A stretch of 64,000 nucleotides of DNA, from assembly GCF_026109735.1 (NCBI RefSeq), contig NZ_CP069620.1, forward strand, positions 992,001 to 1,056,000, in the 5' to 3' direction. Origin of the DNA: Salinimicrobium tongyeongense. Its GTDB lineage: Bacteria > Bacteroidota > Bacteroidia > Flavobacteriales > Flavobacteriaceae. The notes beneath the pieces are model-generated. The model was not told the origin of the DNA. It ran no database searches and was given only the letters and a program-made list of their open reading frames with translations. Shown one piece after another: positions 1 through 64,000 of the stretch; the first letter of the stretch is position 1, and every line of letters begins with the position of its first letter. Position numbers and translations under genes: made by a program.

Positions 1-412
1 TACCATCTGCCTTTCCGGCCAGTTCTTTTGAAGCCATACCCATTACTTTACCCATATCCTGCATACCGCTTGCACCGGTTTGAGCAATAATCTTATCTAC
101 TTCAGCCTCTATCTCCTCTTCACTCATTTGCTCAGGAAGAAAGCCTTCTATCACCGCCGCCTGGTCCAGTTCGGGTTGAGCGAGATCATCCCTTCCCTGC
201 TCTTTATATATGGCTGCACTTTCCTTTCGTTGTTTTACAAGCCGCTGCAATAATTTTAGCTCTTCATCCTCACTTAGCCCGTCCTTGCCCGACGCATTGG
301 TGCGTGCAAGTAAAATTGCACTTTTAACCGCCCTTAAAGCCTCTAGTTTATTGCTGTCTTTCGCCCGCATGGCTTCTTTCATTTCGGCCATCACTTTGTC
401 CTGTAAACTCAT
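1..412 (-). CDS. GatB/YqeY domain protein (3' end outside window)
   Basis: The first 137 codons are present, starting at ATG 412-410; the C-terminus lies beyond the left edge. The protein begins MSLQDKVMAEMKEAMRAKD and later reads FLPEQMSEEEIEAEVDKII, typical of the YqeY family (about 150 residues), a helical domain related to the tail domain of the GatB amidotransferase subunit. The cellular role is poorly defined; a tRNA-related function is inferred only from the domain. It follows ftsZ in the same direction but is separated by a strong hairpin (485-513), so it probably has its own promoter; TATCTTCG just upstream resembles the TAnnTTTG -7 box. Confidence 0.88.
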   Translation of the reverse strand, partial: MSLQDKVMAEMKEAMRAKDSNKLEALRAVKSAILLARTNASGKDGLSEDEELKLLQRLVKQRKESAAIYKEQGRDDLAQPELDQAAVIEGFLPEQMSEEEIEAEVDKIIAQTGASGMQDMGKVMGMASKELAGKADG

Positions 413-484
413 TGTATCTGGATTTTTTATTGATCTTGCGAAGATAGCGAAATACGCCATAGCAGGGAATTACAATAAACAAAA

Positions 485-513
485 AACCCGAAGCCGGTAT
501 TGGGCTTCGGGTT
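485..513 (-). terminator. Terminator after ftsZ
   Basis: An 11-bp perfect stem (485-495 pairing with 503-513, core CCCGAAGCC/GGCTTCGGG) with a 7-nt loop, flanked by A runs on the left and T runs on the right, so it can work on both strands. It lies 20 nt beyond the ftsZ stop codon and closes the dcw transcript. Confidence 0.88.
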
Positions 514-532
514 TTTATGGTGCGGAATTTTA

Positions 533-2524
533 TTAATCCACGTTATCGTGCAGGAAAGAATTGTTCGTTCTAAACCTTATTTCATCATCATTACCTCCCC
601 CTAAACTGGTGCGTGAAAGTTTTCCTTCACCCGGCTCGCTGTGGTCAAGATCTATTCCCTGTCTTTTGTAAGCAGGCTGTCTTTCGTACTCGTCAACCTT
701 GCTCACATTATTCCTGAACTTATAATTGAACTCCTTCATCTTAGCCCTTCTTTCAGCCGATCTTTTTATAAGGCTTTCATTAATAGGAATGTTGAAAGGA
801 TCTATGTCATCTTCGGGCGCCTCCTTACTTTCTTCGGGCGCAGGGTTTCCTTTTGCAACAGGAGGCTGCACCGGTGCTGGCTCACTCTTAAGTTTTGGCT
901 CAGGTTGTTGTGGCTGGGGCCTGCTCTTCTGCACGGGCTGAGAGCTCTTCAGCATTTCTTCCACCTGCATGTAATCCTGTAGCGAATATCGGGTCACCCC
1001 ATTTTCAGTCTTTGCCTGTATCGCACTTTCCTTCTTTACAGAATTTTCTGATTCTGAATCTTCAGAAAGGCTATGTACAATCCTCTGTTGCTTCACAGGT
1101 TCTTTATGCCCGCCCTGCGAAACTTCCTGTTCAGTCTTTGGCTCCTTTTTTTCTTCGGAAGTGTTGTTCCTGGGCATGTCAAAAGTAAACATAAACTGTT
1201 GCTCCTGCGGCTCTGGCGTCACCTCTTCAGGCTCCGAAACTTCCACGTCCCTCACGCTGTCTGTAATGATAAATTCAGGTTCTTCTGCAGGCTTTACTTC
1301 CTCATACTCCACATTCATTTCCCTAACAGCGGCCGAAGGTTCATCTGTCCCGGCTTCGTTATCTATATCTTCATCGTCAAGTGAAAGCGTGTGAACTATT
1401 TTTGTTTCTTCTTTTGGTGCCGGGGCAGGCCCGTCGTATGCCGAAGAGGTTTTCTTTGGAGAAAGCTCGTGCTCTGCCCTCTGCTCATCTTCAAGCGTAT
1501 GTATGATCTTCTTGGTCTCGGTATTTACAATGTCATTTTGTTGCTCAATGTCAAAACCCGTAGCAATAATGGTTACAGAAATGGCATCGTCAAGATTTTC
1601 ATCTTCCCCAACCCCCATTATGATATTGGCACTGTGACCGGCTTCTGCCTGAATATGATCTGAAATCTCCCCAATTTCATCAATAGTAATTTCTTCGGAA
1701 CCGGAAATGATAAGCAGCAGCACATTTTTGGCACCTGTAATTTTGTTATCGTTAAGCAGCGGCGAATCCAGCGCCTTTGAAATGGCATCCTGGGCACGGT
1801 TTCCACCTGAAGCCTGCGCAGACCCCATTATGGCTGTTCCACTATTGCTAAGCACTGTCTTTGCGTCGCGCAAGTCAATATTCTGGGTATAGTGATGCGT
1901 AATTACTTCTGCTATCCCTCTCGAAGCAGTGGCCAAAACCTCATCGGCCTTGGAGAATCCGGCTTTGAATCCGAGGTTGCCATATACTTCTCTTAGTTTG
2001 TTGTTATTGATCACAATTAATGAGTCAACATGCTTCCGCAGGTTTTCTACTCCCAGCTGTGCCTGTTCATTTCTCGTTTTCCCTTCAAACAAAAAAGGAC
2101 TGGTTACGATCCCCACCGTAAGTATTCCCATATCCTTTGCCTGTTTGGCAATAATTGGCGCAGCTCCGGTACCGGTTCCACCCCCCATCCCGGCGGTGAT
2201 GAATACCATCTTGGTATTGGTGTCTAAAAGGGCTCTTATCTCGTCAAAACTTTCTTCTGCTGCTTTGCGACCGACTTCAGGATCGGCGCCTGCTCCAAGG
2301 CCTTCTGTTTCTCTTACCCCCAGCTGGATCTTGTTGGGTACAGGGCTATTGTCAAGCGCCTGTGCATCTGTATTGCAAATTACAAAATCAACTCCTTTAA
2401 TCCCCTGCTGAAACATGTGGTTGATTGCGTTGCTACCGCCTCCACCTACACCAATAACTTTTATGACGTTCGATTGATTCTTGGGGAGATCGAATGTGAT
2501 GTTTCCGAATTCTGTGCTGCTCAT
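533..2524 (-). CDS. ftsZ: Cell division protein FtsZ
   Basis: Tubulin-like GTPase that polymerises into the cytoplasmic Z-ring at midcell. The N-terminal GGGGSNA loop (27-33) and the tubulin signature GGGTGTG (114-120) are intact. The GTPase core ends near residue 330; a disordered tail of about 330 residues rich in E, P and K follows, ending in a conserved-looking peptide SFLHDNVD that probably binds FtsA or another anchor. At 663 residues it is far longer than the E. coli protein (383), which is usual for Bacteroidetes. It is the last gene of the dcw cluster, 62 nt after ftsA, and is followed by a terminator. Confidence 0.98.
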   Translation of the reverse strand: MSSTEFGNITFDLPKNQSNVIKVIGVGGGGSNAINHMFQQGIKGVDFVICNTDAQALDNSPVPNKIQLGVRETEGLGAGADPEVGRKAAEESFDEIRALLDTNTKMVFITAGMGGGTGTGAAPIIAKQAKDMGILTVGIVTSPFLFEGKTRNEQAQLGVENLRKHVDSLIVINNNKLREVYGNLGFKAGFSKADEVLATASRGIAEVITHHYTQNIDLRDAKTVLSNSGTAIMGSAQASGGNRAQDAISKALDSPLLNDNKITGAKNVLLLIISGSEEITIDEIGEISDHIQAEAGHSANIIMGVGEDENLDDAISVTIIATGFDIEQQNDIVNTETKKIIHTLEDEQRAEHELSPKKTSSAYDGPAPAPKEETKIVHTLSLDDEDIDNEAGTDEPSAAVREMNVEYEEVKPAEEPEFIITDSVRDVEVSEPEEVTPEPQEQQFMFTFDMPRNNTSEEKKEPKTEQEVSQGGHKEPVKQQRIVHSLSEDSESENSVKKESAIQAKTENGVTRYSLQDYMQVEEMLKSSQPVQKSRPQPQQPEPKLKSEPAPVQPPVAKGNPAPEESKEAPEDDIDPFNIPINESLIKRSAERRAKMKEFNYKFRNNVSKVDEYERQPAYKRQGIDLDHSEPGEGKLSRTSLGGGNDDEIRFRTNNSFLHDNVD

Positions 2525-2586
2525 AAATTCTTTTTTACTGGTTTTCTACTTCTTTTATTCTTTTTCATAGTTACTTCTTCGCCGAT

Positions 2587-3930
2587 CTACTCGGCGTTGT
2601 CTAAAAAATCCTTGAATTTTTCAAACCATTTCTCAAATATTGTTCTTCGCGGCTGGCTTACCGTTACCGGCTCTTCCCGCTCTTCTGGCTCCTCTTGTGG
2701 CACTGCGGTAGGCGTTGTTCCCGAGGCTACTTCTTCCTGCTCCTCCTCTTCGGTTACATGCTGCTTACTGTTAATCTCCAGGCTGTTTAAAACCAGCCCA
2801 ACCGCGGTGGCAAAAACAGGACTTGTGGTTTCACTGTCGCTATCTCCTGCCAGGTGCTCGTTTGGATAGCCTATACGTGTATCCATCCCGGTAATATATT
2901 CCACCAGCTGCTTAATATGCTTTAGCTGGGCACCGCCTCCTGTGAGCACGATCCCCGCAATAAGTTTCTTCTTTTGTTCCTCGTGGCCGTAGTTCTTGAT
3001 CTCCAGGTAAACCTGTTCAATGATCTCCACAACCCGTGCGTGAATGATCTTTGAAAGGTTCTTTAAAGTGATCTCCTTGGGCTCCCTGCCTCTCAATCCG
3101 GGGATAGAAACGATCTCGTTATCTTTATTTTCCCCCGGCCAGGCCGAACCGAATTTCACCTTTAGCAATTCTGCCTGTTTTTCAATAATTGAACAGCCTT
3201 CCTTAATATCTTCAGTAATAACCCCACCTCCAAAAGGGATCACCGCGGTATGCCTTATTATTCCGTCTTTAAAAATGGCAAGATCTGTAGTTCCGCCACC
3301 TATATCGACCAAAGCCACACCGGCTTCTTTTTCTTCCTGACTTAATACTGCATTCGCCGATGCCAAAGGCTCCAGGGTCACAGCCGAAAGCTCAAGCCCC
3401 GAACTCTTCACACACCTGCCTACATTTCGTATAGACGATACCTGGCCAACTACCACGTGAAAATTGGCTTCCAACCTTCCGCCGTACATGCCAATGGGTT
3501 CCTTGATTTCTGCCTGCCCGTCAACTTTAAATTCCTGCGGAAGTACATGAATGATCTCTTCTCCCGGAAGCATCACCAGCTTATGCACCTGGTTACATAA
3601 AGTTTCTATATCTGTAGCGTCTATCACCTCATCGGGGTTGGGACGCGTAATGTAATCGCTGTGTTGTAAACTGCGAATGTGCTGGCCGGCAATGCCTACC
3701 ACCACATCTTTTATTTTCATGCCGCTATCGGCCTCTGCTTCCTGTATGGCCTGCTGGATAGATTGTATAGTCTGGGTAATGTTATTAACAACCCCCCTGT
3801 GAACCCCAAGGCTCTTTGCCTTGCCTATACCAATGATCTCCATTTTACCGTAATCGTTCTTACGGCCAATCATGGCTACAATCTTAGTAGTACCAATGTC
3901 TAATCCTACTGCGATGTCGTTCTGTTCCAT
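2587..3930 (-). CDS. ftsA: Cell division protein FtsA
   Basis: Actin-family ATPase that tethers FtsZ to the inner membrane and recruits the divisome. The phosphate-1 motif GLDIGTTKIVAMIG is at residues 9-22, and DIGGGTTDLAIF and VLTGGGAQLKHI follow further on. After an acidic linker (TEEEEQEEVASG) the C-terminus RTIFEKWFEKFKDFLDN forms the expected amphipathic membrane-targeting helix. The length of 447 aa is slightly above the family norm because of the linker. It sits 3 nt after ftsQ and 62 nt before ftsZ, the canonical order. Confidence 0.97.
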   Translation of the reverse strand: MEQNDIAVGLDIGTTKIVAMIGRKNDYGKMEIIGIGKAKSLGVHRGVVNNITQTIQSIQQAIQEAEADSGMKIKDVVVGIAGQHIRSLQHSDYITRPNPDEVIDATDIETLCNQVHKLVMLPGEEIIHVLPQEFKVDGQAEIKEPIGMYGGRLEANFHVVVGQVSSIRNVGRCVKSSGLELSAVTLEPLASANAVLSQEEKEAGVALVDIGGGTTDLAIFKDGIIRHTAVIPFGGGVITEDIKEGCSIIEKQAELLKVKFGSAWPGENKDNEIVSIPGLRGREPKEITLKNLSKIIHARVVEIIEQVYLEIKNYGHEEQKKKLIAGIVLTGGGAQLKHIKQLVEYITGMDTRIGYPNEHLAGDSDSETTSPVFATAVGLVLNSLEINSKQHVTEEEEQEEVASGTTPTAVPQEEPEEREEPVTVSQPRRTIFEKWFEKFKDFLDNAE

Positions 3931-3933
3931 ACC

Positions 3934-4653
3934 TTACTTTTTAGTGCATACAACCTGATTCCCAAATTGTAGGTCCACTTTTTTATATGCGTCAAGCTTT
4001 TTATCTTTTAGCGCCTTTTGATAAAAAGCTTTAAAATTTTTAAACTTCAGTTCAATATCCTTCACCTCACCAAATACCACCGCAAAATCGAGTTGCCTTA
4101 GGTAGAGTTCGTACTTCCCGTTAGGCTGGCGGTTAATACCAGTTACGTGCCGGGTAAGAAACTCATCTTCATTTATAAAAGCCATAAGCGGGTGCAATTC
4201 CTTGAGCTGCTCCTCCTTTACCCCTGTCACCAGCGGCACCCTGGCCGAATGATACTGTGATAGCGGCATCATCAAGCCCTGCCTGTCCAGGTAGAAGGGC
4301 GCACTGGCCATCACGCGGGCCAAAGGTTGCCTTTGGGTGATGCTTGCCCCCATCTTTCCGTCAACAGTGAGAAACACTTCAGCATTCTCCACCATGTCAT
4401 GCGATTCAAGCAAAGCCTCCACCCTACTCAAATCTAAAGTTTCTTTACCTATACTTCTGGGTCTCACCTCATTTTGTATTAACAATTTATTAACCGCTTC
4501 TTCAGTGAGATACAGATTTTCGCTGTTCGTAAAATGCAGATTAACTTCGGAAAGAACCCGTGCGTGATTGCGCTTTTCGGCGAATGCAAATAAAAAGAAC
4601 ACTACGCCAATGAGCAAGAATGTTTTTATGTAATTCCAATTAATTTTCACCAC
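3934..4653 (-). CDS. ftsQ: Cell division protein FtsQ
   Basis: Bitopic divisome protein: a short cytoplasmic N-terminus, one membrane segment (about residues 10-26, TFLLIGVVFFLFAFA) and a periplasmic POTRA-type region. Sequence conservation is low, as usual for this family; the call rests on the segment NLHFTNSENLYLTEEAVNKLL and on its place between murC and ftsA. The start overlaps the 3' end of murC by 14 nt, suggesting translational coupling. It probably bridges the septal peptidoglycan synthases (FtsW/FtsI) and the Z-ring. Confidence 0.9.
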   Translation of the reverse strand: MVKINWNYIKTFLLIGVVFFLFAFAEKRNHARVLSEVNLHFTNSENLYLTEEAVNKLLIQNEVRPRSIGKETLDLSRVEALLESHDMVENAEVFLTVDGKMGASITQRQPLARVMASAPFYLDRQGLMMPLSQYHSARVPLVTGVKEEQLKELHPLMAFINEDEFLTRHVTGINRQPNGKYELYLRQLDFAVVFGEVKDIELKFKNFKAFYQKALKDKKLDAYKKVDLQFGNQVVCTKK

Positions 4654-5994
4654 TCAGTTCTTTACGTATTTTCCCTACTTCTTCCCCTATATCACCGGCT
4701 CCCATAAGCACCACTACCTCAGCTTTTTTAGCTTTGATTACTTCGGAAAGATCCTTCTTTTGAACCAACTCTTTTTTGTCATTGTTGACCATTTTCAGAA
4801 GCCATTTTGAAGAAATTCCTTCAATGGGCTTCTCCCTGGCCGGGTAAATATCCATCAGCAGCAGCTCATCAAAGAGACTAAGGCTGTTTGCAAAGCCTTC
4901 AGCAAAATCTCTGGTACGACTAAAGAGGTGTGGCTGAAATATCGCTAAAATGCGCTTTCCCGGGTGCATTTCCCGCACTGCCTGGTGCACTGCAGCGATC
5001 TCGGCCGGGTGATGTGCATAATCATCAATTACTACCAGGTCGTCTCGCTTAATCCTGTATGAAAAACGCCTGTGCACACCTTTAAAAGTAGCCAAAGCTT
5101 TGGCAAGGATCTCGGGGGGGCACCAAATTCCATTGCCATGGCTAAAGCTGTAACTGCATTTTGTAAATTATGTTTTCCCGGAAGGCTCAATTCAAAGCCT
5201 GGGTAGGTTTTCTCTTTTGTCCTTAAATCGAACTGATAAGTGCCATTTTTGACACCCACGTTCACCGCCGAAATATCGGCATCATCATTTACGCCTACAG
5301 ATGTTCCGTTTAGTGGCAGGCCGTTGGCAAAAAACAACTTCCCGTCTTTTGGTACCAGGGCCGCAAACGCGTGAAAAGACTCTTTTATCTGGGCATCTTC
5401 CCCGTAAATATCGAGATGATCGGCATCCATCGAGGTAATGGCCGCAAGGTTGGGCGAAAGCTGCAAAAAAGACCTGTCAAACTCGTCGGCTTCCACAACC
5501 ATTGCGCTGTCACCATCCAGAATGAGGTTAGAATGATAATTTTCGGCTATACCTCCCAAAAATGCCGTTATCGAGCTGCCTGTTTCCTTTAATAAATGCG
5601 CCAACATACTGCTGGTAGTGGTTTTACCATGAGTTCCGGCAACAGCAAGCGTAAAATGCCCTTTAGTGAGGTTGCCAAGTACCACCGCACGTTTTTCCAT
5701 GGTATAACCATCGGCTGCGAAGTGCAGGTATTGTGCATGATCTAGCGGAATAGCCGGCGTATAAACGATAAGTGATTGTTTATCTTCTAAAATGGCATCT
5801 GGAAGGTCTTCTACTTTGGGGGAAGTGATCACTTCTATACCCTCTTTTTGAAGCTCTCGGGTAAGCTGTGTTTCAGTTTTATCAAACCCTGAAACATTTT
5901 TACCCCGGGCACTAAAATACCGGGCGAGGGCACTCATCCCGATCCCGCCGATGCCTATAAAATAAATGTTTTGTATGTTGTCGTAGTGCCCCAT
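4640..5994 (-). CDS. murC: UDP-N-acetylmuramate-L-alanine ligase MurC, frameshifted
   Basis: ATP-dependent cytoplasmic ligase adding L-Ala to UDP-MurNAc. The N-terminal part (5994 to about 5120) has the dinucleotide-like GIGGIGMSALA (14-24) and the P-loop AGTHGKTTT (119-127); the C-terminal Mur ligase domain (to 4640) continues in another frame with VIDDYAHHPAEI. The break is at a run of seven G (5114-5120, C on the coding strand): one extra C would restore ALA-TFKGVHRRFSYR and give a 451-aa protein of normal length. Because the gene is essential and its neighbours are intact, a sequencing or assembly error is more likely than a real pseudogene. The start touches the murG stop. Confidence 0.9.
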
Positions 5995-7098
5995 TTATGG
6001 CCAGGTTGTCAATAATTTTTCAACTTCATTTACAATATTTGCCGTAGCATTCGGCTTTTCCAGCTTTTTGATGTTCTTTCCTAAGTTTTGCATCTTTTCA
6101 TCTGACTCCACCAGCGGAAAAAAGATCGACCTGAACCCCTGCTCCAGGTGGCTTTCAGAAAGAACCACCGCCGCATCTTTTTCGGCTACTGCCATGGCAT
6201 TCTTGGTTTGATGGTCTTCGGCCACATTTGGTGAAGGGATAAATACCACCGGCTTCCCTACAATACATAGTTCAGACACCGTACCGGCACCTGCGCGTGA
6301 GATGATCACATCTGCCGCGGCGTAAGCCAGGTCCATCCTCTTTAAAAAGGCAAAAGTCTGAATGTTTTCCAGCTCGGCATATTTGCTGTATTCTTCGAAA
6401 TATAAGGTCCCGGTTTGCCACAATACCTGCAGCTTGTGTTTTTCGAATTCCTTCAGGTTATCTTCTACCAGCTGATTTATCTTTCTTGCACCCAGGCTTC
6501 CTCCCAGAACCAGCACGGTCTTCATGGCAGGGTCAATTCCGAAGAAATCCTGAGCTTCTTTCCTCTTTTCATCCACCTTCAGCAGATCCTGGCGTACAGG
6601 ATTTCCGGTTAGCACGATCTTTTCTTCGGGGAAGAACCTTCCCATATCGGGATAAGCAGTGCAAATGGTATTGGCTCCTTTTGCCAAAAGTTTATTGGTG
6701 ATGCCGGGATAGGAGTTCTGTTCCTGTATCAATGTGGGAATATCTTCCCGGTTGGCCATCTGCAATAATGGCCCGCTGGCAAAACCGCCGGTGCCAATCA
6801 CAACATTAGGCTTAAATCTTTTTATAATATCACGCGCCTTCCAAAGGCTTTTTACAAGCTTTACAGGGAAAAGCAGGTTTTTGGCGGTGATGCGGCGTTG
6901 AAAACCACTTATCCAAAGGCCTTCAATCTCATAGCCTGCTTCGGGTACTTTTTGCATTTCCATTTTATCCTGCGCCCCCACAAAAAGGATCTCACAGGAG
7001 GGATACCGCAACCTGAGTTCATTGGCAATAGAAATTGCCGGAAATATATGTCCTCCCGTACCGCCACCCGATATGATCACTCTCAACTGATTTTTCAT
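5995..7098 (-). CDS. murG: UDP-GlcNAc:lipid I N-acetylglucosaminyltransferase MurG
   Basis: Peripheral inner-membrane GT28 glycosyltransferase that converts lipid I to lipid II. The glycine-rich membrane/acceptor loop [11 protein letters not shown] (11-21), the second loop GGSLGAR and the C-terminal donor-site region ([12 protein letters not shown], then [14 protein letters not shown]) are all present in order. The 367-aa length is normal. Its ATG overlaps the ftsW stop (ATGA, 7095-7098), so the two are translationally coupled, and murC follows directly. Confidence 0.97.
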
Positions 7099-8303
7099 AT
7101 TGCCTCACTTAATATTTCCAACGGATTGTCTTCATCCGTTTTTGTTTCGTCTTCTATTTGTTGCAGTTCTTCTTCCCGCTTGGCGCTCACGCTCAACACC
7201 ATTCCCAGCGCAAGGCAGGTCATCCAGATTGAAGAACCCCCGCTGCTTATAAGCGGCAGGGTTTGGCCGGTTACGGGAAATAATTCTACGGCAACGGCCA
7301 TATTCACCAGCGCCTGAAAAACAATGGGCAGGCCTACGCCTATCACCAGTAATTTCCCGAACACCGTATTGGCTTTTGTAGCCACAATAATTATTCTAAA
7401 AAAGAGCAGCAAATAGGCAAACATGACCCCTATGCCCCCAATCAATCCCATTTCTTCAACAATAATGGCGTAAATAAAGTCTGAAGATGACTGCGGAAGA
7501 AAATTCCGCTGTACGCTTTTTCCAATTCCCTGGCCGGTCACCCCCCCACTGGCAATGGCGATTTTTGCCTTTTCAATCTGGTAATCGGCTTCAGTAACCT
7601 CGTCATTGGTGAAATTTTCGATTCGGCTTATCCAGGTATCAACCCGGTTTGGGAATAGCCCCGGAAAAGCCTTTGCTGTTAACATAAATATTCCCAGCAC
7701 CACAATCCCCGCACCTATAATGCCCAGCAGGTACTTCCAGGGGTAACCACCAATAAAAGTGACCAGCAGCACCATTAGAAATAATATGGCGGTGGTTGAA
7801 AAGTTAGCCGGCAAAATAAGGCCCATCACCACGGCAACGGGTAACCAAAGCGGAAGTATGGTCTGTTTAAAAGTGTAAGTTTTATCTTTCACTTTTGCCA
7901 TGTACTTGGCCACGTAGGTCAACAATACTACCGAGGCCAGGGTTGAAGGCTGAAAGGTCTTGTTGAGAATGGGGATATTGATCCACCGGCTGGCATTGGC
8001 ACCATCTATCACTACCCCCTGTGATACTGTGAACAACAGCAGGAGAATTAAAAGCGGAAGCGTAATGATTGACAGCCCTACAAAGTAATGATAAGGCACT
8101 TTATGCACAAAGAACATAATGACAAAACCAAGGAAAAGATGGATAAAATGGCTCACCAGGTAAGGCAGCGTACTGCCGTCGCCATAAAGGTAAGCCAGGT
8201 TGCTACTGGCACTGTACACCGGCAAAAACGAAAAAATCGCCAGTAGTGCAGCCGCAGCCCAGATAGTTTTATCTCCTTTTACCCTTGAAAAAAATCCTGT
8301 CAT
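7095..8303 (-). CDS. ftsW: Lipid II polymerase / division protein FtsW
   Basis: SEDS-family polytopic membrane glycosyltransferase polymerising lipid II with its partner FtsI. About ten hydrophobic segments are visible; the signature loop with [30 protein letters not shown] and the C-terminal [14 protein letters not shown] motif are intact. RodA is the only close alternative, but the place inside the dcw cluster between murD and murG points to FtsW. The C-terminal cytoplasmic tail is acidic. It starts at ATG 8303, 25 nt after murD. Confidence 0.96.
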
Positions 8304-8328
8304 TATCCCCTTTTTGACACTTCTGTTT

Positions 8329-9690
8329 TTATAAATTTCTTACGGCTTCTTTAAATTGCCGCCCCCTGTCTTCATAATTCTGAAAAAGATCAAAGCTTGC
8401 ACAGGCCGGTGAAAGCAGTACGGTATCCCCTTTTTCTGCCAGTTTATAAGCCTGCTGCACGGCATCTTCCATAGAGCGGGTCTCTACGATAAGGTCTACG
8501 CAATTCCCAAATGCATTCAATATGGGTTCATTGTTAACTCCAAGGCAAACAATGGCTTTTACTTTTTCGTTCACCAATGGGAGCAATTCGGCATATTCGT
8601 TGCCTTTGTCTACCCCTCCAACAATCCAGATAGTCTCAGATTCCATGCTTTCCAGCGCATAGTATGTGGCATTGACATTTGTAGCCTTAGAGTCATTAAT
8701 ATACTGCACGTTATTTATTTTGAGCACTTTTTCAAGGCGGTGTTCCACCCCCTGAAAACTCTCCATGCTCTGTCTTATGGTCTCTTTTCTAATGCGTAGT
8801 AATTGTGCAACGGTCGCTGCTGCCATCGCATTCTTGGCATTATGCTTTCCCTCTATGGTTAATTTGGATGTTGACATGGTCATTTCTGAATTATCTGTAC
8901 GAATAATAAGTTGTTCATCTTTTATAAAAGCTCCTTTCTCGAGTTCCTCCCGGAGTGAAAAAGGCAATTTTTGAGATAGTATCGGGTTTTCCTGAAGCCA
9001 TTTCATGATCACAGGATCATCTGCGTCATAAATGAAATAGTCTTTTTCTGTCTGGTTTTTAACAATCCTGAACTTACTGGCAATATACTGGTTGAAATCG
9101 TGCCGGTAACGGTCAAGGTGATCGGGTGTGATATTGGTTAATACTGCTATGTGCGGATTAAAATCTTCAATCCCGTCAAGCTGAAAACTGCTAAGCTCAA
9201 GCACATAGTGATCTGCGTCGGTTTCGGCGACCTGCTTGGCAAAGCTCTGGCCTACATTGCCAGCCATTCCCACGTTTAGCCCGCCATTCTTCAAAAGGTG
9301 ATGGGTGAGCTTGGTAGTGGTGGTCTTGCCATTACTGCCGGTTATTCCCACCAAAACGGCATTGGTATAGCTGTAGGCAAACTCGATTTCAGAAATTACT
9401 GGAATGCCCTCTCCTCTAAGCCTGCTCACCAGCGGCGCATCATCGGGAATCCCCGGACTTTTCATTACCAGGTGCGCTTCAAATATTTTTTCTTCGGAAT
9501 GCTGCCCTTCTTCCCACTCAATTTCATGTTCCTCCAGCTGGGCTTTAAAGTTATCCCTGATCCTGCCTTTGTCTGAAACAAATACGCGGAAGCCTTCTTT
9601 CTCTCCAAGAATGGCCGTGCCCACACCGCTTTCGCCTGCGCCAAGAATGACCAGTAGATTGCGTTCTTTATTATTTGCTCCTGTAGACAT
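8329..9690 (-). CDS. murD: UDP-N-acetylmuramoylalanine-D-glutamate ligase MurD
   Basis: Cytoplasmic Mur ligase adding D-Glu to UDP-MurNAc-L-Ala. The N-terminal LGAGESGVG nucleotide-like loop (16-24), the ATP-binding GITGSNGKTTTT (115-126), the central TNITPDHLDRY and the C-terminal NDSKATN and LLSPACASFDLF motifs of MurD are all seen. The length of 453 aa is normal. The ATG overlaps the mraY stop by one base (TAATG at 9690), indicating coupled translation. Confidence 0.97.
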   Translation of the reverse strand: MSTGANNKERNLLVILGAGESGVGTAILGEKEGFRVFVSDKGRIRDNFKAQLEEHEIEWEEGQHSEEKIFEAHLVMKSPGIPDDAPLVSRLRGEGIPVISEIEFAYSYTNAVLVGITGSNGKTTTTKLTHHLLKNGGLNVGMAGNVGQSFAKQVAETDADHYVLELSSFQLDGIEDFNPHIAVLTNITPDHLDRYRHDFNQYIASKFRIVKNQTEKDYFIYDADDPVIMKWLQENPILSQKLPFSLREELEKGAFIKDEQLIIRTDNSEMTMSTSKLTIEGKHNAKNAMAAATVAQLLRIRKETIRQSMESFQGVEHRLEKVLKINNVQYINDSKATNVNATYYALESMESETIWIVGGVDKGNEYAELLPLVNEKVKAIVCLGVNNEPILNAFGNCVDLIVETRSMEDAVQQAYKLAEKGDTVLLSPACASFDLFQNYEDRGRQFKEAVRNL

Positions 9691-10931
9691 TATCGAATTT
9701 TTAGGGTTACAATGGTTACAATAGCCAGAAAGATTCCAATAATCCAGAACCTCACCACAATTTTGCTCTCATGAAAGCCGGCTTTCTGGAAATGGTGGTG
9801 CAGTGGTGACATCAGGAAAATCCTTCTTCCTTCCCCGTATTTCTTACGGGTATATTTAAACCAGCCCACCTGCATCACTACCGAAAGGTTCTCAATTAGA
9901 AATACCCCGCACAAAATGGGGATCAGTAACTCTTTTCTTGTGGCCAGCGCCAGTACGGCAATGATCCCGCCAATGGTCAAGCTCCCGGTGTCTCCCATAA
10001 AGACCTGGGCCGGGAAGGTATTGTACCAGAGGAATCCCACCAAAGCTCCTGCAAAAGCCGAAATGTAAATGGTCATTTCCCCTGTTCTGGGAATGTACAT
10101 CACATTCAGGTAATCTGAAAAAATGATGTTCCCCGAGACCCATGCAAATATCCCCAGGGCAAGCACGATGATAGTCGAAGTCCCGGCTGCAAGCCCATCA
10201 ATCCCATCAGTGAGATTGGCACCGTTTGAAACAGCAGTTACAATAAAGATCACGATTGGGATAAAGATCAACCAGGCGTATTTGGCGTATTCAGGATTGA
10301 TCCAGGTAATAAGGCTTGCGTAATCAAACTCGTTATTCTTCACGAACGGGATAGTGGTCTTGGTCGATTTTTCTTCCACAGAAGTAGTGACAGGATTTTC
10401 AGCTGAAGAGATGAGTTCTACAGCCTCTGTACTTCCCGGCAACTGCGGATTCTCATTAATGGTGATATCGGGGTGAAAATAAATGGTCGCACCCACAATC
10501 ACACCAAGCCCTACCTGGCCTACCACCTTAAAAATGCCTTTTAAGCCCGCCTTATCCTTACGGAAGGTTTTTATATAATCATCCAGGAACCCTATCGCGC
10601 CCATCCAGAGGGTGGTAACAATCAACAGGATAACGTAGATATTGTCCAGCTTGGCTACCAGCAAAACCGGTATGAGCGTGGAAATGATAATGATAATTCC
10701 GCCCATGGTTGGGGTGCCGGCTTTTTGGCTTTGACCTTCAAGCCCAAGATCCCTTACACTCTCACCTATCTGCTTCTTCTGAAGGAAATTGATGATCCTT
10801 TTTCCGTAAATGGTCGATATTCCCAAAGAAAGGATTATTGCCACAGCCGATCTAAAGGAGATGTACTGGTAAAGTCTCTCCCCCGGAAAGGTATAGGCAT
10901 CTTCAAGATATTCGAACAGATGGTACAACAT
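9690..10931 (-). CDS. mraY: Phospho-MurNAc-pentapeptide transferase MraY
   Basis: Integral membrane enzyme making lipid I from UDP-MurNAc-pentapeptide and undecaprenyl phosphate. Motifs seen are GTPTMGG near residue 73, the catalytic [28 protein letters not shown] and the Mg-binding MSPLHHHF near the C-terminus. At 413 aa it is about 50 residues longer than E. coli MraY because of an insertion with a Ser/Thr/Glu-rich stretch (around 155-205) in an extracytoplasmic loop; similar lengths are common in Bacteroidetes. It is 27 nt downstream of murE. Confidence 0.97.
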
Positions 10932-10958
10932 ATGCTTTTGCTTCTTCTCCTGGAGAAA

Positions 10959-12422
10959 TTATTTTTTTAACTCGTTTAAATATTCACTTACGATCTTAAA
11001 ATCGTCAAAATCCTTTCTCACTCCGTTAATTTCCTGGTAGGTTTCATGGCCCTTCCCGGCAATGAGGATGATATCATTTTTACTGGCCAGCTGGCAGGCT
11101 GTCTTTATGGCCTGCAACCTGCTGGTAACCGACATTATTTTCTTAAAATGCTGCGGCTCCACCCCGGCCTCCACTTCTTCTATGATCTTATCGGGGTCTT
11201 CGGTACGCGGATTGTCGCTGGTAAACACCACCCTGGTGCTTAGGGCCGAGGCAATATGCCCCATTTTTGGCCTTTTTGAGCGGTCACGATCTCCCCCGCA
11301 ACCCACAACCGTGATCAATTCTTCATTTTTGGTCCTTATGCTGTTAATGGTTTCGAGCACATTCTGTAAAGCATCGGGCGTATGTGCGTAATCTACAATG
11401 GCAGTAATCTTTCCTTCGGAAATGTAATACTGAAACCGGCCGCTAACAGCATTGAGCTCGCTAATGTGCTTCAGGCTTTCCAAAGTGCTTAACCCAAGTA
11501 ATTCTGAAGCCGCATAAATTGCGAGTATGTTGTAGGCATTGAAGTTTCCTATCAGTTTGGTCCAGACTTCCTGCTCATTGACCTTCAGCAGCATTCCGCC
11601 AAATCCGTTTTCGAGGATCTGGGCTTTATAATCGGCTACAGACTTTAGGGCATAAGAGTATTTCTTCGCCTTTGTATTCTGAAGCATCACTTTTCCATTC
11701 TTGTCATCTCCATTGGTAAGGGCAAAAGCCGAAGCAGGAAGCTGGTCAAAAAAGGCCTTTTTGACATCCCTGTATTCTGCAAAACTTTTGTGGTAATCGA
11801 GGTGCTCGTGAGTGAGGTTCGTAAAAATCCCGCCGGCAAATTTCAATCCGGTAGTGCGGTGCTGGGCAATGCCATGAGAGCTTACTTCCATAAAACAGAA
11901 CTCCACACCGGCCTCATTCATCTTTTGCAGGTATGAGTTGATGCTAAGGGAGTCTGGGGTGGTATGGGTGGCCGGAAATTTCTCTTCGCCCACCATTACA
12001 TTTACCGTAGAAAGCAGGCCAACCTTATACCCGGCTTTTGTAAAGAGCTGGTACAGGAGCGAGGCCACGGTAGTCTTTCCATTTGTTCCCGTAACCCCCA
12101 CCAGTTTAAGGTTTTCAGAAGGGTTTCCGAAGAAATTATCGGCCATAAAAGCCAGGGCCTCCTGTGAATTTTTGACTTTCACATAAGTAATCCCGTTGAC
12201 GGTGTTGCCGGGCATTTCTTCACAGATTACGGCCAGGGCGCCCTGCTCAACAGCTTTAGCTATATAAGCATGCCCATCGGTTTGGGTTCCGCGAATAGCT
12301 ACAAAAACATCATTGAACCCCACTTTCCGGGAATCAAAATGAATGTTGTTAACAGCAATGTTCGTATTCCCCACTACTGCTTCAAGAGAAACCCTGTATA
12401 ATATGTCTTTTAAATAAATCAA
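10959..12422 (-). CDS. murE: UDP-MurNAc-tripeptide synthetase MurE (meso-DAP type)
   Basis: Mur ligase adding the third stem-peptide residue. The P-loop VGVTGTNGKTT (108-118) and the DNPR motif (403-406) are present; DNPR is the known signature for meso-diaminopimelate rather than lysine, so a DAP-type peptidoglycan is expected. The start is a TTG at 12422-12420 overlapping the ftsI stop (TTGA); no ATG lies at the family's usual N-terminus (IYLKDILYR). The 487-aa length is normal. No murF follows: in this lineage it lies elsewhere. Confidence 0.96.
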   Translation of the reverse strand: MIYLKDILYRVSLEAVVGNTNIAVNNIHFDSRKVGFNDVFVAIRGTQTDGHAYIAKAVEQGALAVICEEMPGNTVNGITYVKVKNSQEALAFMADNFFGNPSENLKLVGVTGTNGKTTVASLLYQLFTKAGYKVGLLSTVNVMVGEEKFPATHTTPDSLSINSYLQKMNEAGVEFCFMEVSSHGIAQHRTTGLKFAGGIFTNLTHEHLDYHKSFAEYRDVKKAFFDQLPASAFALTNGDDKNGKVMLQNTKAKKYSYALKSVADYKAQILENGFGGMLLKVNEQEVWTKLIGNFNAYNILAIYAASELLGLSTLESLKHISELNAVSGRFQYYISEGKITAIVDYAHTPDALQNVLETINSIRTKNEELITVVGCGGDRDRSKRPKMGHIASALSTRVVFTSDNPRTEDPDKIIEEVEAGVEPQHFKKIMSVTSRLQAIKTACQLASKNDIILIAGKGHETYQEINGVRKDFDDFKIVSEYLNELKK

Positions 12423-14425
12423 CTCAATTTTAATTTTATGGTAAGGCCTTCAGCAATGCTTGTTCCGGGTTTAACCGACTGCTGACTCACCTCTCCGTTT
12501 CCGGATATTTCATATTTCACCCCAAGATTTTCCAGGAGGGAAACTGCATCCATGGCAGGCATCCCCCTCAGGTCGGGCACTACTTTGCCCAGTTTCCTGG
12601 CGGCGGCATAATATTTTTCGTAATTCTTTTCAATAGCAGGGTCAACCCGCTCCAGCGTCTCAAACTCATCGAGCACAGGCGTATCTGTAAAGATCTTCTG
12701 GGCGATCCTTTTAAAGACCGGCCCGCTTACATCGGCCCCGTAATAACCGGTTTTGTTATTGGGCTTGTGAATCACCACAATACATGAATACTTAGGGTTC
12801 TCTACCGGGAAAAAGCCGACAAAAGAAGAAATGTACTGCGGATTCTGGGCCCAGCCCTCTTTCCAGTATTCGGTTTGGGCAGTTCCGGTTTTTCCGGCCA
12901 TGGAAAAATTCGGGTCATAAAGCCCTTTTCCAGTACCCTTTTCAACCACATTTTTAAGCAGATCGGTAACTTTGGCCACAGTCTCGGGACTGCATATTTG
13001 TGGATCTATGATCTCTTTATCAAACTTCTCGATGGTCTTATCCCACTCTTTAACCTCTTTGATAAAGCGGGGTTTTACCATTTCGCCCCCATTGGCAATG
13101 GCGTTGTAAAATGTAAGGGTTTGCAAGGGCGTGATCTGGATACTTCCATACCCGTAAGCCATCCACGGCAGCGATAACCCGCTCCAGGTCTTATCTCCCG
13201 GAGTAGGAATATAAGGCGTGCCCTCGCCCTTGATGGCAAGGCCAAGGCTTTCATCAAGGTGCATGTCTTTTAGCCTGTCTACAAACTTCTCGGGCTGATC
13301 TTTGTAGTTCTCATAGATCAGCTTTACGATCCCCACGTTTGAGGAAACTTCAAAAGCTTTTCCTGCTGAAATTTTTCCGTAGCCCCCGTGTTTGGAATCC
13401 CGCACTCTTCTTCGGTAAATGATCATCTGGCCCTTCTCTGTGTCTACCACGGTACTGGTATCAATCACTTTATCTTCAAGAGCCACGATCATAGACATGA
13501 GCTTAAAGGTAGATCCCGGTTCATGGGCTTCCCCCACGGCATAGTTCAGTTTTTCAAAATAAGTGCCTTTGGAAGTGCGCCCCAGGTTTGAGATTGCCTT
13601 GATCTCGCCGGTTTCGGTTTCCATCACCACTACCGAGCCATGATCGGCCTCATATTTCTCCAACTGTTTCAGCAAAGCGTGGTGGGCGATATCCTGAATT
13701 TTCACATCTATGGTTGAAATAAGGTCATAGCCATCTTTTGGCTCCACCTCGTTATTGTCGCTTATCGGTTTCCACTGGCCTTTGGCGATACGCTGCTTTA
13801 AACGCCTGCCTTCCTTGCCCCTAAGATAGGGTCCAAAAGCACCTTCAAGGCCCACCCGTGTATAGTAACCGCTGTCGTCCTGCCGCTCGTAACCCACAGT
13901 GCGTTCGGCCATTTTCCCTAAAGGATGTTCCCGAACCGTTCTCTGCTCCACGATAATTCCGCCGCGGTTAGAACCCAGTTTGAACATCGGAAAATTCTTT
14001 ACCTTAATATATTCTGAATATCCAAGGTTACGTGCAATAAGCAAATACCTGTGTTTATTAGCCCTGGCCGAACGCAGTTTTCGCACCCAGCGCGAAGAAT
14101 CTTCCCCGAACATTTTGGCGAGTTCTTTGGCAAGCGGGCCCACATTTTCCTGGAAGTTCTTATCTGAAACCGTGACCGCATCAAACCTTATATCATATTT
14201 GGGTATTGATGTTGCCAGCAAATTACCGTTGGCATCGTAAAGATTTCCGCGGTTTGCCGGAATAACAAAATTCCGGTAAGTGCGCTGCTCGGCCATCTCC
14301 CGGTAATTCTCCCCCTCAACCACCTGTATATTAAGAAGCTTAAAGCCCACAGCAAAAGCAAGCAGGAACATAAAACCCGCCACTACGTAGATGCGATAAA
14401 GTATGTGCTTCTCGGTAGTTGCCAT
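12419..14425 (-). CDS. ftsI: Septal transpeptidase PBP (FtsI/PBP3-like) with PASTA domain
   Basis: Class B penicillin-binding protein that cross-links septal peptidoglycan. One N-terminal membrane anchor (about 12-32) is followed by the PBP dimerisation region and the transpeptidase domain with the three active-site motifs: STFK (nucleophile Ser305), SSN (FEVSSNVG) and KTG (Lys512). A C-terminal PASTA domain (VVPDLRGMPAMDAVSLLENLG) binds peptidoglycan or modulates activity; E. coli FtsI lacks it but Bacteroidetes homologues have it. At 668 aa it starts one base into the ftsL stop (TAATG). Confidence 0.96.
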   Translation of the reverse strand: MATTEKHILYRIYVVAGFMFLLAFAVGFKLLNIQVVEGENYREMAEQRTYRNFVIPANRGNLYDANGNLLATSIPKYDIRFDAVTVSDKNFQENVGPLAKELAKMFGEDSSRWVRKLRSARANKHRYLLIARNLGYSEYIKVKNFPMFKLGSNRGGIIVEQRTVREHPLGKMAERTVGYERQDDSGYYTRVGLEGAFGPYLRGKEGRRLKQRIAKGQWKPISDNNEVEPKDGYDLISTIDVKIQDIAHHALLKQLEKYEADHGSVVVMETETGEIKAISNLGRTSKGTYFEKLNYAVGEAHEPGSTFKLMSMIVALEDKVIDTSTVVDTEKGQMIIYRRRVRDSKHGGYGKISAGKAFEVSSNVGIVKLIYENYKDQPEKFVDRLKDMHLDESLGLAIKGEGTPYIPTPGDKTWSGLSLPWMAYGYGSIQITPLQTLTFYNAIANGGEMVKPRFIKEVKEWDKTIEKFDKEIIDPQICSPETVAKVTDLLKNVVEKGTGKGLYDPNFSMAGKTGTAQTEYWKEGWAQNPQYISSFVGFFPVENPKYSCIVVIHKPNNKTGYYGADVSGPVFKRIAQKIFTDTPVLDEFETLERVDPAIEKNYEKYYAAARKLGKVVPDLRGMPAMDAVSLLENLGVKYEISGNGEVSQQSVKPGTSIAEGLTIKLKLS

Positions 14426-14742
14426 TACTCTTTTTCTTTAACTATGATCTTTGTGGGAGGCACATCAGACGGCTTGATACCCTTTTGCGCCATTCTCCCT
14501 GTAATTGTCGATTCCATTTTAAGCTTCATGAGGTTAGACCTGCCGTCAAGAAATTCTGTCCTCAACTCGAGCACCTCATCGTTAAGCCTCGCTATTTCAT
14601 GCACCTTTTGTTCTGCACTGTGAGAGCTGCCAATCATAAAAATTGCCAGCACCGTACAAAAAAGGATAAAACGCCAGTTGTTAAAGGCGTCGTTGCTAAT
14701 AAGAAACTTTCCTTTAAGGATGTTGTACAAACTCTCTTTCAT
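14425..14742 (-). CDS. ftsL: FtsL-like divisome protein
   Basis: Small bitopic protein of 105 aa: a cytoplasmic N-terminus, a membrane segment WRFILFCTVLAIFMIGSS (about 24-41) and a short periplasmic coiled coil (EQKVHEIARLNDEVLELRTEF). Primary sequence is poorly conserved across phyla; the call relies on topology and on the rsmH-ftsL-ftsI position. It probably activates FtsWI together with FtsQ. It is one base downstream of the rsmH stop. Confidence 0.85.
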   Translation of the reverse strand: MKESLYNILKGKFLISNDAFNNWRFILFCTVLAIFMIGSSHSAEQKVHEIARLNDEVLELRTEFLDGRSNLMKLKMESTITGRMAQKGIKPSDVPPTKIIVKEKE

Positions 14743-14743
14743 A

Positions 14744-15643
14744 CTACTCAGTTCTTTCGGCTATTCTCAATCTTGCACTGCGCGCCCTGTTGTTCTGCTT
14801 AATCTCTTCGGAACCAGGCACTATCATTTTTCCCACTTTTTGAAAAGGCACAGAAATATTTCCGTAGAAATCCTTTTCTGGCTCTCCTTCAAACATCCCG
14901 TTTCTTATATACCTTTTCACCAGCCTGTCTTCCAAAGAATGATAACTGATAAGGCTCAACCTGCCTCCCGGTTTCAGCAAAGTCTCGGTTTGAAGCAGGA
15001 ATTCTTTGAGCACCTCAATTTCCTGGTTCACCTCTATTCTTATGGCCTGGTATACCTGCGCCAGAATTTTATGCTCCCGCCCCGCAGGCAAAAAAGGCTG
15101 CAACACCTCCTTTAATTTTTCACTGGTCGCTATCTCCCCGTCCTTGCGCGCAGAGACTAAAGTACGCGCTATTTTTGGGGCATTACGCAGTTCTCCATAT
15201 TGGGAGAGCACTGTGCGCAGCTGCTTTTCTTCATAATTATTAACCACCTCAAAAGCGCTAAGGCTACTACTTTGATTCATCCTCATGTCGAGCTTTGACT
15301 CAAAGCGTGTGGAGAAGCCGCGTTCGGCCACGTCAAACTGATGGGAAGAAACCCCAAAATCACCCAAAATGCCATCAACTTTCTTTACGCCATAAAACCT
15401 TAAAAAGCGTTTTATGAACCTGAAATTCTCATTGATAAGGCTAAACCTTTCATCGTCGATCTTGTTCGCCAAAGCATCCTTATCCTGATCAAAAGCAAAA
15501 AGCTTTCCCTGGGGCCCCAATTTTTTAAGGATCTCCCGGGAATGCCCGCCACCACCAAAAGTCACATCCACGTAAACCCCCGAAGGCTGGATATTCAAAC
15601 CATCTACACTCTCCTTCAGCAATACAGGGTTATGATAAGCCAT
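14744..15643 (-). CDS. rsmH: 16S rRNA (cytosine-1402-N4)-methyltransferase RsmH
   Basis: SAM-dependent methyltransferase (formerly MraW) modifying C1402 in the ribosomal P site. The SAM-binding DVTFGGGGHS (26-35), the GILGDFGVSSHQ motif and the C-terminal SYHSLEDRLVKRYI are characteristic. The length of 299 aa is normal. It overlaps the mraZ 3' end by 14 nt, the standard first two genes of the dcw cluster. Confidence 0.97.
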   Translation of the reverse strand: MAYHNPVLLKESVDGLNIQPSGVYVDVTFGGGGHSREILKKLGPQGKLFAFDQDKDALANKIDDERFSLINENFRFIKRFLRFYGVKKVDGILGDFGVSSHQFDVAERGFSTRFESKLDMRMNQSSSLSAFEVVNNYEEKQLRTVLSQYGELRNAPKIARTLVSARKDGEIATSEKLKEVLQPFLPAGREHKILAQVYQAIRIEVNQEIEVLKEFLLQTETLLKPGGRLSLISYHSLEDRLVKRYIRNGMFEGEPEKDFYGNISVPFQKVGKMIVPGSEEIKQNNRARSARLRIAERTE

Positions 15644-16103
15644 TTCCTTCTACACTTTTATTACCCATTACACGTTCGGCAAGTTCAGCAAACTCTTCAG
15701 GCGGTGTATCTATAGCTTTCTCATACTCATCCTTATCCCAGATTTCAATAGTATCAATAGGAGAAGTAATCACCACTTCTTTATTGATGCCTGCAATGCG
15801 AATAAGGTCTTTTGGAATGAGAAGCCGCCCGTTGGTATCTACTTCTACAATTTTAACACCTGCCGTAAATTTTCTTATAAAGTCCATGTTCTCTTTAACG
15901 AACCTGTTGAGCTTCCCCACCTCCTGCATCAACTCGTTCCATCGCTGCATGGGATAGAGCTCTAAACAGTTTCCAAACAGGGAACGTTTAAGCACAAAAC
16001 CGTCCTGAATGATGGGCACAAGCTGCTTTTTCATAGGCGCAGGCACCATGAGCCGGCCCTTTGCGTCTACTTTGCATTCGTATGTACCAATGAGATTTAC
16101 CAC
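15630..16103 (-). CDS. mraZ: Transcriptional regulator MraZ
   Basis: Ring-forming DNA-binding protein with two SpoVT/AbrB-like half-domains; both carry the conserved D-x3-R motif (DAKGRL near residue 13 and DTNGRL near 90). In E. coli and mollicutes MraZ binds short direct repeats upstream of its own gene and regulates the dcw operon; three such repeats lie upstream here (16140-16164). The start is a GTG at 16103-16101 preceded by AGGA; the protein then reads VNLIGTYECKVDAKGRL, the usual N-terminus. 157 aa, first gene of the dcw cluster. Confidence 0.96.
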   Translation of the reverse strand: MVNLIGTYECKVDAKGRLMVPAPMKKQLVPIIQDGFVLKRSLFGNCLELYPMQRWNELMQEVGKLNRFVKENMDFIRKFTAGVKIVEVDTNGRLLIPKDLIRIAGINKEVVITSPIDTIEIWDKDEYEKAIDTPPEEFAELAERVMGNKSVEGNGLS

Positions 16104-16120
16104 TCCTACAGTTTATGATT

Positions 16121-16164
16121 CAAATATATTGAATTTTAAACCACATTTTACCACTTTTTACCAC
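16121..16164 (-). promoter_or_regulatory. mraZ/dcw promoter with putative MraZ operator
   Basis: On the minus strand a perfect -7 box TATATTTG (16128-16121) is preceded by three direct repeats GTGGT, each separated by 5 nt (plus-strand ACCAC at 16140-16144, 16150-16154, 16160-16164; extended form AAAGTGGTAA). Three pentamers at 10-bp period is the architecture of known MraZ boxes, and the location over the -33 region predicts autorepression of the dcw cluster. Binding itself is inferred. Confidence 0.75.
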
Positions 16165-16358
16165 ATTGTTGATAAATTTTCCCCATCTGCCCACTCAAGC
16201 ACCTGTTAAACCAACTACTTGAAGCAGTTTTAGTTGTAAGAAGAATTTGTTAAAAAATTTTAGGATTTTTTTGAGTGATTCACCGGAAAAATGTGAAAAT
16301 TGGGTCCCTGAAAATTATGGCAGCTTCTGCAAAATCGATATACTTGTAGGGAAATCAT

Positions 16359-16366
16359 TATATTTG
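16359..16366 (+). promoter_or_regulatory. Putative -7 box of hydrolase-engB operon
   Basis: TATATTTG matches the Bacteroidetes consensus TAnnTTTG exactly and lies 24 nt before the ATG of the alpha/beta hydrolase gene. No clear TTTG -33 element is visible at the expected distance. Confidence 0.5.
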
Positions 16367-16389
16367 CGAAGCTAACAGCAAAGGCATCA

Positions 16390-17154
16390 ATGGAAAATAA
16401 TCTACGGGAAGAAGGAAAATTCAGTTATGTGGAGGAAGGTGAAGGAACACCAATTATCATCCTCCACGGTTTAATGGGAGGATTGAGCAACTTTGAAGGC
16501 GTGCTGAGTTTTTTCCCGAAAAAGGGGTACAAAGTTGTTCTGCTTAAATTACCTCTTTACGAACTCTCCCTTTTAAAAACAAGTGTTGCCACCTTTGCCA
16601 AATACCTGAAGGAGTTTATAGATCACAAGAACTATTCGAAAGTCATTCTTTTGGGGAATTCCCTTGGCGGCCACATCGCACTACTCTGCACAAAACTTTA
16701 TCCTGAAGCTATCAAAGCCCTGGTAATCACCGGAAGTTCTGGCCTTTACGAAAGCGCCATGGGCGAAAGCTATCCAAAAAGGGGAGATTACGACTACATC
16801 AGGAAAAAAGCCGAAAATGTGTTCTACGACCCAAAAGTGGCGACCAAAGAAATAGTTGATGACGTATTTGAAACGGTTAATGACCGCAACAAATTGATCA
16901 AAACCCTGGCCATTGCCAAGAGCGCCATTCGCCACAATATGTCTAAAGACCTTCCAAAAATGCAAACTCCCACCTGCATTATCTGGGGCCGCAATGACAA
17001 TGTTACCCCTCCCGAAGTCGCCGAGGATTTTCACCGCCTGCTACCCGACTCCGATCTTTACTGGATCGAGAAATGTGGCCATGCAGCCATGATGGAACAT
17101 CCCGACGCCTTCAACGAGATTCTCTACAGGTGGTTTACCACCCGTAAATACTAA
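16390..17154 (+). CDS. Alpha/beta-fold hydrolase
   Basis: A 254-aa cytoplasmic alpha/beta hydrolase without signal peptide. The oxyanion loop HGLMGG (26-31), the nucleophile elbow GNSLGG (Ser91), the acid in WGRNDNVTPP and the histidine in CGHAAMMEHP form a complete triad. The substrate is not predictable; relatives are annotated as esterases or as MhpC/BioH-like hydrolases. It precedes engB by 9 nt in the same direction, a conserved flavobacterial pairing, so the two are probably co-transcribed. Divergent from mraZ. Confidence 0.88.
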   Translation: MENNLREEGKFSYVEEGEGTPIIILHGLMGGLSNFEGVLSFFPKKGYKVVLLKLPLYELSLLKTSVATFAKYLKEFIDHKNYSKVILLGNSLGGHIALLCTKLYPEAIKALVITGSSGLYESAMGESYPKRGDYDYIRKKAENVFYDPKVATKEIVDDVFETVNDRNKLIKTLAIAKSAIRHNMSKDLPKMQTPTCIIWGRNDNVTPPEVAEDFHRLLPDSDLYWIEKCGHAAMMEHPDAFNEILYRWFTTRKY

Positions 17155-17163
17155 ACCTGTCTT

Positions 17164-17766
17164 ATGAAGATCAAATCGGCCGAATTTGTGATCAGCAATT
17201 CCGATGTTTCCAAATGTCCGGATAGCAAACTGCCCGAATATGCTTTTATTGGCCGCAGTAACGTGGGCAAATCCTCGCTCATCAACGCCCTCACAAACCG
17301 AAAAGATCTCGCCAAGACCTCTGGTCGGCCCGGAAAAACACAGCTCATCAACCATTTTTTGATCAACCAGAGCTGGTACCTTGTAGATTTGCCCGGCTAT
17401 GGCTATGCCCGGGTGTCAAAATCGGCTAAAAAGACTTTTCAGAAGTTTATCACGCAGTATTTTGAGAAGCGCGAGCAAATGCTTTGTGCTTTTGTGCTCA
17501 TAGACAGCCGCCATAAGCCACAGGCCATAGACATGGAATTTATGAGCTGGCTGGGGGAACACCAGATTCCTTTTTGCATCATCTTCACCAAAGCCGATAA
17601 GCTAAAACCCAATGCCCTGGAGCGCAATATTAAAAATTACCAGGAAGAAATGCTGCAGGTCTGGGAAGAAATGCCACAGTACTTTGTCACTTCATCGGCC
17701 AACGGGTTGGGAAGCGAAGAAGTTTTGGGATACATCCAGAACATCAACGACAACCTTAAGGAGTAG
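17164..17766 (+). CDS. engB: Ribosome biogenesis GTPase EngB/YihA
   Basis: Small TrmE-Era-EngA-EngB-Septin family GTPase of 200 aa acting in large-subunit assembly and, by unclear means, in septation. G1 GRSNVGKSSL, G2 region SGRPGKTQ, G3 DLPGYGYA, G4 TKADK and G5 SSAN are all intact. Length and motif spacing are normal. It starts at ATG 17164, 9 nt after the hydrolase gene; a hairpin with the recurrent CAAAAATGCC core follows its stop. Confidence 0.97.
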   Translation: MKIKSAEFVISNSDVSKCPDSKLPEYAFIGRSNVGKSSLINALTNRKDLAKTSGRPGKTQLINHFLINQSWYLVDLPGYGYARVSKSAKKTFQKFITQYFEKREQMLCAFVLIDSRHKPQAIDMEFMSWLGEHQIPFCIIFTKADKLKPNALERNIKNYQEEMLQVWEEMPQYFVTSSANGLGSEEVLGYIQNINDNLKE

Positions 17767-18120
17767 GCCCCAAAAATGCCTTTTTTGAAGGGGAAGTTTC
17801 TGCTACCAATACACGAATATTTCTTCGGAAATACACATAAAACATCATTCTGAAACTTTCTGAAAAGGTCCTGAAAATGTCATTTTTGAAGGCTAACCTT
17901 TCTGCCACGAATCCACGAACATTTCTTCGGAAATACTTCTGAAAAACCTGCTTATACGAAATTATTCTACCAAAAATATCAGGATGGAATTCTGAAAAAA
18001 AGGTTCTAAAATGTGATTTTTAGAACCTTTTTCAGCCTGGAATTCATATATAATCTCGTCTCAAAAATTTCAGGTTACTGACCACTAATGACTGATGACT
18101 AATGACTAATGACTAAAAAA
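17767..18120. repeat. Gene-free stretch with duplicated unit and short tandem repeat
   Basis: No coding potential seen. It holds two imperfect copies (about 75 nt) of one unit at 17769-17835 and 17871-17947, each with an AAAATGnC...TTTTTGAAGG palindrome, then a TTTCTGC(T/C)AC(C/G)AAT..CACGAA segment, then ATTTCTTCGGAAATAC; the copies are offset by about 112 nt (101 nt at the palindrome). The terminator at 17997-18032 follows, then a tandem series of ACTAATGACT/ACTGATGACT words (18084-18115). Such units are common intergenic filler in flavobacteria. Confidence 0.7.
17997..18032. terminator. Bidirectional terminator between engB and gldC
   Basis: A perfect 15-bp stem AAAAAGGTTCTAAAA (17997-18011) with TTTTAGAACCTTTTT (18018-18032) and a 6-nt loop. 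The ends provide T runs on both strands, fitting two convergent genes. Confidence 0.8.
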
Positions 18121-18456
18121 CTACTTCTTGATTTCCATTTTTTCGGCGAAGAAATCACAGAAATCTTTCATGGTATCTCTCATTTTGTCGTCCTGGGTGG
18201 CGCGGTAAAAGGTGTCGCTCATGGTGACGAGGGTCTGGTGAAAGAACATCTTCATATCGTCAAGCGGCATATCTTTGGTCCACAGGTCGATTTTTAGCGT
18301 CTCTTTTTGTTCGGCATCCCACATGGAAAGCAGCATGGCCTTGGCCTCCTGGTTTTCCACCCCTCCGTCTTCGGCGCTCCAATGGAGTTCTTCGGGTACG
18401 CGGTTTTCGTCTAAAGATACTTTAATATTGATATTTGATTTTTTTGCTATTGCCAT
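18121..18456 (-). CDS. gldC: Gliding motility protein GldC
   Basis: A 111-aa cytoplasmic protein beginning MAIAKKSNINIKVSLDENRVPEELHWSAED, the characteristic GldC N-terminus. GldC is associated with the type IX secretion/gliding machinery of Bacteroidetes; its absence weakens gliding in Flavobacterium johnsoniae. It overlaps the gldB stop (TAATG at 18456), the conserved gldB-gldC pair. No motif reveals a biochemical activity. Confidence 0.93.
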   Translation of the reverse strand: MAIAKKSNINIKVSLDENRVPEELHWSAEDGGVENQEAKAMLLSMWDAEQKETLKIDLWTKDMPLDDMKMFFHQTLVTMSDTFYRATQDDKMRDTMKDFCDFFAEKMEIKK

Positions 18457-19415
18457 TACTTTCGGGGTTTATATTTAGATTTATTGAATATGCTTTCTGC
18501 ATCTGTCTTTATCATCTCCTCAACAGAAACGTCATTTTTTTCCATGAATTGCCGCACTATCTGCCAGCCAAGATATTGGCCCAGGCGTGGCGGAGCTTCA
18601 GCATCAAGTTCCAGAAAGAATTTAGAGAAAGGCGCCGGATACAAAAACCTCGTCTGCAGATCGGAATCTGAAGAATACAGCAGTTCCCGCTCAACAAAAT
18701 AGCGCCAAATCTGGTCTTCATTAGCTTCAGCCCAGGCCAGTTCTTCAGGTAAATAGGTCATTTTTTGGGCTTCCGTTTTAAACGGCAGTAAAATATCTTT
18801 GAGGTACAGGAGCTTTCCATAGTAAACCATGTGCGCAAGGAAACTTCGTGAAGAAGGCCCGGGCACCAGGGTTTGAGCAAATGCTTCGGCGGCATCAACG
18901 GCGATTTGCTCTTTGCGCATTTCCTTTTTTATGTAATCCTGTACGCCTACATAGAGCGGGTGATCCATGCCCAAATACGTATCGAGGGCCACCAGCAGCA
19001 GGGAATCTGCCCACACCACCTGGTTGCGATAGTCAACATCAGAAGTGAGGGTAATTACCTTCGGAATGTTGCGCTCCGGGAAATAGTACTTTATATGCTG
19101 GAAAAGCTGCTCCAGCTCATCTTCTGTTTCCTTTAGATCGGGGAACTGGGTAGCTACGGCTTTGTTAAGCTCCAGTTGAATGGTGTCTTCCATTTTTTGT
19201 ACCCAAAGAATGTCGGGATACTGCCGCGGAAAAAGGAAAGAAAATTCTTTTTTTAGGGCCGGCAGACTATCGGCTGTGGCATTTGCAAAGCGTTGATCAA
19301 ATCTCTGCACCTCCAAATCTACAGGAATAGCTGCGATCTCTTTTTCCTTCCTGTCATCTTCGGCACAAGATAAAAGGCTGGCAAACAGGCAGTAAAAAAG
19401 GACTTTTTTTAACAT
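18456..19415 (-). CDS. gldB: Gliding motility lipoprotein GldB
   Basis: A periplasm-facing lipoprotein of 319 aa: signal peptide MLKKVLFYCLFASLLSC with a lipobox ending at Cys17, then a soluble domain (VDLEVQRFDQRFA..., with RNIPKVITLTSDVDYRNQVVW and YLGMDHPLY) typical of GldB, which is required for gliding and type IX secretion. A TTG six bases further upstream (19421) extends the frame, but ATG 19415 places the signal peptide correctly. Transcribed with gldC and divergently from nadE. Confidence 0.93.
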   Translation of the reverse strand: MLKKVLFYCLFASLLSCAEDDRKEKEIAAIPVDLEVQRFDQRFANATADSLPALKKEFSFLFPRQYPDILWVQKMEDTIQLELNKAVATQFPDLKETEDELEQLFQHIKYYFPERNIPKVITLTSDVDYRNQVVWADSLLLVALDTYLGMDHPLYVGVQDYIKKEMRKEQIAVDAAEAFAQTLVPGPSSRSFLAHMVYYGKLLYLKDILLPFKTEAQKMTYLPEELAWAEANEDQIWRYFVERELLYSSDSDLQTRFLYPAPFSKFFLELDAEAPPRLGQYLGWQIVRQFMEKNDVSVEEMIKTDAESIFNKSKYKPRK

Positions 19416-19470
19416 AAGCAAATTAAGAATGGTTTAACGCAAGCTATTTCCAGATAATTGGCTGAAGAAC

Positions 19471-19513
19471 TATATTTGTTAACAAAGATATATCTCCAAA
19501 AGAAACTGACCAA
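19471..19513. promoter_or_regulatory. Overlapping face-to-face promoters of nadE (+) and gldB (-)
   Basis: TATATTTG (19471-19478, plus) and TATCTTTG (19490-19483, minus) are both exact TAnnTTTG boxes separated by 4 nt and together form an inverted repeat. The minus promoter has TTG (plus-strand CAA 19511-19513) 20 nt before its -7 box. Predicted start sites (about 19485 plus, 19476 minus) cross, so the transcripts overlap by a few bases at their 5' ends. Confidence 0.55.
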
Positions 19514-19518
19514 CACTT

Positions 19519-20307
19519 ATGAAAACTAAACAGGTAATTGATCACATTGTAAACTGGTTAAAAGATTATGCCGCTCAGGCCAAAATGAACGGTTTTGTGG
19601 TTGGAATAAGTGGGGGTGTAGATTCGGCAGTGGTTTCGGCCCTTTGCGCCAAAACCGGAATGAGAACTCTTTGTGTTGAACTTCCCATTCATCAGTCTCA
19701 AGACCAGGTGACCAGGGCACAGGAACACATTGGTAACCTCAAGAAGAAATTTGCCAACGTGGCCGATGTGCAGGTAGACCTCACTTCTACTTTCGATACT
19801 TTTTCCCAGGCAGTGCCCCAGGTAGAGGAAAGCCCAAAGCTGCATCTCTCCATGGCCAACGTGCGCGCAAGATTGCGTATGACCAGCCTTTACTATTTCG
19901 CAGGACTACACAATTACCTGGTAGCCGGAACAGGCAATAAAGTGGAAGATTTTGGCGTGGGATTCTTTACAAAATACGGGGATGGCGGTGTAGACCTTTC
20001 TCCCATTGCCGACCTCATGAAAAGTGAAGTCTACGAGATTGCCCGGGAACTCGATGTGATTAACAGTATTATAATCGCTGCCCCTACCGATGGCCTATTT
20101 GGCGACAGCCGCAGCGATGAGGACCAGATAGGAGCCAGTTACGACGAACTCGAATGGGCTATGAAGGAAGCCGAAAAAGGCAAAACGCAAGACGATTTTA
20201 CAGGACGCCAGCAGGAAGTTTTTCACATTTACAAAATGCGGCATAATGCCAATAAACACAAAATGGAACCCATTCCCGTTTGTGAAATTCCTCTTGACCT
20301 GAAATAA
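19519..20307 (+). CDS. nadE: NAD(+) synthase NadE (short, ammonia-type)
   Basis: Amidates deamido-NAD to NAD+ using ATP in the cytoplasm, the last step of NAD biosynthesis. The ATP-pyrophosphatase P-loop SGGVDS (31-36), the GTGNKVEDFGVGFFTKYGDGGVD segment and the conserved DEDQIGASYDELE region are intact. At 262 aa it lacks an N-terminal glutaminase domain, so free ammonia or a separate glutaminase must supply nitrogen. Divergent neighbour of gldB, a conserved flavobacterial arrangement. Confidence 0.96.
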   Translation: MKTKQVIDHIVNWLKDYAAQAKMNGFVVGISGGVDSAVVSALCAKTGMRTLCVELPIHQSQDQVTRAQEHIGNLKKKFANVADVQVDLTSTFDTFSQAVPQVEESPKLHLSMANVRARLRMTSLYYFAGLHNYLVAGTGNKVEDFGVGFFTKYGDGGVDLSPIADLMKSEVYEIARELDVINSIIIAAPTDGLFGDSRSDEDQIGASYDELEWAMKEAEKGKTQDDFTGRQQEVFHIYKMRHNANKHKMEPIPVCEIPLDLK

Positions 20308-20317
20308 TTGCAGTTTA

Positions 20318-20337
20318 TCGAAAAAATTATTTTTCGA
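20318..20337 (+). terminator. Weak hairpin after nadE
   Basis: A perfect 8-bp palindromic stem TCGAAAAA/TTTTTCGA with a 4-nt loop, 10 nt after the nadE stop. It is AT-rich and lacks a following T run, so termination efficiency is uncertain. Confidence 0.4.
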
Positions 20338-20447
20338 GAGAATTAGGCAGTAAATTTCATTCTCCCCCTTACTTTACGATCGAAAACTATTAATCAGAAG
20401 ATTATGATGGGAATGCCCATGGAATTTCTTGTGCTAAAATTCGAACA

Positions 20448-21086
20448 ATGACTAAAATTCTAATTGCAGACCACCACCCCATAACCCGAATGGGAATTTC
20501 TTCTCTCCTGGAGAAGGAAGGGGTGTACGAAGTAGTGGGAAAAGTGACCAACGGGAAGGATCTTTTTAAAGCCTTGAAAACCAAAAATCCCGATGTACTG
20601 ATCCTGGAAATTGACCTGCCCGAAATTAACGGAATCACCGCCTTACGAACCATAAAATCTGAAAACCCGGGAACAAAGATCCTCATTCTTAGCTGCCATC
20701 CCGAAGAGATGTACGCCCTCAATTCCATAAAGGCAGGAGCCTCTGCTTACCTCTCAAAAACGGCATCTACAGAGGTGCTTACCGAAGCAGTTCACCAGGT
20801 AGCACGCGGCGGCATCTACCTCAACAAGGAAATAAGTGAAAAAATTAATACCGGCACCACGAGAACAAACAACCTTGTTTCCCGGTACAAAAAACTTTCT
20901 ACCCGTGAGATTGAAGTGCTCAACCTGCTTTCTACCGGGAAACGCAATAAAGATATTGCCGAAGCTTTGGATATTAATGAAAAAACGGTGAGCACATACA
21001 AGACCAGGCTGCTTAAAAAATTGAGGGTAGACAACCTTGCCGATCTTATTAACCAGGCACGCCTGCTGCAAATTAGACCTACATAA
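20448..21086 (+). CDS. Atypical NarL/FixJ-family response regulator
   Basis: A 212-aa cytoplasmic transcription factor: receiver domain (1-118) and LuxR-type HTH (about 146-205, KLSTREIEVLNLLSTGKRNKDIAEAL..). The receiver is unusual. Where NarL has the phospho-accepting Asp (DVVLMDI), this protein has Glu54 (DVLILEIDLPEING), and the acidic pair DD is D8-H9. The Lys switch residue (YLSK) remains. It probably works without phosphorylation, possibly in a constitutively active state. No histidine kinase is nearby. An ATGA overlap couples it to a 15-codon upstream frame (20404-20451). Convergent with dnaG, overlapping it by 8 nt. Confidence 0.88.
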   Translation: MTKILIADHHPITRMGISSLLEKEGVYEVVGKVTNGKDLFKALKTKNPDVLILEIDLPEINGITALRTIKSENPGTKILILSCHPEEMYALNSIKAGASAYLSKTASTEVLTEAVHQVARGGIYLNKEISEKINTGTTRTNNLVSRYKKLSTREIEVLNLLSTGKRNKDIAEALDINEKTVSTYKTRLLKKLRVDNLADLINQARLLQIRPT

Positions 21087-23031
21087 CCCGGTTGAGCTTG
21101 CCCGAAAGGACTTTTTTAAGGGAAATGTAATCCATAATATCCTGTAGAATACCGGTTGATTCTTCGGGGGGAACTTCCTTAATTTTGCGGTTGAGTTCGT
21201 TTATTTTCCTGTTGACAAGATACCTCCTTAAAGCCAGAATGGTCTCATTTACGAGTCGGCCGATTTCAGCTTTTTTCCCCTTCACAAAAATTTCCATCCT
21301 CTCCCAGTCGTGAAGCACATACTGCTCTTCGTCCATTAGAATACTTGTAACTTCCGAAGCATTTTCAGGCGCGAGCTCATTCACAAAAGTGTCTATAGAA
21401 AATTCCTGCTCTTCGTTGTATTTCTTAATGACCAGCTGATAGATCTTCTGAAAATGTTCATTGGCAAAAGCCACCTCATCTTCCTGCAAATCAAGAAAGA
21501 TCTTTTCGTATACCTTGGCCCTCACTATTTCGGGTTCCAGGGAGATCTCGCCTTTCTCGTCAACTTTCACCACCAGGTCTTCAAAATCTTCTTCTATCAT
21601 GCCATAATGCAGCAAAAGGCTTATAATAGTTCGCTCCAACACATAGAGTTCATCAACTTTCACCTGTGGCCCCGGCTCATCCCTCACTACTTCAAACTGC
21701 TTCGTTTTCTTTGGTGCCGATTTAGCAGTTGATTTCCCGGACAACTGGGCCAAAGTGGTAAACAAAACATCTTCAGAAATATCCATGATGCGCGAGGTCT
21801 CCTGCACATAAACTTCCTGCTGAATATTATCCGGAATTTTGGAGATACTGCTCACCATATCCCTGATAAGGGAAGCTTTCTTTACCGGATCATTCTTTGC
21901 CTCCTCCATCAACAGGGAAGCTTTATAATTGATAAAATCCTTGGAATTATGCTCCAGGTAAAGCCTTATATCTTCTTCGGAATTCTTCTTTGCAAAACTA
22001 TCGGGGTCTTCTCCTTCCGGGAAAGCACACACCTTCACGTTCATGCCCTGCTCCAGAATAAGATCTATCCCTCTAATGGAAGCGCGCTGCCCTGCGGCAT
22101 CGCTGTCAAAAAGTACCGTGATATTCTTTGTGAGGCGGTTAATAAGCCTTATCTGTTCTGGCGTCAAAGCCGTTCCCGAAGAAGAGACCACATTTTCTAT
22201 CCCCGCCTGGTTGAACTGTATCACATCGGTATATCCCTCTACCAGGTAACAGTTATCTTCTTTGGCGATAGCCTGTTTGGCATGGTAAATCCCGTAAAGC
22301 ACCTTGCTTTTATGGTAGATCTCGCTCTCGGGACTGTTGAGGTATTTCGCAGCTTTTCTGTCATTCCCGAGTATCCTGCCGCCAAAACCCAAAACCCTGC
22401 CCGACATTGACTGAATGGGAAACATCACCCGGCCTTTAAACCTGTCGAACTGTTTGTCCTCCTTAACTATAGTAAGCCCGGTCTTCTCGAGGTATTCCAG
22501 CTTATAACCTTTGCCCAGGGCTTCATTGGTAAAGGCGTTCCAGTCATCAAGACAATAGCCCAGGCCAAATTTAGCAATGGTTTCATCGGTAAATCCGCGC
22601 TCCCTGAAGTAGCTCAGGCCAATTGCCTTGCCCAATTCGGTTTTAAGCAGGTTATCCTGAAAGTACTTTGCAGCAAACTCAGATACCAGGTACATGCTTT
22701 CCCGCTCATTGGCCTGCTCCTTTTGTTCCTGGCTCTGCTCGGTCTCCTCCACCTCAATATTGTATTTATTGGCGAGGTATTTTATAGCTTCAGGATAAGT
22801 GAAATGTTCGTGTTCCATCAGGAAAGCCACCACATTTCCACCTTTTCCGCTGGAGAAATCTTTCCATATCTGCTTCACCGGAGACACCATGAAACTGGGT
22901 GTGCGCTCATCGCTGAACGGGCTCAATCCCTTGTAGTTACTACCCGATTTCTTCAGGTTCACAAAATCACCCAGCACCTCCTCTACGCGGGAAGCTTCAA
23001 AAACCTTATCTATGGTGTTTTTTGAGATCAC
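21079..23031 (-). CDS. dnaG: DNA primase DnaG
   Basis: Synthesises RNA primers at the replication fork. The N-terminal zinc-binding-like domain (about 30-95), the catalytic TOPRIM core (EGYTDVIQFNQAGIENVVSSSGTALT then VLFDSDAAGQRA) and a C-terminal helicase-interaction region are present; 650 aa is normal for Bacteroidetes. Notably the four CHC2 zinc ligands are missing: GLSPFSDERTPSF replaces the usual LCPFH and KDFSSGKGG replaces HCFGCGKGG. The start is a GTG (23031-23029), because ISKNTIDKVF is the expected N-terminus and no ATG lies nearby. Confidence 0.96.
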   Translation of the reverse strand: MISKNTIDKVFEASRVEEVLGDFVNLKKSGSNYKGLSPFSDERTPSFMVSPVKQIWKDFSSGKGGNVVAFLMEHEHFTYPEAIKYLANKYNIEVEETEQSQEQKEQANERESMYLVSEFAAKYFQDNLLKTELGKAIGLSYFRERGFTDETIAKFGLGYCLDDWNAFTNEALGKGYKLEYLEKTGLTIVKEDKQFDRFKGRVMFPIQSMSGRVLGFGGRILGNDRKAAKYLNSPESEIYHKSKVLYGIYHAKQAIAKEDNCYLVEGYTDVIQFNQAGIENVVSSSGTALTPEQIRLINRLTKNITVLFDSDAAGQRASIRGIDLILEQGMNVKVCAFPEGEDPDSFAKKNSEEDIRLYLEHNSKDFINYKASLLMEEAKNDPVKKASLIRDMVSSISKIPDNIQQEVYVQETSRIMDISEDVLFTTLAQLSGKSTAKSAPKKTKQFEVVRDEPGPQVKVDELYVLERTIISLLLHYGMIEEDFEDLVVKVDEKGEISLEPEIVRAKVYEKIFLDLQEDEVAFANEHFQKIYQLVIKKYNEEQEFSIDTFVNELAPENASEVTSILMDEEQYVLHDWERMEIFVKGKKAEIGRLVNETILALRRYLVNRKINELNRKIKEVPPEESTGILQDIMDYISLKKVLSGKLNRVM

Positions 23032-23151
23032 TTTTACTGCGGAAATTTTGGCAAATGTAAGCTATCTAAAAAAAAGAAAAGGATCAGGCTATTGAAAATA
23101 CTTACCTGGTTTTCCTGTGAGGCTTTATTGTATATTCTCTTCTAATGATAC

Positions 23152-23305
23152 TCACAAGCTCAATTTTGCAGGGTTTTGCCGGCAGTCCCAGATGGTGAGG
23201 ATGAGGATATTTAATACGTATCACAATGAGATTATACTATTTGAGACCTCCTTCTATTTCCTTTACAGATTTACCCCAGTAAAAATATGGCCTCCTTATA
23301 ACATC
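23152..23305 (-). pseudogene. Remnant of a RelE/ParE-type toxin gene
   Basis: No intact gene lies between dnaG and the toxin-antitoxin pair (23032-23326). On the minus strand two adjacent frames give RPYFYWGKSVKEIEGGLK, stop, YNLIVIRIKY, and after a shift ILILTIWDCRQNPAKLSL with a stop at 23152-23154. This order resembles the C-terminal half of Bacteroidetes RelE/ParE toxins (GK.., YNLIFYRI, then ILTIWDCRQNP). At least one stop and one frameshift make it non-functional. The identification rests on short motifs and is tentative. Confidence 0.4.
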
Positions 23306-23326
23306 TAATTTTTTTCTAATAATTCA

Positions 23327-23596
23327 TTATGGGAATTTTTTGTATATATCCTTGCGGTGCAGTACAGTCACAAAGCGTATAGTGTTTGGTTTAAGAAACT
23401 GTATTCCCATTCTATAATCCCCAATTTTAACTCTGTAGTAATTAGAATAGCCAACAATTTTCCTGACATTTTTAAGATCTTTTAAAGTCGTTGCTTCTGC
23501 ATATTCCAGAATTAAAAATTCAATAGCTTCAAAAAGTTTTTTGTCCTTAATTTTATCAAGTGCTTTTTCAAAACTGCGATCAAATTCTAATTCCAT
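23327..23596 (-). CDS. Type II toxin, RelE/ParE superfamily
   Basis: An 89-aa basic protein with the RelE/StbE fold pattern: N-terminal helices (SFEKALDKIKDKKLFEAIEFLI), then beta strands containing VGYSNYYRVKIGDYRMGIQF and a C-terminal VTVLHRKDIYKKFP. RelE relatives cleave mRNA on the ribosome; ParE relatives target gyrase. The residues GDYRMGI and HRKDIY favour the RelE side, but this is inference. It starts within the antitoxin stop (TAATG at 23596), the usual coupled antitoxin-first order. Confidence 0.85.
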   Translation of the reverse strand: MELEFDRSFEKALDKIKDKKLFEAIEFLILEYAEATTLKDLKNVRKIVGYSNYYRVKIGDYRMGIQFLKPNTIRFVTVLHRKDIYKKFP

Positions 23597-23793
23597 TATT
23601 CCCTGAGTTTCTTCAATATTGAAGTCTTGCTCACATCCCTACCGGTTATTTCCGTATCCATGATTTGCCCTAAAAGAAAATCTTCCTGCTCTTCCTTAGA
23701 AAGGATTTTTCCTTCTTCTCCCAATCTTTTAACCAGTTCAAGAATTAACTCGGCATTCCCAGATTTCTTTGTATTAATAATTAAAGTATCCAT
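23596..23793 (-). CDS. Antitoxin of the RelE-type pair
   Basis: A 65-aa acidic protein (MDTLIINTKKSGNAELILELVKRLG...) that starts like small Bacteroidetes antitoxins with a short beta strand and a helix, followed by a Glu-rich linker and a C-terminal segment (KTSILKKLRE) likely to wrap the toxin. It is directly upstream of and coupled to the toxin gene. No classical DNA-binding motif is obvious, though the N-terminal strand may act as a ribbon-helix-helix. Function inferred from position and size. Confidence 0.8.
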   Translation of the reverse strand: MDTLIINTKKSGNAELILELVKRLGEEGKILSKEEQEDFLLGQIMDTEITGRDVSKTSILKKLRE

Positions 23794-23903
23794 TTGTCGT
23801 GATATTGTTCTTTGTTTTAAAGATAATAAAAAACGGAATCTTTCTTACTCTCAGGTATGGAGCTGATAAATACAGTAATCCTTTATTTTATTGAAAGTAA
23901 CGA

Positions 23904-24932
23904 CTAATTCACATCAAATCTCAATCCCACAGAAATATTATGTAGATCGGTAGCCTGATCTTTAAAAATCGTATTAAGATCGTACTTCACATACAAGGCT
24001 GTGCCACCAAGGCCCACATATCCGCTAAGGCCGTAGATAAAGTCATTGGTGTTGTAATCACCTTTCAGTTTCTCCTTTACCTTCTCCCCGTCTTCTTCGT
24101 ACTTCAGTTTTTGACGTTCTCCCAGGTTCACCCCTGCGTAACCCCCCAGCCCAATCTTGAATTGATTTCGGGTTGAGAACCAAACGCTGCGGGGAGATTC
24201 CACTTTCTTTGAAGGGCCAAATTCAAAGTGTACCGGGAAAACCAGGTGATCCATTCTGAATTTCGACTTGTCAAGTTCCAGCGGAAATTCTTCAAGTCCG
24301 ATCTCTCCCTCATCCTCTACAAAATAGCGGTTATCTGTAGGTTTTAAGCCGTTAAACTGAAAGGAAAACCCATACCTCAACCTCATAAAATTAGATTTTT
24401 CGAACACCCGGGTCCTCCATGCCATCCCAATTTCAAAGAAACGGCTGCCCCCTACTTTAAAATCTGAATCATTGACCGACTGCCCGTCGGCCAAAGCATT
24501 ATTGAAACCCACCGCCATTACAAGGTGCGTAGAAGTGCGGCTGTAACGGCTTTTGTCAAACCAGTTGTCATCCTCCTGGTCTTCCATTTCTTCTGCTTCA
24601 CCCCACGACCATTCATCGCGACTTTCTTCCCTTGTAAGTAAAGCGATCTGGTTATCGATAATGGCCACGCGGTTTTGAATGTTCATTGCGCGTTTTCGGG
24701 CTGCCTCACTTTTCAGCTTTTCGGCTTCTTCCCAGTCAATTTCTTTTGCTTCGGCACGCCGGTTTATGGCCTCCACTTCTTTTTTAAGCTCCTGCTTTTC
24801 TTCGGCGATGATCTGCTCCTTCTGCTGTTCAAGCTGTTCGATCTTTTCTGAATTCGTTTGTTCCTGGGCTACAGCCGGGTTAACAACTACCGAACAAAAG
24901 ATGAGGAGCATTAAAAAGATATTTTTTTTCAT
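23904..24932 (-). CDS. Outer membrane beta-barrel protein with N-terminal coiled coil
   Basis: Signal peptide MKKNIFLMLLIFCSVVVNPAVAQ, then a highly charged coiled coil (about 25-105, QLEQQKEQIIAEEKQELKKEVEAINRRAEAKEIDWEEAE in pieces) and a beta-barrel region of about 220 residues ending in YVKYDLNTIFKDQATDLHNISVGLRFDVN, with alternating hydrophobic strands and a C-terminal aromatic-poor last strand. No enzymatic motif. It lies 64 nt downstream of the anti-sigma gene in the same direction, so it may be part of the same envelope-stress unit; the exact role is unknown. Confidence 0.75.
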   Translation of the reverse strand: MKKNIFLMLLIFCSVVVNPAVAQEQTNSEKIEQLEQQKEQIIAEEKQELKKEVEAINRRAEAKEIDWEEAEKLKSEAARKRAMNIQNRVAIIDNQIALLTREESRDEWSWGEAEEMEDQEDDNWFDKSRYSRTSTHLVMAVGFNNALADGQSVNDSDFKVGGSRFFEIGMAWRTRVFEKSNFMRLRYGFSFQFNGLKPTDNRYFVEDEGEIGLEEFPLELDKSKFRMDHLVFPVHFEFGPSKKVESPRSVWFSTRNQFKIGLGGYAGVNLGERQKLKYEEDGEKVKEKLKGDYNTNDFIYGLSGYVGLGGTALYVKYDLNTIFKDQATDLHNISVGLRFDVN

Positions 24933-24996
24933 GGTTCTGGTTTTTAGAGGCTTTTAAATAAGCCCGTTAATTGATTGATTGATGAATTGTTTCGTA

Positions 24997-25710
24997 TTAA
25001 AAATCGCGATTTGCCACTGCCGTTTTAGCTCGTGAAATGCCTTCTTTTACCACTTCAAAGACCTTTTGCCTGAAAGACTGCTCCAGCTCGTATTCTACCT
25101 GGTAAAGCAGGTCTTTAGAATTTACCGTAAAAACAGTATCAGCTTTTAATTCGGCAGTTGCCAGCAATAGCAGGGCTTCCACCTCATTATCACTCACTGC
25201 AGCACGGTTTTCATTTACGGCAACTTCCACATTAGCTTCGGCAGGATAGATTTCTTTTAGCGGCTTTTTTTCTTCGGTTACTTCGGAAAAATTCCCCGAA
25301 GCTACTTCGCTTTCTGCTTCAGAAACCATAGCTACAGGGGCCTCAAAAATGGCATTTTTGACAGGTGTTTCTTCTGAAGCTTTCTCTTCCTCTTCTGCTT
25401 TTTCGTTTTCTTCAGCAGCAGCTATTTGAATCATTTCCGGCTCTAAAGTTTTTTCTTCCAGCACGGGTGGTGCAGGCTTTTCCTCTACCAGTTGTGGTTC
25501 TTCCGAAGTAAATGGGGTATTAAAATAGGTCTCCACCACAAAGAAGAAAGTGGCAACAGCTGCAACTGCGCTTATCCACAGCAGGTAAGGCCGTTTTTTC
25601 TTTTTGTGCTCCAGCCGCTGTTCCAGCTTTTCCCAGCCACTGGCCGAGGGCCTGATCTCCCTGCCATCGAGCAGCTTTTTTAGGTTCTTTTCAAATCTTT
25701 CCGGTTCCAT
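24997..25710 (-). CDS. Probable membrane-bound anti-sigma factor
   Basis: A 237-aa protein with a cytoplasmic N-terminus of about 40 residues (MEPERFEKNLKKLLDGREIRPS), one membrane segment (YLLWISAVAAVATFFFVVETYF, about 42-63) and a Glu/Ala/Pro-rich extracytoplasmic part. No zinc-finger anti-sigma motif is visible. The call rests on the 20-nt overlap with the upstream ECF sigma gene and on the topology, common for flavobacterial sigma/anti-sigma pairs. It would hold the sigma factor at the membrane until an envelope signal. Confidence 0.7.
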   Translation of the reverse strand: MEPERFEKNLKKLLDGREIRPSASGWEKLEQRLEHKKKKRPYLLWISAVAAVATFFFVVETYFNTPFTSEEPQLVEEKPAPPVLEEKTLEPEMIQIAAAEENEKAEEEEKASEETPVKNAIFEAPVAMVSEAESEVASGNFSEVTEEKKPLKEIYPAEANVEVAVNENRAAVSDNEVEALLLLATAELKADTVFTVNSKDLLYQVEYELEQSFRQKVFEVVKEGISRAKTAVANRDF

Positions 25711-26260
25711 ATTCTGTCCTGTTTTCCTGTGCCAGCTTTTCCTGGAGCATTTTTCGCGCCTTGAAAAGCTGCGATTTAGAAGTTCCTTCTGAAATATTCA
25801 GCATTTTTGCTATTTCATGGTGCTTATAACCTTCAACAGCATACATTAAAAACACCATTTTATAACCCTCGGGCAAACCGTCTATCACCTCCTGAATGTG
25901 TGCCGCATTAAATTCAGAAGTGAAAGAGTATGAAAAATCTGCATTTTCGGGCAGCTCGTCTTCAGCAAAAATGTTGCGCTTATTGGTTCTGAGAAAAGAA
26001 ATTGCCTCCCGCACCATGATCTTGCGCATCCAGCCTTCAAAACTGCCTTCCTCCCTAAAATCTTCCAGGTGGGTGAAGACCTTAAAAAAGCCGTTGAGCA
26101 TCACTTCTTCGGCGTGATGCAAATCTTTCACATATTGCCTGCAAATGCTTAACATCTTCCCCGAATTTTTCTCATAGATCTTTCGCTGTGCCTGCCGGTT
26201 GCCCGCAGCCGCACGTTTTATCAACAGAGCATCATTTTTAAAGAGTTGAATTACTTTCAC
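25691..26260 (-). CDS. ECF-type RNA polymerase sigma factor
   Basis: A 189-aa sigma-70 family protein with region 2 (KIYEKNSGKMLSICRQYVKDLHHAEEVMLNGFFKVFTHLEDFR) and region 4 (EVIDGLPEGYKMVFLMYAVEGYKHHEIAKMLNISEGTSKSQLFKARKMLQ, seen in order). No region 1.1 or 3, as in all ECF factors. It starts at a GTG (26260-26258); no ATG is suitably placed. It overlaps the putative anti-sigma gene by 20 nt. TAACTTTC (26310-26303) upstream could be a -7 box. Target genes are unknown. Confidence 0.9.
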   Translation of the reverse strand: MKVIQLFKNDALLIKRAAAGNRQAQRKIYEKNSGKMLSICRQYVKDLHHAEEVMLNGFFKVFTHLEDFREEGSFEGWMRKIMVREAISFLRTNKRNIFAEDELPENADFSYSFTSEFNAAHIQEVIDGLPEGYKMVFLMYAVEGYKHHEIAKMLNISEGTSKSQLFKARKMLQEKLAQENRTEYGTGKI

Positions 26261-26468
26261 CTGCTTAGCTTTTCAAAAGGCCTTCTATTAACATAGACGA
26301 GTGAAAGTTACAAAAGGTTGCCTGAGGCTTTAGATTTTTTTCAAAATAAGCTGTGGCAGCTTCATTCAAATCTTCTCAAAAAGGGAAATTCAAGTGGAGA
26401 TTAACAGGCCTCAGCCCAATAGAAACAAGAAAAAAACTTATCTTAGAGGCTTTTAACACCCCTACCTT

Positions 26469-27368
26469 ATGCGCTATTTTTTAAGCTTTTGCTTCCTCTT
26501 TATTTACTGCCTCTGCCCCGCTCAGGAACGTTTTTTAGACCTCATTTTTGAAGTTGCTCCCGCCCTTACCGAAACTTATGCCGTAAAAGACGCCGAAGCT
26601 TTAAAACTGGATATTTATACTCCTAAAAATGATACTGCCCGCTCAAGGCCTTTGATCGTTTTTATGCATGGCGGCGGATTCTCTGGCGGCTCCCGTGCAC
26701 ATGAAGATCTGGTGAAATTTTCGCAACAAGCGGCCCGCAAAGGCTACGTGGCGGTTCAAATCTCTTACCGCCTCACCCGAAAAGGCCGGTCTTTTGGCTG
26801 TGATTATGAAGCTTCCGGAAAAATAGAAACCTTTCAAAAAGCTGCTGAAGATTTTATGGATGCCGTGCAATTTCTGATAACAAATGCTGAGAAATACCGC
26901 ATCAATCCCGAACAGATCATTGTGGGCGGCAGCAGTGCCGGCGCCGAAGCCGTTTTAAATGCGGTGTACAACCCCCAGCTCATGTTCAGCGAACCGGGTA
27001 AATATAAAAATATAGATATCGACGGGGTTTTCTCTCTGGCCGGTGCCATTGTTGACGCCCGCTACCTCACTGCCAAAAATGCCGTTCCCGGCGTATTTTT
27101 TCACGGCACTAAAGACAAGCTCGTGCCCTATGCCACCGCGCCACACCATCTTTGCGAACCAGGTGCGCCAGGTTACCTGATGCTGGACGGCTCAAAAACC
27201 ATCGCCCAAAAACTGAAGGACCTCAACACCTCCTACCTGTTGTACAGCTTTGAAGGCGGCCAACACGAGCATTCGGGGATGCCCTTTAATGAACTCGATC
27301 AGGTTTTCGATTTCTTCCACCGGGTTTTCCTCAACAAAGAGCAGCTCCAGATAGAAGTTGGGCGCTAA
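26469..27368 (+). CDS. Secreted alpha/beta hydrolase (carboxylesterase type)
   Basis: A 299-aa protein with a signal peptide (MRYFLSFCFLFIYCLCPAQ). HGGGFSGG (67-74) is the oxyanion hole of the hormone-sensitive lipase/carboxylesterase group; the nucleophile is Ser156 in GGSSAG; the acid lies in HGTKDKLVPY and the histidine in GGQHEHSG. It probably deacylates a substituted carbohydrate, since it precedes a GH2 enzyme by 19 nt on the same strand and lies beside a polysaccharide utilisation locus. The real substrate is not predictable. Confidence 0.85.
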   Translation: MRYFLSFCFLFIYCLCPAQERFLDLIFEVAPALTETYAVKDAEALKLDIYTPKNDTARSRPLIVFMHGGGFSGGSRAHEDLVKFSQQAARKGYVAVQISYRLTRKGRSFGCDYEASGKIETFQKAAEDFMDAVQFLITNAEKYRINPEQIIVGGSSAGAEAVLNAVYNPQLMFSEPGKYKNIDIDGVFSLAGAIVDARYLTAKNAVPGVFFHGTKDKLVPYATAPHHLCEPGAPGYLMLDGSKTIAQKLKDLNTSYLLYSFEGGQHEHSGMPFNELDQVFDFFHRVFLNKEQLQIEVGR

Positions 27369-27387
27369 CATTTAAAAACCTTTAATC

Positions 27388-29982
27388 ATGAAAACCACCT
27401 GTTCTTTCTTCCTTTTTGTTCTTTTAAGCAGTACGGCAATCGCCCAGCGACAGGTGCAAAGCCTTAATTCGGCCTGGATTTTTTCTTCGGAAGTTCAGCC
27501 TGAAAAAATTGTGAATATTCCTCATACCTGGAATGCCGAAGACGCATTTAAAGACGGGAAGGAATATTTCCGCGGAAAAGGAACCTACACAAAAACCCTC
27601 TTTGCCCCTCAAAAATGGCAAAATAAACAGGTTTTCCTGAAGTTTGAAGGCAGCAACCAGGTGACCGAAGTTTTTGTAAACGGCACTTCTGCCGGAAAAC
27701 ACATTGGCGGCTATACCGGATTTGTCATTGATATTTCTGAAGAATTGAAGTTCGCTTCCGAAAATGAACTAAAAATAGTCGTTGACAACAGCCACGACAC
27801 CAATATCCCGCCGCTGGATGCCGATTTCAATTTTTACGGCGGAATTTACCGCGATCTCGAATTAATTATCACCGATAAACTTCATTTTGAACTGGAAAAT
27901 GCTGCTGCGGGCAATATTTTGGTTCGCACGCCCCAAGTTTCAGAAGAAAAGGCCCTGGTACAGGTAGAAGCCAGAGTGGTAAATGACGGTGAAGCTTTCA
28001 GAAATGCCATTGTAAGCTTAGAAATATTTGATCCCAATGCTCAAAAATTAAAAAAACTGACTAAAAAAATCCGGTTAAAAGCAAAGGAGTCAAAAAATGT
28101 CATTTTTGAAACCTCAGTAGAAAACCCCGCCCTCTGGTCTCCCCAATATCCGCAGCTGTACAGTTTTGAGATCAGTTTAGCGAACGGGAAATCTTCAGAA
28201 AAGCTGGATGAATTCAGTTCTAAATTCGGATTTCGCTGGTTTGAAGCCGATCCCGAAAAAGGCTTTTTCCTGAATGGAAAACCAATTAAACTTATTGGTG
28301 CAAACCGACACCAGGATCTACAAGGACTGGGAAATGCACTTCCCAACTCCATTCACAAAAGCGATTACAGGATGATCAAAGAAATGGGGGCGAATTTTGT
28401 GCGTACTGCTCATTACCCGCAAGACCCCGAAGTTTACAGGATCTGTGATGAGCTGGGACTCATCGTGTGGTCTGAAGTGCCGGTGATCAACGATGTCACC
28501 GCGACAGACGAGTATCACAACGTGGCCCTGCAAATGCAGCAGGAACAGATTCAGCAGTTTTTCAACCATCCATCGGTGATCTTCTGGGGTTATATGAACG
28601 AGATCTTCATTCGGCTGGTTTTCAACAACGAGTTGACGGAAAGCGAAAAAGAAGACAAAATTGAAACCTCTGTAGCCCTGGCCGAAAAGCTTGAAAAGTT
28701 CACCAAAGCACTCGATCCTCACCGACTGAGCGTGATGGCACTGCACGAAAATGAACTTTACAATACCTCGGGAATTGCCGACATTCCCGAGGTGATTGGC
28801 TGGAACCTCTATTTTGGCTGGTATTCGCCGGGGCTTGAAAACTTCGGGAAATTTCTTGATGAGCAGCACGAACGCTATCCAAACCGGCCACTCATCATTT
28901 CGGAATACGGGCCGGGCGCCGATGTGCGCATCCAGACCGAAGATCCCAAACCCTGGGACTACAGTGAAGCCTACCAGTTAAAATTGCACCGCAGCTACAT
29001 CAATCAGGTGCTGGCACGTGACTTTGTGGTGGGAATGGCCGCCTGGAATTTCGCCGATTTTGGTTCCTCCTTCAGGCAGGACGCCATGCCTTACATCAAC
29101 CAGAAAGGCCTGCTCAATTTTGACCGCAGCAAGAAGGATATTTACTATTACTACCAGGCGAGACTGTTAGATGAACCAATGATCTATATAGCCGGGGAGA
29201 ATTATGAACAAAAATTTCCGCAGCATAAAAATGACCCAATTAGCATCCCGGTTTTTTCAAATGCTGAAAGGGTGAGCCTAAGCATCAATGACAGTCTTAA
29301 AATTTCTTCGGAAGTAAATGACGGAATCGCATTTTTTGAACTGCAGCTTCCCGAAGGAACCCACCAGCTCACCGCCACCACCGGCGACATCTCCCACTCC
29401 AGAACCATCCACGTGCTCCCCAGAAAAGACCTTCTGAAAAACCTCGACAGGCCGGATTTGTCCATCAATGTGGGTACACATGTGAATTACGAAGATCCCG
29501 TAACAAAAGAAATCTGGATCAGCGACCAGCAGTATGAACCGGGCGGCTTTGGTTATGTGGGCGGCGAGGTATACCAGAAATCGGCTTCCAAGTTCCAGGG
29601 CACGGCTTCAGATATCCAGGGAACCGGGAATGATCCGCTGTTCCAAACCATGCGCGAAGGCATCGAAGCTTATAAATTTGATGTGGAAGCAGGCACTTAC
29701 AGAGTCACCTTATTGTTTGCAGAACCCGAGTTCAATGCTTCCGAAGAGAACATTTACAACCTCAACACTTCCGAAGAAAAGAAACCGGAAAGAGTGCGGA
29801 GTTTTGATGTGAAAATTAACGGGAAAATTGTTTCTGAAGACCTTAACCTGGCACGCGATTACGGCCGAATTCGCGCCGTAGAAATTTCTTATAGGGTGAA
29901 GACAGAAAGAGGTATTAGCGTAGAATTTTCTGAAAATGCAGGCAGATCGCTGCTTTCAGGAATTAAACTGGAAAAATTATAA
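27388..29982 (+). CDS. GH2 glycoside hydrolase with C-terminal malectin domain
   Basis: An 864-aa secreted enzyme: signal peptide (MKTTCSFFLFVLLSSTAIAQ), GH2 sugar-binding jelly roll (about 25-170), immunoglobulin-like domain (about 180-290), TIM barrel (about 295-600) and a malectin-type carbohydrate-binding domain (about 690-860, GFGYVGGEVYQ.. through LLFAEPEF). The acid/base is Glu405 (WGYMNE) and the nucleophile Glu506 (ISEYGPG). The activity could be beta-galactosidase, beta-glucuronidase or another exo-acting GH2; the sequence does not decide. Co-transcribed with the upstream esterase and convergent with the GH3 gene. Confidence 0.92.
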   Translation: MKTTCSFFLFVLLSSTAIAQRQVQSLNSAWIFSSEVQPEKIVNIPHTWNAEDAFKDGKEYFRGKGTYTKTLFAPQKWQNKQVFLKFEGSNQVTEVFVNGTSAGKHIGGYTGFVIDISEELKFASENELKIVVDNSHDTNIPPLDADFNFYGGIYRDLELIITDKLHFELENAAAGNILVRTPQVSEEKALVQVEARVVNDGEAFRNAIVSLEIFDPNAQKLKKLTKKIRLKAKESKNVIFETSVENPALWSPQYPQLYSFEISLANGKSSEKLDEFSSKFGFRWFEADPEKGFFLNGKPIKLIGANRHQDLQGLGNALPNSIHKSDYRMIKEMGANFVRTAHYPQDPEVYRICDELGLIVWSEVPVINDVTATDEYHNVALQMQQEQIQQFFNHPSVIFWGYMNEIFIRLVFNNELTESEKEDKIETSVALAEKLEKFTKALDPHRLSVMALHENELYNTSGIADIPEVIGWNLYFGWYSPGLENFGKFLDEQHERYPNRPLIISEYGPGADVRIQTEDPKPWDYSEAYQLKLHRSYINQVLARDFVVGMAAWNFADFGSSFRQDAMPYINQKGLLNFDRSKKDIYYYYQARLLDEPMIYIAGENYEQKFPQHKNDPISIPVFSNAERVSLSINDSLKISSEVNDGIAFFELQLPEGTHQLTATTGDISHSRTIHVLPRKDLLKNLDRPDLSINVGTHVNYEDPVTKEIWISDQQYEPGGFGYVGGEVYQKSASKFQGTASDIQGTGNDPLFQTMREGIEAYKFDVEAGTYRVTLLFAEPEFNASEENIYNLNTSEEKKPERVRSFDVKINGKIVSEDLNLARDYGRIRAVEISYRVKTERGISVEFSENAGRSLLSGIKLEKL

Positions 29983-30011
29983 TGTAATGCTTGTACCAAC
30001 TTTAAAATCAA

Positions 30012-30048
30012 CTTCCAAAAATGGCATTTTAAATCCCCTTTTTGGAAG
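30012..30048. terminator. Hairpin after the GH2 gene
   Basis: CTTCCAAAAA (30012-30021) pairs with TTTTTGGAAG (30039-30048); the loop contains ATGGCATTTT, part of the recurrent CAAAAATGNCATTTTTG palindrome. It lies 30 nt after the GH2 stop codon. Confidence 0.6.
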
Positions 30049-30132
30049 CTAAGCTACTTTTATTTACTGTTTTTTAAAGCTTCAGTTTAAACTGGCTTTA
30101 AAATAGCCTGCCCGGATTGCCACTAAAAAATA

Positions 30133-30165
30133 AAGCCCTGTACCGCTTCCGCAGTAACAGGGCTT
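30133..30165 (-). terminator. Terminator at the end of the PUL operon
   Basis: AAGCCCTGT (30133-30141) pairs with ACAGGGCTT (30157-30165), with an inner TAC/GTA pairing; read on the minus strand it is followed by a U-rich run. It lies 20 nt beyond the GH3 stop and closes the SusC-to-GH3 transcript. Confidence 0.8.
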
Positions 30166-30184
30166 ATAAATTCAATTCATTGTA

Positions 30185-32455
30185 TTATTCTACCACGGTA
30201 AATGTGCCGTCAAAATCACTATCAGAGCTACCAGCCACAAAGAAATCAAATTCCCCCGGCTCATACACATATTCCAAAGACCCGTTGTAAAACCTGAGAT
30301 CGTCTACAGTAACCGGAAATTCAACAGTCATTGATTCTCCCGGTTTCAGCTCGATCTTTTTGAAAGCGATAAGTTGCTTTTTTGGAGGGGTAAGGCTTCT
30401 CACTTTGTCGTGAATGTAAAGCTGTACAACTTCCTTTCCGGCTTTTTTCCCGGTGTTGGTCACGGTGGTGCTAATGATAATCTCTTCGTCTGGACGCAAA
30501 GTTTCGCTGCTGGCTTTGCTGTTCCCGTACTCAAAACTGGTGTAGCTCAACCCGTAACCAAACGGCAGGAGCGGGGAATTAACCACATCGAGGTAATTCG
30601 ATTTGAACTTCTCAAATTCTTCTGAAGCAGCAGGCCTTCCGGTAGTTCTTTCGCCGTAGTACACGGGGATTTGTCCTACGTTTCTCGGCCAGCTCATTGT
30701 TAGTTTTCCTGAAGGGTTTACGTCGCCAAAAACCACATCGGCAATGGCATTTCCGGCTTCCACACCCGGGTGCCAAACCTGCAGGATGCTTAGGGGCATG
30801 TCCATTTCTTCGGAAATATCAAGGGGGCGACCGCTCATAAGCACAAGGGCAACAGGCTTGCCGGTGGCAACGAGTTCCCTGATAAGCCTTTTTTGGCTCT
30901 CCGGAATCTGAATATTGGTACGGCTGGCCGCTTCCCCGCTCATTTCACTGGCTTCCCCCACCACAGCCACAACAACATCGGCTGCTTTGGCAACTTTTAA
31001 GGCTTCCTGAAGCAATTTTTCGGGAGAGCGATCAGAAATTTCTACTTTGGGGCCAAATACATTTACTTTTTTCGCATAAGCTGTATCGTTAGTGATGTTC
31101 GCACCTTTAGCATAAGTGATCTTTGCCTTTGGGGCTACATTTTTGAAACCTTCAAGTACGGGAACCGAAAGTTTGAAGTCTCCGGTTGGCGCCCAGGTTC
31201 CCAGCATATTTGATTGATCATCTGCCAACGGACCAATGAGTGCGATTTTTGCCTTTTTTGACACCGGAAGCACCTGGTTGTGATCCTTCAGCAAAACAAA
31301 TGACTGGGCTGCTGCTTCACGTGCCAGCTGCCTGTTCTCTGCCGTTAGGATATCTTTTTCGGGCCTGCTTATATCAGAATATCTGTAAGGATCATCAAGT
31401 AAACCTAATTTATGCTTGGCTTCAAGTATACGACGGGCGGCAGTAGTGATCTCTCCTTCGGAAACCCTTCCTTCTTCCACAGATTTTTTCAGCGTGGTGA
31501 GGAATCCTTCGCCTACCATGTCCATATCCAAACCTGCTTTTAAAGCCATTGCCGATACATCCTGCAGGTCTCCCATTCCGTGGGCGATCATCTCATTTAC
31601 CGAAGTGTAATCGGAAACTACAAATCCGTCAAAGCCCCATCTTTCTCGAAGCAGGTCGGTAAGCAGCCATTTGTTCCCGCTTGCAGGCACACCATCTATA
31701 TCGTTAAAAGAAGTCATCACACTTCCCACACCGGCGTCTACAGCAGCTTTGTAAGGCGGCAGGTATTCATTGAACATCTTGGTGCGGCTCATGTCTACGC
31801 GGTTGTAATCGCGCCCCCCTTCGGGAGCACCATAAAGCGCAAGGTGCTTCACCGTTGCCATCATGGTTTGAGGCTGTGTAAGATCATCCTGCTGGTAACC
31901 TTCTACCATAGCAATCGCAATCTGAGAGCCCAAATATGCATCTTCCCCGGCACCTTCGGCTACACGGCCCCATCTTGGATCGCGGGAAATATCTACCATA
32001 GGGGAAAAGTTCCAGTTGATCCCATCAGCAGTAGCTTCTTTGGCCGCCACTTTAGCAGTTTCTTTGATCAACTCCATATCCCAGCTGGAAGAAAGCCCCA
32101 GCGGAGTAGGAAAAGTGGTTTTGTAACCATGAATAACATCGGACCCGATAAGCAGCGGAATTCCCAGGCGGGAGTTCTTCACAGCCAGCTCCTGGGCCTG
32201 GCGCACCCTCTCGGGGCTAGATACCCCAAAAACACCACCCACCTGACCGGCTTTAATCTTGGCCTCCACATCTTCACTCACTACAGATCCTGTGGCTATC
32301 CCGCCACCGGGAGTGAGCAGGTTGAGCTGCCCTATTTTTTCCTCTAAAGTCATTTTCTCCAGCAGGGCTTCCACCTGCGGGATTCTTTCCTGTGCCTGGA
32401 GATATGAAAGCCCCATAAATAACAGAAATGCGACTGAAAGATTAAATTTTCTCAT
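30185..32455 (-). CDS. bglX: GH3 beta-glucosidase (BglX-like)
   Basis: A 756-aa secreted exo-glycosidase: signal peptide (MRKFNLSVAFLLFMGLSYLQA), GH3 TIM barrel (about 25-360), alpha/beta sandwich (about 385-610) and C-terminal fibronectin-like domain (about 650-750). The nucleophile is Asp282 in GFVVSDYTS. Substrate-site motifs GSDVIHGYKTTFPTPLG and KHLALYGAPEGGRDYN are of the BglX type. It would release glucose from the oligosaccharides cut by the GH144 enzymes upstream; beta-1,2 preference is inferred from that context only. Last gene of the PUL operon, 34 nt after the GH43 gene. Confidence 0.93.
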   Translation of the reverse strand: MRKFNLSVAFLLFMGLSYLQAQERIPQVEALLEKMTLEEKIGQLNLLTPGGGIATGSVVSEDVEAKIKAGQVGGVFGVSSPERVRQAQELAVKNSRLGIPLLIGSDVIHGYKTTFPTPLGLSSSWDMELIKETAKVAAKEATADGINWNFSPMVDISRDPRWGRVAEGAGEDAYLGSQIAIAMVEGYQQDDLTQPQTMMATVKHLALYGAPEGGRDYNRVDMSRTKMFNEYLPPYKAAVDAGVGSVMTSFNDIDGVPASGNKWLLTDLLRERWGFDGFVVSDYTSVNEMIAHGMGDLQDVSAMALKAGLDMDMVGEGFLTTLKKSVEEGRVSEGEITTAARRILEAKHKLGLLDDPYRYSDISRPEKDILTAENRQLAREAAAQSFVLLKDHNQVLPVSKKAKIALIGPLADDQSNMLGTWAPTGDFKLSVPVLEGFKNVAPKAKITYAKGANITNDTAYAKKVNVFGPKVEISDRSPEKLLQEALKVAKAADVVVAVVGEASEMSGEAASRTNIQIPESQKRLIRELVATGKPVALVLMSGRPLDISEEMDMPLSILQVWHPGVEAGNAIADVVFGDVNPSGKLTMSWPRNVGQIPVYYGERTTGRPAASEEFEKFKSNYLDVVNSPLLPFGYGLSYTSFEYGNSKASSETLRPDEEIIISTTVTNTGKKAGKEVVQLYIHDKVRSLTPPKKQLIAFKKIELKPGESMTVEFPVTVDDLRFYNGSLEYVYEPGEFDFFVAGSSDSDFDGTFTVVE

Positions 32456-32489
32456 TCTTGTATCCTTTAAAAATTATAATTGCCTGTTC

Positions 32490-34295
32490 TTATTTTACTT
32501 CCCGGATCTCAGTTTTTTCTGAAATGCCATTTTCATTAAATGCTTCTATGCTGAAGTAATAGGTAGTTCCCTTATCGAGGTTCCGCATAAAATGTTCGTT
32601 TTCACCGTAGATGAGCCACGACTGGTATAGCTTATCGGGTGCTATTCCCCAGCGGATGTTGTAACCCTGGGCTCCTTTCACCGGTTCCCACTTAAAGGCA
32701 GCATCTCTTCGGTCTTCCTGGCGGTTTATGGTAAAACCTTTTACTTTTGCCGGTTTCTTACCCAATCCTTTTCCAAACACCCTGATTTCTGACAAGGCAA
32801 GGTTCTTCCCCGGAACTTGCAGATTGTTATAGCGCACGTATTTTGCTTTTACAGGCTCATTCAGCGGCAGGTAAGCATTTGGTGCATCTATATAGCTGTT
32901 GCTCCTGTCTACCACGGTTTTCCAGTCTTTGCCATTTTCTGAAACCTTCAGCGTAAACCTGTGACGTAAACCTTCGGTGCGGGTATAAATGCCAGAGTCT
33001 TCATCGTGAAAATTCAGCTGAAAAGCGTAAATATTTCCGGGGGAAAGCATTTCTATTTCCACCCATTGTTGATCATCATTAGCTTCGGCAACCCAGAAAG
33101 ATTTAGGGCTTTCGTCTGTAAGTACTTTAGAGATGATCTCTCCGTCGCTGTTCTTTTCGAGCGGCATTTCAGTGATGTCGTAATCGCCATCGGTAGAAGT
33201 ACTTTTCCGGATCTGCTTTTGTGTGGAAGAAACTGTAGCTTTTCCTTTATAAGACAGCAGCATCCAGCCGGTATGCAGGCCTGCTTTGGTAGGATGGCCG
33301 GGTGCGTGCAGCGGATAATCTCCATAGCTGGTGTTGGTATACATCAGGCCTTCATCATCAAAATAGGTTGGCCACATAGCCAGCCGCCGCTCCCAGTGAG
33401 AATTTGACGCCAGTGCCATTGTGGCAAAATGCCAGTACTGCCCATTAGTTTGTTTCACAGTAATACCGTGACCGGCACCATTGGCGAAACCACCAGGCTT
33501 AAAACTGTAGGGGTTATTCTTCATGTAATTGAAGGGACCCAGTGGGGTTTCACCCACGTAAGCTGCATCGGCATATACATTAAATTGAGTGCCCGGCGCA
33601 GCATATTGCAGGTAATATTTGCCGTTGTGCTTTGTCATGGAAGCTCCTTCCATATATCCTTCTTTTAAAGTAGGATGAAAATTATTTTCTCCAAAGCGTT
33701 CCCAGCCATGCTCTTCTTCCACCAGGTTGATCAATTCCTTTTCCACGCCGGTTTCCAGAAAACGATCATCTTTGTTCAACATCTTCACCTTAAGCGGGTA
33801 CACATTTGAAGAACCCCAGTAAAGATAGGCCTTGCCGTCGTCATCTATGAACAATTCGGAATCCTGGATGTTGCTGGTGATGGAAGCCGTGGGCGTCCAT
33901 TCCCCGCTTTTGGGGTCATCGGTGTATAAAATACTACCATAACCCGCAGGGTCTCCGGCGAAATACACCAGCGAATCTTTGTAATTGAAAGCAGTTGGTG
34001 CATTAGAACCTTCAAAGAACCACTGTTTAGGTTTAATGAATTCCCAATTGACCAGGTCTTTTGAATGCCAGTAGCCAAAAGAACGGGTGACAAACATGTA
34101 GTATTCCCCACGGAATTCAATCACCGCAGGGTCTGCACCCGAACGGTAGGAAATATTCTTGCTGGAATTATAAACCATGTAGGAATAGTCGATATCCAGC
34201 GGATTGATATAGGTCTTGGGCACAACTTCCTGCGAGTGCGCAAAGAAGCTGAAGAATACCGCTACTGCTGTGATAATGTGATTTAAGGCCTTCAT
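32490..34295 (-). CDS. GH43-like glycosidase with discoidin and fibronectin III domains
   Basis: A 601-aa secreted protein: signal peptide (ends near AHSQ, residue 22), five-bladed propeller of the GH43 clan (about 45-340) with the catalytic base in GADPAVI and a later acid in GYMEGASM, a discoidin (F5/8 type C) carbohydrate-binding region (about 370-510) and an FN3 domain (about 515-600). GH43 enzymes mostly act on arabinose, xylose or galactose links, which hints at side chains or a mixed substrate. It lies 4 nt after the esterase gene. Confidence 0.82.
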   Translation of the reverse strand: MKALNHIITAVAVFFSFFAHSQEVVPKTYINPLDIDYSYMVYNSSKNISYRSGADPAVIEFRGEYYMFVTRSFGYWHSKDLVNWEFIKPKQWFFEGSNAPTAFNYKDSLVYFAGDPAGYGSILYTDDPKSGEWTPTASITSNIQDSELFIDDDGKAYLYWGSSNVYPLKVKMLNKDDRFLETGVEKELINLVEEEHGWERFGENNFHPTLKEGYMEGASMTKHNGKYYLQYAAPGTQFNVYADAAYVGETPLGPFNYMKNNPYSFKPGGFANGAGHGITVKQTNGQYWHFATMALASNSHWERRLAMWPTYFDDEGLMYTNTSYGDYPLHAPGHPTKAGLHTGWMLLSYKGKATVSSTQKQIRKSTSTDGDYDITEMPLEKNSDGEIISKVLTDESPKSFWVAEANDDQQWVEIEMLSPGNIYAFQLNFHDEDSGIYTRTEGLRHRFTLKVSENGKDWKTVVDRSNSYIDAPNAYLPLNEPVKAKYVRYNNLQVPGKNLALSEIRVFGKGLGKKPAKVKGFTINRQEDRRDAAFKWEPVKGAQGYNIRWGIAPDKLYQSWLIYGENEHFMRNLDKGTTYYFSIEAFNENGISEKTEIREVK

Positions 34296-34299
34296 TTAT

Positions 34300-35103
34300 C
34301 TAATCCTTTTTTTGATGAGAGAATAACCACGGCAGGAGATAGGGTTCAGAAAAAGCTGAATCCCAGCTGTTGTGGTTATCGTTTGGATAAAGGGACAATT
34401 TTGCATTACCGCCGGCAGTGTTGATCTCGCGAGCCATGGTTTTGGAAAGTTCGGCAGGAACCACGTTGTCCTGTTCGCCGTGAAAAATCCAGATATTAAA
34501 TCCTTCAGGATATTTTCGAACTATGCCGGGATCTGCGCCGCCACAAATGGCGAAAGCCGCGGCAAAGGTTTTGGGCATTCTGGAAAGGATCTCGTAAGTA
34601 CCCATTCCCCCCATTGAAAGTCCGCCCACATAAATTTTGTCTTTATTGATATAATCTTCCGAAATAACAGAATTCAGAAGAGCCATCACCAAATGTAGGG
34701 CTTTGGTAGGCTCCTCTTCATTCTTAAAATTAAATTCTAAAGGGGTTTTGTCTCGGTCAACCTCCACTTTTGCCCAATAATCTTCTTTTGGGGCCTGTGG
34801 AAAAATAACCACAGCCGGAAAATCTTCCCGGTTCGCCTCTTTCAGGAACAAATCGCTCCCGTGCACGAGTTGGGCTTCATTATCGCTTCCCCTTTCCCCC
34901 GCGCCGTGTAAAAAAAGCACTAACGGATACTCTTTTTCTTCGGAAAAGTTCTTCGGAAAGAGAATGCGATAGTTTAAAGTGTCGTTTTGCTGAATAAACT
35001 GCTTTTTTTGAAACTCTGACCGCTCCTGGGCCATTCCTGAAGCTGAAATAAGCATGAAAAAGCCTGCAAACAGAAGAAAATTAAGGGAAATGTTATTTTT
35101 CAT
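34300..35103 (-). CDS. Secreted esterase (dienelactone hydrolase/CE1-like fold)
   Basis: A 267-aa alpha/beta hydrolase with a signal peptide (ends near GMAQ, residue 26). FLHGAGERGSDNE marks the oxyanion loop, the nucleophile is Ser163 (GGLSMGG), and HGEQDNVVP plus the late NDNHNSWDSAF supply acid and histidine. Relatives are annotated as prolyl oligopeptidase-family or phospholipase/carboxylesterases, and several PUL members are carbohydrate esterases. Removal of acyl decorations from the glycan is the likely role. Within the PUL operon. Confidence 0.83.
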   Translation of the reverse strand: MKNNISLNFLLFAGFFMLISASGMAQERSEFQKKQFIQQNDTLNYRILFPKNFSEEKEYPLVLFLHGAGERGSDNEAQLVHGSDLFLKEANREDFPAVVIFPQAPKEDYWAKVEVDRDKTPLEFNFKNEEEPTKALHLVMALLNSVISEDYINKDKIYVGGLSMGGMGTYEILSRMPKTFAAAFAICGGADPGIVRKYPEGFNIWIFHGEQDNVVPAELSKTMAREINTAGGNAKLSLYPNDNHNSWDSAFSEPYLLPWLFSHQKKD

Positions 35104-35154
35104 AATTGTAAAATTTAAAGCTGACAGATTTTAAGAAAAATTATTCTAAAAATG

Positions 35155-36531
35155 TCATTTTTGGATGGTAAAATCCAGTTTTTTCAATCCTTCCTGAATT
35201 TCGGGAGCCTGCATGAACAGATCCCAAATCAATCCGGAACGGTAATTCTCAATCATGACCACCTGCGGCCCCTGGTCTATTGCAAGGTAATAAGGTGCCA
35301 CCCAGTCTTCACCCTCGAGGCTGTAGGCATCATAAAAGCCTGCCGGCCCCCACAACAACTCATGTTGATCTTCATAAAAATACCTCATGGCATCCAAAGA
35401 TTTCTCTGGAGTGTAAGGGATAGAGCTTATGGCCGCAGTTGGCGAAACCACGCCACGGTCATCATCGGGAGAGTGTGCAGCATAGCCTACGCCATTGTCT
35501 TCATTTCGGGTGTAGCTGGCGGTAAGGCCCCAGGAATTTTTGCCGTACGTTTCAAAATCTTTCGGATTTTCCAGGGCATATTCATAATTGATGAGGCTGT
35601 GGTTCACGTTCACATCCCAGTAGTTGGCGTACCTGTCGCTTAATCCCTTCGGATTTAACCCCAGGTAGGAATAATGCGCCCAAAAAAGTGGCCCGCCCCT
35701 GCTTCCGGAAGTGTTGTGCTTCAGGATAAGCGGTAGGCCGTAAGCTTCTTCATCAGAAACAATGTCACCGCCCCTGGCCCAACCCTCGTGATAGGCTGCA
35801 GGTTCAATAGCGTGGCCTGGTGACGAAGCCGCCATGATATAGGTGATCAAACATTCGTTATAACCTTCTATCATAAAATCCATCTCCCATTCGTAAACAG
35901 GCGACCAGTGCCAGTAGATCCCGTTCTTGTTATTGGTGTACCAGTTCCATTCGATGCCTTTCCAGAGGTCGTTGTACTTTTTGGCAACAGCCTGTTCTGC
36001 TTCAGTGCCATTTTTGAGATACTCCCTTACCACAATAAATCCCTGCGCGAGAAAGGAAGTTTCCACAATATCGCCGCCATTATCTTTTTTCCCGAAGGCC
36101 TGGGTGTCGCCGGTCTCCCCGTTGATCCAATGCGGCCATGCGCCATGGAACCTCGGAGTTTTGTCAAGAAAATCGGCAATCTTGTTTAATCGGGCAACGG
36201 CAGAATCCCGGGGGATGAAATTTCTTTCCATTCCTGCCACTATGGCCATGAGCCCAAAGCCTGAGCCGCCGGTAGTGACCACATGCGAATCATTGCGCGG
36301 GTAATTGCCATCGGGGTGGAAGCGCTCCCGGGCCATGCCGCTGTTGGGTTCGGCATAGTCCCAGAAGTATTTAAGGGTTTGCTTTTGCACGGTATCCAAA
36401 AGTGCCTCTTTTGAAAGATTTTTTTGCTGAGATTTATCAGCCGAAAGCTCCTGCTCCTTTGTCCTGCCTTCTTTACAGCCAACACTGGTGAGGACTAATA
36501 AAAAAGCCAGTAAAGAATATTTTTTAAACAT
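35155..36531 (-). CDS. GH144-type (glycoamylase-family) lipoprotein, copy 1
   Basis: A 458-aa surface or periplasmic lipoprotein with signal peptide and lipobox (LTSVGC, Cys19) and an (alpha/alpha)6-barrel domain of the glycoamylase family (TLKYFWDYAEPNSGMARERF, GSGFGLMAIVAGMERNFI, WGLTASYTRN). Characterised members (GH144) are endo-beta-1,2-glucanases. It is a paralogue of the adjacent upstream gene (36559-37902) with the same motif order. The 3' end overlaps a CAAAAATGACATTTTTAG palindrome that spans the stop codon. Confidence 0.87.
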   Translation of the reverse strand: MFKKYSLLAFLLVLTSVGCKEGRTKEQELSADKSQQKNLSKEALLDTVQKQTLKYFWDYAEPNSGMARERFHPDGNYPRNDSHVVTTGGSGFGLMAIVAGMERNFIPRDSAVARLNKIADFLDKTPRFHGAWPHWINGETGDTQAFGKKDNGGDIVETSFLAQGFIVVREYLKNGTEAEQAVAKKYNDLWKGIEWNWYTNNKNGIYWHWSPVYEWEMDFMIEGYNECLITYIMAASSPGHAIEPAAYHEGWARGGDIVSDEEAYGLPLILKHNTSGSRGGPLFWAHYSYLGLNPKGLSDRYANYWDVNVNHSLINYEYALENPKDFETYGKNSWGLTASYTRNEDNGVGYAAHSPDDDRGVVSPTAAISSIPYTPEKSLDAMRYFYEDQHELLWGPAGFYDAYSLEGEDWVAPYYLAIDQGPQVVMIENYRSGLIWDLFMQAPEIQEGLKKLDFTIQK

Positions 36532-36558
36532 CTAATTGTATTTTTTATTCATCTGAAT

Positions 36559-37902
36559 TCAATAGGTAAAGCCGAGTTTATCAAGCCCTGCCTGAATTTC
36601 TTCATTCGCCATAAAAAGCCTCCACGGAAGCCCGGTGCGGTAATTCTCGATCATGGCTACTATAGGCCCCTGATCTATGGCCAGGTAGCCGTTAGAAAAC
36701 CAGTTGTGTTCTTCAGAAAAAGCATCATAAAATCCATATTCACCCCAGAGTTCATCATTTAAATCTTCATAAAAATGCCGCAGCGCAGCCATAGATTTTT
36801 CCGGTGTGTAGGGAAAGGAGGACAAAGCCGCGGTTGGCGTAATGACTCCTAAATCGTTTGTTGGGCTGTGCGCGGCGTAGCCCTGGTGATTATCGGAAGC
36901 TGTAAGGCCCCAGGAATTCTCGCCATAGCCTTCAAAATTCTTCGGATTGCGAACCGCGTATTCATAATTAATAAGGGTATGACTGGTATTTTGCTGCCAG
37001 TAATTGGCGTACTGATCTTCCAGGTTACGCGGATCTAAACCAATGAAGGAATAATGGCTGAAAAATAGCGGTCCGCCGTAAGATGGCCCCAGCGGCAGGT
37101 TTAAGCCGTAATGGTTCCTGTTGGTAACGATCCCTCCGTTTGAAGCCCAGCCATTAGTGTAAACTTCCGCAGAAATTGGGTGCGTGGGCGAAGAAGCGGC
37201 CAGTACATAAACAATCAGGGATTCGTTCCAGCCTTTAACGGGAAGGCCAATCTCAAATTTATAAGAAGGCGACCAGTGCCAGTAAAGCACATTCTGCCCG
37301 TTAGTGTACCAGTCCCACTCTACATTTTCCCATAAAGTGGTAATTCGCTCATCAATTTGGGCATCGTCGAAATATTCACGGTTGATCAACAGGCCCTGCA
37401 TCAAAAATGCGGTTTCCACAAGATCACCGCCGTTATCCAAATTGCTAAAAGGTCTTGTCTTAGCAGTATTCCCCATGTACCAGTGAGAAAACGCCCCGTG
37501 ATAGGTTGGCACTTCCTCCAGGAAACTCAAAATTTTGTCTAACCTGCTTAAAGCTTCAGCTTCACTAATCCAGCCGCGTTCTACCGCCGTAGGAAATGAT
37601 GCCAGACCAAAACCTGTGCCCCCGGTGGTGACTATATGCGGCGCATCGCCGCCATAGGCATCATTTTGAGACCTTTCGCGGGCCATGCCGCTGTTGGGTT
37701 CGGCAAAATCCCAGAAATAGTTGAAAGTGCGCTCCTGTACCAGGTCCAGCAGTTCTTCATCGGTCAATTGTGGCACCGGTTCTTCGCCATTACCAGGGTC
37801 AGGAATGTAGGGTTCCTGATATCCCGGGCCCGAATCATCTGAACAGGCAAGGAAAAGCACGACAATATTCAGCAGGGAAAAGTATTTTAGAAGACTTTTC
37901 AT
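36559..37902 (-). CDS. GH144-type (glycoamylase-family) lipoprotein, copy 2
   Basis: A 447-aa lipoprotein (signal peptide with lipobox VLFLAC, Cys20) followed by a short P/E/G-rich linker and the same barrel domain as its downstream neighbour (TFNYFWDFAEPNSGMARER, GTGFGLASFPTAVERGWI, WGLTASDNHQGYAAHSPTND). GH144 members hydrolyse beta-1,2-glucan. Two tandem copies may divide endo and end-processing work, or act at the surface and in the periplasm. It lies downstream of a strong hairpin (37929-37967) that separates it from the LamG gene. Confidence 0.87.
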   Translation of the reverse strand: MKSLLKYFSLLNIVVLFLACSDDSGPGYQEPYIPDPGNGEEPVPQLTDEELLDLVQERTFNYFWDFAEPNSGMARERSQNDAYGGDAPHIVTTGGTGFGLASFPTAVERGWISEAEALSRLDKILSFLEEVPTYHGAFSHWYMGNTAKTRPFSNLDNGGDLVETAFLMQGLLINREYFDDAQIDERITTLWENVEWDWYTNGQNVLYWHWSPSYKFEIGLPVKGWNESLIVYVLAASSPTHPISAEVYTNGWASNGGIVTNRNHYGLNLPLGPSYGGPLFFSHYSFIGLDPRNLEDQYANYWQQNTSHTLINYEYAVRNPKNFEGYGENSWGLTASDNHQGYAAHSPTNDLGVITPTAALSSFPYTPEKSMAALRHFYEDLNDELWGEYGFYDAFSEEHNWFSNGYLAIDQGPIVAMIENYRTGLPWRLFMANEEIQAGLDKLGFTY

Positions 37903-37928
37903 TTAGTAGGGGTTTGGAAAATTTTAGA

Positions 37929-37967
37929 AAAACACTCCTCAAAAATGCCATTTTTGAGGAGTGTTTT
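37929..37967 (-). terminator. Strong hairpin inside the PUL operon
   Basis: A near-perfect 19-bp palindrome AAAACACTCCTCAAAAATG (37929-37947) with its complement at 37949-37967, lying 10 nt after the stop of the LamG lipoprotein gene. The core is CAAAAATGCCATTTTTG. It may lower transcription of the enzymes relative to susCD, or protect the upstream mRNA 3' end. Confidence 0.7.
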
Positions 37968-37976
37968 GGCTTATGA

Positions 37977-39689
37977 TCAATTATTCATATCGGCTTCGAT
38001 TTCCTCTTCTGTTAGAGCAACCCGGTAGAAACGCAGGTCGTCTATAGCACTTTGATCTGAAAGGTGGTTCCATTCCACGAAACGCGGAGCACCAGACATT
38101 ACCGAAACAAGATCGGCACCGGTCCAGTCAACCCCTCCGGTAACGGGAGCTTCGGTTGCAAGATCTCCATTGATGTAGATCCTGCTTTTGTTTTCGGTAA
38201 TCACAAATCCGATATGCACCCATTCCCCGGCCGCCGGATCTATCAATCCGCCGTCATTCCAGCTATTCCCGTTCCCGGTTCCAACACTTGCCTTAATTCG
38301 CTGACTGTCGCCAGATGCTTCCCTAAATAACTGGAAGCCTTTGGTGAGGTTGTTTTTATTAGCCCCTTCAGGATTTACGGCGCTAATGGAAATTATACCC
38401 GCACGATCTGGGCTGGCATTGACCTTGTACCAGAAAGTAGCACTGAACTCTTCGTCTAAAAGATTTTGTGAAGGGAAGGTCAAATAAGCGCCATCGGCCC
38501 CTAGATAAGCATCACTTCCTTCTTTGGCATCTTGTGTGAACTTAGGAGACCCAACCACATTAATGCTTCGGCCGGAGACCTGTTCGTTGTAATTTCCGTC
38601 AAAAGGCAGGTAAAGGGATATATCTTCGGAAGGAGGGTTCACCATCAGGCTTACTTCTTCCGCAGTCATTGCCTCATCAAAGATCCTTAATTCATCGATA
38701 AGACTTGTATCTGAATTATGGCCCCAACCATCGAAGTTTAACCCTGAGCCTATCACAAGGTTTTCAACCCCTGTCCAATCTATAGCAACATTATCAAGCG
38801 TAGTGGCTCTTACGAGAACGCCATTAAAATAAATTGCTGTTCCTGTTGGGGAAACCGTAACGGAAATATGCGTCCATTCGGGTTCTACGGTAGAAAGAGT
38901 ACCGCCATCGTTCCAGATATCACTCTCACCGGTACCTACATTTAACTTCACTACCTGGGCATCGGTGCCAGCAGGTTCTCTAAATAACCTGAAGCCCTGA
39001 TTTCTATCACTGTCATCGGTCGCTGTTAAAATTCCGGCTCTCTCTGTGGCAGGATCCATCTTGTACCAGAATGCAAGAGTGAACTCATCTTCAAGCTCTG
39101 CAAGAGGTATCGTGAGGTAAGAATCTACAGCCCCCTCATAGGAGCCAGTTCCTTCTTTGGCCTCATCTGAAAATCCCGGGTCTCCAACCTGAGTGGGCTC
39201 TTCCAGCTCTATAAGTTCCATAAAGCTTTTATCAAAAGCCATGTAGAATATCTCGTTTTCAAAAACAGGCGTATATGGAGGTTCTTTGCTGAAGGTTGTG
39301 GTTTGCACGGTTTCTTTACCTTCAATATCTGTAGCCCTAACTGTCACTGTATGCTCACCCATTGAAAGCCCTTCAAAAGTGACTTTTTTGAGCGCTATAC
39401 GGTAATCGGTGAATTCGGTAAAGGTTTCTACCTCCTGCCCATCTACAAGAACCACGATCTCCTGGATCTCTATGTCATCTTCAACTTCAAGATCTATGGT
39501 AATATTAGAAAGCTCTGAAGCTTCTTTAATCACGGTGCCCTGCTGGGGGTATTTTATATTGACCTGGGGAGCTCCTTCATCCTGCCCGGGTTCTACCCTG
39601 GTGATTGGGTCAATCCCTTCACGCTCACAACCTGCCAGGATAAACAAGAAGGCAAGAAAGCCGAAAATTCTTATATTTAAATTTTTCAT
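37977..39689 (-). CDS. Surface glycan-binding lipoprotein with two LamG domains
   Basis: A 570-aa lipoprotein: signal peptide with lipobox (ILAGC, Cys21), an Ig-like domain (about 40-135, PQVNIKYPQQGTVIKE...), and two tandem concanavalin-type LamG domains (about 150-350 and 355-565), each with an AFWYK or TFWYK core and an ending such as IDELRIFDEAMTAEEVSLM or IDDLRFYRVALTEEEI. Its position directly after susD suggests the SusE/F role of a surface glycan-binding protein. No catalytic residues are apparent. Confidence 0.85.
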   Translation of the reverse strand: MKNLNIRIFGFLAFLFILAGCEREGIDPITRVEPGQDEGAPQVNIKYPQQGTVIKEASELSNITIDLEVEDDIEIQEIVVLVDGQEVETFTEFTDYRIALKKVTFEGLSMGEHTVTVRATDIEGKETVQTTTFSKEPPYTPVFENEIFYMAFDKSFMELIELEEPTQVGDPGFSDEAKEGTGSYEGAVDSYLTIPLAELEDEFTLAFWYKMDPATERAGILTATDDSDRNQGFRLFREPAGTDAQVVKLNVGTGESDIWNDGGTLSTVEPEWTHISVTVSPTGTAIYFNGVLVRATTLDNVAIDWTGVENLVIGSGLNFDGWGHNSDTSLIDELRIFDEAMTAEEVSLMVNPPSEDISLYLPFDGNYNEQVSGRSINVVGSPKFTQDAKEGSDAYLGADGAYLTFPSQNLLDEEFSATFWYKVNASPDRAGIISISAVNPEGANKNNLTKGFQLFREASGDSQRIKASVGTGNGNSWNDGGLIDPAAGEWVHIGFVITENKSRIYINGDLATEAPVTGGVDWTGADLVSVMSGAPRFVEWNHLSDQSAIDDLRFYRVALTEEEIEADMNN

Positions 39690-39691
39690 TT

Positions 39692-41269
39692 TTACCTGTT
39701 TAAAGTTGATAATACATCATTAAGTGCCGTATTAGTATCTACGTTGGTAGCTTCTAAAGGCAAGGCGTCAACCTGTGCCTGTGGATAAGGCAGGTACTCA
39801 TCTGCGGCGGTGAATGTTCTGCCATCGTAGCTTAGTTCCTGGTATTTGTCAAGACGAATCATATCGTAATACCTTATTCCCCATTCCATGGCGAGTTCGG
39901 CAAATTTTTCATCGAGCACCTGTTCAGTAGTAACGCCTGAAAGTGCCGGCATATCTGCACGTTCCCTCACCAGGTTTACGGCCTCATCGGCAGGAATTGC
40001 GGTAGCGCTTGCGCCCCTGGTCACTGCTTCGGCATACATGAGCAGGATTTCGGCATATCTTATCACGATAAAGTTCTTACCGGCCCCGTAATTATTACGC
40101 CCATCGGTAAGCTGTACAGATGGTAAATAATGTTTTCCGCTGGCAAAATCTGCTCTTACATAGTTGTTGATCACATCATCGGAAGGTGTCACATTGCTAA
40201 CAAACGAAGGGATGGTATAGCCCTCTGCCTGCAGTTCTGCGATTCCTTCGGGAGTGAACAACACGCTGGTTTCAAGACGTACGGTTTCATTCCTGTCAAT
40301 CATAAAGCCAATGAACTTGTTGCTTGGCTCATAGAAGCCCCATCCTGCTTCGGCATTCTCTCTCGCAGGATCCCAGTTTTGTGGCCCGAAAGGCGCATAG
40401 AGATGGTAGAAAGCCTCTCCCGACTCAGAGCCATAATCTGAATATTGAAGCTCAAGTAAGCTTTCATTGCTCAATTCTCCCGGCTTCTTAAACAGCTGAT
40501 AAAAATCTGGGTAAAGAGAAAACAAACCTGAATTTATGATAGCCCCTGTAGCCTCGGCCACGGCCTGGTAATTCTGAAGTTCCTGTTCAGCGAGGGCTTT
40601 CATAGCATAAGCGGTGTAACGGGTAATTCCTCCCGGCAGGTCTGTACGTTGATTTGGTCTTGCATCCGGAAGAAGCGGTATCACCTCCTCCATTTCACTG
40701 GAGATAAACTGCATCACTTGATCTTTTGTCGCAACTCCCTGCTCCAGTTCGGCTTCAGGCTGATTTGAAGTAATAATGAAAATGTCTTCCCAGTTCCTGG
40801 CCAGGTTGAAATGAAGCCAGGCCCGTATTACCTTGATTTCGGCAATGTACTGTTCGCCACGGGCAAAATCTGTTTCATTGGCATATTCCATGAAGTTTTC
40901 TATCTGCAAAATTGCAGTATTCATGTTGATGATGTCATTGTAATGGGAATTCCAAACCTGGTTGTACATCCAGAAATCTTTGTCGTAATTGAAAAGATCG
41001 GTTTCGGTATAAAGAGGCTGGTCACCCAGACCTCCCGAATTCACATCATCACCGCGCACTCCCAGCAGCAAAGGCTCTTCCCAGCCAAGACTGCTAATTT
41101 CATAATAGGCGCCAATTAAAGGGTCTATCATCTGGCTGGCATCGGTGTAATCAATGTCTCCCGTATTGAGCTGACCTTCCTGCGTATCGAGTTTATCGGA
41201 ACAGGAGCTTACTGCCAGTGCCAAAACCAGTACAGAAAGATGGATTAATATATTTTTTGAAGTTTTCAT
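39692..41269 (-). CDS. SusD/RagB-family outer-membrane glycan-binding lipoprotein
   Basis: A 525-aa lipoprotein with signal peptide MKTSKNILIHLSVLVLALAVSSC (lipobox Cys23) and the SusD tetratricopeptide-like fold (EIKVIRAWLHFNLARNWEDIFI, YAMKALAEQEL, ILLMYAEAVTRG, VNLVRERADMP). It caps the SusC transporter and captures the polysaccharide. The reading frame extends 12 bases upstream to a TTG at 41281, but ATG 41269 gives a proper signal peptide. It lies 12 nt after susC. Confidence 0.95.
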   Translation of the reverse strand: MKTSKNILIHLSVLVLALAVSSCSDKLDTQEGQLNTGDIDYTDASQMIDPLIGAYYEISSLGWEEPLLLGVRGDDVNSGGLGDQPLYTETDLFNYDKDFWMYNQVWNSHYNDIINMNTAILQIENFMEYANETDFARGEQYIAEIKVIRAWLHFNLARNWEDIFIITSNQPEAELEQGVATKDQVMQFISSEMEEVIPLLPDARPNQRTDLPGGITRYTAYAMKALAEQELQNYQAVAEATGAIINSGLFSLYPDFYQLFKKPGELSNESLLELQYSDYGSESGEAFYHLYAPFGPQNWDPARENAEAGWGFYEPSNKFIGFMIDRNETVRLETSVLFTPEGIAELQAEGYTIPSFVSNVTPSDDVINNYVRADFASGKHYLPSVQLTDGRNNYGAGKNFIVIRYAEILLMYAEAVTRGASATAIPADEAVNLVRERADMPALSGVTTEQVLDEKFAELAMEWGIRYYDMIRLDKYQELSYDGRTFTAADEYLPYPQAQVDALPLEATNVDTNTALNDVLSTLNR

Positions 41270-41281
41270 TTCGTCTGTCAA

Positions 41282-44200
41282 TTAAAATTTAACATTTATT
41301 CCCACTGTATAGATTGATGGCACCGGATAGGTTTGTCTATCTACACCATCGGGCACTTCAGGAGTAAATCCGTTATAGTCGAAGAAAGAGAAAGGCCTTT
41401 CAGCGGTAACATAAACCCGCATCCATGGGAAATCTTCCTGTTCTACGGTATAGCCGAGCTGCATGGTTTGAATTCTGAAGAAATCTCCATCCTCAACCCA
41501 AAAGTCACTTAGGCGCTGGTTCCATGCCTTGCGCATCCCGGCAGCAGAAGGGTAGATATTGCTTGTGCCTTCCCCATGCCATCTGTTAATGGCCAGGTCG
41601 GCATCCATATTGGTATCATTGGTGAAAATAATTTCCCCCCTTCTTCTGTTAAGGATCTTATTCCCTGCCTGTCCGTAAAAGCTCATGGAAAAATCGAAAG
41701 CTTTGTAGTTCATCGAAATATTACCTCCGTAAGTGAAGTCGGGCAGGAATGATCCTAATACCACCCTGTCTTCATCGGTAATCATTCCGTCGTTGTTTTG
41801 ATCTCTGTAAATAAGATCTCCGGGAACCAGGTTGTTATTTACTGCAATAGGATCGGCATCAATTTGCGCCTGATTTTGGTAAACCCCTACTCTTTCATAG
41901 CCGTAAAACCCAAAAAGAGGACCACCTTCAATAGTTCTCTGGCGGAATTCTGCCGAGCCGGAATCTATGTATCCTCTCTCGTCTTCAATTTGGGTAGCTT
42001 CATTTTTAAGGGTGGTGAAGTTTGCTCCTATAGAAAATTCAAAATCTTCTCCAATCTCACCAAAGTAGTTACCGCTGAATTCAAGACCCTGGTTTCTGAT
42101 TACTCCAGAATTTCTCTCTATGCTTTTGTCTACAATAGGAATATAAACCGGAAGAATGGCATTTTCGGTATCCCTGATGTAATAATCGGCAGTAAGAGAC
42201 AGCCTGTTTTCCAGAACTTCAAGATCAACCCCAAAATTAAGTTCTTCTATGACCTCCCAGGTATTGTTGGAGAAAACACTGGTAGAGACGATCCCGGTGC
42301 GCGGGTTATCGCCAAAGGGCGCAGAAACAACATCAATAGTATTGGAACCGGCGCTGGCAGCAACATTGTCATTACCAAGTTTACCCCAGGCAGCACGTAA
42401 TTTCAGAAAATCTATAACGCCTACATTATCCATAAAATTTTCTTCGGAAATTACCCATCCTAAACCAACGGAAGGGAAATATCCCCATGGATCAAGTGTA
42501 AATTTCGAAGATCCGTCGGCTCTGTAGGTTCCATAGAGCAGGTACCTGTCCATAAAGCTGTAGGAAACCCTTCCAAAATAGGACATTCCGTAATATCTTT
42601 TTCCTATTTCTTCCACGTTATTATTGAAAGATTCCGGATCGGCAAAATTCAGGTACCAGCTTGATTCCAGGCCTATCCCCCTAATTCTTTCACCTGTTGC
42701 CTCAAATTCATTTGAAGCCTCATCTCTAAAGGAAGTACCCACCATGGCTGTAAACCTGTGGTCTCCAATCTGGTCTTTGTAAGTTAAGACGTTATCCCAA
42801 TACTGGTTGGAGAAAGTGTTGTTTTCCCTTTTAATTGAAGACTGAACTTCATAGTTATTACCCAGAGTATATGGGAGGTTGACATAACGTTCTTCCAATG
42901 CAGAGAAGTTATGGCTGTAAGTGGTTTTTAAATCCAGCTTATCTTCAATGATCTCATACTGAAAATCCATAGTAGCCAACAGCTTCCTGATCTTAAGACG
43001 ATCTTCATTAAATCTTGTGATTGGAAGCGGGTTTTGGGTGTTCCGGTAGCCCAAAAGCTGGGCATTAGCATATCTCACAGGTGAAGCTGCAGTGTTGAGA
43101 GGGTCAAAAACCGGAAGTATGGGTACCGCGAAATATGCATTGAACCAGGCAGCATTATCGGGCTGAAACTGGGTGGCATTACTAAATACCATGTTCACAC
43201 TGGTTTTGAACCTGTCGGTAATATCCACATCCATTTTAGAACGAATGTTAAACCTTTCATACTCGTTCTTCATATCGAGGATACCTTCCTGAGCAAAATA
43301 ATTGGCACCAACCGAATAGGTTACATTATCTCCCCCACCCGAAACACCAATACTGTGGCTTTGAATAAGGCCTTCTCTTAAAATCTCATCATACCAGTCG
43401 GTATTCACATCGGGAACATTGGGGTTAACCCTGCTGCGCCCAAAGCGTTGCATGGCATTAAGAACGAACTGGATATCTGCCTGTGACCCCGATTCGTAAA
43501 CCATGGTGGTGAACTGTTCGGCATTAGCCATTTTCACAACGTCCTGAGCTCTCTGCACCCCGGTATAACCGTCGTATTCAAACTGAGGTTTCTGGTTTAT
43601 ACGCCCAGATTTGGTCTCCACAATAATAACCCCGTTTGCAGCCCTTACCCCGTAAATGGCTGAAGAGGATGCATCTTTTAACACGTTGATAGATTTGATG
43701 TCTTTTGTGCTTAAGAAGTCAATATTGTCATAAAGGGCACCATCAACTACATAAAGCACATTGGTACCACTTGTGTAGGTACCAAGACCCCTCACCCTCA
43801 CGTTGGGCGAATTACCCGGAGATCCAACAGAGGTAATTTGCACCCCTGCCACTTTTCCCTGTAAGGACTGCATGACGTTTGAAGTGGGCGTTTTTTCAAT
43901 TTCTTCAGACTCTACGGTAACAATTGAACCGGTAAGATCGGCTTTTCGCTGGGTACCGTATCCCACCACCACGACTTCATCTAAAGCAGCGGCGTCTTCT
44001 TCTAAAGTTATCTGATAATCATTCGCCCCAACCACAGGTAATTCCTGAGGCTTAAATCCTAAAAAAGTAATTCTGAAGGTATCACCTTCAACCACTCCTT
44101 CAAGAGCAAAATTTCCATCGAAATCGGTAATATCAAAAATATTCTTACCAATCACCTTCACCTCTGCACCCGGTAAAGGCATACCATCGGGCCCAACAAT

Positions 44201-44287
44201 GGTACCCGTAATAGTTTTTGGTTGTTGGGCAAATCCAATTCCGCAGAACAGGAGCGCCAAAAATGTGAGTAATAATTTAATTTTCAT
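41282..44287 (-). CDS. SusC/RagA-family TonB-dependent transporter
   Basis: A 1001-aa outer-membrane porin: signal peptide (to about residue 20), CarboxypepD_reg-like domain (about 25-100), TonB box region DEVVVVGYGTQRKADLTGS, plug (about 110-225, with SLQGKVAGVQI, VRVRGLGTY, LKDASSSAIYGVRAANGVIIVETK) and a 22-strand barrel ending in YTVGINVKF. It imports oligosaccharides with SusD using TonB energy. First gene of the PUL operon, 217 nt downstream of the regulator; TGATGTAG repeats lie in this gap. Confidence 0.96.
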   Translation of the reverse strand: MKIKLLLTFLALLFCGIGFAQQPKTITGTIVGPDGMPLPGAEVKVIGKNIFDITDFDGNFALEGVVEGDTFRITFLGFKPQELPVVGANDYQITLEEDAAALDEVVVVGYGTQRKADLTGSIVTVESEEIEKTPTSNVMQSLQGKVAGVQITSVGSPGNSPNVRVRGLGTYTSGTNVLYVVDGALYDNIDFLSTKDIKSINVLKDASSSAIYGVRAANGVIIVETKSGRINQKPQFEYDGYTGVQRAQDVVKMANAEQFTTMVYESGSQADIQFVLNAMQRFGRSRVNPNVPDVNTDWYDEILREGLIQSHSIGVSGGGDNVTYSVGANYFAQEGILDMKNEYERFNIRSKMDVDITDRFKTSVNMVFSNATQFQPDNAAWFNAYFAVPILPVFDPLNTAASPVRYANAQLLGYRNTQNPLPITRFNEDRLKIRKLLATMDFQYEIIEDKLDLKTTYSHNFSALEERYVNLPYTLGNNYEVQSSIKRENNTFSNQYWDNVLTYKDQIGDHRFTAMVGTSFRDEASNEFEATGERIRGIGLESSWYLNFADPESFNNNVEEIGKRYYGMSYFGRVSYSFMDRYLLYGTYRADGSSKFTLDPWGYFPSVGLGWVISEENFMDNVGVIDFLKLRAAWGKLGNDNVAASAGSNTIDVVSAPFGDNPRTGIVSTSVFSNNTWEVIEELNFGVDLEVLENRLSLTADYYIRDTENAILPVYIPIVDKSIERNSGVIRNQGLEFSGNYFGEIGEDFEFSIGANFTTLKNEATQIEDERGYIDSGSAEFRQRTIEGGPLFGFYGYERVGVYQNQAQIDADPIAVNNNLVPGDLIYRDQNNDGMITDEDRVVLGSFLPDFTYGGNISMNYKAFDFSMSFYGQAGNKILNRRRGEIIFTNDTNMDADLAINRWHGEGTSNIYPSAAGMRKAWNQRLSDFWVEDGDFFRIQTMQLGYTVEQEDFPWMRVYVTAERPFSFFDYNGFTPEVPDGVDRQTYPVPSIYTVGINVKF

Positions 44288-44364
44288 AGGGTAAACCGTT
44301 TACAAAATTTGACATGAAATTACATTAGAACCCGAAGACTCGAAAACGTTATAGTACACAATTG

Positions 44365-44474
44365 CTACATCAAGACTGTTTAGTGTTAAATACACTGTAA
44401 ATAAACATATTACCGGCCACCTGAAGTAATATTTTAAAAGTAAAATAACAACCTGATGTAGTGATGATGTAGTG
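44365..44474 (-). promoter_or_regulatory. Putative operator upstream of susC
   Basis: Two direct repeats TGATGTAGTG (44454-44463 and 44465-44474, 11-bp period) and a third copy of the core in inverted orientation (CTACATCA, 44365-44372) lie in the 217-nt gap before susC. Direct repeats at one helical turn suit a dimeric or tandem HTH protein; the LuxR-type regulator encoded just upstream is the obvious candidate. Binding is inferred. Confidence 0.45.
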
Positions 44475-44504
44475 TTTTTAAGGCATTTTTGACACCTGAA
44501 ACTT

Positions 44505-47249
44505 TTAAAAATTAGCAATTAGCCAGTTGGTAAGGTTTTCTGAAGTGTCTACATTGATCTTTTTTCTAAGCCTGTATCGATGTACTTCAACCCCTCTCAC
44601 GCTTATACCCATTAACGGCGCAATCTCTTTTGAAGTAAGGTTCATCTTAAGGTAGGCGCAAAGTTTAAGGTCCCTGTTACTCAGTTTTGGATATTTACTA
44701 AGAAGATCCCTGAAGAAATCTTCGTGCAGTTCATTAAAATTTGTTTCAAAGACCTTCCACTCGTCGTCATTCTTAACCGCATTATTGATCTTATTCATAA
44801 TGTGTTTAAGCCTGTACTGGTTTGAGAATTTGGTTTTGTCCTTATTCAGTTCCCCCTGTATTTGCATAAGCACTTCATTTTTCTTAGCGGCAATCATGGT
44901 GGTGTTCGCCAGTTCTTTCCGCTTCATATTTATTTCATTAATGAGCTGTTCCTTTTCGAGCTTATTCATTTTTTCTTCATGCTCCTTTTGGTACCTGATC
45001 TTAAGAAGACGGCGGTGCTGCTGAAGTTTCAGTTTATTTACATAATAGATAAGCACCACGAGCATCAGTAAAGAAAGCAGGTACAGGAATTTCATATAAT
45101 CTTTTAAATACCAGGGCGGATCTACCACAAACCTGAATACGCTAAATACCGAAGCCTTCTGCTGGGAACCCACGGCCGTTAACCTGAGCTCGTACTCATC
45201 GTAAGGCAAATTTTGGAACTGCAGCTTTCCTTCCTGCACTTCTCCCCTCACGGGGGGCGTATTTGTGCCAAGCAGTTCATACTCCATACCCACAGCATCT
45301 GAAACCGGTAAACCTGCAAGAATGGTTATTTCTCTCGCATTTTTACTGGGAATATGCGGCGTTTCGCTAAGATCATAATAACCAGAACCATCATACATTT
45401 TTTGCACCATGGGGGAACTCAAGTATTCACGAGTCCTAAACTGCCTTAACTCCTTCAGGTTAAGCCGGGCAAAACCATCATGCAGGGTAATATAGTAAAT
45501 GGAATCGTTGAGCTTGATGAGCCGCTCATTTTTCTTTACCGTTCGTTTATTCAGCATCCCTGCAGTCACCAGGATCTTATCCTCTTTAAAATCGGTAATG
45601 GTAAGTAGATTCTTATCGGAATCCATGAACCAGAAAAATTCACCATCCTGCCCCAGCAGCCTTTTACCCTCATACTCCTGCCACTCCTTCAATACTTCCA
45701 GATTTTGGGTAAAAGGATTATAATGATACCACTTCCCATTGGTAAAGGCCACGATCTGGTTGTTCACCCGGTAAAGTTCAGCCTCCTGACTGCCCCCAGC
45801 AGAACCGGCATTAACTTTTTTCACAGAAGTGATGCTGTCGCTTTCCGAAGCAAGTCCAATCCTGTAAATACCTTCATAAGCATCAGTTGCCCACAGGGTA
45901 GAAGGGTTCTCAACCAGCATCTGTTTTACAGGAAAATTAATCCCTTTAAGCCGACGCACTTCTCCGGTAGCCTCATTGTAAAGGTCTATACCGGTATAAT
46001 TCCCGATGAGAAAGTTCCCCGGGCCATTCTTCAGGATCTGGAAACTTCCTGTGCGTTCATCAACCGGCACAAAACGATCATTTACAATTTTGAAGGTGCC
46101 ATTATTATGGTTACTGTACATTACCCCATCCTCCACCTCAAGATTCCAGGAATGGCCTTCGGCCCCTTCCAAAAGCTTCATCTGATCATCGAAAAGCCTG
46201 AAAACGCCGGTATTACTGGCCAGGTAAAGGTCCTTACCATTAAAATTCAGATCGTAAACCGACCCTAATTCCCCACTTTCATCAGTAAAAAACCTGAAAG
46301 GAGAATATACATCAACCACATCTATACCATTGTCCAACCCCAGCCAAACCTTAGCCTTGTTCTGTGCCATGGCAAGTACAGTATTATTCTGAAGCCCATC
46401 CCACCGATTATAAGACGAGATTTTGCCGGAAGCCTGATCAAACTGAATTATGCCATTTTTAAGGGTTCCTATAACTATTTCAGTGGGAGAAAGCGACAAA
46501 ACGTGATTGAGCTCATACTGTTGCAGCTCCTGCTGAAGCTTGTTGTTAACAAGCTTTCGCATGTTCATACCATCAAAAAGGCAAATCCCGTCACTTAAGC
46601 CAATCAACAGTTCGTCACCATGAACAATTAGTTCCCTCACAACTTCATTCCCAATCACTTCCTGATTGGGCAGAGGCTCCATTTCTCCCGATGCATTCAA
46701 ATAAACAAGCCCTGACTCACCGGTTGCCACAACCAACCTGTCGTTAAAAACCTCCATCTGGTTGACATTGACCCTTTGAACCGGAACTATTTTATCGTTC
46801 TCATAACGATAAACGGCTCCAAAAGACCTGAAATAAATGGCATTTTTGTGAGCTATGATCTCCCAAAATTCTTCACTCTGCAGCTCATAATCTCCCAGGA
46901 GCGGAATGAGGGAGGTATAACACATCTCCCCTTTTGAATCCCTTTCCCAAAAACCAAATTCCCTGTAAGAACCTGTAAAAACTTTCCCTTCATGAGGAAG
47001 AACCGACCGGATTACCGAACCACTTGCCAGGGGAAATAACTCCCAGCGTTGGCCGTCAAAACAAAGCAGCCCCTGATTGTTTGCCGCATAGATTATCCCC
47101 TTTTCATCAAGAGCAATATCCCAGTTTTGACTGGCAGCTTTATAATTAAAGGAAGAATAATTATGTATAGGTGGGGAAAGCTGTTGTGCTGTAGTAAATG
47201 AAAAGAATAAAAGTATGGTTATCAACACATTAAAACGAAATATTTCCAT
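44505..47249 (-). CDS. Membrane-bound propeller/LuxR-type regulator of the PUL
   Basis: A 914-aa one-component regulator: signal peptide (MEIFRFNVLITILLFFSFTTAQ), two seven-bladed propellers of periplasmic sensor repeats (about 25-620), a triple-tyrosine immunoglobulin domain (about 625-705), one membrane segment (MKFLYLLSLLMLVVLIYYV), a cytoplasmic coiled coil and a C-terminal LuxR-type HTH (LSNRDLKLCAYLKMNLTSKEIAPLMGISVRGVEVHRYRLRKK, in order). Unlike HTCS regulators it lacks kinase and receiver domains. A TTG at 47270 extends the frame, but ATG 47249 fits the signal peptide. It probably senses glycan fragments and controls susC. Confidence 0.87.
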   Translation of the reverse strand: MEIFRFNVLITILLFFSFTTAQQLSPPIHNYSSFNYKAASQNWDIALDEKGIIYAANNQGLLCFDGQRWELFPLASGSVIRSVLPHEGKVFTGSYREFGFWERDSKGEMCYTSLIPLLGDYELQSEEFWEIIAHKNAIYFRSFGAVYRYENDKIVPVQRVNVNQMEVFNDRLVVATGESGLVYLNASGEMEPLPNQEVIGNEVVRELIVHGDELLIGLSDGICLFDGMNMRKLVNNKLQQELQQYELNHVLSLSPTEIVIGTLKNGIIQFDQASGKISSYNRWDGLQNNTVLAMAQNKAKVWLGLDNGIDVVDVYSPFRFFTDESGELGSVYDLNFNGKDLYLASNTGVFRLFDDQMKLLEGAEGHSWNLEVEDGVMYSNHNNGTFKIVNDRFVPVDERTGSFQILKNGPGNFLIGNYTGIDLYNEATGEVRRLKGINFPVKQMLVENPSTLWATDAYEGIYRIGLASESDSITSVKKVNAGSAGGSQEAELYRVNNQIVAFTNGKWYHYNPFTQNLEVLKEWQEYEGKRLLGQDGEFFWFMDSDKNLLTITDFKEDKILVTAGMLNKRTVKKNERLIKLNDSIYYITLHDGFARLNLKELRQFRTREYLSSPMVQKMYDGSGYYDLSETPHIPSKNAREITILAGLPVSDAVGMEYELLGTNTPPVRGEVQEGKLQFQNLPYDEYELRLTAVGSQQKASVFSVFRFVVDPPWYLKDYMKFLYLLSLLMLVVLIYYVNKLKLQQHRRLLKIRYQKEHEEKMNKLEKEQLINEINMKRKELANTTMIAAKKNEVLMQIQGELNKDKTKFSNQYRLKHIMNKINNAVKNDDEWKVFETNFNELHEDFFRDLLSKYPKLSNRDLKLCAYLKMNLTSKEIAPLMGISVRGVEVHRYRLRKKINVDTSENLTNWLIANF

Positions 47250-47426
47250 AGCAAAAAAAGATTTGAGCAAGTAATGTGCAAGTGATTTTTACCGAATAAA
47301 GGTACGGTTTTTTTTCTTTTCACTGATTTCTTCAAGAAAACCTCGATGTGGAATTCCCATCAGTTATTCTGCAGTGGAATAAAAATAATGACTGGAAAAA
47401 ATGGCTACGGAAAGCCGGAAGAAAAA

Positions 47427-48404
47427 TTACTTTTTACGTTCAATGACGTAATTCACCATAAGCATTAAAGAATCTTTGTACGGGGAAGGAGGATATTCTT
47501 CGAGCACGGCGAGGGCTTCCTGTTGAAATGCCTGCATTCTGGATACGGCGTAGGTGAGTCCGCCATTGTTCTTTACAAATTCAATAATTTCCTTAACCCG
47601 TTTCCCATCTTTGTTATGATTCTTTACCGAATTTATAAGCCAGGACTTTTCACGGGCAGAAACTTTATTTAGCACATGGATTAGGGGCAGGGTCATTTTC
47701 TGCTCTTTAATATCGATTCCCGTGGGTTTGCCTATGCGTTCATTGCCATAGTCAAAAAGATCATCTTTAATCTGAAAAGCCATTCCTATAAGCTCACCAA
47801 ACCGCCTCATTTTTTCCACCTCCTTAGAATCGGGTAGCACAGAGGCTGCTCCAAGGCTGCAGCAGGCCGCTATTAAAGTAGCGGTTTTTTGACGTATGAT
47901 CTCGTAGTAGATATCTTCGGTAATATCGAGGCGACGGGCTTTTTCAATTTGCAGCAATTCGCCTTCACTCATTTCCCGCACAGCAACCGAAATGATCTTT
48001 AAAAGGTCAAAATCATTGTTGTCTATAGAAAGTAATAGTCCTTTGGAAAGCAGGTAATCCCCCACCAGAACGGCAATTTTATTTTTCCACAGGGCATTGA
48101 TGGAAAAAAAACCGCGACGCCGGTTGGAATCGTCCACTACATCGTCGTGGACCAGTGTGGCAGTGTGGATCAACTCAATTACCGAAGCCCCTCTGTAGGT
48201 ACGTTCGTTGACTTTTCCTTCAGCAACCATTTTGGCTACGAGAAAAACAAACATAGGGCGCATCTGTTTGCCCTTTCGGTTAACAATAAAGTGAGTGATC
48301 CTGTTTAGAAGCGCAACTTTTGAAGACATCGACTGAGTGAACTTTTTTTCAAAAAGTTCCATCTCCTTCTCTACCGGCAGCTTTATTTTAGAAATTACCT
48401 TCAT
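47427..48404 (-). CDS. Polyprenyl diphosphate synthase
   Basis: A 325-aa trans-prenyltransferase extending farnesyl diphosphate with isopentenyl units, supplying the menaquinone side chain. The first Asp-rich motif LVHDDVVDDS and the second KDDLFDYGNE, the GKQMRP substrate motif and KTATLIAACC are all present. Chain length (probably C30-C40) cannot be read with confidence; IspB/octaprenyl synthase is the closest named type. It starts at ATG 48404, 66 nt after rlmN across a hairpin. Confidence 0.93.
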   Translation of the reverse strand: MKVISKIKLPVEKEMELFEKKFTQSMSSKVALLNRITHFIVNRKGKQMRPMFVFLVAKMVAEGKVNERTYRGASVIELIHTATLVHDDVVDDSNRRRGFFSINALWKNKIAVLVGDYLLSKGLLLSIDNNDFDLLKIISVAVREMSEGELLQIEKARRLDITEDIYYEIIRQKTATLIAACCSLGAASVLPDSKEVEKMRRFGELIGMAFQIKDDLFDYGNERIGKPTGIDIKEQKMTLPLIHVLNKVSAREKSWLINSVKNHNKDGKRVKEIIEFVKNNGGLTYAVSRMQAFQQEALAVLEEYPPSPYKDSLMLMVNYVIERKK

Positions 48405-48446
48405 AAAGGCTGCTAAGATAGTTAAAAGAATAATTTTTCAGCACCT

Positions 48447-48467
48447 TCCAAAAATGCCCTTTTTGGA
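48447..48467 (-). terminator. Hairpin after rlmN
   Basis: TCCAAAAA (48447-48454) pairs with TTTTTGGA (48460-48467); the interior is TGCCC, a variant of the recurrent CAAAAATGNCATTTTTG palindrome. It lies directly after the rlmN stop at 48471. Confidence 0.55.
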
Positions 48468-48470
48468 TGA

Positions 48471-49526
48471 TTATGCGACAACTTCCTTTGATTTGTTTGC
48501 AAGCTGGCCACAGGCGGCATCAATGTCCTTTCCGCGGGAACGACGAACGGTACAGGTGATTCCGTTACGCTCCAGTTCCCTTACGTACATGTTGGTTGTT
48601 TCTTCGGGAGCCTGCTTGAAGTGATCGTCACCTATGGGATTGTATTCAATTAGATTTACCTTGCAGGGCACATATTTACAGAACCTCACCAGAGCATCAA
48701 CATCTTTCCTGCTGTCGTTCACATCTTTCCACACCACATACTCATAGGTAATACGGCTTTTTGTTTTAGCATACCAGTATTCGAGCGCTTCCCTAAGATC
48801 ATCAAGAGGAAAGGTGGCATTAAAAGGCATAATGGAGGTTCTCACTTCATCAATGGCGGAATGCAGGGAAACGGCAAGCTTAAATTTCACCTCCTCATCG
48901 GCCATTCTTTTTATCATTTTTGGCACCCCTGAAGTGGAAACGGTAATACGTTTTGGCGACATGCCCAATCCTTCGGGAGAGGTGATCTTCTCTATAGCTT
49001 TAAGCACATTATTATAGTTCATAAGAGGCTCTCCCATGCCCATAAAAACAATATTCGAAAGAGGCTTATCAAAATACAACCGACTCTCATTGTCTATAGC
49101 CACTACCTGGTCATAAATTTCATCGGGATTCAGGTTGCGCATGCGCTTCAGCTTGGCGGTAGCACAAAATTTACAATCCAGGCTACAGCCAACCTGTGAA
49201 GAGACACAGGCGGTGGTTCTCGAGGGAGTTGGAATCAAAACCGATTCTACCGTAAGGTCATCGTGTAACTTTACAGCGTTTTTAATAGTTCCATCACTGC
49301 TGCGCTGCATCTGGTCTACCCGAATGTGGTTGATCACAAAATTCTCATTCAGCATTTTACGGGTCTCTTTGGAGATATTGGTCATATCTTCAAAAGAATG
49401 TGCTCCTTTCCCCCAAAGCCACTCATAAACCTGAGTTCCGCGGAAGGATTTATCCCCCTGGGAAACAAAGAATTGCTGAAGTTGCTCTTTGGTCAAGGCC
49501 CGTATGTCTTTCTTCTTTTCTTTCAC
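48471..49526 (-). CDS. rlmN: 23S rRNA (adenine-2503-C2) methyltransferase RlmN
   Basis: Radical-SAM enzyme methylating A2503 of 23S rRNA and A37 of some tRNAs. The cluster motif C-x3-C-x2-C is seen in GCSLDCKFCAT; the partner cysteines near the C-terminus (TCTVRRSRGKDIDAACGQL) complete the active site. A GTG at 49526 gives 351 aa starting KEKKKDIRALTKEQL, the usual N-terminus; a TTG at 49541 would extend it into a TACTTTTG promoter box and is unlikely. The transcript may begin at or next to the start codon. Confidence 0.95.
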   Translation of the reverse strand: MKEKKKDIRALTKEQLQQFFVSQGDKSFRGTQVYEWLWGKGAHSFEDMTNISKETRKMLNENFVINHIRVDQMQRSSDGTIKNAVKLHDDLTVESVLIPTPSRTTACVSSQVGCSLDCKFCATAKLKRMRNLNPDEIYDQVVAIDNESRLYFDKPLSNIVFMGMGEPLMNYNNVLKAIEKITSPEGLGMSPKRITVSTSGVPKMIKRMADEEVKFKLAVSLHSAIDEVRTSIMPFNATFPLDDLREALEYWYAKTKSRITYEYVVWKDVNDSRKDVDALVRFCKYVPCKVNLIEYNPIGDDHFKQAPEETTNMYVRELERNGITCTVRRSRGKDIDAACGQLANKSKEVVA

Positions 49527-49530
49527 GCTG

Positions 49531-49538
49531 CAAAAGTA
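49531..49538 (-). promoter_or_regulatory. Putative -7 box of rlmN
   Basis: TACTTTTG (49538-49531, minus) matches TAnnTTTG exactly, with TTG 17 nt upstream (in ATCTTGAATCC). It ends only 4 nt before the GTG start, leaving almost no 5' untranslated region. Confidence 0.5.
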
Positions 49539-49541
49539 CAA

Positions 49542-49842
49542 AGTTATTCAGGATTCAAGATTTAAAATTAAAGATCTTTTTCCACCTGAATCCCTGTAAT
49601 TATTTATAGTATATGCGGTTATAAGCAATTAGTGATCCAAAAAAGCGAAGCACCAAATAATTTCAAGCACCAATTTCCAAATTCCACTGGAGTACTAAAA
49701 TAAGCCGATATGAAACCGATTTGCCGGCGCAGGTAGGTTCAAGGAAAAAAGAAACCTCACAAGTTTTTAAAAACCTGCGAGGTTTGGTTATATTTCTTTA
49801 GAAGCAACTGCCCACTGAATACTGAGCACTGAACATTCTAAA
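49542..49842. repeat. Gene-free stretch with dispersed repeats
   Basis: About 300 nt without coding potential between queA and rlmN. It holds a low-complexity AAGCACCAA-type stretch (49646-49680), an imperfect hairpin AAACCTCACAAG...CCTGCGAGGTTT (49752-49785) that belongs to the same family as those at 63553-63583 and 63769-63802 and may terminate queA, and a short ACTG(A/C)-type repeat run (49807-49834). Confidence 0.65.
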
Positions 49843-50898
49843 CTATAGGATCAACATAGCGTCTCCGTAAGTATAAAACTTATATTTCTCCTTCACAGCT
49901 TCAGCATAAGCCTTCTTCATGAAATCGTGCCCTGCAAATGCAGAAACCATCATCAATAAAGTAGATTTTGGCGTGTGGAAGTTGGTGATCATACAGTTTG
50001 CAATACTAAAATCGTATGGAGGGAAAATGAACTTATTGGTCCATCCTCTAAACTCATTCAGGGTCTTGTTTGAAGAAACCGAACTTTCCAAAGAACGCAT
50101 TACCGTAGTTCCCACCGCACAAACCTTGCGCTTTTCAAGAATAGCCTTATTGATGGTATTCACGGCAGGGGTTTCAATATAGGCCTCTTCACTGTCCATT
50201 TTGTGCTTGGAAAGATCCTCAACTTCTACCGGACTAAATGTTCCCAGCCCCACGTGAAGGGTAACTTCAGCAAAGTCAATCCCTTTGATCTCCAGCCTCT
50301 TTAGCAAATGTTTTGAGAAGTGAAGCCCGGCAGTAGGGGCCGCCACAGCACCTTCCGTTTTTGCATAGATGGTCTGGTAACGGTCTTTATCTTCGGGTTG
50401 TACTTCTCTTTTAATGTACTTTGGCAGCGGGGTTTCCCCGAGTTCTGTAAGTTTATTACGGAATTCCTCGTAAGAACCGTCGTAAAGAAAACGCAGGGTT
50501 CTCCCGCGGGAAGTAGTGTTATCAATGACTTCGGCCACCAGGCTTTCATCGTCTCCAAAATAGAGTTTGTTACCAATCCTAATCTTCCTGGCAGGGTCTA
50601 CCAGCACGTCCCACAGGCGGGTTTCAGCATTTAATTCCCTCAGCAAAAACACTTCAATACGGGCACCGGTCTTCTCTTTATTACCAAAAAGACGGGCAGG
50701 AAAAACCTTCGTGTTGTTCAACACCATCACGTCTTGTGGTTCAAAATAATCGATAAGATCCTTAAATTGTTTGTGCTCAATTGTTTGCTCTTTCCTGTTT
50801 AAAACCATTAACCTGGCTTCATCCCTGTTCTCGGCAGGATATTCTGCCAATAGTTCGGGCGGAAGGTCAAAATTGAAGTGCGATAATTTCATTCCCAT
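49843..50898 (-). CDS. queA: S-adenosylmethionine:tRNA ribosyltransferase-isomerase QueA
   Basis: Transfers the ribosyl group of SAM to preQ1 in the wobble base of tRNAs for Asp, Asn, His and Tyr, forming epoxyqueuosine. [30 protein letters not shown] at the N-terminus, [28 protein letters not shown] and [18 protein letters not shown] are family hallmarks. The 351-aa length is normal. ATG 50898 and ATG 50892 are both possible; the second matches the usual MKLSHF start. Confidence 0.96.
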
Positions 50899-51022
50899 AT
50901 AAGATAGATTTTAAGAAGCTGCAAATATACAACCTCGGGATAGGGGTTGTCAAGTAAATGCCGGTTTATTTAAGAAATCTGTTAATTGACGGGGCCACAC
51001 AACGGCAGCTTTTAAAAATTTC

Positions 51023-52255
51023 TTATTCTTTAGCGGAATCTTTTACAGAAAACTTTAGCTGCTGAAGGTTCTCCCAAAACTCCGGAAATGACTTGCTCAC
51101 CACCCCGGCATCATTAATAACAAGAGGAACTTTTAACGCCAGCGGCGCGAATGCAAGCGCCATACGATGGTCATTATAAGTGTCTATCGCAATATCTGAT
51201 TTTATTTCTTCGGAAGCTGAAAGCTTTAAAGTATCATCAGTGATCTCAACCTGCCCTCCCAGTTTCTCTATTTCATTCTTCAACGCCTGAAGCCTGTCGG
51301 TCTCCTTGATCCTTAATGTATGAAGACCGGTCAAATAGGCCTTTACACCTAAACCGAAGCAGGTAACAGCAATGGTTTGTGCAAGATCGGGGCTGTTGGC
51401 AAGATCAAGTTCCAATACCTCCGGAAGTTGAACATCAAGCTTCTCCAACCTGATCTTACCTTCCAAAAATGTCGTTTTGACGCCTAATTTTTGGTAGATA
51501 TCGGCCACACTTCTATCCCCCTGTAGGCTGTTCTCCCTGTAGGCGGTAAGACTAAGTTCTGCCGCATCTGAAAGGGCTGCCATACTGTAAAAATAAGAAG
51601 CAGAACTCCAATCCGATTCTACAACTATGCGTTTTGCGGGCACTGTAGCTGTAGGAGCTATGGAAATTTGGTTGTTCTCAAAACTTCCTTCAATTCCGCA
51701 CTGCTTCAGGAGTTGCAGGCTCATTTGAATATAAGGTACAGAAGTAATCTTTCCTTCCAGATCAATTTTTAGCCCCTTGGGCAGCGAAGGAGCAATCAGC
51801 ATCAAAGCCGAAATGTACTGGCTGCTCACATTTGCCTGCATTTTCACCTCATTTTTCAGCAGTTTTTTTCCTTTGATCCGCAGAGGAGGAAATCCTTCAT
51901 TTTTATCATAGGTAATGTCGGCACCCAAATCACGCAACGCATCGACAAGAATTGCAATAGGCCGCTCCTGCATACGCGGGCTGCCGGTAAGCACGGTCTC
52001 CCTACCTTCTTTGGAAACGAAATAAGCCGTTAAAAACCGCATTGCCGTGCCCGCATGATGAATGTCTATGACCTCATCTTCAGAATTAAGGGCTTTTTGA
52101 AGCACCCGGGTATCGTCACTGTTAGACAAATTATCGATTTCCAGGTGAGGATAAAGGGCCTGCAGGATAAGCAGTCGGTTAGATTCACTTTTTGAACCGG
52201 TAACGGCAATCTTTCCCGAAAGCCTTCGGGTGTTGGTGGAAAGGTGAAGGGGCAT
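51023..52255 (-). CDS. aroA: 3-phosphoshikimate 1-carboxyvinyltransferase (EPSP synthase)
   Basis: Sixth step of the shikimate pathway: transfers enolpyruvyl from PEP to shikimate 3-phosphate. Motifs GSKSESNRLLILQALYP (20-36), DIHHAGTAMRFLTAYF (substrate loop, usually NSGT; here HAGT), SSQYISALMLIAPSL, ESDWSSASYFYSMAAL and DTYNDHRMALAFAPLAL are present. The length of 410 aa is slightly short of the E. coli enzyme (427). It lies apart from the other aromatic genes at 58428-62335, last in a run that begins with the DUF3857 genes. Confidence 0.94.
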   Translation of the reverse strand: MPLHLSTNTRRLSGKIAVTGSKSESNRLLILQALYPHLEIDNLSNSDDTRVLQKALNSEDEVIDIHHAGTAMRFLTAYFVSKEGRETVLTGSPRMQERPIAILVDALRDLGADITYDKNEGFPPLRIKGKKLLKNEVKMQANVSSQYISALMLIAPSLPKGLKIDLEGKITSVPYIQMSLQLLKQCGIEGSFENNQISIAPTATVPAKRIVVESDWSSASYFYSMAALSDAAELSLTAYRENSLQGDRSVADIYQKLGVKTTFLEGKIRLEKLDVQLPEVLELDLANSPDLAQTIAVTCFGLGVKAYLTGLHTLRIKETDRLQALKNEIEKLGGQVEITDDTLKLSASEEIKSDIAIDTYNDHRMALAFAPLALKVPLVINDAGVVSKSFPEFWENLQQLKFSVKDSAKE

Positions 52256-52257
52256 AA

Positions 52258-52518
52258 TTATTTTCTTTTAAAATTCTTTCTCCTACTGGTCATATACATG
52301 GAGTAAACGAGGCTAATCACGGCTTTGATAAGAAAATATTCCACCCATTTCCCATCAGAAAATTCATCCTGATAGATAAGGGCAAAATCGCCGCTAATGA
52401 TTTGCCTGAAATGGGAGATAATAAGGGAAAGCCCTACAAATACAACAAAGAACACAGTGCCTAGTTGCAGCACCTTCAGCCAGTAATCGGAGTTTTTTAC
52501 GTCTTCTAAAATGCGCAT
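52258..52518 (-). CDS. Small membrane protein of unknown function
   Basis: An 86-aa protein with two hydrophobic segments, about 17-36 (LQLGTVFFVVFVGLSLIISH) and 61-77 (WVEYFLIKAVISLVYSM), separated by a short acidic loop, and a basic C-terminus (TSRRKNFKRK). It is not recognised as a named family. Tight packing (directly after the MazG-like gene, 2 nt before aroA) argues that it is a real gene translated from the same mRNA. No function is proposed. Confidence 0.75.
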   Translation of the reverse strand: MRILEDVKNSDYWLKVLQLGTVFFVVFVGLSLIISHFRQIISGDFALIYQDEFSDGKWVEYFLIKAVISLVYSMYMTSRRKNFKRK

Positions 52519-52845
52519 TTACAGTAACTTTTTGTTGTTTTTATGGCGGTCTTTGTCACGTTGAGTCTTCAGGTTCAACTTTTTATCAAAAGCTTCCTGT
52601 AGATCTATCCCGGTTTGATTGGCCAGGCAGAGCACCACAAAGACAACATCGGCCAGTTCTTCCCCCAGGTCTTTTGCTTTATCGCTTTCTTTCTCGCTTT
52701 GTTCCCCGTACCTGCGGGCAATAATACGGGCAACTTCCCCTACTTCTTCGGTAAGCTGGGCCATGTTGGTGAGCTCGTTAAAGTACCTCACCCCGTGCTC
52801 CTTTATCCAGGCATCTACGGTCTCCTGTGCATTTTCGATGTTCAT
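52519..52845 (-). CDS. MazG-like nucleotide pyrophosphohydrolase
   Basis: A 108-aa all-helical NTP pyrophosphatase of the MazG/dUTPase-2 clan. The metal-binding pattern EEVGEVARII (residues 31-40) and later GEELADVVFVVLCLANQ (E-x2-D) is intact. It probably hydrolyses noncanonical or excess nucleoside triphosphates in the cytoplasm. Its ATG overlaps the stop of the upstream DUF3857 gene (TGATG), and the small membrane protein follows directly. Confidence 0.87.
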   Translation of the reverse strand: MNIENAQETVDAWIKEHGVRYFNELTNMAQLTEEVGEVARIIARRYGEQSEKESDKAKDLGEELADVVFVVLCLANQTGIDLQEAFDKKLNLKTQRDKDRHKNNKKLL

Positions 52846-54827
52846 CAGATAATTTTCTTCAAAACTAAAGTTTCTGATTGTTTCTCTACCATTTGTGCAT
52901 AAAATTCTTTTAGGGCAGTATACTGCTCCGGAAGAAAAACAATATTCTTCAAAGTAAAATCGGCTTCAAATCGCAAATACCTCCCGTTTTGTTTCACCAG
53001 GAATTTGAATTCACCCTCACCTCCATTTATCTGGACAATTGAACTTTCGGGCAGAGATTCAACTTCATAGTCTTCAGGAATAAGAAGATTTATAGTTTTC
53101 TTCGTCATCATAGGGAATTCAAAGAAGATTGGGTACTGCCTTTCATCTGCTTTAAAAGGATTCTCAGCCAGGCCGTTAAAGATAAATGGCTTAATATATA
53201 CTTTATCGTTAATGACATCTACTCCCTGCTGCAACTCGAAGACATAAGACTCTTTTACCTCTAAACCTATTGAATCAAGGTTCTCCTGCCGTACTTCGGA
53301 TATTTTAATATTCCCCTTCTCTTTTTCAAGATTCTCCAGAAGAACCTGCTCAGAAAGTCCTTCCACTTCTTCCCTGTATGCCTTTGCAAAGAGGCCATCA
53401 TAGCTTTCCGCCGCTTTCCCCCTAAGCACCATATCATTACCCAGTTCATAACTTAACACAGAGACATCAGATGACAGAACCCCAGAATACAGATCTACCC
53501 AGTCTGAAGATAAATTTTCCCGAATGAGCCTTCCTTTCCAGTTCCTTGCCCGCTTAGGCAATTCCCCCGGTGCAGCATGAGGGTCTGTGGCGTCGAGTAA
53601 AACAGCACCTTCCGGAAATTCGATCACAGAGACCACATAATTAAACCCGGTACGGGTAGGAAAAACCGGGATGCCATTACTGCGTGTACTCAACACGACG
53701 GGATTAGCATTGAGACCGGCATATTTTAACATGGCAGTTAGCAGGAGGTTAATATCCCCCACGTTTCCTTCCCCTTTTTTAAAGGCAGTTTTCCCACCGC
53801 TTTCTGGCATAAAGCCGTAGTAGCCGTTCCACTTCACTTTTTGTTTTACAAATTTGTAGATGAGCTGCATTTTTTCAAGAGGTGATTGCACCCCCTGCAC
53901 GAGCTGGTCTACCTCATCTTCAAAATAACCATCCCGGTTTATTTCCTTTTGAAAGTCGGCGTCATTAAATATGCTTTTGGCCACACTTTCCCAATCTTCA
54001 GCATAGTTTTTTGTGGTAGTATTTGGGAATCTTGTAGAGGTAAGCTCCCATTTCAAAAATGCAGCATAATTATGCAGATAATCTACGTAATCTTCCTTTT
54101 TAAGGGCAGGTACATTGTTTGTGGCCACTTCATACACATTCTGTGAAAACTGAAGCCTTGATGTGCCCCTGCCATTATTATTTAGGTGAACGAAAGGTTC
54201 GGTACTTTCAGTAATGGGTAATATCAAAGGGGATTTAGGGTTTGAATATTTTCTGAAATTAAGGTATTCAGGGATCACTATTTTTACCTCAAGCCGGTTT
54301 ATGGGAATAGTATACTGCAGCGGCGTTTGGTCTATTGAAGTAACAAAGGGAGAGTTCAAGGTGTATTTATACTCAATTACACTTCCTTCCTGCACAACAG
54401 GCATCGTAATTTTAGTAGTAAGCCGGTAATCATTTTCTTCCTCTTCAAAAATGCCATTTTTGCCAAGTTTTTCTGAAGTGAGTTTCCCATTATTGATATT
54501 ATAGGTATAGCCTTTAATACTGCTCACCCTTTCTTCGTCATTGGAATTTTTATAATAAGAAATCTCTTTAGTGGCCCAGTCAAAGCCCTCTTTAGTATAG
54601 ATCTTGATCCTCTCGTGCACATCGGTGACCAGTGTAAAGCCAATTCCGTTATCATACCTGTAGTACACATTGTGGCTGCGGTATAAAACTGCGGCATCTA
54701 CTTCTTTGTCAACAGGATGAAATTCTTCCTTAACTTCATCAACTGACACTTTTCCAAAACGAAAGTCCTGGGCGCCTGCTCCAAAACTTAGCAGCACAAA
54801 AGCTGCAACAAAATAAAACTTATTCAT
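52845..54827 (-). CDS. DUF3857 protein with degenerate transglutaminase-like domain
   Basis: A 660-aa exported protein starting at ATG 54827 (MNKFYFVAAFVLLSFGAGAQ, signal peptide); the frame continues 46 codons further up into the neighbouring gene but that part has no signal sequence. It has an N-terminal DUF3857 beta domain (about 40-230), a transglutaminase-like domain (about 270-440) and a C-terminal DUF2569-like beta domain. The usual catalytic Cys is replaced: GNVGDINLLL carries Val356, and FNYVV replaces the GDHV histidine motif. It is likely a non-catalytic paralogue of the next upstream gene. Confidence 0.83.
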   Translation of the reverse strand: MNKFYFVAAFVLLSFGAGAQDFRFGKVSVDEVKEEFHPVDKEVDAAVLYRSHNVYYRYDNGIGFTLVTDVHERIKIYTKEGFDWATKEISYYKNSNDEERVSSIKGYTYNINNGKLTSEKLGKNGIFEEEENDYRLTTKITMPVVQEGSVIEYKYTLNSPFVTSIDQTPLQYTIPINRLEVKIVIPEYLNFRKYSNPKSPLILPITESTEPFVHLNNNGRGTSRLQFSQNVYEVATNNVPALKKEDYVDYLHNYAAFLKWELTSTRFPNTTTKNYAEDWESVAKSIFNDADFQKEINRDGYFEDEVDQLVQGVQSPLEKMQLIYKFVKQKVKWNGYYGFMPESGGKTAFKKGEGNVGDINLLLTAMLKYAGLNANPVVLSTRSNGIPVFPTRTGFNYVVSVIEFPEGAVLLDATDPHAAPGELPKRARNWKGRLIRENLSSDWVDLYSGVLSSDVSVLSYELGNDMVLRGKAAESYDGLFAKAYREEVEGLSEQVLLENLEKEKGNIKISEVRQENLDSIGLEVKESYVFELQQGVDVINDKVYIKPFIFNGLAENPFKADERQYPIFFEFPMMTKKTINLLIPEDYEVESLPESSIVQINGGEGEFKFLVKQNGRYLRFEADFTLKNIVFLPEQYTALKEFYAQMVEKQSETLVLKKII

Positions 54828-54837
54828 TATAAATGGT

Positions 54838-56766
54838 TTAATTGCTCCGCACGAGAACTGCTTTTTGATTTCCCAGAGCGTGGATTGAATACATAAAATC
54901 TCGAAATTCCTGGAGTGCATCTGCAGGCCAGGTACCTTCGTTGAGCGTGTAGGAGCGTTCAACACATATTATTTTTTTACCTTCTATCTCGGTCAGCTTT
55001 GCCTCAAAACTGAAACTTCCGAATTTACTATCGAGCTTCACCGCTTCAGGAATTGCTTCAGATTCAAAATTCTCTGGCAATTCAAATTCAAAACGGTCTT
55101 TTGCAGTGGTGCCACGACCTATTTTAATGGGCAGCTTACGATCTTCACGGTCTGAAATCGAATAAGTAGCCACACTTAAAAAATTGAGCGGCATTAATAG
55201 ACGGTTGGCAACTTTGGAAGGATACTTTTCACCTGAAAATTTGATTATTTCGGTAAATTCCTGCTTTTCCCGGTCATTGATAAATTGGGGCGCTTCAAGA
55301 TCCAGGCCTTTGAGGTGCCCCCAGTTTTTCTTGTAGAACAAAACCTGATCTTTTTCTGATGCCGAAGTTATCCTATAGGTGTTGCCGTATGAAATCCCCC
55401 TGCTCTTTCTTTCAAAAGCAGCTTTATAGCTTCCATCTTCTTTTAAGCTTATGCGTATTGCTGTTTCCTGTACATTTTCTGAAGGGGAATAGGTTTTGGT
55501 CTTAACAATTTCACCTCCTTCAGGTTTTACCAGCAGCACATGCCGGTCATCTGTAAAATCTCCCAGATAATTAAACGGAAGGGTTTGACTGGTACATTCC
55601 AGCCAGATATCCTCTTCATTTTCCCTGGGAACATTAAGAATAACATGATCGCCCTGTATTGAAACAAATTCCGGGTCTATATCTTTTTTGTCTTCGCCAG
55701 AATACACTACTGCATAATATGAAGTGATGTCTTGAGAATCAAGAAGGGCTTTAGTATAGTTGGTGAGTCCTTTACAATCTCCGTATTTCACTTTGTCAAC
55801 TTCTTCGGCAGAAATAGGTTCCCAGCCACCAATGCCTAACTGCACGCTTATATACCTCGAATTTTGCTGAACATAATCATATATAATCCTGGCTTTCTCT
55901 ACATCATCTTTGGCTCCTGCTGTTAGCGCGGTGATTTTATTAATAGTTGCGACCGGAAGCTTGTTCCTGCCTGCCAATAGATTATCATACTGCCACTTTC
56001 CAAATTCTTTCCAGGTGGCACCGCTTCCTTTCACGCCAACCAGGGCAAATTCATCTAAGGCCACCTGTAAACCGGGAGTAAAATCTTCAAGGGACGGGCT
56101 TAATGGTTCATACTTATAGGCAGGAAAATTGGTTAGCGTATAGATAAGCTGGTTTCCTGAATTATCTTTTACCAGCTCCAGGCTGTCAAGATTTCTTTCC
56201 TGAATTCTATATTCAATATTTTCCGGAATTAAGACCTGGTAGCTCGATTTTTCCACACTTACATTAAAACCCCTTACAGGATTCCAGTCGGGCAAAAAAA
56301 TGGTGCTATTTGTCTCCACTTCACTTTCATAAACAATAGTGTACGGATAGTCATTGGGGGTAAAATCGGCATAACTAACTCTTGTATCGCTATACAATGT
56401 GCCTGATGAAGTGGCACTGCGGTCTGTAAAATGCTTTGCCTTAAACTTTTTGATTTCATTTCCGTTCTTGTCATAGATCAAAAGGCTTTGTCCTTTAATT
56501 TTAATGTTGTTACTGTAAAAGTCACCTGCAAATGCAAAACGATCTCCATTTTCATTCAAGATCGTGATCACTTTACGACTGTTCATACTCATCTTATCAA
56601 CTGAATTTACAGTAATTGACAGCAGCTGCTCACGAACTACTGCATGTGCATTTTCTTTCAAAGGGGCATCAATAAGATCTATGGAGTAGGGAGAGCTTTG
56701 GGAAAGCACTGTTGAAGAGGGTACCAACAACAGGAATAAAATAAAAAATAAGCGGAACATGAACAT
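54838..56766 (-). CDS. DUF3857 protein with intact transglutaminase-like domain
   Basis: A 642-aa exported protein: signal peptide (MFMFRLFFILFLLLVPSSTVLSQ), DUF3857 domain (about 50-240) and transglutaminase-like domain with Cys331 (KYGDCKGL) and His374 (GDHVILNV); the third position is Glu in WLECTSQ rather than the common Asp. The natural substrate of this Bacteroidetes family is unknown; proteolysis or cross-linking in the periplasm are possibilities. It lies 10 nt upstream of its degenerate paralogue in the same direction. Confidence 0.83.
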   Translation of the reverse strand: MFMFRLFFILFLLLVPSSTVLSQSSPYSIDLIDAPLKENAHAVVREQLLSITVNSVDKMSMNSRKVITILNENGDRFAFAGDFYSNNIKIKGQSLLIYDKNGNEIKKFKAKHFTDRSATSSGTLYSDTRVSYADFTPNDYPYTIVYESEVETNSTIFLPDWNPVRGFNVSVEKSSYQVLIPENIEYRIQERNLDSLELVKDNSGNQLIYTLTNFPAYKYEPLSPSLEDFTPGLQVALDEFALVGVKGSGATWKEFGKWQYDNLLAGRNKLPVATINKITALTAGAKDDVEKARIIYDYVQQNSRYISVQLGIGGWEPISAEEVDKVKYGDCKGLTNYTKALLDSQDITSYYAVVYSGEDKKDIDPEFVSIQGDHVILNVPRENEEDIWLECTSQTLPFNYLGDFTDDRHVLLVKPEGGEIVKTKTYSPSENVQETAIRISLKEDGSYKAAFERKSRGISYGNTYRITSASEKDQVLFYKKNWGHLKGLDLEAPQFINDREKQEFTEIIKFSGEKYPSKVANRLLMPLNFLSVATYSISDREDRKLPIKIGRGTTAKDRFEFELPENFESEAIPEAVKLDSKFGSFSFEAKLTEIEGKKIICVERSYTLNEGTWPADALQEFRDFMYSIHALGNQKAVLVRSN

Positions 56767-56864
56767 TGACAGAACTATAGGTTGGTTCTGCTAATATAGT
56801 ATTTTAACTCTTTTTAACACATTTTTAAGTTTTTAATTTTAGGAAAAATAAGTTCCGTAACAAA

Positions 56865-57317
56865 TTAACCTCTATTCTTTGAATCAATTATGATCGTTAC
56901 AGGGCCATCATTAAGAAGGTTCACCTTCATATCGGCACCAAATATTCCTGTCCCTATCTTTTTGCCCAGTTCTTTTTCAAAAGCAGACACAAATTCTTCA
57001 TACAGCGGAATGGCCACATTGGGTTTGGCGGCTTTAAAATAGCTTGGCCTGTTGCCCTTTTTGGTGCTGGCGTGCAGCGTAAACTGGCTTACCACAATGG
57101 CCTCGCCCTCTACATCAAGCAGCGAATCGTTCATTACGCCACTGGCATCATTGAAGATACGCATATTCACAATTTTTTTACACAACCAGCTAATATCTTC
57201 ACCGGCATCTTCATTTTCTATGCCTATAAGGATCAATAAACCTTTACCAATTTCGGCATTTTTGACACCTTCTATAATTACTGATGCTTCAGAAACCCTC
57301 TGAATTACTGCTCTCAT
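56865..57317 (-). CDS. dtd: D-aminoacyl-tRNA deacylase
   Basis: A 150-aa enzyme hydrolysing D-amino acids and glycine mischarged on tRNA. MRAVIQRVSEASVIIEG at the N-terminus, SQFTLHASTKKGNRPSY (the SQFTL motif) and NDGPVTIIID at the C-terminus (the GP-containing motif) are diagnostic. It starts within the rsgA stop (ATGA at 57314-57317), so the two are coupled. Confidence 0.96.
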   Translation of the reverse strand: MRAVIQRVSEASVIIEGVKNAEIGKGLLILIGIENEDAGEDISWLCKKIVNMRIFNDASGVMNDSLLDVEGEAIVVSQFTLHASTKKGNRPSYFKAAKPNVAIPLYEEFVSAFEKELGKKIGTGIFGADMKVNLLNDGPVTIIIDSKNRG

Positions 57318-58270
57318 TCCTGTTGATGGTTATCAAAGCGATAGTTTTGTTCGTCTTCGCCTTTTAATATTTGCAGATAGCTTTTATAACGGGACCAGGG
57401 GATTTCCCCGGCTTCAAGTGCCTCTTTTACGGCACATTTTGGTTCTTCAAGGTGCAGGCAGTTGTAAAATTTACAGTCCTGCTTGCGCGCAAAGAACTCG
57501 GGGAAGTAAACTCCCAATTCCTCTTTTTCCATGTCTACCACCCCAAAGCCTTTAATGCCGGGGGTATCTATGATGCGGGCACCAAAATCGAGATCGAACA
57601 TTTCAGCAAAAGTAGTGGTATGCTGCCCCTGCCGGTGTTGTTCAGAAATTTTGGTGGTCTTTAGATCGAGTTTTGGTTCAATGGCATTGATCAAAGTAGA
57701 TTTCCCGGTGCCGCTGTGGCCCGAGATCATGCTGGTCTTATCCTGCATAAGCTCTTTTACCTGCTCTACATTTTTTCCTGTCTTGGCCGAAATTCCTATA
57801 CATTCATAACCAATTTGCCTGTACATGGCTGCCATGTACTTCACCTCATCAAGCTCTTCGGGTTTATACGTATCAATCTTGTTGAACAATAAAATGGCTT
57901 TGATGTGATAAGCTTCCGCAGTAACAAGAAAACGGTCTATAAAAGTGGTAAAAGTGGGCGGATTATTCAGCGTTACCAGCAAAAAAGCCTGATCTATATT
58001 CGAGGCAATGATATGGGTTTGCTTCGAAAGGTTAACCGATTTACGGATGATGTAATTCTCACGCTCCCCAATGCCGGTAATCACGCCGTTCTGCTCCTCT
58101 TCGCCGCTATCTTCCAGTTTAAACTCCACCCGGTCTCCCACGGCCACGGGATTGGTACTTTTAATCCCCTTGATCCTGAATTTCCCTTTGATACGGCATT
58201 TGAAAAACCTGCCGTCATCGGCTTTCACCTGGTACCAGCTTCCGGTAGATTTATAAACAGTTCCTTTCAT
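57314..58270 (-). CDS. rsgA: Ribosome small-subunit GTPase RsgA
   Basis: A 318-aa circularly permuted GTPase acting late in 30S assembly. It has an N-terminal OB fold (about 1-75), then the permuted G motifs in the order G4 NKID, G5-like SAKTG, G1 GHSGTGKSTLINAI and G3 DTPGIKGFG, and a C-terminal zinc-binding domain (CKFYNCLHLEEPKCAV; Cys-x4-Cys-x-His-x5-Cys). Forms an operon with dtd. Confidence 0.96.
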   Translation of the reverse strand: MKGTVYKSTGSWYQVKADDGRFFKCRIKGKFRIKGIKSTNPVAVGDRVEFKLEDSGEEEQNGVITGIGERENYIIRKSVNLSKQTHIIASNIDQAFLLVTLNNPPTFTTFIDRFLVTAEAYHIKAILLFNKIDTYKPEELDEVKYMAAMYRQIGYECIGISAKTGKNVEQVKELMQDKTSMISGHSGTGKSTLINAIEPKLDLKTTKISEQHRQGQHTTTFAEMFDLDFGARIIDTPGIKGFGVVDMEKEELGVYFPEFFARKQDCKFYNCLHLEEPKCAVKEALEAGEIPWSRYKSYLQILKGEDEQNYRFDNHQQE

Positions 58271-58290
58271 TTAGTGCTTTTCAAAAAAGG

Positions 58291-58344
58291 CTCCTCCAAA
58301 AACTTCTTCTGAATTACTATCCAAAAATGGCATTTTTGAAGGAG
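58291..58344 (-). terminator. Hairpin after the aromatic amino acid operon
   Basis: CTCCTCCAAAAA (58291-58302) pairs with TTTTTGAAGGAG (58333-58344) with one mismatch; the inner part contains the recurrent CAAAAATGGCATTTTTG (58322-58338). It lies about 85 nt after the stop of the aroF/chorismate mutase gene. Confidence 0.5.
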
Positions 58345-58427
58345 ATTTTTTACCACAACAAATTAACAAGAAAAAATTAGATTAGAATTTTAAACCGGAA
58401 ACTAAGTGCTTTAATAACCCGCAAAAT

Positions 58428-59510
58428 CTATTGTTTCATGATCTTTTCCTGGTGATTGATAGATTCCTGGTGCACGGCTTTGAACAAACGCAGGATGAAT
58501 TCTTCGCTTAGCCCGTGCTGCTCGCCTTCCAGAACCATTTTCCCCAGAATTTCGTTCCATCTTTTGGTTTGAAGCACAGAAACGTTCTGAGATTTTTTCA
58601 CCCTCCCAATTTCGTCGGAAATTTTCATCCTTTTTGACAGCAATTCAATCAATTGGTTATCGGTCACATCAATTTGTGCCCTTAAATTGTGCAGTTTATT
58701 CTGAAATTCTTCACTTTCAGAAACTTCTTTCCGAATTTTGAGGTCTTTCATGATCTGCACCAAAGTGGCAGGTGTGATTTGCTGTTTTGCGTCACTCCAG
58801 GCGTTATCGGGGTCAAAATGCGTCTCCACGATGAGTCCGTCATAATTAAGGTCAAGCGCGGTTTGGCAAAGGTCAAAAATGATGTCCCTTCTTCCGGCAA
58901 TATGCGACGGGTCGAGGATTAGCGGCAAATCAGGGAACTTATTCTGCAGTTCAATGGCAATCTGCCACTCAGGGTTATTTCGGTATTTGGTCTTTTCATA
59001 GGCAGAGAATCCGCGGTGAATCACACCCAGGTTCTTGATATCGCAGGAGTAGAACCTTTCAACTGCACCCAACCACAGGGACAAATCGGGGTTTACGGGG
59101 TTTTTCACCAGCACCACCTTGTCGGTTCCCTTAAGGGCATCGGCAATATCCTGAACAATAAAAGGGGAAACCGTAGTACGGGCACCAATCCACAGGATAT
59201 CAATATCATGCTCAAGCGCAAGATCTACGTGATGCGGGCTCGCCACTTCGGTAGTGGTAAGCATCCCGGTTTCCTGTTTTGCCTTTTGCAGCCATTTTAG
59301 CCCCAGAGCACCAACGCCTTCAAAATTACCCGGGCGGGTACGGGGTTTCCAGATTCCCGCTCTTAAAACGGTAGCATCGGTATCTTTTAGCTGGTGCGCA
59401 ATTTTAAGCACCTGCTCTTCGGTTTCGGCACTACATGGCCCCGCAATTACCAGAGGATGTTCCAATCCAAAATTGTCTAGCCAGGTTCTGAGTTCTTTCT
59501 TGTTTTCCAT
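58428..59510 (-). CDS. DAHP synthase fused to chorismate mutase
   Basis: A 360-aa bifunctional enzyme. The N-terminal part (about 1-262) is a type I-beta 3-deoxy-D-arabino-heptulosonate 7-phosphate synthase (VIAGPCSAETEEQV, RAGIWKPRTRPGNFEGVG, VKNPVNPD, LPLILDPSHIAGRRD), condensing PEP and erythrose 4-phosphate. The C-terminal part (about 270-350) is an AroQ-fold chorismate mutase (LRAQIDVTDNQLIELLSKRMKISDEIGRVKK, in order). Bacillus has the same fusion in the opposite order. Last gene of the attenuator-controlled aromatic operon, 7 nt after tyrA. It provides both pathway entry and the branch-point step. Confidence 0.95.
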   Translation of the reverse strand: MENKKELRTWLDNFGLEHPLVIAGPCSAETEEQVLKIAHQLKDTDATVLRAGIWKPRTRPGNFEGVGALGLKWLQKAKQETGMLTTTEVASPHHVDLALEHDIDILWIGARTTVSPFIVQDIADALKGTDKVVLVKNPVNPDLSLWLGAVERFYSCDIKNLGVIHRGFSAYEKTKYRNNPEWQIAIELQNKFPDLPLILDPSHIAGRRDIIFDLCQTALDLNYDGLIVETHFDPDNAWSDAKQQITPATLVQIMKDLKIRKEVSESEEFQNKLHNLRAQIDVTDNQLIELLSKRMKISDEIGRVKKSQNVSVLQTKRWNEILGKMVLEGEQHGLSEEFILRLFKAVHQESINHQEKIMKQ

Positions 59511-59517
59511 TAGTTAA

Positions 59518-60366
59518 TCAGTTTATTCCGTTCAAAATTGTTTTTATGTGGTTTGTCTTTTCCATCTCTCTGAAAACCTCCTGAAAATTGTCATTTTTGA
59601 GAAGATCCCTGAATTCTGAAAGATTATTGATGTACTCTTCGAGGGTCTCGAGAATATTGTTCTTATTTTGCTGAAATATTGGCGTCCACATGGCGGGTGA
59701 ACTTTTTGCCAGCCGCACCGTAGAAGCAAATCCACTGCCTGCCAGGTCAAAAATGTCTTTTTCGTTCTGCTCTTTCTGAAGCACTGTTTTTCCCAACATA
59801 AAAGAACTGATGTGAGAAAGGTGAGAGACATAGGCGATGTGCCTGTCATGCGACGCAGGATCCATGTACCTGATGCGCATTCCCAACTTCTGAAAGATCT
59901 CCAGCGCCCTTTCCTGAAGTTTAAAAGCAGTTTTCTCTACCTCACAAATGATGTTGGTCTTGGCTTGAAAAAGGTTTTCTATTGCTGCTTCGGGGCCAGA
60001 GAATTCGGTTCCGGCAATGGGGTGTGCGGCAAGGAAATTCCTTCTATTGGGATGTGCCGCTATTGCTTCACACAAACCTGCCTTGGTCGAACCAGCATCA
60101 AAAATAAGCGTATTGGGACCCACCGCATCCAAAACCTCAAGAGCCACTTTTCGGGCAGCGTCAACCGGCACCGCAATAATTAATACTTCTGCCTCTCTAG
60201 CTTTTTCTAAAGTAGCCGGGCCGTCAATAAGTTTAAGCTCCTGGGCCTTTAACAGGTGCGCCTCACTGGCGTCACTGCCCGTGACCGCCACTCCCGGAAA
60301 AGCCTTTTTAAGCCCCAGTGCAAACGAGCCACCAATTAAACCTAAACCTATAATATGAACTTTCAT
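59518..60366 (-). CDS. tyrA: Prephenate dehydrogenase
   Basis: A 282-aa NAD-dependent enzyme converting prephenate to 4-hydroxyphenylpyruvate for tyrosine. The Rossmann motif GLGLIGGS (6-13), DAGSTKAG, HPIAGTEFSG and the substrate motif SHDRHIAYVSHLSH (with the key His) are intact. It is of the short cyclohexadienyl/prephenate dehydrogenase type without an ACT domain. Overlaps the aminotransferase stop by 4 nt (ATGA, 60363-60366). Confidence 0.95.
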   Translation of the reverse strand: MKVHIIGLGLIGGSFALGLKKAFPGVAVTGSDASEAHLLKAQELKLIDGPATLEKAREAEVLIIAVPVDAARKVALEVLDAVGPNTLIFDAGSTKAGLCEAIAAHPNRRNFLAAHPIAGTEFSGPEAAIENLFQAKTNIICEVEKTAFKLQERALEIFQKLGMRIRYMDPASHDRHIAYVSHLSHISSFMLGKTVLQKEQNEKDIFDLAGSGFASTVRLAKSSPAMWTPIFQQNKNNILETLEEYINNLSEFRDLLKNDNFQEVFREMEKTNHIKTILNGIN

Positions 60367-61511
60367 GCCGTTAATCTATTACAGGCTTTTATAATATTTT
60401 CTTCCGAAGCGCATAAAGAAAACCGGATATAGCCTTCTCCCTGACTTCCAAAAATGAATCCGGGGGCTGCGAAGATGTGGTATTTCTTCAGCAGATGTTC
60501 TACAAATCCTTCTGAAGTATTTCCCTGCGGGACTTTGCACCACAGGAACATCCCGGCCTGATCTTCAGAAAAACTGCATTTTAAAGCTGTAGCAAGTTTT
60601 ACGATTTCTTCCTTTCTCCGCTGGTAGATCTTATTCTGCTCGCTGAACCATTCCGGGGAAAGCCGCAGTGCCATTGCCGCTCCTGCCTGCAGGGGAAAGA
60701 ACATGCCACTGTCCATATTCGTTTTTACTTTGAGTACCGTGTTGATATGTTTTTCACTGCCGCACAACATCCCGATGCGCCAGCCCGACATATTGAAGCT
60801 CTTGCTTAGGGAATTTAGCTCGAGTACTCCATCCATGTCCTCACAATACTTAAGGATACTTTGAGGTTCTTCATTGAGGATAAAGCTGTAGGGGTTATCG
60901 TTCACAACAAGTATGCTGTGCTTTTTTCCAAACCTGTAGAGTTGCTCAAAAAGCTCTTTTTTAGCTACTGCCCCGGTGGGCATGTTAGGATAATTTACCC
61001 ACATCAGTTTTACCTTGCTCAAATCCCTTTTTTCAAGCTCTTCAAAATCGGGCAACCAGCCGGTTTCTTCATTGAGGTTATACAGAACTGTGCTCGCTCC
61101 AACAAGCCGGCTAACCGAAGCATAGGTAGGATAGCCCGGGTTTGGCACCAGCACCTCATCCCCTTCATTTAAAAACGCCATGGAAATATGGGTAATACCC
61201 TCTTTGCTCCCCATTAAAGGAAGGATCTCAGTTTCATGGTCAAGGGCCACACTATAGAAATTCTGGTAGAACTCTGCTATGGCTTTCCTGAAATCATTGG
61301 TTCCCCGGTACGGCTGGTACTGGTGCGCCGACGGATTGAGCAGCGCCTGGTGCAGAGCCGTCATCACCTGCGGTGGCGGTTGTAGATCTGGGCTTCCCAC
61401 TCCCAGATTTATAATGGGTTTCCCCGAATCCTGTAACGCCCTTACTTCCTTCAGTTTTGTTGAGAAGTAGTATTCTTCAACGTGGTTTAGTCGACTGGCC
61501 TGTGCGATCAT
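60363..61511 (-). CDS. Class I/II aminotransferase of the aromatic operon
   Basis: A 382-aa PLP-dependent fold type I aminotransferase. Motifs are NLGVGSPDLQPP at the N-terminus, YQPYRGTNDFRKAI, the NYPNMPTGAV segment (N-x-P-x-P), NDNPYSF and the PLP lysine Lys237 in SLSKSFNMSGWRIG. From its place between pheA and tyrA it probably transaminates phenylpyruvate and 4-hydroxyphenylpyruvate, or prephenate; annotation as an aspartate-type enzyme is also common. Its ATG overlaps the pheA stop (ATGA). Confidence 0.93.
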   Translation of the reverse strand: MIAQASRLNHVEEYYFSTKLKEVRALQDSGKPIINLGVGSPDLQPPPQVMTALHQALLNPSAHQYQPYRGTNDFRKAIAEFYQNFYSVALDHETEILPLMGSKEGITHISMAFLNEGDEVLVPNPGYPTYASVSRLVGASTVLYNLNEETGWLPDFEELEKRDLSKVKLMWVNYPNMPTGAVAKKELFEQLYRFGKKHSILVVNDNPYSFILNEEPQSILKYCEDMDGVLELNSLSKSFNMSGWRIGMLCGSEKHINTVLKVKTNMDSGMFFPLQAGAAMALRLSPEWFSEQNKIYQRRKEEIVKLATALKCSFSEDQAGMFLWCKVPQGNTSEGFVEHLLKKYHIFAAPGFIFGSQGEGYIRFSLCASEENIIKACNRLTA

Positions 61512-62335
61512 AATAAGCCGTTTTTATAGATTCCTAACACCTTTAATTCTTCGGTTAATTCCGAAAGTATGTTTAATACTTTTTGTAATTCTTCTTCGTC
61601 CTGGAAAAGCACATCGATAAAGAATGCGTATTTCCAGGGCACATCAATCACCGGCACACTCTGAATTTTGGTCATGTCTAGATCAAAATCCCTCAATATA
61701 TTGAGCACGCTTACCAGGCTTCCTCTTTTGTTTTCCAGGACAAATTTTAATGAAGCCTTATTTGCGCCGGTAACCACGGGAGCTGCGTTCTTTGACGAAA
61801 GCACCAGAAAACGGGTAGAGTTGCTTTTCATGGTTTGTATGCCTTCCTTTAAAATTTCAAGGTCATAGATATTTGCAGCGGCTTTACTGGCCACAGCTGC
61901 AACTCCCGTTAGATTTTGCTCTCTAATTCTCTTGGCCACCTCGGCTGTATCGGTATCTTCAATAAGCTCCATGTGGGGGTGGTCTTTAAAGAAGGTCTGG
62001 CATTGCAGGAGGGCCATTGGGTGAGAACACACTTTTTTAATATCGGTGATCTTCTGCCCAGGCAGCACCATGAGGTTCATAAAAATAGGAATGTAATGCT
62101 CACCCTTAATTTGTAGATTATTATCATCAATAAGGGCGTAATTGGGGAGAATGGTACCCGCAGTAGAATTCTCTATCGCCATGACTGCGCTTACAGAACG
62201 GTTGGTCAATAAGCTGTCAACAACTTCCCTAAACGATTGGCATTCGTCTACCGGAACTTCCTTTCCAAAATATTCCCGTGCAACCTGGTGGTGAAATGAT
62301 CCTTTTATTCCCTGTATGGCTATTTTTTCCTGCAT
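61508..62335 (-). CDS. pheA: Prephenate dehydratase
   Basis: A 275-aa enzyme converting prephenate to phenylpyruvate. The catalytic domain (1-180) has GIKGSFHHQVAREYFG, AIENSTAGTI and the TRF motif (174-176, NSTRFLVLS). The ACT domain (about 195-270) starts LKFVLENKRGSLVSVLNIL; its usual Phe-binding ESRP is QSVP (225-228), so feedback inhibition may differ. There is no chorismate mutase domain; that activity is on the fused aroF product. First structural gene of the operon, starting 12 nt after the leader terminator. Confidence 0.95.
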   Translation of the reverse strand: MQEKIAIQGIKGSFHHQVAREYFGKEVPVDECQSFREVVDSLLTNRSVSAVMAIENSTAGTILPNYALIDDNNLQIKGEHYIPIFMNLMVLPGQKITDIKKVCSHPMALLQCQTFFKDHPHMELIEDTDTAEVAKRIREQNLTGVAAVASKAAANIYDLEILKEGIQTMKSNSTRFLVLSSKNAAPVVTGANKASLKFVLENKRGSLVSVLNILRDFDLDMTKIQSVPVIDVPWKYAFFIDVLFQDEEELQKVLNILSELTEELKVLGIYKNGLL

Positions 62336-62353
62336 ATACTTTTTGGCAAAAAA

Positions 62354-62379
62354 AAATCCCGATGCTTACATCGGGATTT
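62354..62379 (-). terminator. Attenuator terminator of the aromatic operon
   Basis: On the minus strand AAATCCCGATG (62379-62369) pairs perfectly with CATCGGGATTT (62364-62354), 4-nt loop TAAG, with an uninterrupted run of T extending to 62348. It sits between the leader reading frame and the pheA ATG (62335). The 7-nt UCCCGAU of its 5' arm (62376-62370) is complementary to AUCGGGA in leader codons 21-23 (62416-62410), giving a competing antiterminator. Confidence 0.85.
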
Positions 62380-62398
62380 CAGTTATAATATTGGTTAA

Positions 62399-62476
62399 TT
62401 ATACGGCACTCCCGATCTTATCTCTGAAATAGAAATAAAAGTAATACCAGGCGTTCCAGATAAATAAATTGTTCAT
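62399..62476 (-). CDS. Aromatic-rich leader peptide of the pheA operon
   Basis: A 25-codon frame ATG (62476-62474) to TAA (62401-62399), residues MNNLFIWNAW then YYFYFYF, then RDKIGSAV. Ten residues are aromatic, eight of them consecutive (WYYFYFYF, 10-17). Length, position between a promoter and a terminator, and composition match leader peptides of attenuated amino acid operons. Stalling at residues 10-17 would leave codons 21-23 free to form the antiterminator; fast translation to the stop would cover them and allow termination. Too short for routine gene calling. Confidence 0.85.
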   Translation of the reverse strand: MNNLFIWNAWYYFYFYFRDKIGSAV

Positions 62477-62494
62477 TTTTCTCTTTGTGAAAAG

Positions 62495-62523
62495 CTAATG
62501 TAGCATATATTTTCAAAAAACAA
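62495..62523 (-). promoter_or_regulatory. Promoter of the aromatic operon leader
   Basis: On the minus strand TTG (62523-62521), an 18-nt spacer and TACATTAG (62502-62495), close to the Bacteroidetes TTTG/TAnnTTTG pattern. The predicted start (about 62488) leaves a 5' leader of about 12 nt before the leader-peptide ATG. Confidence 0.5.
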
Positions 62524-62639
62524 TGTTTTTTCCTGAAAAAACAACGAGAACGATTTCGCTAATTTTAACAACATTTGAATTCTTCTGAATAATTTTCTGC
62601 CTTATAAAAAAGATGATTTACTTTTGAAAAAAAGCTGTT

Positions 62640-63539
62640 ATGTCAATACTGGTAAACAAGGTCTCTAAGTACTACGGAGAACAAAAAGCCCTCGATGAAG
62701 TTTCCTTTTCCATCCAAAAAGGGGAAATTGTGGGGTTCTTAGGCCCCAATGGCGCAGGAAAGTCTACACTTATGAAGATCCTTACCGGTTATTTACAACC
62801 TTCTTCGGGAGAAGCCACTGTAAACGGCTTTGCCCTTGAAGAAGATTTGCTGCAGGCACAAAAAAGCACCGGATACCTCCCCGAGCACAACTCCCTTTAT
62901 ACCGAAATGTATGTGCGGGAATACCTGGAGTTTAACGCCCTTATATATAAGGTACCAAAAAGCCGTATTGAAGAGGTTATTCTCCAAACCGGACTTCTAC
63001 CCGAAGCCAATAAAAAGATCGAGCAGCTCTCTAAAGGTTACCGGCAGAGAGTAGGCCTGGCTAATGCACTTCTGCACAACCCCGATGTGCTCATCCTCGA
63101 TGAACCCACCACAGGCCTCGATCCCAACCAGCTGGTAGAGATCAGGGAATTGATCAAAACAATTGGAAAGGAAAAAACCATCTTTCTCTCCACCCACATT
63201 ATGCGGGAAGTAGAAGCTTTGTGTGAGCGGGTGATCATCATCAACCACGGAAAAATTGTTGCCGATAAAAGGTTGGAGGAGCTGCGCGATGAGCAGATGC
63301 AGATCATTGAAGTGGAGTTTGATTACCGAATTGAAGAAGTTGCCCTCAATCGCCTGCCTCACCTTATGGACCTCAGGAACACCGGCGGATTCGTTTATGA
63401 ACTCTATTTTGACACTGAAAAAGACATGCGCCCTACCGTTTTTGATTTTGCACATGACAATGGATTGAAGACCTTACAGCTCAACCGGAAGAATAAGAAC
63501 CTGGAGAATTTATTTTCAGAGCTAACGCTGAAGAAGTAG
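62640..63539 (+). CDS. gldA: Gliding motility ABC transporter ATPase GldA
   Basis: A 299-aa cytoplasmic ABC ATPase. Walker A GPNGAGKST (35-43), Q-loop region, signature LSKGYRQRVGLANAL, Walker B VLILDEPTTGLD and the H-loop STH are intact; the C-terminal extension (VEFDYRIEEVALNRL...) resembles GldA. The start SILVNKVSKYYGEQKALDEVSF is close to the known Flavobacterium GldA. It would work with the membrane proteins GldF and GldG, not encoded in this window. A generic ABC-2 exporter ATPase is the alternative. Followed by a strong terminator. Confidence 0.88.
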   Translation: MSILVNKVSKYYGEQKALDEVSFSIQKGEIVGFLGPNGAGKSTLMKILTGYLQPSSGEATVNGFALEEDLLQAQKSTGYLPEHNSLYTEMYVREYLEFNALIYKVPKSRIEEVILQTGLLPEANKKIEQLSKGYRQRVGLANALLHNPDVLILDEPTTGLDPNQLVEIRELIKTIGKEKTIFLSTHIMREVEALCERVIIINHGKIVADKRLEELRDEQMQIIEVEFDYRIEEVALNRLPHLMDLRNTGGFVYELYFDTEKDMRPTVFDFAHDNGLKTLQLNRKNKNLENLFSELTLKK

Positions 63540-63540
63540 G

Positions 63541-64000
63541 GTTTTTCTACCCGACCTGCAAGGTTTTGAAAACCTTGCAGGTCTATATTTTTTGATCAAC
63601 CTAAAGGTAAAAAAGACCTGGCAGACCGATGATATTACGAAACGATCTGCAAATTCCTGCCATTTCGGAATTTAGAATTGGGCTAAAGCCCTGGGTGAAG
63701 ATCCTCTTTATTATCCCCGACTTAAAAGTCGGGGCAATTAATTTCTGTGGAATTTTAAATAACAACCAAAACCTACAAGGTCAGAAAAAGACCCTGCAGG
63801 TTTGATGATAACCCGGCACGGATTTCAAATCCGCGCCAACTAATCAAAACCGCAACAAGGAGAAACGGAAACAGATAACGCGGATCTGTGATCCGTGCTG
63901 ATTTCCAGCAACTAAACCTAACAGGTTTTAGAAACCTGTTAGGTTTGAATACGAAAACCTTCAAACAATTTCAAGTATTTGTCGCGGATTGTAAATCTGC
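63541..64000. repeat. Cluster of palindromic dispersed repeats
   Basis: At least eight short inverted repeats and no credible gene. There are three of the AACCT(G/A)CAAGGTT type (63553-63583, 63769-63802, 63914-63946), GGGCTAAAGCCC (63680-63691), CCCCGACTT/AAGTCGGGG (63715-63734), and three GCGGATT..AATCCGYGC palindromes (63817-63838, 63879-63900, 63982-64000, the last cut by the window end). Such arrays are widespread in Bacteroidetes and often lie near REP-associated tyrosine transposases. Confidence 0.7.
63553..63583 (+). terminator. Terminator after gldA
   Basis: A perfect 15-bp palindrome, GACCTGCAAGGTTTT (63553-63567) with its complement at 63569-63583, followed by TATATTTTTT. It lies 13 nt after the gldA stop and also belongs to the AACCTGCAAGGTT repeat family. 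Confidence 0.8.

Follow-up and report, generated by a model that had tools for sequence, protein, structure and literature searches.

The question raised by this locus is how transcription of the pheA operon of Salinimicrobium tongyeongense is controlled, and whether a short aromatic reading frame upstream of pheA takes part in that control. We analysed a stretch of 64,000 nucleotides, referred to as the window, together with the corresponding regions of related genomes. Our data point to a ribosome-mediated transcription attenuator of a Phe/Tyr operon, a reading to which, from sequence and modelled folds, we assign a probability of about 0.9.

Leader and operon in S. tongyeongense

A leader with a promoter, an aromatic ORF, a terminator and a complementary heptamer lies before pheA (Table 1). 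The initial annotation had described a TTG-N18 promoter, a 25-codon frame containing WYYFYFYF, an 11-bp terminator followed by nine U and the heptamer AUCGGGA, and each of these parts was found as described. The leader is flanked by pheA (ATG at 62335) and by a gldA-like ABC gene transcribed divergently (ATG at 62640; TIGR03522 above cut-off), and the terminator therefore serves no preceding gene. Beyond the gldA-like gene, short and partly palindromic repeats (AACCTTGCAGGT, AACCTGTTAGGTT and similar ones) were seen by eye at 63540-63960 of the window.

The leader ORF carries an additional Trp codon at codon 7 (62456-62458). The terminator stem consists of 11 perfect pairs, or 12 counting one G-U pair, closed by a TAAG loop, and the fold of the leader strand has a z value of -4.47 against 200 shuffles. 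The upstream promoter element is -33-like (for the -33 consensus of Bacteroidota, see PMC7366714). A TAnnTTnG box within 60 nt upstream of the leader ATG was present at 183 of 217 loci (duplicates included), compared with a shuffled mean of 13%, and the commonest distance between this box and the ATG is 18 nt, the same as in S. tongyeongense. The four operon genes that follow are close-packed on one strand.

Table 1. Features of the pheA leader and operon (window coordinates).
Feature	Position	Strand	Basis or remark
-33-like element, TTG	62521-62523	minus	Read directly; 18 bases to -7 box
-7 box TACATTAG, Bacteroidota TAnnTTTG type	62495-62502	minus	Read directly; 18 bases to leader ATG
Leader ORF MNNLFIWNAWYYFYFYFRDKIGSAV, 25 codons	62399-62476	minus	ATG at 62476, stop 62401-62399
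Regulatory codons 10-17, WYYFYFYF	62426-62449	minus	
Region 1, GGAACGCCUGGU, predicted partner of region 2 in untranslated RNA	62446-62457	minus	Minimum-energy fold
Region 2, AUCGGGA, putative antiterminator strand, codons 21-23	62410-62416	minus	Complementary to terminator 5' arm
Antiterminator inner helix, last codon and stop (GUAUAAU) with AUUAUA just 5' of terminator	62384-62404	minus	Predicted stalled-state fold, this window
Region 3, terminator 5' arm AAAUCCCGAUG	62369-62379	minus	Covaries with regions 2 and 4
Region 4, terminator 3' arm	62354-62364	minus	Runs into nine-U run 62348-62356
pheA, prephenate dehydratase	61508-62335	minus	PF00800, 4.7e-56
Class I/II aminotransferase	60363-61511	minus	PF00155, 7e-63; 4-base overlap with pheA
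tyrA, prephenate dehydrogenase	59518-60366	minus	NF006307, 379.5 bits, cut-off 295
DAHP synthase/chorismate mutase fusion	58428-59510	minus	PF00793 and PF01817

These parts suggest the following model. Transcription would start about 5-7 bases past the -7 box, and the short leader would be translated while it emerges. A shortage of charged tRNA-Phe or tRNA-Tyr would make the ribosome stall in WYYFYFYF and break the pairing between regions 1 and 2, which would free AUCGGGA. The free heptamer could then pair with the terminator 5' arm, allowing read-through into pheA, the aminotransferase gene, tyrA and the DAHP synthase/chorismate mutase gene. When the amino acids are abundant, the ribosome is expected to reach the stop codon and mask AUCGGGA, so that the terminator forms. 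An untranslated leader would also end in termination, with the 1:2 pairing sequestering AUCGGGA. We infer stalling, translation-transcription coupling and read-through in the cell from parts, conservation, covariation and folds that were computed.

Conservation in Flavobacteriaceae and beyond

Upstream stretches of pheA were obtained from 12 of 12 genomes in the genus sample. The family sample gave a PheA match in 277 of 299 genomes, and 147 of these 277 were looked at. From the best 150 family places listed, 30 were used as loci, three of them from Salinimicrobium, and another 80 were taken by place, and 30 further family genomes with weaker PheA matches were added to offset the bias towards best matches. 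Also sampled were 34 of 35 named contigs (L110, L127 and L128 without a family name) and 20 family loci; L132 was left out, as its contig carries only the end of pheA. The family count comprised 203 stretches, which corresponds to 192 places after removal of 11 duplicates, and a leader was counted when at least five aromatics fell within nine codons and a terminator was present. One of the duplicates is the pair L131 and L092, a single contig fetched with a shift of three bases; collapsing identical sequences instead led to the same totals.

An aromatic leader with a terminator was found before pheA at 190 of the 192 Flavobacteriaceae places; with the covariation of both helices described below, this is the conservation of aromatic codons and arms by which the initial annotation had proposed to check itself. 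Counted by genus, for the stretches with a genus name, 113 of 114 genera carry leader and terminator (147 of 149 stretches). Two of the 190 places have a GTG-start leader (L125 and L161), the leader of L046 and L140 lies farther than 450 bases upstream, and the leader is missing before pheA at two of the 192 places (L093 and L166).

Outside the family but within the order, 59 genomes matched and 23 were fetched, nine of which have leader and terminator (seven of them at six aromatics in nine codons). Leader and terminator together were found in 0/10 stretches of one other family of the order, with PheA identities mostly close to 30%, in 0/3 stretches from 0.6-Mb genomes and in 0/1 other. Among the remaining orders of the class, PheA matched in 49 of 197 genomes and 48 stretches were fetched: 25, from 12 families and 20 genera, carry a six-in-nine leader with a terminator, 15 are without a leader and eight are incomplete. 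Four loci outside the order (L258, L262, L264 and L273) show very dense aromatic leaders before pheA, with up to 9/9 codons aromatic. At another four (L231, L271, L272 and L276) a dense aromatic leader precedes pheA and the scan returned no terminator.

The expectation by chance was estimated for the family stretches, with the test counting an aromatic ORF with a terminator at most 60 nt from its stop. In the first family set (n = 153, 11 duplicates included), six aromatics in nine codons were found in 147/153 stretches versus 0/153 reverse complements and 0/765 dinucleotide shuffles; at five in nine, the counts were 148/153 versus 1/153 and 0/765. The low-similarity set gave 28/30 at five in nine, versus 0/30 reverse complements and 1/150 shuffles. 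Within the window, two of 41 long ORFs have an aromatic ORF upstream at five in nine, and one of them, pheA, also has the terminator.

Competing helices and predicted switching

We aligned 54 leaders taken from 102 of ordinary length and distinct peptide. After the outer two columns of the antiterminator were found to be unpaired in most relatives, the seven pairs of this window were cut to a five-pair core, only five of the seven being general. The core is paired in 92.6% of cells, compared with at most 55.9% when slid, and 23 cells are changed on both sides versus 7.3 in shuffled alignments. For the terminator, 96.4% of cells are paired, with 38 double-side changes versus 9.9 shuffled. At the middle core position, the antiterminator changes from G-C to A-U in 16 sequences and the terminator from C-G to U-A or U-G in 19.

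The pairing of region 2 with the terminator arm of its own locus has a mean energy of -11.5 kcal/mol, compared with -8.7 kcal/mol for foreign arms. Own-arm pairing beats the foreign mean in 128/137 loci and 95% of shuffles in 129/137, and the pairing of regions 1 and 2 outperforms 95% of shuffles in 122/137 distinct loci. A median of 23% of foreign terminator arms match region 2 as well as the own arm does, because many loci have the same core.

Our fold models used a ribosome front edge about 15 bases downstream of the P site. With the modelled ribosome at the first or middle aromatic codon, 179 of the 188 family loci are predicted to form the antiterminator in the nascent RNA (178 when it stands on the last aromatic codon), leaving nine of the 188 stalled folds without it; once the ribosome has moved to the stop codon, the prediction is the terminator in 188/188. 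With duplicates kept, the same models gave the antiterminator in 190/199 and the terminator in 199/199. For the full-length RNA, however, the fold of lowest energy often contains the terminator even though a ribosome is stalled: with the ribosome at the first aromatic codon this applies to 165 of 188 loci, at the middle one to 153 and at the last one to 151. The S. tongyeongense locus is among those where the terminator is the minimum-energy state of the full RNA despite a stalled ribosome. Therefore, the switch at such loci would have to be kinetic, with the outcome set by the helix that forms first. An outcome set by the first-forming helix is usual for switches of this kind. Taken together, an ORF with codons for the product of the operon, a terminator and an antiterminator mutually exclusive with it were identified by sequence and prediction, which would place the element in the functional class of ribosome-mediated transcription attenuators.

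Signal, alternative readings and known systems

Charged tRNA-Phe and tRNA-Tyr are most likely the sensed signal, judging from the codons of the leaders. Attenuation of the Phe/Tyr operon, the central proposal of the initial annotation, holds up well, with frame, codons and pairings conserved. Its further proposal, that the leader senses the whole aromatic pool, is likely for Phe and Tyr, which are both present in 201/201 distinct leaders sampled across family, order and class, and is weaker for Trp, which is present in 146 of the 201, absent from 55 and served by a separate leader before trpE. Trp may nevertheless contribute to sensing within the genus Salinimicrobium, where all 12 distinct leaders contain it.

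Two other leaders were observed in the same genome. One precedes trpE (PF04715), with peptide MNLINKNNWWWKHLRHSS, a WWW run and a terminator (L255, 2032-2143, minus strand), and matches Bacteroid-trp (RF01692) at 52.9 bits. The other precedes hisG, with peptide MKAKQLHHHHSHSFALAR, an HHHHSH run and a terminator about 27 nt past the stop (L257, about 1336-1392; C1 near 3117500); a scan of this locus gave no Rfam match at gathering score, and a hisG element in Flavobacteriaceae is named in PMC9723704. Each of the trpE, hisG and pheA leaders has codons for the amino acid that its operon makes, an argument in favour of codon-specific sensing.

This bears on the idea of an arrest peptide, in which the nascent aromatic peptide would sense the free amino acid and stall the ribosome as TnaC does, instead of the ribosome stalling for want of charged tRNA. 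The aromatic block is indeed kept in kind across genera, but Phe and Tyr interchange within it and its length and spacing differ between genera. Moreover, the codons that follow the block are pairing partners of the terminator arm, which would be an alternative reason for their conservation, and the Trp and His leaders obey the same codon logic. Counts of the individual pairs between these codons and the arm were set aside, since the duplex program had picked the partners and the counts are biased towards pairing. We consider an arrest peptide very improbable. A similarly slight chance is left for an incidental ORF in front of a constitutive 5' UTR terminator, a riboswitch, a T-box or a protein-bound attenuator. 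In favour of this are the strong terminator immediately before pheA and the pyrimidine-rich RNA required by the 1:2 pairing, which would itself encode some Phe and Tyr. However, the aromatics are specific to the frame: in 183 distinct family leader ORFs, the best nine-codon window holds 7.4 aromatics when read in frame, whereas the two shifted frames give 2.3 and 3.0 and a shuffled ORF gives 2.6, and 175 of the 183 reach p <= 0.01. For these counts, each frame chose its own best window and the ORFs were preselected for aromatics, and shuffling through the full procedure, as above, is the cleaner control. In addition, ORF, stop and terminator come in a constant order, with the stem 11-51 nt past the stop, all 148 of 148 leaders with an ATG start in the first family set (duplicates included) have a terminator after the stop, and the Rfam scan of the whole window returned no family at gathering score. 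Least probable of all is that the ORF encodes a functional hydrophobic small protein. Its presence and hydrophobic core are conserved, yet length and residue order vary, three leaders (L018, L019 and L077) end just past the block, and the leader has no Pfam match at E <= 0.001. Attenuation by a translating ribosome thus remains the preferred reading. Codon changes in a similar-looking leader of Streptomyces ilvB were without effect (PMC1262725), and therefore leader anatomy falls short of proof.

The enterobacterial pheA leader is Phe-based. In contrast, the leader described here mixes Phe and Tyr, and its operon adds tyrA and DAHP synthase. It shares leader-peptide attenuation of pheA with the proteobacterial Phe_leader (RF01859), of which it is not a member by score (18.3 bits, gathering score 55). 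With Bacteroid-trp it has a leader peptide and a terminator in Bacteroidota in common but differs in codons (Trp) and operon (trp), and the pheA leader has 23 Rfam matches at E <= 10, with RF01692 not among them. A covariance model built for the pheA leader scored this locus at 100.9 bits (its own sequence being in the model) and gave 24 further matches in the genome up to E = 10, of which L288, the best at 35.5 bits, L289 and L290 were fetched. L288 was rejected as a second copy, being a hairpin between two opposite-strand genes with no aromatic leader ORF.

The initial annotation knew of no flavobacterial case. Attenuation in Bacteroidota and the flavobacterial pheA element are, however, already known: Bacteroid-trp, which is in Rfam (RF01692), was listed by Weinberg and others in 2010 (PMC2864571), and a structured 5' element before pheA of Flavobacterium psychrophilum, without an Rfam match and present in other genera, was named in 2021 in a paper that also reports hints of leader-peptide attenuation upstream of amino-acid operons (PMC9723704). 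That element shares gene and family with ours; the passages of PMC9723704 that were consulted give no leader peptide sequence, antiterminator, covariation or range for it. A map of Bacteroides thetaiotaomicron reports small, leader-peptide-like ORFs in long 5' UTRs (PMC7366714). Naville and Gautheret (2010) stated that, to their knowledge, leader-peptide systems had been demonstrated only in Proteobacteria and Actinobacteria before their Firmicutes case, and their main text has no word beginning with "bacteroid" (PMC2965389). Our literature search, which left most subscription journals outside, found no other paper on a Bacteroidota pheA leader. The present analysis supplies the structured element known before flavobacterial pheA with a probable mechanism and, in Phe and Tyr, a likely signal, finds it almost everywhere in the family sample and also in further orders of the class, and provides an alignment and a covariance model for an element outside Rfam coverage here. 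Moreover, the Phe/Tyr, Trp and His leaders of one genome offer a three-way natural assay of translation-transcription coupling in Bacteroidota.

The operon itself varies. The genes for pheA, the aminotransferase and tyrA lie together on one strand in 31 of the 35 named loci, and the DAHP synthase/chorismate mutase gene is also present in 29 of those 31, the contigs of the remaining two being short. In Salinimicrobium sediminis, S. catena and two Flavobacteriaceae MAGs, this gene directly follows pheA. At loci L108, L130, L134 and L135, the pheA operon is without aminotransferase and tyrA. We searched ten genomes for TyrA and aromatic amino-acid hydroxylase, eight of them picked for the operon in which the fusion gene follows pheA. 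None of these eight has a TyrA match at E <= 1e-5, a threshold that a strongly divergent TyrA would escape, and PF00351, the hydroxylase family, matches in 10/10. Tyr codons are kept in the leaders of operons without tyrA, which would fit Tyr being made from Phe there. Tentatively, and at clearly less than even odds, we propose that the Phe and Tyr attenuator is ancestral or widespread in Bacteroidia, works in bacteria with start sites devoid of Shine-Dalgarno sequences and keeps its Tyr codons where TyrA was lost, Tyr probably then coming from Phe via a hydroxylase. The Tyr share of Phe and Tyr codons is 0.41 in the 94 distinct leaders where the aminotransferase is the next gene and 0.34 in the 27 where the fusion gene is (Mann-Whitney p = 0.017, uncorrected for kinship).
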